This document shows positions 1 through 21,791 of a stretch of DNA of 21,791 bases, piece after piece. The stretch is taken from positions 1 to 21,791 of the IMG/VR virus record IMGVR_UViG_3300020433_000059; one strand, 5' to 3'. Position numbers and translations under genes: made by a program. Every line of letters begins with the position of its first letter. Position 1 is the first letter of the stretch. The notes below the pieces were generated by a model that was not told the DNA's origin, did not search any database, and saw only the letters and a list, made by a program, of their open reading frames with translations. The stretch is from a virus.

Positions 1-2904
1 TTCTGTCCACTCTTCACCCATCAACATACTTGCATCACCAACGTCAGCAATAGTAGATAGTATAAGGTTAAACGGTTCGATAGAATCATAACCTACACGT
101 ACACCACCTACATCTATAGTTCTTGGCATATAACCACCGTCTATCCAACCTTGACGTTTTTGTCTATCAGACGGACCATTACCTGTAAGTCTACCAGACA
201 TCCAAGCATTAACAGCCATAAAGGTTACGGCAGAGCCCATAGCCAATCGACCTGTCTGAAGAGCTTTAGCATTTTCTAGTTCTTCAATAGAATTAATACC
301 ATACTTTTTAAGTTCAGCTAAGTTTCTATTTGTAGCAAACGCTATATCATTAAACTCTTTAACTAAAAAGTTAAATCCGGGGGTGTGCTTACCTGTTAGT
401 GCTAATCCGTTTACACCAGTTCTAGCAAATAAGAAGAAAGGTCTAACATAGGGATTAGCTGTTAACACGTCGTTCAGACCTTTTGCAAAACCTGTAAGGT
501 CTTGTGTTAAGGTAACTTCTTTACGTGCAAAGTTTGCAGCTTCATCTTTTATGTTTCCGTTAGCATCAAATATCTGACTATAAAAATCATCTTCATATAC
601 TCGCATCAAGTTAGCATCAATCTTTGGCATTTCATAACCATTGCCTTGCATATCTAATACTCGACGCATAGCCTTTTCTCTCATTTTAGCTCTACCTAAT
701 AAGAATGTAAAGGCATCGTCAGTCGCTGCCATTATCTTCGTAGAGTATGAGAAAAGATTATTATTATTTATACCACGTACCATATTAGTAAAAGCGAATA
801 CAGCTCTATCTGTTGCATCAGCTCTACCACTGTCTTCTGCCCATTTACGGACAACTTCCCAGTTGTAGTCACTTTTTGTAAATTCTGTGTATCGTGTTCT
901 GATAGTAGATAAATCTCCACTCCAGTAACCGTTAAGCTTTGTAAAGAATAAATCAAATGCTTCTGGTATAGCTTCCAACATACCATTCATAGATGCGAGA
1001 CTAGCTTTAACAGTAGCTGAGTCTCCGGTAAACGGATAGCGTAATGTAGCACCTAAGAAAGTTTGTAAAGGTCTTAAGAATGTTGCAGTACCTGTACCAA
1101 GAAGTGCTCGCATAGGAGTTTTAGGTCCGCTTAGTACACTGTGACTAACCATTTCTTGTAAACTTCTAACTAACGCACCAGTACGATCAGGTGAGCTTTC
1201 ATCTAACTTACCACCTCGTAGTATCTTTCTAGCCCAGTTATCAAAGTCTTCTAAACTGTTGACATTCTTCATCATAGAAAACGCTTCAAACAAAGCATTT
1301 AATAAGTTATCATCTGGGTCATCTTTTGCTATTTTTAACATAGACATGATAGACTCTTTTACGTCTTCCATCTCTGACTTAACAGCATTATTTACAGCAT
1401 CGTTTAGTTGTGCTTTAGTCTTGCCTGCACCAAATGATCTAAAATAATCGGATGCTACAAATCTAGATTTCTTTGTTTGGAATAAAGCAGTTAGCATAGT
1501 ATCAGCAATTTGCTTTGCCGGACCATCTATATCGTCCAGAGATACAATATCTTTTAATTCTCTACCTGCAATTCCAGTATCTCTAAGTTGTTTTAATAGT
1601 GAGCCTACAACTAAGTCAGCTGTAACAACAGTTTCACCTGCCCATGTTTCGTAGACTTCTTCTCCTAGTGGTATAGTAGCCGGTTTTTTATCAAATAAAT
1701 CTTTTAGATATTCATTAGGTGTCATGTCCATAGGACTTCTACCATTTGTTATTTGATGGAAAGCTTCTATTGAATCTCTCCAGATTTCACCTAATAGTGC
1801 TCTATTACCTTTTACAGCATCTAGTTCTCTTGCAAACTTTTCTGTACTCATTAAGCTACGTAAAGTAGTTTCTACAATTTCATCAGTTGTACCACCAAAA
1901 TTAGCAATTCGTTCTCGTTCTGCTGCTGTTGTAACACTACCAGTTGACCCATCTTCTGAGCCCCAGTCTTTACGTGTACGTTTTAATTGTTCTCTCGCAT
2001 CGCCTGCATCAACTTCTGATATATGTGCACCTTGATGCCTGTCAGCAAAAGGTTTGTTTTTATCAGCTCTGAATTGTGTTTCATTACGTCGGAGCTGTGC
2101 TAACGCAGCTGTAGTTGTTTGATTCTCTATACTAGCATTACGACGTATAATCTGCCGTTTGACAGTCTTACCACCCTTACCTAGTAAATAACCAACACCA
2201 TCAAATGCTAATCCTATACCCATACCCTCTACGATGTTTTTCAGCTTCATCATAATAGGATGGTCAGTTTCTTTAGTACTTAACGGTGTATCTATCCAAC
2301 CATAACGATCTCTCATAGCGGCTAAAGCATTGTGCCCGTCTGACTCTTTAGATATTAAGTCAGCCATAGCACCAATCGACATAGCTCTTGTTATGTTACC
2401 GGCTCCTAATAGTGCTGTAGCACCACCTGCTAAGATCGGTATTCCAGTAGCTGCAAGTCCTTTAGCCGCTAATACAGTACCAACAGCTAACGAACCAAAG
2501 TGTACAGTTCCTCTAAGTAATTGACCCCACCATGTTCGAGTAATAATAGGGTCTTCTTTATTAACAAAAGGGTCCCAATCTGGTGTATAAGACCCTGTTT
2601 CTTCTATCTCTCTTTGTCTTTCTCCCGAAAGTGCATCTATTGTACGCTCTCCGAATGTGGTTACTGATGACGCAGTGTCTTGTAAACCACCAGACAAACT
2701 AGATTGTAATTCTTTTGCTATTCCTTTGATACCCCACTGATCTGCATTACGTGGGTCTTCTTGGGCAGCAGTAAAGTTTTCGACGCTTTGAGCTTCTACA
2801 GCACTTCCTTCAGTTATTTCATCAGAAAGTTCTTGAGCTCGGGCAACGTCATTCCTAATTTGGTCTAGCTCAGACGAGCCAGAGGTGTCATAAGAACTGC
2901 TCAT
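1..2904 (-). CDS. T7 gp16-like internal virion (ejection) protein, partial
   Basis: Open frame from ATG at 2904 to the window edge (968 codons, C-terminus missing). I place it as the gp16-like internal core protein because it is the last and largest gene after gp13-, gp14- and gp15-like genes, as in T7. In T7 this protein helps form the periplasm-spanning DNA ejection channel. A clear Shine-Dalgarno (GAGGAG, 5 nt before ATG) is present and the start overlaps the upstream stop as ATGA. The N-terminus is polar and rich in Ser, Asp, Glu and Gln. A long Gly/Ala/Leu-rich hydrophobic stretch at about residues 138-169 could insert in membrane. A second hydrophobic, Gly-rich patch lies near residue 225. 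The remainder looks helical and charged. I see no lytic transglycosylase-like motif at the N-terminus, where T7 gp16 carries one. Identity rests on position and size more than on motifs. Confidence 0.8.
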
Positions 2905-5477
2905 TCAGTCTCCTCTTTTTTATTGTTTGAGAACATTTCTTGTTCTATCTTGTATCGACCTATGAATTGTAATAATTTCTGTACTTCATTCCAGTTACCT
3001 TCACCTGCTTTATCTAAATCCGTTATGTTACCAAATATCTCTTCGTAGCTTTTACCTTCCTCGTTAGTAATAGGTAACATGCCTAGATAACTAACATCTC
3101 CGTTAAGAGTTAGTTTCTTCTGTGATTCTAATGCTATATTAAGAAGCATTATTTCTTGTTGAAACTGTTTATCAAACTTTCTGCCTGCAAACAACATGTT
3201 ATTATCGTTCATGTATGATAGCAGTTTCCATAAATTATCACCTCTGATACCATATATTCCATAACGCTTGCCTTCTTTATTTGTATCGCCGGCCAACCCT
3301 TGCAACACTTCTATAACATCAGTCTCTGACCAGTTCATGTTTTCATAGTAGCCGTCTCGTTCAGTTGTCGTTTCATAAAATATAGCATCTTCACCACCGT
3401 TAGCTTCCATATTTCTACTAATTTCTCTATTAAGAAGTATCTCGTCAAGGTTTTGTAGATTTTTTGCACTATTATTTAATACAAAATAGACGCCTGCATC
3501 GGTGGTTTTATGAGTTAATTTTCGTGCGTCGTAAGCACTTACTCTACCTTTTAGAGGAGTTTTAAATTTTTCATATTGACCGGGTTTTGCAAGGTTCATT
3601 GCTTCAAGTCTTCTAATCATCACACCTCTCCAATCTAAATCTGGAAAAAACCTTGCTAGATTTTTATATAATGCAGGTCCGTCTCCACCAAAATCTATTT
3701 GATAGTTACCTTCTGCTAAGTACTTTAGTTCGCCGGGGTGTGCGGTTGTGTTGTTTAACCACGCTTCAAGTGTTTCGCTATCTGCACCATCAAGAATCTC
3801 AGCATTTTTTAGGTAAACTTGACCGGGGTCAAAGTCTAACTTTGGATTAGGTAAAGCATCATCATATACACCCTCCTCAATATTCTTATTTACTTTTTCT
3901 AGTGCTTGAGCTCGAGCGGTTTGTGGGTCAATATTACCTGCTATAAGCTCGTTTTTAATTCTAAAATAATCTTCATTAGCTACAATCTTAATATATTCTA
4001 TATGTCTATTAGTCTGTAACTGATTAGCTCCTCCTAAGTCTTCATCTTTAACATGAGTAACTACATTATTTTGAATTGTATCTATTGAGTATCTATCGTC
4101 TCTGTCACCTTTGGTGAGATTTCCTTCAATATTTCTTTTAAACTGTAATACTTCGCTATATATGTCAGTACCGATAAACTCATTTGCTTCTTCATTTGAT
4201 ATTGGAGTACCAAAATCTCTATAACGGTCTTTAAATCCTATAAACTTATTTTCCATGGTCAGCTTATCTCGATCTGCGTCAATCTTACTTAACATTGTAT
4301 CCATTCTTTCTACTGATGCTGCCCATTGTGGACCCATCTGCCAGTAAGCAAGATTAGTTCTACCGTCTGAATGAGAAAGTTTGTGTTCATTTACTAAGCG
4401 GTAGTAGTCTGCACGTGTTAAACCTAAATTTCGATAAGCAAACTCAACAATCGCCTCAAAATCTTTTAACGACTTTTCTAAGGCGTCGGAGTCAGAAAAA
4501 CCCTCTGCTTTATAACCGGCCATCTTATTTCTAATCATGCCTGATTTTGTATCAAATATAGAATCAAAATCTAAGACTCCGTTTTCGCTATTCTTAAGCA
4601 TCCCTAGGAGTTCCTGTCCACCACCAAGAAGAACAGCATCGCTTAATGTTTTTTCAGTAGCATTATTCTTTACTGTATTATTAGAACCAAATTCGTTCTT
4701 CATATCTGCTTTAATGGTTGGCAGAATATGTTTTATAAGATGTCCGTCACTAATTCTATCGTTAGATTTTTTTACATAACCAATATAGTGAGCGGCCATT
4801 TCATAATACCACTCCAGTTTATCTTCTGGGCTTGTTAGTTGGTCAAAACGTAAACCAGTTTCAGAATGTAATAAATGAGCCTTAGCAATTTCAACAAAAG
4901 GCTCCCACATAACGAGTGCTTGTTTAGCAGCATTATTACCTGTTAAACCTTTACCTTGTTCTAAAGCAAGTTCAAATTCTGTTAAATCTTGTTTCTTAAA
5001 TGTAATAGTTTTACCATCTGATTCAAAACTATAACTACCAGTTTTTTCGATTGAGTCTTTAGCTTCTCCGATAAGAACATTAACATCTTTATCGAGTTCA
5101 GCGGCTTTCTTTTGAAAATCTATATTACCCAGACTAAACTTGGTCATATACTCGTCATCGTTACCTTTCTGAACAATGGTATCTAATAAGTTTCTACCGT
5201 CTTTAAACTCGTTATACCTCTTGACCATCTTAATGCCGTCTTTTGTAAGACTGGCTAAATCTTTAAATGCTTTATCTTTAACTTTTAGAGACGCATTAAA
5301 GTCTTCTATACTAGCTTTAAAAAAAGCTTGGGTGTCTTTAATTTGTTCATCTATTGCTTTATTAACAGGCTCTGTAAGGTCAGGCTCTGTTTCAGCATAG
5401 TTCAGTTTAGGATTGATGAAAGGAGCATCTTTGCCCCTTCCAATCGAATCATAATATCTTGAAAGTGAGTCTGTCAT
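2901..5477 (-). CDS. T7 gp15-like internal virion protein
   Basis: 858 residues, somewhat longer than T7 gp15. In T7, gp15 is a core protein stacked inside the capsid that is ejected with gp14 and gp16 and forms the periplasmic tube. The sequence is hydrophilic throughout, with no signal peptide or membrane segment, and is rich in charged, probably helical stretches (for example residues 40-180). That fits a large soluble tube protein. A strong Shine-Dalgarno (GAGGAG, about 5 nt spacing) precedes ATG 5477, whose A is shared with the TAA of the gp14-like gene (TAATG). The 3' end overlaps the gp16-like start. The call is made from position in the gp13-14-15-16 order and from size; no diagnostic motif was recognised. 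Confidence 0.8.
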   Translation of the reverse strand: MTDSLSRYYDSIGRGKDAPFINPKLNYAETEPDLTEPVNKAIDEQIKDTQAFFKASIEDFNASLKVKDKAFKDLASLTKDGIKMVKRYNEFKDGRNLLDTIVQKGNDDEYMTKFSLGNIDFQKKAAELDKDVNVLIGEAKDSIEKTGSYSFESDGKTITFKKQDLTEFELALEQGKGLTGNNAAKQALVMWEPFVEIAKAHLLHSETGLRFDQLTSPEDKLEWYYEMAAHYIGYVKKSNDRISDGHLIKHILPTIKADMKNEFGSNNTVKNNATEKTLSDAVLLGGGQELLGMLKNSENGVLDFDSIFDTKSGMIRNKMAGYKAEGFSDSDALEKSLKDFEAIVEFAYRNLGLTRADYYRLVNEHKLSHSDGRTNLAYWQMGPQWAASVERMDTMLSKIDADRDKLTMENKFIGFKDRYRDFGTPISNEEANEFIGTDIYSEVLQFKRNIEGNLTKGDRDDRYSIDTIQNNVVTHVKDEDLGGANQLQTNRHIEYIKIVANEDYFRIKNELIAGNIDPQTARAQALEKVNKNIEEGVYDDALPNPKLDFDPGQVYLKNAEILDGADSETLEAWLNNTTAHPGELKYLAEGNYQIDFGGDGPALYKNLARFFPDLDWRGVMIRRLEAMNLAKPGQYEKFKTPLKGRVSAYDARKLTHKTTDAGVYFVLNNSAKNLQNLDEILLNREISRNMEANGGEDAIFYETTTERDGYYENMNWSETDVIEVLQGLAGDTNKEGKRYGIYGIRGDNLWKLLSYMNDNNMLFAGRKFDKQFQQEIMLLNIALESQKKLTLNGDVSYLGMLPITNEEGKSYEEIFGNITDLDKAGEGNWNEVQKLLQFIGRYKIEQEMFSNNKKEETE

Positions 5478-6073
5478 TATACTCCTCTTATAATATCTAG
5501 AATAGTTTTAGGATTAGTACCTCCAGTTACTGTTGTGCCTGCAATACTTGCAACAGTACTTGCAATACTTAACGCACCACTTAACCTATCGCTTGGTGGC
5601 ATCAATACAGGTGCTCCGTACTCTGGTCTTATACCAAGTCCTTTTCTGTTAGTAGCTAGTACACTTTGATATTTTCTTCGGTTTGCTATAAATCTTCTCT
5701 GCATGTTAGCACCGAACTGATTTTCTATACCGGCTTCAAGTCTTCCTCGAGCTTGTAATAGTTTAATCAGGTTTTTCTTTCCGGCAGTTCGTGATCTGCC
5801 CGCTTCAAACTGTTTTGCAGTATTTTTGTTACCTGCAAAATAACTTGCATACCCTTGTTCTAAAGCTCTAAACGCTTGACCTTGGGAATACAAAGCCATT
5901 TGGTAGTCATCTGATATACTACGACTAAAACCTCTTGCAGCTAGGTCTTGGTTTTTTACGGCTTGAGCTTCTCTGTTAAAAAATTTTAGAGACTCAGAGC
6001 GATATCTTGCATCTTTCTCTGCATGTCTTTGTCGGGCTGCATGTCTTGCACCCGCATTAGCATCTACGCACAC
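5477..6073 (-). CDS. T7 gp14-like internal virion protein
   Basis: 198 residues, close to T7 gp14. gp14 is the ejected protein that forms the outer-membrane pore at the start of infection. The first two thirds are basic, Ala/Arg/Gln-rich and helical. Near the C-terminus is a small hydrophobic Ser/Ala/Ile/Val segment (about residues 165-185) that could contact membrane. The start is GTG at 6073, reading Met-Cys-Val-Asp; it lies inside the last codons of the gp13-like gene, overlapping by 17 bases, with no good Shine-Dalgarno, so translation is probably coupled. No ATG fits the N-terminus better. The call rests on gene order, size and composition. Confidence 0.75.
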   Translation of the reverse strand: MCVDANAGARHAARQRHAEKDARYRSESLKFFNREAQAVKNQDLAARGFSRSISDDYQMALYSQGQAFRALEQGYASYFAGNKNTAKQFEAGRSRTAGKKNLIKLLQARGRLEAGIENQFGANMQRRFIANRRKYQSVLATNRKGLGIRPEYGAPVLMPPSDRLSGALSIASTVASIAGTTVTGGTNPKTILDIIRGV

Positions 6074-6497
6074 GGCAAAATTCTATAAAAGGTAAATGAT
6101 TTGGTCCATGTGTTACTTTACGTAAAAACTTGAACCCTAAAAACTTTAAGAGTTTTAGATGTACTGTATTTCTACAGTCTACTATGTTCCACAATAGAGG
6201 CTCTTCACGGCTATCGACAAACCGCTTCGCTTCTCTTGCAAATGTGATGGGATAGCGTTCAATCTCTGGAGTACATAACATCCAGATTGCTCCGCCATCG
6301 CCGACTCCTGCTAGTCCGGCAGTCTTGCCGTCTGGTACTGTGAAATACACAGCAGAGCCTTCCTCAGCCGCCAAAGGTAGTAAGATCATAGGATTTAACC
6401 CATGACCCTCTACCACCTCTCTGCGGTCGTCTGAGCGTAAGTTGGTGGCTACCTCTAAGGCAGCCTCATATGTAATTGGGTGAATGTAATTAGGCAC
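6057..6497 (-). CDS. T7 gp13-like internal virion protein (acetyltransferase-like fold)
   Basis: 146 residues. It matches the general look of the gp13 / internal virion protein A group in T7-like phages: a short N-terminal 'Pro-Ile-Thr-Tyr-Glu' strand, an Arg-Asp-Asp-Arg-Arg-Glu helix, a central Gly-rich strand with 'Ala-Ile-Trp-Met-Leu' (around residues 70-75), and a C-terminal 'Leu-Lys-Phe-Leu-Gly-Phe' helix-strand, all typical of GNAT-related folds. Enzyme activity in virions is not established; T7 gp13 is needed for assembly. The apparent start is GTG at 6497, inside the end of the tail tube B gene (8-base overlap). The next in-frame ATG is about 36 codons on and would remove the conserved-looking N-terminus. 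Confidence 0.75.
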   Translation of the reverse strand: MPNYIHPITYEAALEVATNLRSDDRREVVEGHGLNPMILLPLAAEEGSAVYFTVPDGKTAGLAGVGDGGAIWMLCTPEIERYPITFAREAKRFVDSREEPLLWNIVDCRNTVHLKLLKFLGFKFLRKVTHGPNHLPFIEFCRVRRC

Positions 6498-9411
6498 GTC
6501 TGTAAAACATTGGTGAAAAGTCGCCTTCCCATGCCATAGCTCTAAGTGTAGCAGGGGCGGGGTGACTAGATTTTAAAAATATATCTACGTTCTTATTCTT
6601 TTCATACACAGGAATTGTTTTAATATACTCTGGTAGATATGGTGCATCAGATACATCATACTCGTCTAGAACTGTAGATTCATATATTTCTGTGTAGTCA
6701 TCTTTTCCTACACGTTTGATCGTAGTTTCATATAGACCTACTTTACCGAAATGTAATTTAAGTCTATGTACTACAAGCGAGGAGTTAACGTCAGCTCGTT
6801 GAACTTCGCCTTGTACTCGTACTGGATATATTCTAGGAAACTCTACCATATATTCGTAGAGATAACCTACTGTTAGTGTTTGTCCTGACCACTTACCGGG
6901 AACAGTAAAGGTTGTACCTGATACTGTAGGCTTGGCATAGCGACCTACACGAGTAGCACCAGAATCAGTATCTAGTATTACTAAGTCATAATTAGGAGTC
7001 GTGACACTAGGTAGCCAAGCAACATTAGAAAAAGTAGTTATGTTCTGATGTTCGTCATATACTCCGCCACTAATGGTAGTATAATTATCAACATGTAATA
7101 AGTAGTTAATCTCGTCTTGAACTATAGCAGGGTCATTCTCAGACTGTATAAGTTTAACAGTTTGTAAAAAGTTATCTTCGTCTAAAAAGAAATAATCATC
7201 ATTAATAATGAAATGATATTTTAAGTTATTGTTTAACTTCCATTTAAACCATGCTTGTTGCTGTTTCTTCTCTCCAACAACAAAATATTTATAACCATAT
7301 ACTATATCAGTACCTGCTTTACTGGCTAGTATTATAGAGTTTTCTCTTGAGTTAGTTAATAAATCTATATCTTTAGGTAATAATGAAGGTACTAGCTTGC
7401 TAATTTCTACAACATTAGGTTCAGCTTCTCTTCCTGTATTAGCCATTTCATTCATACGACTATACTTACCTGAGTTATCAATGTAAGCTATCGTTGTACC
7501 TAATGATAATGGTGGTACATCTATATTATAATTAAATGTAGATACACTACGTAGTTTTGCTGTATCTGGATTAAGTACGGTATCATCAGTAGATAGTAAG
7601 AATTGTTGGTTAGAACTAAATACTAATAAACCTGCATTGATTTCTATACCATCATATATTTCAGATGGAAACATAGATGCAGCTGATATATCTATAGGGT
7701 CACTAGCAGATACAGTAAGAGCTGTTTCTATAAAGAAATCAGGTTGACCTAACGAGCCCGGTCTGGAGAGTATTACGTTTTCTCCTGATAATATAGCTAA
7801 TCTGTTACGGAAAAACAGTACTTTATTAATACGTTTTCCTACAAATGTAGGCATAGGGTTAGTTATTGTATCTCCTACCAATCTTTCAGCGTAATCAAAC
7901 TGTCTAACTGTAAACTCAGTAGCAGATGTACGCTGTATAACCAAAGGCATATTGGTTAATGTCTTTGTTATGTTAGGTAATGCACACTCTACCCAAGAAC
8001 CAGTACCATCTAGGTTGTTTTCTCCCCTAAATTGTAGGTAATAATCGTCTTCATCAGACATTCTAGAGTTAGCAACTTTGACTATATAGCCATGTCTGCA
8101 TTGATTAGGTAGGTTTGCTACGTCATTTACAGACTTTTGGAAGACTCTCATAAGGTCTTCTTCTACAATCTCTACGTTAAATGGGTTATTACTAGATAAA
8201 TATATACCCGGTCCTATCACTTTAGCATTTACACCTGTAGGTAAAGCTGAAACCATACCGGCTAGTATTGTATCAGCCGTTACAGCTGTATCAGCGTCGA
8301 AAGGTGTAGGAGAGGGACGTACTAATCCGTCGCCATTTGTAGTTAATGTAGCTTTAACTTGAGTAGTTTCTATCTCTGTAACACTAACTTCTATGTAAGC
8401 TTGTCCATCAGAGCTGTTAGCCGCTGATGCGTGAGCAGGTTCGACACGTACTACGTCGCCTACTTCCCAACCTTCTCCACCATGTAGTAGTGTAACTTCT
8501 AGATTATAACTACATCTATAGTTATTACCACCCGGTCCGTTAGAACCGGCACTATAATTAGGGCTGATACCCTGCTGACCTAAAGCCGTAACTCGAAAAT
8601 TTAGGTTATTTTTATCGGAGGTAATTGTATTACCACTCGCATCTTTAACATGTGCTATGTTTTCTGTTGCACCATAGCTACTTTTAGCTGTAACAGCATA
8701 TACCTCTGTACCTATACCGGGACAATGACCTGAGCCATCCCCCTCGTCATAGCTGTTACCTGTAATTTTTACTTTTGTAGCCCGCTTTACAGTAGTTAAA
8801 TTTCCTGTAGCAGAGCTATCAAAAATGTTAAGTCCATACTGTCTACCATTTTCTGTACGTATCAATTCAATCAAAGCACAGTGAGGCTCAGGTCTGTCAA
8901 ATGTTAGCCCTGCTTCTCCTACTACAGTATTAGGATTAGAGCTATCACGATTAGTGACAAAGGTAGTATCGTTGATAGTAAGGAACTGTAAGTTTTCTGG
9001 TTCACTTGTTGTAAGATAATTTGTTAATGCAGTCTGACCACCAGTACCATATACGGTGTCCATTAATCTACCGTCGCTACATCGCCAGACTCTTAGCTGA
9101 CCAGTAGAGTCTACTTGTCCTATATAAGACCCTTCAGACTCGTCACGATAATAATGAAAGAAAGCTCCACCAGACTGTACATTTTTTAAGTAGCCTTCGT
9201 CAGTAGATACATTTCTAGTTGCAAAGTTATTATTAGCTTCAGAGATAAGTGATGTATCAATTCTCTTACTGCCCGGTCTTTTAAATAAACCATAAGTTAC
9301 ATCAGGTATAGCATTTACTACGTCTCTGACCTGTCCTTGGAATTTTAAGTGATCGGGCTGTTCGGAAATTCCAGATGTAAAACTTGGTACTGTTTGTGTT
9401 ATGCCTGCCAT
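6490..9411 (-). CDS. Tail tubular protein B (T7 gp12-like nozzle)
   Basis: 973 residues, longer than T7 gp12. It forms the hexameric nozzle at the tip of the short tail. The N-terminus has the family pattern of a Gly-Ile-Ser-(Gln/Glu)-Gln-Pro-Asp motif (residues 14-20) followed by Gly-Leu-Phe-Lys-Arg-Pro-Gly (residues 41-47), as in T7 gp12. The body is rich in beta-strand, Thr, Asn and Gly, as expected for a beta-propeller nozzle. Two insertions of low-complexity Gly/Ser/Asn character (about residues 255-300 and 325-345) may account for the extra length. The start shares a base with the gp11-like stop (TAATG). Confidence 0.93.
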   Translation of the reverse strand: MAGITQTVPSFTSGISEQPDHLKFQGQVRDVVNAIPDVTYGLFKRPGSKRIDTSLISEANNNFATRNVSTDEGYLKNVQSGGAFFHYYRDESEGSYIGQVDSTGQLRVWRCSDGRLMDTVYGTGGQTALTNYLTTSEPENLQFLTINDTTFVTNRDSSNPNTVVGEAGLTFDRPEPHCALIELIRTENGRQYGLNIFDSSATGNLTTVKRATKVKITGNSYDEGDGSGHCPGIGTEVYAVTAKSSYGATENIAHVKDASGNTITSDKNNLNFRVTALGQQGISPNYSAGSNGPGGNNYRCSYNLEVTLLHGGEGWEVGDVVRVEPAHASAANSSDGQAYIEVSVTEIETTQVKATLTTNGDGLVRPSPTPFDADTAVTADTILAGMVSALPTGVNAKVIGPGIYLSSNNPFNVEIVEEDLMRVFQKSVNDVANLPNQCRHGYIVKVANSRMSDEDDYYLQFRGENNLDGTGSWVECALPNITKTLTNMPLVIQRTSATEFTVRQFDYAERLVGDTITNPMPTFVGKRINKVLFFRNRLAILSGENVILSRPGSLGQPDFFIETALTVSASDPIDISAASMFPSEIYDGIEINAGLLVFSSNQQFLLSTDDTVLNPDTAKLRSVSTFNYNIDVPPLSLGTTIAYIDNSGKYSRMNEMANTGREAEPNVVEISKLVPSLLPKDIDLLTNSRENSIILASKAGTDIVYGYKYFVVGEKKQQQAWFKWKLNNNLKYHFIINDDYFFLDEDNFLQTVKLIQSENDPAIVQDEINYLLHVDNYTTISGGVYDEHQNITTFSNVAWLPSVTTPNYDLVILDTDSGATRVGRYAKPTVSGTTFTVPGKWSGQTLTVGYLYEYMVEFPRIYPVRVQGEVQRADVNSSLVVHRLKLHFGKVGLYETTIKRVGKDDYTEIYESTVLDEYDVSDAPYLPEYIKTIPVYEKNKNVDIFLKSSHPAPATLRAMAWEGDFSPMFYRRA

Positions 9412-10022
9412 TATCTAGGTAAAGTCCTCCAAGGTTCGTAAGCGGAATATGTAGTCTCGTCTGGTGTATTGAACATAGTATGATCGCCTTGGTTACATTC
9501 ATACTCCATAAGAGCTGCTCTTGATAAATTCTCTTGTGATGCAAGAAGTTTAACAAGTTGTGGGTTAGCTACTAACTGTGTAGCTGCTACTCTCGAAGCT
9601 CTATATACTATGTGTCTTCTAAATACTGTAGGTAAATCTTCAAAAGCATATAGTTTGACAACATCTAGATCAATGCTTCCTGAGAATACATCTGTGTGTT
9701 TTAGTTTGTTATATAAATAGCCATTACGTCTGACTATATCAGTAGTTCTTTTTGCGTAATTATCATGAGCATCAAGTGATAAAATATCATTACTAATTTT
9801 TATCTTACCATCTGCATCAGGAGCAAAGCTAACATGTTTTTCAGTATTAAAATGCCAACCCTCTGCCTGTACATCTACATTAGCATCACGTAGAATATTA
9901 TATATAAATGATACCTCTGGGTTATCAAAGTTAAGAGTGGTTAATGGAGCCTGTCCGATAGCTCCCAGTATTGAATTTACTGCGGATAGTTCGGTATCGT
10001 GGTCAATAGTTGTGGAAGCCAT
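9411..10022 (-). CDS. Tail tubular protein A (T7 gp11-like adaptor)
   Basis: 203 residues, the usual length. It forms the dodecameric adaptor between the portal and the nozzle. The N-terminal 'Leu-Ser-Ala-Val-Asn-Ser-Ile-Leu-Gly-Ala-Ile-Gly-Gln-Ala-Pro' (residues 12-26) is the family signature, followed by a helical core with 'Ile-Val-Tyr-Arg-Ala-Ser-Arg'. It sits directly upstream of the nozzle gene, overlapping it by one base. The ATG at 10022 comes only a few bases after the U-tract of an intrinsic terminator, and I see no Shine-Dalgarno before it. No alternative start fits the conserved N-terminus. Confidence 0.92.
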   Translation of the reverse strand: MASTTIDHDTELSAVNSILGAIGQAPLTTLNFDNPEVSFIYNILRDANVDVQAEGWHFNTEKHVSFAPDADGKIKISNDILSLDAHDNYAKRTTDIVRRNGYLYNKLKHTDVFSGSIDLDVVKLYAFEDLPTVFRRHIVYRASRVAATQLVANPQLVKLLASQENLSRAALMEYECNQGDHTMFNTPDETTYSAYEPWRTLPR

Positions 10023-10025
10023 AAG

Positions 10026-10048
10026 AAAAAAGGGGAGCCGAAGCTCCC
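10026..10048 (-). terminator. Intrinsic terminator after major capsid gene (T7 Tphi position)
   Basis: On the transcribed strand a perfect 6-bp stem (GGGAGC / GCTCCC) closes a UUCG tetraloop, followed by C and a run of six T. This is a classic rho-independent terminator, at 33-48 for the stem-loop plus the T-run. It lies between the capsid and gp11-like genes, exactly where T7 carries its late terminator Tphi, which is leaky and lets tail genes be expressed at a lower level than capsid. I infer the same role here. Confidence 0.93.
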
Positions 10049-10064
10049 GTATAAATAATAAAAA

Positions 10065-11273
10065 TTAGAAAGCAGCAGTTGCACCAGATAATGTACCTGT
10101 ACCGGCTACTAATTCTACAGCAGCAGCAGGGTTAAGTGGAGCTACTCCCATTGCGAGTCTTCCTAAGATTACATCGCCTTGGTAAATAACTGACACGTCG
10201 CCAGATGTTACTTGAACTTGTGGTCCGATAGCTTCAACAAGACCTACAGCTTCTTTCTGGAATATTAATCCACAGCTGTTGGCAAACTTGCTAGCTTCAC
10301 CGTAGTCGTTTACGGTTCTTTGTCCTTCGTTAGCAGAAGCGTTAGCTGTAGGAACAGCGATTTCTTGCTGATCGCCTACACCTTCTGATACGAATGAACC
10401 TGTGTTTCCGGGGTCTGTTACACCGGGGTTTGTTGCAGATGCTGAACCATAAGCTGTACCGAACTTACCAAAGAATGGAATGTTCATTGACTTATAGATT
10501 CTGATACCTGCGATTTCGATGATGCCATTACCTGACTGTAATGCGTCACCTTGCTCATCTCTGTTGATTAGATAAGCACCTGAACCTGACCCACCTACAG
10601 CCTGAATTAGCTCGTAGTATTGTCTTGGGTTCAATACAGCAACTCTACCTTCGCCAGAAACACCCTTCTCGTCTAGTGCAGCAGCTGCATCGTAGAAAGC
10701 GTTTACAAGGAATGTAGCGTTGTATGCGTCAGAAGCTTGGTTGTTTGTACCAACTCTGATCTGTGTTCCACCGGGCTCTACAAAGTTAGTCTTTGTGATA
10801 GGTCCGGCTGATCTAGCTGACTTAGTGATAGCTCTGAAGATACGTCTGTCATAGTTCTCAGCTAGTGCATATCCGATCTTACGAGAAATTTCACCACGTA
10901 AGTCGTAATGTGCAAGTGTTTCATCTAATTCATAAACGAAAGCACTTGAGATTAAGAGGTCATCGCACTCGATTGTTACCTCTGCTACTGGAGGTGCACC
11001 ATCGGTGTTACCTAGTATGTTGTTACCGGGAATGTGGTACTCACTCTTTGTTCTACCTGTGAAGATGAACTGCATTGAGCGACCGTTCTTTAGGGTTCTC
11101 TTTGTGATTAGATCACGTGCAATAGTATTGCGTTGGAAGCCTTTGAACAATTCTCCGGAAAACAATTTTAAATAAAGGGCTCTTCTAGCTGCGGTAGTAG
11201 TAGAAGCTCCATTGTCAGCACCCGCAAAGGTTATATTAGAAGGGGATGCTGTGCTCTGTTGTGAAACAGCCAT
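10065..11273 (-). CDS. Major capsid protein (T7 gp10-like)
   Basis: 402 residues, close to T7 gp10A (HK97 fold). Features seen: an N-terminal Ala/Ser/Thr-rich arm, then 'Leu-Tyr-Leu-Lys-Leu-Phe-Ser-Gly-Glu-Leu' (about residues 33-42), 'Arg-Ser-Met-Gln-Phe-Ile-Phe' with a following Tyr-His-Ile-Pro-Gly, and a hydrophobic C-terminal region. These are characteristic of cyanopodovirus capsid proteins. It is preceded by a structured 160-base leader and followed by a strong terminator, which suggests separately set, high expression. No Shine-Dalgarno is evident just before ATG 11273 (the upstream bases are AT-rich). I see no sign of a gp10B-type frameshift extension. Confidence 0.95.
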   Translation of the reverse strand: MAVSQQSTASPSNITFAGADNGASTTTAARRALYLKLFSGELFKGFQRNTIARDLITKRTLKNGRSMQFIFTGRTKSEYHIPGNNILGNTDGAPPVAEVTIECDDLLISSAFVYELDETLAHYDLRGEISRKIGYALAENYDRRIFRAITKSARSAGPITKTNFVEPGGTQIRVGTNNQASDAYNATFLVNAFYDAAAALDEKGVSGEGRVAVLNPRQYYELIQAVGGSGSGAYLINRDEQGDALQSGNGIIEIAGIRIYKSMNIPFFGKFGTAYGSASATNPGVTDPGNTGSFVSEGVGDQQEIAVPTANASANEGQRTVNDYGEASKFANSCGLIFQKEAVGLVEAIGPQVQVTSGDVSVIYQGDVILGRLAMGVAPLNPAAAVELVAGTGTLSGATAAF

Positions 11274-11433
11274 TGTTTTCTATAAAGATAAAAGGTTGAT
11301 ATTGTTTTTGTACAAATTTTTTTCTCGAGATTTTTGTGTGTCTATCCACACCGTCTAGACGGCTAGTGGTATCCTCCTTAGAGGGCAAAAGCCAATAGCA
11401 GGGGAGTCCGACTCTGAGGTGCTCCCCGGCTGT
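11274..11433 (-). promoter_or_regulatory. Structured leader of the major capsid gene
   Basis: 160 bases without a convincing gene, between a small peptide gene and the capsid start. In transcript order it holds consecutive inverted repeats: GGGGAG/CTCCCC with a 15-nt loop (11401-11427), GGC-TTTT-GCC (11384-11393), CCTC-TAAG-GAGG (11373-11384), an extended hairpin around the palindrome CCGTCTAGACGG (11346-11369), and GTGTG-GATAGA-CACAC (11336-11351). The last two overlap and would compete. An AT-rich spacer then leads to the capsid ATG. A Shine-Dalgarno-like AAGGAGG (11374-11380) is buried in the third hairpin but has no good start codon after it. The stretch occupies the place of the T7 phi10 promoter and may hold a promoter, an RNA-processing site or a stabilising leader. 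Confidence 0.55.
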
Positions 11434-11568
11434 TTAGTAAGAAGGAGTCTCTAGTTGAGCATCTTCTTTCTTTTCTTCAGTTTTAGTTTCGTTCTTAGTT
11501 TCATCTAATGAATCTATGATTCTATAAGATGTTACATTAGCACGATTGTTTGAGCTTTGTTGTGCCAT
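11434..11568 (-). CDS. Small acidic/charged hypothetical peptide (44 aa)
   Basis: ATG at 11568 lies immediately after the TAA of the 17-residue peptide gene, with no gap, so the two are probably translated together. The product begins Met-Ala-Gln-Gln-Ser-Ser-Asn-Asn-Arg-Ala. After a short middle part (Val-Thr-Ser-Tyr-Arg-Ile-Ile-Asp-Ser-Leu) it becomes an almost uninterrupted Lys/Glu/Thr tail. It is hydrophilic with no membrane segment. It may be the second product of the putative glutamine-responsive leader. I do not recognise a family. The first hairpin of the capsid leader begins a few bases after its stop. It could be non-functional, but the tight coupling argues for a gene. Confidence 0.55.
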   Translation of the reverse strand: MAQQSSNNRANVTSYRIIDSLDETKNETKTEEKKEDAQLETPSY

Positions 11569-11622
11569 TTACTTAACAATTTTTGTATAAGCAATACCAC
11601 GATATACGTAAGTTACTGTCAT
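11569..11622 (-). CDS. 17-residue 'downstream peptide' (DUF4278-like)
   Basis: A very short gene encoding MTVTYVYRGIAYTKIVK. It starts at ATG 11622, 4 nt after a strong GGAGGG Shine-Dalgarno (11627-11632). The 'Thr-Tyr-x-Tyr-Arg-Gly-x-x-Tyr' pattern resembles, from memory, the small cyanobacterial and cyanophage proteins grouped as DUF4278. Peptides of this sort, often as short as 17 codons, are the genes found after the Downstream-peptide RNA motif. Such an RNA lies directly upstream here, with its pseudoknot strand just before the Shine-Dalgarno. The function of these peptides is not known to me. The start is set by the Shine-Dalgarno and by the position of the RNA element. Confidence 0.7.
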   Translation of the reverse strand: MTVTYVYRGIAYTKIVK

Positions 11623-11625
11623 AGT

Positions 11626-11690
11626 TCCCTCCGATACCTAGCCCCCGTTCCATGACTAGATTGCATGCGTCCTATATCAGGATGAACGGA
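11626..11690 (-). promoter_or_regulatory. Glutamine riboswitch-like RNA (Downstream-peptide motif)
   Basis: On the transcribed strand, CCGTTC (11684-11689) pairs with GAACGG (11645-11650) as an outer stem. Inside it are a short TCC/GGA hairpin (70-72 with 80-82), a GACGCATGC segment like the loop-E side of glnA RNAs, and a loop containing TCTAGTC (11654-11660). That loop can pair over 7 positions, two of them G-U, with GGCTAGG (11637-11643) just downstream to form a pseudoknot. The order stem, E-loop, loop, pseudoknot, Shine-Dalgarno, tiny ORF matches the Downstream-peptide family of glutamine aptamers described in marine cyanobacteria and their phages. The 5' strand of the outer stem lies inside the last codons of the upstream oxygenase gene. 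The pseudoknot ends 4 nt before GGAGGG, so ligand-dependent folding could control ribosome access. Confidence 0.8.
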
Positions 11691-12270
11691 CGTGACATAC
11701 ACTTTCATTCATACCAAACTCTTCGTCTGGGAATAAATTAAATGCTACTGATTTACGTGTAATATCAGATTTTTTAAATGGAGGATGATAATGATATAGG
11801 TAACTAGGAAAGAATATTATCTGTCCACGTGGTATTGGATGTGTACCTATATAGTCACTAAAGAACGGTCCGGGTTTATCAACTCTCATATCAAAACTCG
11901 ACAATCTGATAAGTGGGTTCTCTAGTATTAACGGAGCATGATCTGCTGAGTACGTAAAGGGGTATAGAACTCCTGAGTATATACAGTTAGCATGCCGGTG
12001 GCGGAGCATGGGTTTACCCTCTGGATTAGAGGTTAACCAAGATGTAGTGATTCGCCAGTCTTGGCGATAACCGTACACCTCTTCCGCAAAGTCTTCAAAA
12101 AGCTGTGTTATTGTTTCCTTAGCTACGACATAATCGTCTAAGAAATGAATGTTTTGAGCAGAATGTTCCTGTCGTACATCTGTATCTACGTCTTTAAAAT
12201 GATCGCAGATAGGGGTAGGCAAGAGAGCCTCGCCTACCGGTATTGAAAATGCAGGGATGGAATTAATCAT
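11677..12270 (-). CDS. 2-Oxoglutarate/Fe(II)-dependent oxygenase
   Basis: 197 residues, the size of phage and cyanobacterial 2OG-Fe(II) oxygenases of the 2OG-FeII_Oxy_5 / prolyl-4-hydroxylase-like type. The iron-binding part is seen in His91-Arg-His93 followed by Ser-Gly-Val (99-101). The second half has 'Gly-Gln-Ile-Ile-Phe-Phe-Pro-Ser' (149-156), His160/His162 and Arg172 in 'Arg-Lys-Ser-Val-Ala-Phe-Asn', the expected distal His and 2OG-binding Arg. Such enzymes hydroxylate a protein or small molecule using 2-oxoglutarate and O2; the substrate is unknown. The start overlaps the psbA stop by one base (TAATG). Its last codons form part of the putative riboswitch, so the protein end and the RNA structure are constrained together. 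Confidence 0.88.
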   Translation of the reverse strand: MINSIPAFSIPVGEALLPTPICDHFKDVDTDVRQEHSAQNIHFLDDYVVAKETITQLFEDFAEEVYGYRQDWRITTSWLTSNPEGKPMLRHRHANCIYSGVLYPFTYSADHAPLILENPLIRLSSFDMRVDKPGPFFSDYIGTHPIPRGQIIFFPSYLYHYHPPFKKSDITRKSVAFNLFPDEEFGMNESVCHVRSS

Positions 12271-13355
12271 TAACCTATTGATGGTGCTGATAGTGCCACT
12301 TGTGTTGACTCAGCTGATGCTAAATCAAGTGGGAAGTTGTGAGCATTACGCTCGTGCATAACCTCGAATCCAAGGTTAGCTCTGTTTACAACATCAGCCC
12401 ATGTTGGTACGATCTTGCCGTTAGCATCAACGATGGACTGGTTAAAGTTAAAGCCATTAAGGTTGAAAGCCATGGTGCAGATGCCCATTGAGGTGAGCCA
12501 TATGCCAACCACGGGCCAAGTAGCCAAAAAGAAATGTAGGCTACGAGAATTATTAAAAGAGGCATATTGGAAAATTAGTCTACCAAAGTAACCGTGTGCG
12601 GCTACAATGTTATATGTTTCCTCGTCTTGACCAAACTTGTAACCATAGTTCTGTGAAACGTCTTCCGTGGTCTCCCTAATGATTGAGGAAGTAACAAGGC
12701 TTCCGTGCATAGCACTAAACAAACTACCACCAAACACGCCCGCAACTCCGAGCATATGAAAGGGGTGCATAAGGATGTTGTGTTCCGCTTGGAAGACAAA
12801 CATGAAGTTGAATGTTCCACTGATACCTAGGGGCATGCCGTCAGAGAATGAACCCTGACCGAATGGGTAGACAAGAAAGACTGCAAGAGCTGCGGATAGC
12901 GGTGCTGTGTAAGCAACGAATATCCATGGTCTCATGCCAAGTCTGTATGATAGCTCCCATTGTCTACCTGCATAAGCTGCTACACCTATGAGGAAATGAA
13001 AGACAACGAGTTGATATGGTCCGCCGTTGTATAGCCACTCGTCCAAAGTGCCGGCTTCCCAAATCGGATAAAAGTGCAGTCCGATTGCATTGGAGCTTGG
13101 AACGACTGCTCCAGATATAATATTGTTTCCGTATAATAACGAGCCGGAAACAGGCTCACGTATGCCGTCAATGTCTACTGGCGGTGCAGCGATGAAGGCG
13201 AGTATAAAACAAGTTGTTGCTGTTAATAAGCAGGGTATCATCAAGACACCAAACCAACCTACGTATAGGCGGTTATCTGTGCTTGTAACCCACTGACAAA
13301 ATTTTTCCCAGTTGCTAGTAGTGCTGTTATCTCTTGTTACTGAGATAGCTGCCAT
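12270..13355 (-). CDS. psbA: Photosystem II reaction-centre protein D1
   Basis: 361 residues, full length. Numbering runs +2 against standard D1. Redox and ligand residues are all present: Tyr163 (TyrZ, 161), Asp172 (170), Glu191 (189), His192 (190), His200 (198), Ser266 (264), His334, Glu335, His339 and Asp344 for the Mn cluster. The C-terminal processing site after Ala346 (Ala344) is followed by a 15-residue tail ending in Ala-Pro-Ser-Ile-Gly. Position 132 is Gln (standard 130), as in low-light-type D1:1. The segment '[13 protein letters not shown]' is the usual variable loop. Phage D1 replaces light-damaged host D1 during infection. ATG 13355 shares a base with the hli stop; longer frames upstream only overlap hli. 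No intron or break is seen. Confidence 0.99.
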
Positions 13356-13540
13356 TAGAATACACCGGGGATGATTTGACCTGTTGTAGCATAAGCTCCT
13401 ACAGCTGCTACGAAGCCGAGCATTGCTGCCCATCCATTAAATCTTTCTGCTTCTTTATTCATGAGTTTTTGTTTTGGTAATAATTGTATTTTTGGTTCGT
13501 TTGGGTAGATGTTATTCTTACCGTATTCGGTGGTAATCAT
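13355..13540 (-). CDS. hli: High-light-inducible protein (HLIP)
   Basis: 61 residues with one membrane helix of the chlorophyll a/b-binding type. The signature is '[12 protein letters not shown]' at about residues 32-43, then a hydrophobic Val/Ala helix and the C-terminal 'Thr-Gly-Gln-Ile-Ile-Pro-Gly'. Trp stands where host HLIPs usually have Arg after Asn-Gly, a variant I associate with phage HLIPs. HLIPs bind chlorophyll and carotenoid and protect photosystem II during excess light and assembly. It lies directly upstream of psbA with a one-base overlap, so both are made with the capsid genes. The start overlaps the preceding stop as ATGA. Confidence 0.95.
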
Positions 13541-13710
13541 TTCTTTTTCTTAGTTTTTCTCTTGTAAGGTTTTGCTGTTTTCGCTGACTTCTTAAAAGCA
13601 GCGGCGGTGGGAGCACCCTTAGAACCCACCTTACGCATCTTCTCGCCAGAGCCTGCTTTGATACGCTTTCTCTTGGCGTGAATGTTTGCATACAAGCCAC
13701 GCTTTGCCAT
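13537..13710 (-). CDS. Small very basic protein (57 aa)
   Basis: Begins Met-Ala-Lys-Arg-Gly-Leu-Tyr-Ala-Asn-Ile-His-Ala-Lys-Arg-Lys-Arg and ends in a run of Lys; roughly a third of residues are Lys or Arg. It looks like a small conserved cyanophage/T7-like phage protein I have seen before, but no function is known to me. The charge suggests nucleic-acid binding, perhaps with packaged DNA or the capsid interior; this is inference. The start shares a base with the upstream stop (TAATG) and the end overlaps hli (ATGA), so it is part of one translationally coupled run. Confidence 0.8.
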   Translation of the reverse strand: MAKRGLYANIHAKRKRIKAGSGEKMRKVGSKGAPTAAAFKKSAKTAKPYKRKTKKKK

Positions 13711-13928
13711 TAGACTTTGCCTTTTTTATTCTTCTTACTGTAGTATAATAGCACGTCTCTTTTATCTTGTGTGCTATGAGGTCCGGGTCCGCTTAGTCTT
13801 TTGTTAGCGTCTCGGATATTTTTTGGAGTACCGAAAAAGTCTGCACTAGCTATTCTTTTCTCAGGTTTCTTTTTTTTACCTGCTGCATCTTCTGTGTTGT
13901 ACTCGTCAAAGGGATTCATATTTGCCAT
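13710..13928 (-). CDS. Hypothetical protein (72 aa)
   Basis: Start chosen at ATG 13928, one base after the TAA of the preceding gene (TAACATG), instead of an earlier in-frame ATG inside that gene. It begins Met-Ala-Asn-Met-Asn-Pro-Phe-Asp-Glu-Tyr, then a Lys-rich linker, 'Asp-Phe-Phe-Gly-Thr-Pro-Lys-Asn-Ile-Arg-Asp-Ala' and a C-terminal 'Asp-Val-Leu-Leu-Tyr-Tyr-Ser-Lys-Lys-Asn-Lys-Lys' tail. It is soluble and basic. I do not recognise a family. It is one of six small genes between scaffold and hli. Confidence 0.75.
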   Translation of the reverse strand: MANMNPFDEYNTEDAAGKKKKPEKRIASADFFGTPKNIRDANKRLSGPGPHSTQDKRDVLLYYSKKNKKGKV

Positions 13929-13929
13929 G

Positions 13930-14178
13930 TTAGCATTTCCATTTGCGAAGGGCAAGAGCCTTACGTGTAGGCTTGCCGTTTGGTTTTTTCATTGGTCCTT
14001 TTACGCCAGACATTCTTGCACAGAATGATCTTTTACGTGGACCTCCTCCGGGCTGTGGAGCCTTGAGGTTAGAGCCAGTAGCTTTATTATACTTTCTTCT
14101 ACCGGCTGCTGTCAGTCCACCAGTACGGGACTTATGTTTTCCCATCTTGAGACTGACGTTCTTTTTCTTTACAGCCAT
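13930..14178 (-). CDS. Small basic protein, DUF6321-like (82 aa)
   Basis: Start ATG 14178, with GGAG about 7 nt upstream and the preceding TAA one base away (TAACATG); a longer frame from 14190 would only add four residues inside the neighbour. The core 'Gly-Gly-Leu-Thr-Ala-Ala-Gly-Arg-Arg-Lys-Tyr-Asn', 'Gly-Ser-Asn-Leu-Lys-Ala-Pro', 'Lys-Arg-Ser-Phe-Cys-Ala-Arg-Met-Ser-Gly' and the terminal 'Leu-Arg-Lys-Trp-Lys-Cys' match what I remember of the DUF6321 phage family. Two Cys, in 'Ser-Phe-Cys' and at the last residue, recur in that family. Function unknown; its strong positive charge suggests DNA or RNA contact. Confidence 0.8.
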   Translation of the reverse strand: MAVKKKNVSLKMGKHKSRTGGLTAAGRRKYNKATGSNLKAPQPGGGPRKRSFCARMSGVKGPMKKPNGKPTRKALALRKWKC

Positions 14179-14179
14179 G

Positions 14180-14596
14180 TTATACTCCAAAATTCCACTG
14201 TTTTAGTAGTCTTATCTTACGGAGTTCTCTTTCAAGTGGGTTACGAATCTGCATGATCTGAGCTGCACCTTTTGCAAACTCTTCCTCTGTCATTTCTCCT
14301 GAGCCACTAGCTCTAGGAAACGCTGATATCATAAGACCACTTCTTGAAGAAGGCATGTAGGCATTACGTACTTTTGCACGTTGTTCTTTCAAAGCTTTAG
14401 GGTCAGAGAATCTCTGTATCTCAGCATCCTCTCCCTCTTTCTTCTTCTTGCCCATATTATATAGGCTACCTACAACTCCACCCATACCAGATGTGCCTGT
14501 TACATCAGCAAGCAACCCTGATGTGGAGCCACCTATACCTAGCATGGACATTAAGGAGGGGAACATTACCCCTTCCTTTTTCTTTTCTTTAGCCAT
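14180..14596 (-). CDS. Hypothetical protein with Gly-rich hydrophobic segment (138 aa)
   Basis: Begins Met-Ala-Lys-Glu-Lys-Lys-Lys-Glu-Gly. A Gly/Ser/Met/Leu-rich, weakly hydrophobic stretch follows (about residues 11-48, 'Phe-Pro-Ser-Leu-Met-Ser-Met-Leu-Gly-Ile-Gly' onward), closed by Lys-Lys-Lys-Lys. The C-terminal part is charged and helical ('Glu-Arg-Glu-Leu-Arg-Lys-Ile-Arg-Leu-Leu-Lys-Gln-Trp'). The Lys-flanked Gly-rich segment could associate with membrane or with capsid. I do not recognise a family. It starts at TGATG with the preceding gene. It is the only larger product in this block of small ORFs. Confidence 0.7.
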   Translation of the reverse strand: MAKEKKKEGVMFPSLMSMLGIGGSTSGLLADVTGTSGMGGVVGSLYNMGKKKKEGEDAEIQRFSDPKALKEQRAKVRNAYMPSSRSGLMISAFPRASGSGEMTEEEFAKGAAQIMQIRNPLERELRKIRLLKQWNFGV

Positions 14597-14745
14597 CAGA
14601 CTTCATTAACATTGTTGTTAGACCTCTTCTTCATCCTAGCTAATCTTAACTCACGTTTAGGTGCAGGGACATAAGGTCCAGATGGGGCGGGCTTGTATGG
14701 TTCGTAGGGAGAATGACCTCCCTCTTCTTTCTTTTCCTTAGCCAT
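14596..14745 (-). CDS. Small Pro/Lys-rich protein (49 aa)
   Basis: Begins Met-Ala-Lys-Glu-Lys-Lys-Glu-Glu-Gly, almost the same as the N-terminus of the next gene. It continues with a Pro/Tyr-rich middle ('Tyr-Glu-Pro-Tyr-Lys-Pro-Ala-Pro') and a basic C-terminal helix ('Lys-Arg-Glu-Leu-Arg-Leu-Ala-Arg-Met-Lys-Lys-Arg'). Its start shares a base with the preceding stop (TAATG) and its stop with the next start (TGATG). The repeated N-terminus suggests partial duplication. Function unknown. Confidence 0.65.
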   Translation of the reverse strand: MAKEKKEEGGHSPYEPYKPAPSGPYVPAPKRELRLARMKKRSNNNVNEV

Positions 14746-14888
14746 TACTTTTTCCTCTTATTTTTCATGATTGCAGCCGCAACTTTTGGCCTTGTTCTTG
14801 CGAGTGCGGCTAGTCCTTTTCCCACTTTACCACCTTTCTTTGATGGTCTACCTCTCTTACTTCCGTAAGTACCTTTGCCTGCGGGCAT
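14745..14888 (-). CDS. Small very basic protein (47 aa)
   Basis: Begins Met-Pro-Ala-Gly-Lys-Gly-Thr-Tyr-Gly-Ser-Lys-Arg-Gly-Arg-Pro-Ser-Lys-Lys, includes a short Ala/Leu helix ('Leu-Ala-Ala-Leu-Ala-Arg'), and ends Met-Lys-Asn-Lys-Arg-Lys-Lys. The N-terminal pattern is common among small cyanophage and T7-like phage proteins. 'Gly-Arg-Pro' within basic residues recalls AT-hook-like DNA contacts, but this is only a resemblance. ATG 14888 lies 2 nt after the scaffold stop, with GGAG in the end of that gene. Function unknown. Confidence 0.75.
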   Translation of the reverse strand: MPAGKGTYGSKRGRPSKKGGKVGKGLAALARTRPKVAAAIMKNKRKK

Positions 14889-14890
14889 AA

Positions 14891-15706
14891 TTAAAACTCC
14901 AAATCTGATCTGTCTAGTTTTTCGATAATGTCTTGCCTGTAGGCAGGGTCGTTATCATACCTCTTGTCACTCATAGCTGCTACGAGCTCTGCTTGACTTC
15001 TGAATACATCTCTGTTATTCTGTGGTGCTTTACCTTGTATCATCTGTCCGTCGTATCCTACTGCGTTTAAGTACTGGGTTCTGAGTCCACTTACTGCAAA
15101 CTTGATAGCATCAATGCTACCAGTATTGATAATGTGGTCAAAGGCTGTGATAGATTTTTCATCTAGATTCTTACTTGCCCACTTTACCATGTCTGAGTAC
15201 TGTTGATCTCCACCGGCAGAGTTTTTAACTTCATTGATCTGTGATTCTGTCACATCAGACTGTAAGTCTGGAGGTGTAGCTGACCATTCTCCTGTGTTTG
15301 TTACTTCTAGATAAGCATTAACTAAGTCCTGACTGGACATACCGTTAAACTTTTGTAAAGTTTCTGGTGATAGTTTGTTACCATTCTTAAAGTACTCTTC
15401 AGAAGCTTCAGTTATAAGAGAAGCATTATCGGATAAGGATGGCTTATCTTCTGCTGTCTCTTCTTCGACCTGAGTAGATTCAGTATCTTCTTCTTGTTTA
15501 CTACCTAGTTTAGATTCTAATTCTTTGTAGGCTTTCTCAAGGTCTTCTGTTGATTTATATTTACCTGCTAGTAAAGTCTCCTGTTCCGCTTCTAGTTTCT
15601 CACCGACAGCCAGAGAGTCTTGCTCTTCTGGCGTTAGGTTATCGGTGATAGTTTCAGTAGGAACTGATGTATCTACGGTAAATGTTTTGTCTTCTGCTGT
15701 TGCCAT
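14891..15706 (-). CDS. Capsid scaffolding protein (T7 gp9-like)
   Basis: 271 residues, slightly shorter than T7 gp9. It is strongly acidic in the first half (Glu/Asp/Thr-rich, about residues 1-100, including 'Tyr-Lys-Ser-Thr-Glu-Asp-Leu-Glu-Lys-Ala-Tyr-Lys-Glu-Leu-Glu' near 50-65). The C-terminal part is helical with Arg and Lys, as expected for a scaffold whose C-terminus contacts the coat protein. It sits between the portal and, further on, the capsid gene. The start shares a base with the portal stop (TAATG). Scaffold guides procapsid assembly and is lost before maturation. Confidence 0.92.
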   Translation of the reverse strand: MATAEDKTFTVDTSVPTETITDNLTPEEQDSLAVGEKLEAEQETLLAGKYKSTEDLEKAYKELESKLGSKQEEDTESTQVEEETAEDKPSLSDNASLITEASEEYFKNGNKLSPETLQKFNGMSSQDLVNAYLEVTNTGEWSATPPDLQSDVTESQINEVKNSAGGDQQYSDMVKWASKNLDEKSITAFDHIINTGSIDAIKFAVSGLRTQYLNAVGYDGQMIQGKAPQNNRDVFRSQAELVAAMSDKRYDNDPAYRQDIIEKLDRSDLEF

Positions 15707-17316
15707 TACTGTGGTGGTTGATTAGGGTCTCCTTGAGCTTCTGCGAATTGGGCTATCATTTCCTGAGTTACTGCTGACGCTTGATTTGCTAGCTCAGGAT
15801 TTTTAGATGGGTCCATCAGCGGAGTGCCTGCAATTTGACCTGTTTGTTTAACGAGCTCCTGTTGTGCTTGTTGTTGCATCATCATTTGCTTCTCTTGCTC
15901 CATCTGTGCGGGAGTCTTGACTAGGTTAAGAACATCTATACCCTGTGCTGCTGCAAGTCTAGCGACTGCTTCGATTGGGTTGATTAGTTTCATCAAAGCT
16001 TCTGGTCCTATAGTCTGTGCTATGGTAGCTAAGAATCTAGTGAGAGCTTCGTTGTCTTGTCCTCTACCTAATGAGTTAATACCTGCTACGATCTTAGGTC
16101 TTACCGTATCTTTTGGTAGCTTAGGTATCTGATTACTACGCTGTAGTATAAGCATAGTTCTGTTGAGATAAGGTACTAGGAACTCTACTGTTAATAAGCT
16201 GAACAGTCCACCAAGGGATTGCTCTAGCTCTAGCTGTGTAAGTCTTACCTCTTCAGCTGTAACACGTTCTGCCTGTCTGACATTCAGAACCAAGAAGGCT
16301 TCTAGTATTCTTTTCTCTATTGACTGCGACATCTGTGCAGCTGTTGAGAAGTCTGCCGTCTTACCGACTTGGACTACTCCTACGTCTTCGGGTCTACCTT
16401 GTATGATAGCACCATTACCGGCTTTGGATAAGGTCTGTGGTTTGGTAGTAGCTGATGGAGATACAAGAAAGATTACCTTACTTGATACACTCGCACCTTC
16501 TACAAGAGCCTGAGCTAATCCATTGAGACTACGTAAGTCTCCAATAAATTCTTCTACTCTACCTCTTCCGTAGTCCTCTCCGTCTACCGTATTGAATCGA
16601 AGAACTAACCATGGAGAAGCGTTCTTGGGAGCTGTGCTTTGTGTACCGGGTATGACCATGTCGTCTACCTCTTGATGCCACTTCCAACGTCCACTACCTT
16701 CATCCATCTTAACGCAAGTATACACTTCAGCGTCGTCTTCATACGGACCTTGATCGTTATTGTTAGGTCCCTCTGGGGGTTGTATGCCCAGTAGTTTTCG
16801 ACTAATTAATTCCTTAGTCACGATCTCGATAACATTACCGTTACCGTCTCTGTTCACTACGTATCTTTGTAGTGGATAGTGTTTCAAACCATCCTTACCC
16901 ATAAAGATAAGTGCATTGCCAGATACGATTAGATGTTTTAATGCTTGATGTACAACTACTCTATCATTCGATGCAGCTATGTAATCCATTATCAATCTCT
17001 CTATCTTGGAGAAAGATAAGTCTAACTCGGTACGCATGTTAGGGTCGAGAGTCTCGCCAAGCTTGTCATCCCTGACTTGCAACTTAAAGAAACTGGTTTG
17101 CGGTGGTAGTATAGCTAGCATTAGTTTTGCAGCTAGCGTGACAACTGCTTTAGCTCCAACGGAGTGCCAAGGCTGAGTTAGATTTCTCTTGCCTTTGTAG
17201 TTGTCATCTCTGGTTACAAGATAAGGTAAGGTAAGTTCCGAGCACTCAACTGCCATGTCCAGAAACTGAGTTCTGTTAGTTTGTAGTTGGTTGTATCTTT
17301 CCTTAGCCTTATACAT
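15706..17316 (-). CDS. Portal (head-tail connector) protein, T7 gp8-like
   Basis: 536 residues, the same size class as T7 gp8. The dodecameric portal is the DNA entry and exit ring. Visible family features: 'Tyr-Leu-Val-Thr-Arg-Asp' and 'Gln-Pro-Trp-His-Ser-Val-Gly-Ala-Lys' near residues 32-54, 'Met-Leu-Ala-Ile-Leu-Pro-Pro' (67-73), the wing 'Gly-Asn-Ala-Leu-Ile' (about 112-116), and a C-terminal half with 'Glu-Arg-Val-Thr-Ala-Glu-Glu-Val-Arg' (about 355-363). The last 60 residues are Gln- and Met-rich, including a Met-Met-Met-Gln-Gln-Gln run, a low-complexity tail. ATG 17316 shares a base with the upstream stop. Confidence 0.96.
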   Translation of the reverse strand: MYKAKERYNQLQTNRTQFLDMAVECSELTLPYLVTRDDNYKGKRNLTQPWHSVGAKAVVTLAAKLMLAILPPQTSFFKLQVRDDKLGETLDPNMRTELDLSFSKIERLIMDYIAASNDRVVVHQALKHLIVSGNALIFMGKDGLKHYPLQRYVVNRDGNGNVIEIVTKELISRKLLGIQPPEGPNNNDQGPYEDDAEVYTCVKMDEGSGRWKWHQEVDDMVIPGTQSTAPKNASPWLVLRFNTVDGEDYGRGRVEEFIGDLRSLNGLAQALVEGASVSSKVIFLVSPSATTKPQTLSKAGNGAIIQGRPEDVGVVQVGKTADFSTAAQMSQSIEKRILEAFLVLNVRQAERVTAEEVRLTQLELEQSLGGLFSLLTVEFLVPYLNRTMLILQRSNQIPKLPKDTVRPKIVAGINSLGRGQDNEALTRFLATIAQTIGPEALMKLINPIEAVARLAAAQGIDVLNLVKTPAQMEQEKQMMMQQQAQQELVKQTGQIAGTPLMDPSKNPELANQASAVTQEMIAQFAEAQGDPNQPPQ

Positions 17317-17588
17317 TATGGAGTACCTGTATTAACACCACCAGTTCCAGTGCCCATGCCTGTACCAGTATTTATGTTGATTTTAAGAGCGTCAGTACCT
17401 GTCTTCTTGGCAGCACCCTTAGTTTTTGTTGCGGCTGTAGTGCCGTACTCTACTCCGGCTGTCTCCTCTGGGTCAATCAGTTCTTTCTTGCTAGGCAATC
17501 TAGACTGGTTGACTACATCAGGCTGCCTTGGTTGTATTGGAGCCGGTGTAGGCATCGGAGCCGGAGATGGATTTCTAAATAGACACAT
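17316..17588 (-). CDS. Hypothetical small virion-type protein upstream of portal (90 aa)
   Basis: Starts Met-Cys-Leu-Phe-Arg and has a Pro-rich N-terminus, a Lys/Thr/Ala middle and a Gly/Thr-repeat C-terminus after 'Ala-Leu-Lys-Ile-Asn-Ile-Asn'. Position directly before the portal gene and the 'Lys-x-Gly-x-x-x-Leu-(basic)-Ile' followed by a Gly-rich end recall T7 gp7.3/gp6.7, small virion proteins encoded just upstream of the T7 portal. I infer a comparable tail or virion role. It overlaps the previous gene by 14 bases and has only a weak Shine-Dalgarno (AGAAG). Confidence 0.7.
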   Translation of the reverse strand: MCLFRNPSPAPMPTPAPIQPRQPDVVNQSRLPSKKELIDPEETAGVEYGTTAATKTKGAAKKTGTDALKININTGTGMGTGTGGVNTGTP

Positions 17589-17775
17589 TGTCTTCTTCTA
17601 AAATTGATTTTACATATTGTACCACTTCCCATTGTCCGGAGCGATACATAATGGAGGCTATATCCTCCTTGGGGTGGACAGGATACCAAGCAAACTTGGT
17701 TTCCAAATCCTCAACCAATGTCTTTAACTTTTCAGATTGAAAACTAAGCGTATTGAGGGAGGTTTGTATTTGCAT
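17575..17775 (-). CDS. Conserved-looking hypothetical protein (66 aa)
   Basis: Start taken as ATG 17775, because the codon two places upstream is TTG. The gene overlaps the end of nrdB by about 32 bases. It is soluble with a probable helical hairpin: 'Glu-Lys-Leu-Lys-Thr-Leu-Val-Glu-Asp-Leu-Glu-Thr-Lys', then 'Tyr-Pro-Val-His-Pro-Lys-Glu-Asp-Ile-Ala-Ser-Ile-Met-Tyr-Arg-Ser-Gly-Gln' and an acidic C-terminus. The mixed polar and aromatic composition looks like a real folded protein. No family recognised; it does not have a glutaredoxin or thioredoxin Cys pair, so it is not an RNR reductant. Confidence 0.7.
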   Translation of the reverse strand: MQIQTSLNTLSFQSEKLKTLVEDLETKFAWYPVHPKEDIASIMYRSGQWEVVQYVKSILEEDNVSI

Positions 17776-18460
17776 GTTCAAAAAATGCGGGCATACGAGC
17801 TGCTTTGGTGTCAGAAAACTGTGGGGCTTTACCCTGATACATTAACTGATCGCTCGCATCCGCCCAAAATTTTTTCGACAAATATTTATCAGTATTGTTT
17901 TCTTTTAAGGGTTGTAGTACCCATTGTATAGTTGCCTTCCGAAGCTTATCCAAAGAAGAGCTAGGAACAAGACCCAACTCAGCACATACAAGGCTATTTG
18001 TTGCAACGTGGATTTGTTCATCTCTGGAAATGTCAGCTGATACTGTTCTAAGAGCAGCATCACCAAGAAAGCGAAACATAGGTAGTAGAACAAAGAATAC
18101 AGCTCGCTCTGCAACGAGTGCCTTTGTGATAGTGTGGTCAGGGTGGTCAATCCAAGCATCTCTTAACCTCTTTGCTTCCAGTTCGGATTGCATATCAGCA
18201 CCGTGGGCGTCAACAATGAAGCCCAAAGCGAGATCATGTTTAATCTCGTCTTGTACGTTTGACTCAAGAAGTGTCCTCGCCGCTTGCGGGACAGTCCTCT
18301 CCAGTCCCTGAGAAATAAATTCTCCAACTGGTAGCTCCATATGACGTATTGCGAGTGCACGTTTGATGGTTTCTTCAGCACCTTCTTTCAATACTCCTTT
18401 AGTAGGTTGGACTGGTGTCCATGTTCTTTTTCTATTTCTTAATTTTTCGTAGGGGTTCAT
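17744..18460 (-). CDS. nrdB: Class I ribonucleotide reductase beta subunit (divergent)
   Basis: 238 residues, short for NrdB, with a ferritin-like di-metal pattern. A first Glu (probably Glu42 or Glu47), Glu72-x-x-His75, Glu119, and Glu148-x-x-His151 supply the expected six ligands. The residue four after His75, where canonical NrdB has the radical Tyr, is Leu79, and I find no Tyr close by. The C-terminus ends Leu-Pro-Gln-Tyr-Ala, leaving Tyr237 as a candidate for radical transfer to NrdA. It starts inside the nrdA stop (ATGA). This is the kind of overlooked beta subunit recognised in the published reannotation of the P-SSP7 RNR. In older annotations it would be a hypothetical protein. Confidence 0.88.
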   Translation of the reverse strand: MNPYEKLRNRKRTWTPVQPTKGVLKEGAEETIKRALAIRHMELPVGEFISQGLERTVPQAARTLLESNVQDEIKHDLALGFIVDAHGADMQSELEAKRLRDAWIDHPDHTITKALVAERAVFFVLLPMFRFLGDAALRTVSADISRDEQIHVATNSLVCAELGLVPSSSLDKLRKATIQWVLQPLKENNTDKYLSKKFWADASDQLMYQGKAPQFSDTKAARMPAFFEHANTNLPQYA

Positions 18461-19836
18461 TGTTCGCAGTCACATTTAATCTTGTTATCATTTAGTATGT
18501 TGTCCAAGTAACTGTCAATGTCAGTATCTGCTAGTGCTGCGTAAGCGTCAGACTTGTCCTGTACATCACCCATAACTTGGAGAGAATAGTATAAAGAGGT
18601 CTGTGGACTTGCTAGCCACTCCTCTATAAATGCTTCATTGTATTGAACTACATCGCTCCAACTGTTGAAGCTGTAGCCATGAAGCAATCCTGTCCTATCG
18701 AGCATCGTCATGATTTCGTCTGCTACACGCTTGTATGCGTCCCATCCTACTTCACTTGCTATCTCAACGTCTCCGTAGTTTACTTGTTGTACTCCGAACT
18801 CGCCAGAGTCTCTGTCTACGGTCTTAGCTATTGGTGGTGCTATCTCGGGTGTGCATGTAAAGCCGTCTAGGTCTCTACTGCGATAGCTGCAACTGGCAGT
18901 GGGTGCAATAGCGAACGCCCTTACCATATTGTTATTGTGTGCTACTTGTGCCGCTTCAAAAATCGCTCTGTCCAAGGCAACAGCCGCCATACCGGCTTCG
19001 TTGGTTGCACTATGTCCTCTGTTGACAAGACGGAGGGCTTCTCCGAAGTCTCTGTAGCTGATGTTGTATCTTCTGAGGAAGTTGGCAAGACCGAGCACTC
19101 CGAGCCCAACTTGTCTGTCGACTTCTGGGGCAAGGTATTCTCCAGATTCTCCAACGCCTGTCCGACTATGGAGATCGCACAACTCGGACATGCCTGATAC
19201 GAAAGCCTCTTGTAGGTTGTCGAGTGTACAGGAACCGAGATTGACATGCTGTAACAAGCAAGTTCCACGTGAGGGCAAGTATACCTCAAGGCAGACGTTC
19301 CCATAGATACGCTCCCCGGTATTGGGGTCATGTCTGATTTTGTTGAGCCAGACGTCTCCTGATTTGATTCCATAAATTAATGCGTCTCTTGTGTCTTGAT
19401 CTGCAAACGCCCACATCTCGTCATCAATGTCGATGCACCGCTTGACCCAAGGCAGTTCTGATCGGCTTGCAGTTATAAAGTCCACCGCATCTGGGTGGGA
19501 TAGGTCAAGGTGCAATACTATAGCACCATTTTTATAAGCTCCTCCTCTACGTAGTACCTCATTGAAGGCAGAGTAGATTTTACCAAAGCTTACAGGACCA
19601 GTAGCTACTAGCCCTTTCTCATTTGTATGTCCGGCAGGTCTAAGCTTAGACAGGTGGATTGCACAGCCTGCACCATAACGTAGTGCGTGGCTTGCGAATC
19701 TCCAACTAGCTTCGATGCCGTTCGGACCTTCCATGCTATCTTCAACAACGAAGGTCGTGCATGACACAGGTAGTCTTGATGTAGGGTCGTCTATCCAAGA
19801 TTGTACCCGGCCAGTGCGGGAGATTAGTTCTGACAT
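18457..19836 (-). CDS. nrdA: Class I ribonucleotide reductase alpha subunit (short form)
   Basis: 459 residues with no N-terminal ATP cone; the catalytic barrel begins at once. Cys26 and Cys203 are the redox pair. Asn180-x-Cys182-x-Glu184 is the active-site trio. 'Pro-Thr-Ala-Ser-Cys-Ser' (312-317) lies near the substrate phosphate. Tyr416-Tyr417 is the double Tyr that passes the radical from the beta subunit. The C-terminal Cys455-Asp-Cys457 is a redox relay tail. The Tyr pair plus the adjacent beta gene argue for class I, O2-dependent chemistry, not the B12-dependent class II often assigned to this group. It makes dNTPs from host ribonucleotides for phage replication. Start ATG follows the upstream TAA by one base. 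Confidence 0.95.
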   Translation of the reverse strand: MSELISRTGRVQSWIDDPTSRLPVSCTTFVVEDSMEGPNGIEASWRFASHALRYGAGCAIHLSKLRPAGHTNEKGLVATGPVSFGKIYSAFNEVLRRGGAYKNGAIVLHLDLSHPDAVDFITASRSELPWVKRCIDIDDEMWAFADQDTRDALIYGIKSGDVWLNKIRHDPNTGERIYGNVCLEVYLPSRGTCLLQHVNLGSCTLDNLQEAFVSGMSELCDLHSRTGVGESGEYLAPEVDRQVGLGVLGLANFLRRYNISYRDFGEALRLVNRGHSATNEAGMAAVALDRAIFEAAQVAHNNNMVRAFAIAPTASCSYRSRDLDGFTCTPEIAPPIAKTVDRDSGEFGVQQVNYGDVEIASEVGWDAYKRVADEIMTMLDRTGLLHGYSFNSWSDVVQYNEAFIEEWLASPQTSLYYSLQVMGDVQDKSDAYAALADTDIDSYLDNILNDNKIKCDCEQ

Positions 19837-19837
19837 G

Positions 19838-19978
19838 TTACAAAATAATACTGTTTTCTATTAGGTTTTTTAGTGCATTACCTAATGCGAAGTTCTGTCG
19901 CTGTAATGCAAGGAAGAGTGTAATCACGTCTTCCTTTCTGTTATAATTATCTCTTAATTGATCTTCAATCACTCGCAT
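19838..19978 (-). CDS. Small hypothetical protein (46 aa)
   Basis: Start taken as ATG 19978 (Met-Arg-Val-Ile-Glu-Asp-Gln-Leu), because AGGA lies 7 nt upstream. Earlier in-frame Met codons at 19996 and 20056 would lie deeper in the exonuclease gene without such a site. It overlaps the exonuclease end by 14 bases. It appears to be one or two helices: 'Asp-Asn-Tyr-Asn-Arg-Lys-Glu-Asp-Val-Ile-Thr-Leu-Phe-Leu-Ala-Leu-Gln-Arg-Gln-Asn-Phe', which resembles short proteins I associate with this phage group. Function unknown. The nrdA ATG follows its stop by one base. Confidence 0.65.
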   Translation of the reverse strand: MRVIEDQLRDNYNRKEDVITLFLALQRQNFALGNALKNLIENSIIL

Positions 19979-20729
19979 CTTGAAGTCCTGTTCCATCGTC
20001 AATGGTATAGGAAGCTTCCGGTGTCCAGAGTTTGGGTTCTTTTCGTTTGGAATCATAGTCCTCTACTGTAAGTATTCTGGCTAGTCTTGCATTGAGTAAA
20101 GCATCCTCTTCCGTAAGTCCCTTGTCCTCAAATGCTTTAACAACTGTTGTCCAACTGTAGCCTTCTTTATTGAAAAGAGTTTCGGCTCTCTTCACTCCGA
20201 TACCCGGTACACCACTGTAGCCATCGGTCTGATCTCCGGCTAGCGTCTGAATCAAGTGCCACTTAGCACCCTCTTCTGGTGTGATTGTCGTAGTGTCTTC
20301 TAAATTATATAACTTACCCGGTATCTGTCTCATATCTTTATCAGGTGACACGATAATATTACCTGTCACTTTAGTAGCATAGATACCCATGGCATCATCA
20401 GCTTCTAGCTCTGGCATGATACAAACGTCATACTCTATCTTAAGGTTTCGTATGACCCTTTTGTAACCGCAGGGCTTCTTTCTATTTCGATGACCCTTGT
20501 AATCTGGGGAAATTTTTTTCCTAAAATTCTTAGAGTCACTAAAAAACAAAATAGGGCTCCAGAAAGTCCCAAATTGGGCTTTTATCTGGTCTATTTCTCT
20601 TTTTACGGCTGAATAGGCGTCACTAAAGTTTGATGTAACAAATATAACGTCTTCTCCGTAATCTATCTCTGTTTCACAGGCTGCACAGCATTTATATACT
20701 ATGAAGTCTGCATCTATTAGTAAATTCAT
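19965..20729 (-). CDS. T7 gp6-like 5'-3' exonuclease (FEN family)
   Basis: 254 residues, near T7 gp6 in size. Metal-binding acidic residues of the FEN/5'-nuclease fold are visible: Asp6 and Asp8 in 'Leu-Ile-Asp-Ala-Asp', Asp65, Glu107-x-Glu109-x-Asp111-Asp112, Asp130 and Asp132 in 'Ser-Pro-Asp-Lys-Asp', and Asp166/Asp169 before the helix-hairpin-helix 'Val-Pro-Gly-Ile-Gly-Val-Lys' (174-180). In T7 this enzyme removes RNA primers, acts in recombination and degrades host DNA for nucleotide reuse, which fits its position next to the RNR genes. ATG 20729 is 6 nt after the polymerase stop. No truncation seen. Confidence 0.95.
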   Translation of the reverse strand: MNLLIDADFIVYKCCAACETEIDYGEDVIFVTSNFSDAYSAVKREIDQIKAQFGTFWSPILFFSDSKNFRKKISPDYKGHRNRKKPCGYKRVIRNLKIEYDVCIMPELEADDAMGIYATKVTGNIIVSPDKDMRQIPGKLYNLEDTTTITPEEGAKWHLIQTLAGDQTDGYSGVPGIGVKRAETLFNKEGYSWTTVVKAFEDKGLTEEDALLNARLARILTVEDYDSKRKEPKLWTPEASYTIDDGTGLQDASD

Positions 20730-20735
20730 GGTGGT

Positions 20736-21791
20736 TTAGTGTACGTCAGCCCAAGTTTTACCTATCTTAGCTTCAGCTGCGATAGGGCATCTTAGGTTGT
20801 AATATTCGCCTGCCATTTTGGCTGCAAGCTCTAGCCATCTAGCTAATTCTTCACAATCACGAGGGTAACATTCATAGTTCAGCTCGTCATGTATGAAGGA
20901 TAACTGGTGTCCATCAGGTGGTAGGCACTGGTTTATGGTGACCATCCATCTTTTGGCGATCGTCGCTGCGCTTCCCTGTAGGAGGTAATTGAGAAACTTA
21001 TGCCCTTTGTCCACGCCGATACGACGACCGTCGATGGCGTTTGCATAACCTCTTTCACTACGTGTCTTACAAGCCTGTAACAGCTCCGCAAGACCCGGAA
21101 TGGCAGCAACATAAGCTTTACGTATATCGGCTCCCTTTTGTGCAGCGGCTTCTTCGGATAGTAACTTATCAAAGCTCCTCCCTAGTTTGACGTTGCCGGC
21201 CCCGTAAAGGAAGGCATAGGTAACTGTTTTAACTTGTCGACGGGTAATTCCGATTCGATCTGCGTTTGTCTGGTGTATATCTCCTGTTGTAAGGATTTTT
21301 GAATATCGTCCTTTATCGTATCTGGCGAGGTAGTGGGCGAGCATCCTGAGCTCAATACCACTAAGATCGGCAGAGACCAGAACTTTAGTAGGTGTAGCTT
21401 GAAATAGCTCTCTAAATCTTTTGTCACTTGGTACTTGTGCTAAATTTGGTTTTCTGTGTGCACATCGAAATGTGTTGGTGGCGACGGAACAATGGTGGTG
21501 AATCCTGTTACACGTCGTAACAAGCTTCTGCCATGCGTTCACGCCTTCCGAGATCATCCCCAATTTCTTGGTAATATCGAGACATTTCAGAAACAACTGG
21601 GCTGTCTCCGACCCAATATCCTTCAATACAGTCTCGTCTACGACGGGCTTGCCGGTGGCTGTTAGCTGTGTTGGCTTCCAGTTCTCGTGGGTCTTCAGTA
21701 TCCATGCTATGTGGTCTCGTGAGGTGGGGTTAAGTTGTTTAAGTTTTGTAAATGGGCATCCTTGTACGTACCCTTGTGTCCGGTTATTTCG
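20736..21791 (-). CDS. Family A DNA polymerase (T7 gp5-like), partial
   Basis: C-terminal 351 residues; the frame stays open to the window edge, so the exonuclease domain and N-terminus are missing. Residues just inside the edge (Asn-Pro-Thr-Ser-Arg-Asp-His-Ile ... Val-Val-Asp-Glu) align with T7 gp5 before the palm. Motif A is Asp142-Leu-Ser-Gly-Ile-Glu-Leu-Arg; motif B (O-helix) is Arg-Arg-Gln-Val-Lys-x3-Tyr-x3-Tyr-Gly; motif C is His301-Asp-Glu. Four residues after the O-helix Lys is Tyr, as in T7 (Escherichia coli position 762 is Phe). A TTG at 21626 is not the start. It replicates the phage genome, with host thioredoxin as a possible partner by analogy. Confidence 0.97.
   Translation of the reverse strand, partial: RNNRTQGYVQGCPFTKLKQLNPTSRDHIAWILKTHENWKPTQLTATGKPVVDETVLKDIGSETAQLFLKCLDITKKLGMISEGVNAWQKLVTTCNRIHHHCSVATNTFRCAHRKPNLAQVPSDKRFRELFQATPTKVLVSADLSGIELRMLAHYLARYDKGRYSKILTTGDIHQTNADRIGITRRQVKTVTYAFLYGAGNVKLGRSFDKLLSEEAAAQKGADIRKAYVAAIPGLAELLQACKTRSERGYANAIDGRRIGVDKGHKFLNYLLQGSAATIAKRWMVTINQCLPPDGHQLSFIHDELNYECYPRDCEELARWLELAAKMAGEYYNLRCPIAAEAKIGKTWADVH

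Follow-up and report, generated by a model that had tools for sequence, protein, structure and literature searches.

Introduction

The closest described relatives of the locus analyzed here are the small genes that picocyanobacteria carry behind a type 2 glutamine (glutamine-II, or Downstream-peptide) riboswitch, and the pairing of this aptamer with a small open reading frame (ORF) in cyanobacteria is already known. Weinberg 2010 described the aptamer in cyanobacteria and marine metagenomes, followed by ORFs with synonymous substitution and products of typically 17 to 100 aa (PMC2864571); the metagenomic examples of that study may well have included phages. A Prochlorococcus copy binds L-glutamine and switches expression on (PMC6316151, PMC6698751), and a glutamine-II GFP fusion behaves as an ON switch, described as likely translational (PMC6698751; PMC6316151). 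According to a 2018 review, the type 2 glutamine riboswitch is seemingly restricted to marine picocyanobacteria, in which regulation of glutamine synthetase (GS) was called unclear (PMC6316151). Other marine phages (Melnitz, Mosig, T4-like cyanophages) also carry glutamine aptamers, and the literature mentions such riboswitches both for T4-like cyanophages and for pelagiphage relatives; the Melnitz riboswitch is glnA-like and lies at a tmRNA gene, and no YRG peptide was found reported with these phage aptamers (PMC9004378; PMC9964418).

Here, we compare these systems with a locus in a 21,791-base viral record, referred to in its entirety as the window, whose genes are ordered as in a T7-like cyanophage and which derives from a virus that infects ocean cyanobacteria. 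As in the picocyanobacterial arrangement (RF01704; yfr6; PMM1846), an aptamer of the same family lies directly 5′ of a short ORF. Whereas the host products are chromosomally encoded, 33 to 78 residues long and mostly built of two to four YRG repeats, the phage peptides mostly comprise 13 to 38 aa with one repeat, and the phage pair occupies one fixed site ahead of the capsid gene, where a second gene frequently abuts the peptide gene. Our search of the open-access literature did not find a description of the fixed T7-like cyanophage element, of the reduction to a single repeat or of a second-gene slot.

A 17-residue gene behind a glutamine-II aptamer

The gene under study lies on the minus strand at 11569..11622, where the letters ATGACAGTAACTTACGTATATCGTGGTATTGCTTATACAAAAATTGTTAAGTAA translate to MTVTYVYRGIAYTKIVK*. 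An ORF of 17 codons means nothing by itself, and we therefore tested the chance explanation on relatives. Codon differences among 38 distinct coding sequences of the short form were synonymous in 47.4% of cases, compared with 16.4 ± 6.6% after column permutation, and none of 500 permutations equaled the observed share. No in-frame stop occurred in any of the 38 sequences. The peptide frame has a pN/pS of 0.40 (codon bootstrap 0.21 to 0.67), and the remaining two frames, both stop-rich, have values of 1.4 and 1.8. The earlier note had proposed that this peptide is coding, and had named equally common synonymous and nonsynonymous changes among relatives as the pattern that would speak against it; the changes are not equally common, and the 17-residue peptide, with its coding constraint and fixed motif, is a real, unannotated gene. 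It is absent from the annotation of P-SSP7, whose copy reads MKVTFVYRGVAYTRVIG, and of most T7-like cyanophages examined, and P-SSP3, P-GSP1, NATL2A-133 and others that hold the same stretch likewise leave it unannotated.

The aptamer (11636..11691, minus strand) matches RF01704 with 55.9 bits (E 2.6e-11; gathering score 33) and ends 13 nt before the peptide ORF; 9 of 10 isolate or fosmid phage loci match the same family. The window contains CGTTC, GGAACGGG and CGCA, which correspond to the pseudoknot strands CGUUC/GAACG and to the CGCA strand. Because the loci were retrieved with both pseudoknot strands as the search pattern, conservation of those strands is not independent evidence. The CGCA strand is present in 166 of 167 distinct phage aptamers, P2 is formed by five to six pairs in 160 of the 167, and the full six pairs are found in 140 of these distinct sequences, distributed over 55 different stems. 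Between the aptamer and the ATG, four bases ahead of the latter, lies the Shine-Dalgarno sequence GGAGGG (11627..11632, minus strand) in the context ...GGTATCGGAGGGAACTATG, and TATCGGAGGRARCTATG is kept in near relatives. The claim that the peptide follows the aptamer with a strong Shine-Dalgarno thus stands for the window. A recognizable Shine-Dalgarno is absent in many long-form relatives. Long-form loci (L012, L017, L034, L079 and others) share a pyrimidine-rich GGTACTT..TC ahead of the ATG, hinting that they use a different initiation platform.

Folding of 90 phage leaders gave a mean unpaired Shine-Dalgarno of 0.38 in the free state and 0.31 with the pseudoknot, without a consistent change in accessibility. 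We had considered sequestration of the Shine-Dalgarno by the 5′ aptamer strand from a hand alignment of GUUCAUCCUGAUA with UAUCGGAGGGAAC in the window; this was dropped because the partner bases are lost in near relatives, which have TCGC P1 stems, and because partition-function folding of the 90 leaders predicted no release.

A constant motif in a variable peptide

The viral sample was assembled from two IMG/VR scans with the aptamer as pattern together with phage records, and contains 190 complete peptide loci encoding 131 distinct peptides. In the first set, a YRG peptide is present at 125 of 129 aptamer loci; three of the exceptions end at a contig edge and one (L009) is frame-broken. The second scan relied on the aptamer alone, with neither start codon nor peptide used for selection, and recovered the peptide in 66 of 74 new loci. 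Four of the others end within 60 bases, and the last four are string matches without T7-like neighbors, which are probably not aptamers.

The pattern (L/Y/F)xYRG(V/I)xY is constant in all 131 distinct viral peptides, a count to be read with the fact that YRGxxY belonged to the selection rule and that the few loci without it are individually explained; in its extended form, the motif is (L/Y/F)-x-Y-R-G-(V/I)-x-Y-(T)-(K/R). Around it, nearly everything varies. Peptide length ranges from 13 to 60 aa, mostly 13 to 38 aa, with MVTYVYRGVVYTK as the shortest at 13. In the short class, YRG stands at residue 7 to 9, and in the long class it is preceded by a charged stretch of ~20 residues that is predicted to be helical. 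Overall, the YRG start position varies from residue 5 to 31 and the distance from YRG to the stop from 2 to 24 residues, so that a fixed motif is combined with a variable position and stop distance, as expected of a binding motif. The Arg and Gly codons also differ, with CGT in short forms and CGC in most long forms; because these codons change between classes, the constraint acts on the amino acids. A peptide that arrests the ribosome at its stop codon was rejected as a reading, given the variable distance from motif to stop.

Relation to host YRG proteins

When 84,980 prokaryote species were scanned with the aptamer pattern, at least 37 matches in picocyanobacteria had a YRG-repeat ORF downstream, and among the matches listed, those in unrelated bacteria had none. 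Six host genomes contain one to five aptamer matches apiece. The phage peptides are single-repeat with the sole exception of L280. That viral contig, which has no T7-like capsid match, encodes at 1321-1600 a 60-aa two-repeat YRG protein of host-like make-up with a Glutamine-II-like aptamer upstream.

The earlier note had likened the Tyr-Arg-Gly core to DUF4278 (PF14105) products, and for the core the comparison holds. The YRGxxY core is common to the phage peptide, to DUF4278 and to the N-terminus of the GS inactivating factor IF17. In a profile built from 33 host repeats, the score of the window peptide was reached by only 19 of 100,000 shuffles of its own sequence, and this match, together with the single repeat, makes the phage peptide resemble one host repeat. 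From these sequence comparisons, descent from one host repeat is very likely. Host peptides of 33 to 78 aa mostly pass the PF14105 cut-off, or nearly so. The long phage form, in contrast, aligns to the last (C-terminal) repeat of the profile with 21.6 bits (E 2.9e-4), under the cut-off of 25.3, and all but one of the distinct phage peptides have one repeat where PF14105 calls for two or more (~57 residues). The phage peptide is therefore half a domain or less and, by the Pfam cut-off, is not a full DUF4278 member. AlphaFold placed strand pairs around each YRG of a host protein with low confidence (pTM 0.22) and predicted helix and coil without strand pairs for the long phage form; we excluded these models from the evidence for a fold. 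A PDB search with the host DUF4278 profile returned no match.

The earlier note had also suggested GS regulators as a class to examine, on the ground that a glutamine riboswitch controls an inactivating factor of GS in cyanobacteria. The peptide would then be an inactivating factor of host GS, an idea that draws on the type 1 glutamine riboswitch controlling IF17 in Synechocystis, on the DUF4278 domain at the N-terminus of IF17 (PMC6316151) and on the fit of the YRG core to that domain. It is weak because the part of IF17 that the peptide resembles is the one reported as dispensable for inhibition, if stabilizing (PMC6316151). The peptide consists of one repeat and nothing more, and the part with which IF17 inhibits GS is missing from it. 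For picocyanobacteria, control of GS by IF-type factors has been described as unclear or as ruled out by earlier studies (PMC6316151). We consider GS a very unlikely target.

A second small gene and the possibility of a leader

The peptide had been presented as the output of the riboswitch, which as a sole output does not hold. A second small ORF, not mentioned in that first reading, occupies 11434..11568 on the minus strand, encodes 44 aa (MAQQSSNNRANVTSYRIIDSLDETKNETKTEEKKEDAQLETPSY) and begins with an ATG directly after the TAA of the peptide, with no gap. Nine relatives have a homologue of 41 to 43 aa that overlaps the peptide stop (TAATG), and the acidic gene is under purifying selection (pN/pS 0.44, bootstrap 0.32 to 0.58). 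A tblastn search of phage records with the 44-aa ORF gave no match. More broadly, the second slot is filled by an ORF of 30 aa or more in 49 of the 107 loci whose sequence extends far enough, compared with 0 to 10 for shifted slots of the same size; the start of this ORF falls within −5 to +15 relative to the stop of the peptide, in many cases in the form TAATG or ATGA. This stop-start overlap suggests translational coupling of the second gene to the peptide. The content of the slot falls into at least four kinds: an acidic protein of 41 to 44 aa ending EEKKEDAQLETPSY, which is the kind in the window, a Cys-rich protein of ~50 aa, a protein of 43 aa that contains a hydrophobic segment and one of ~118 aa that looks secreted. 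The ~118-aa genes lie directly behind the YRG peptide in L003 (3137-3493) and ~20 further loci (L023, L039, L064 and others), with a signal-peptide-like start (MKKLALALAASIASAPAMAGVYVN...); NATL2A-133 annotates its version as gp222. In L004, L031, L087 and L107, a Cys-rich end (FKRCGxCGDxKPxCRKQKKCLKxLL) follows an N-terminus like that of the acidic ORF in the window.

The abutting gene raises the question of whether translation of the short ORF matters rather than its product, with ribosomes brought to the second gene or the capsid transcript through coupling or mRNA protection. Bacterial attenuators have short leader peptides, and 13 to 17 aa is the size of known ones; the phage peptides resemble them in size, in their place behind a regulatory RNA and in the abutting second gene at some loci. 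The position of the second start in the 49 of 107 loci is also what such a cis-acting leader would predict. They differ from attenuator leaders in that the constraint falls on an internal amino acid motif, YRGxxY staying fixed while the Arg and Gly codons change, and in that the distance from motif to stop is variable, unlike in a stop-codon arrest peptide. Moreover, the second gene is missing from about half of the loci. Peptides at those loci have a pN/pS of 0.51 (bootstrap 0.26 to 0.80), compared with 0.37 where the gene is present; the intervals overlap, and the persistence of constraint argues against a pure leader role, with the reservation that the interval is wide. On this evidence, we regard a cis-acting leader as unlikely, though worth serious consideration.

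Proposed mechanism

We lean, if only slightly, toward a glutamine-activated translational riboswitch that drives a single-repeat DUF4278/YRG mini-peptide, which would act in trans on the partner of the host repeats. Binding of glutamine would close the aptamer pseudoknot and thereby raise translation of the 17-aa peptide, and the abutting 44-aa gene would probably be co-translated through stop-start coupling. The peptide would then be a stripped-down version of the host multi-repeat YRG proteins, themselves under the same riboswitch class, and may bind the same host partner as mimic or competitor while glutamine is high in infection. The ON direction and the likely translational mode are taken from the literature on glutamine-II. 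Aptamer homology, coding selection, motif constancy, the single phage repeat set against several in hosts, the fixed genome position and the conserved second ORF were computed or observed; the ligand response of the window copy, the coupling, the action in trans and the target are inferred.

The trans-acting reading is favored by the Rfam match, the coding tests, the constancy of the motif, the mostly two to four repeats in hosts, the profile match and a peptide constraint that is similar whether or not a second gene is there. In the two viral samples, all complete aptamer loci encode the peptide as well, apart from L009 and the four string matches. Counting against it are the lack of a Shine-Dalgarno release in the folding predictions, the many long forms without a Shine-Dalgarno and the low-confidence or absent AlphaFold strands; a single repeat of 13 to 17 aa may also be unstable in the cell. 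More tentatively, and with more doubt than belief, we speculate that T7-like cyanophages have pared a host nitrogen-signaling protein down to the smallest unit that is still active, a single YRG repeat of as few as 13 codons, and kept it under the host glutamine sensor at the capsid locus. There the peptide would act in trans on the host YRG system, as a decoy or an agonist, and an exchangeable second gene would obey the same glutamine signal. If true, an entire clade of viruses abundant in the ocean senses host glutamine at its capsid locus and responds with a trans-acting gene that ranks among the shortest conserved ones known. Comparing phage with host also narrows the question of what riboswitch-controlled DUF4278 proteins do in Prochlorococcus: evolution would have cut the family down to a single repeat, and a synthetic peptide of 13 to 17 residues could be used as bait for the partner.

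Genomic setting

Gene order in the window is polymerase, ribonucleotide reductase, connector, scaffold, hli, psbA, 2OG-Fe(II) oxygenase, capsid and tail, with names assigned from comparison to P-SSP7 or by eye except for that of the oxygenase. The fixed downstream neighbor of the aptamer-peptide pair is the major capsid protein, T7-like and a homologue of P-SSP7 gp10 (10065..11273, minus strand); the capsid gene lies 220 to 1470 nt downstream of the aptamer in nearly every relative with a contig long enough to include this region. The usual upstream neighbor is psbA, encoding photosystem II D1 (12270..13355, minus strand), and in many relatives the aptamer core begins 12 to 15 nt past the end of the psbA match. 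The window differs in that a 2OG-Fe(II) oxygenase ORF (11677..12270, minus strand; phrog_81, PHROGs E 2.8e-24) sits between psbA and the aptamer. The 3′ end of this ORF is shared with the first 15 bases of the aptamer (11677-11691, minus strand), and the pseudoknot strand CGTTCA therefore doubles as coding sequence there. An association of the riboswitch with psbA as its 3′ element was rejected as a general rule: phages without psbA at the site still keep aptamer and peptide, and psbA lies downstream of the element in two loci (L059 and L274). For these reasons we assign the element to the capsid locus and not to psbA.

These neighborhoods bear on the reading of the pair as a relic, a riboswitch and gene fragment taken from a host and left without function beside psbA. 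Phage psbA is itself host-derived, and hosts show the same arrangement of aptamer and peptide. The selection tests already contradict a relic, the peptide being under purifying selection (0 of 500 permutations) and the aptamer stems varying in sequence while staying paired. The pair is, moreover, retained where psbA is missing from the site and spans very divergent T7-like cyanophages. We give this reading almost no credence.

Ahead of the capsid gene, a conserved block at 11338-11386 (minus strand; GCCCTCTAAGGAGGATACCACTAGCCGTCTAGACGGTGTGGATAGACAC) contains the perfect 12-base palindrome CCGTCTAGACGG, a form that occurs only once within the window; 95 of 125 phage loci have a CCGTC-GACGG pair 3′ of the aptamer. 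The block may be an RNA element or a promoter of late genes.
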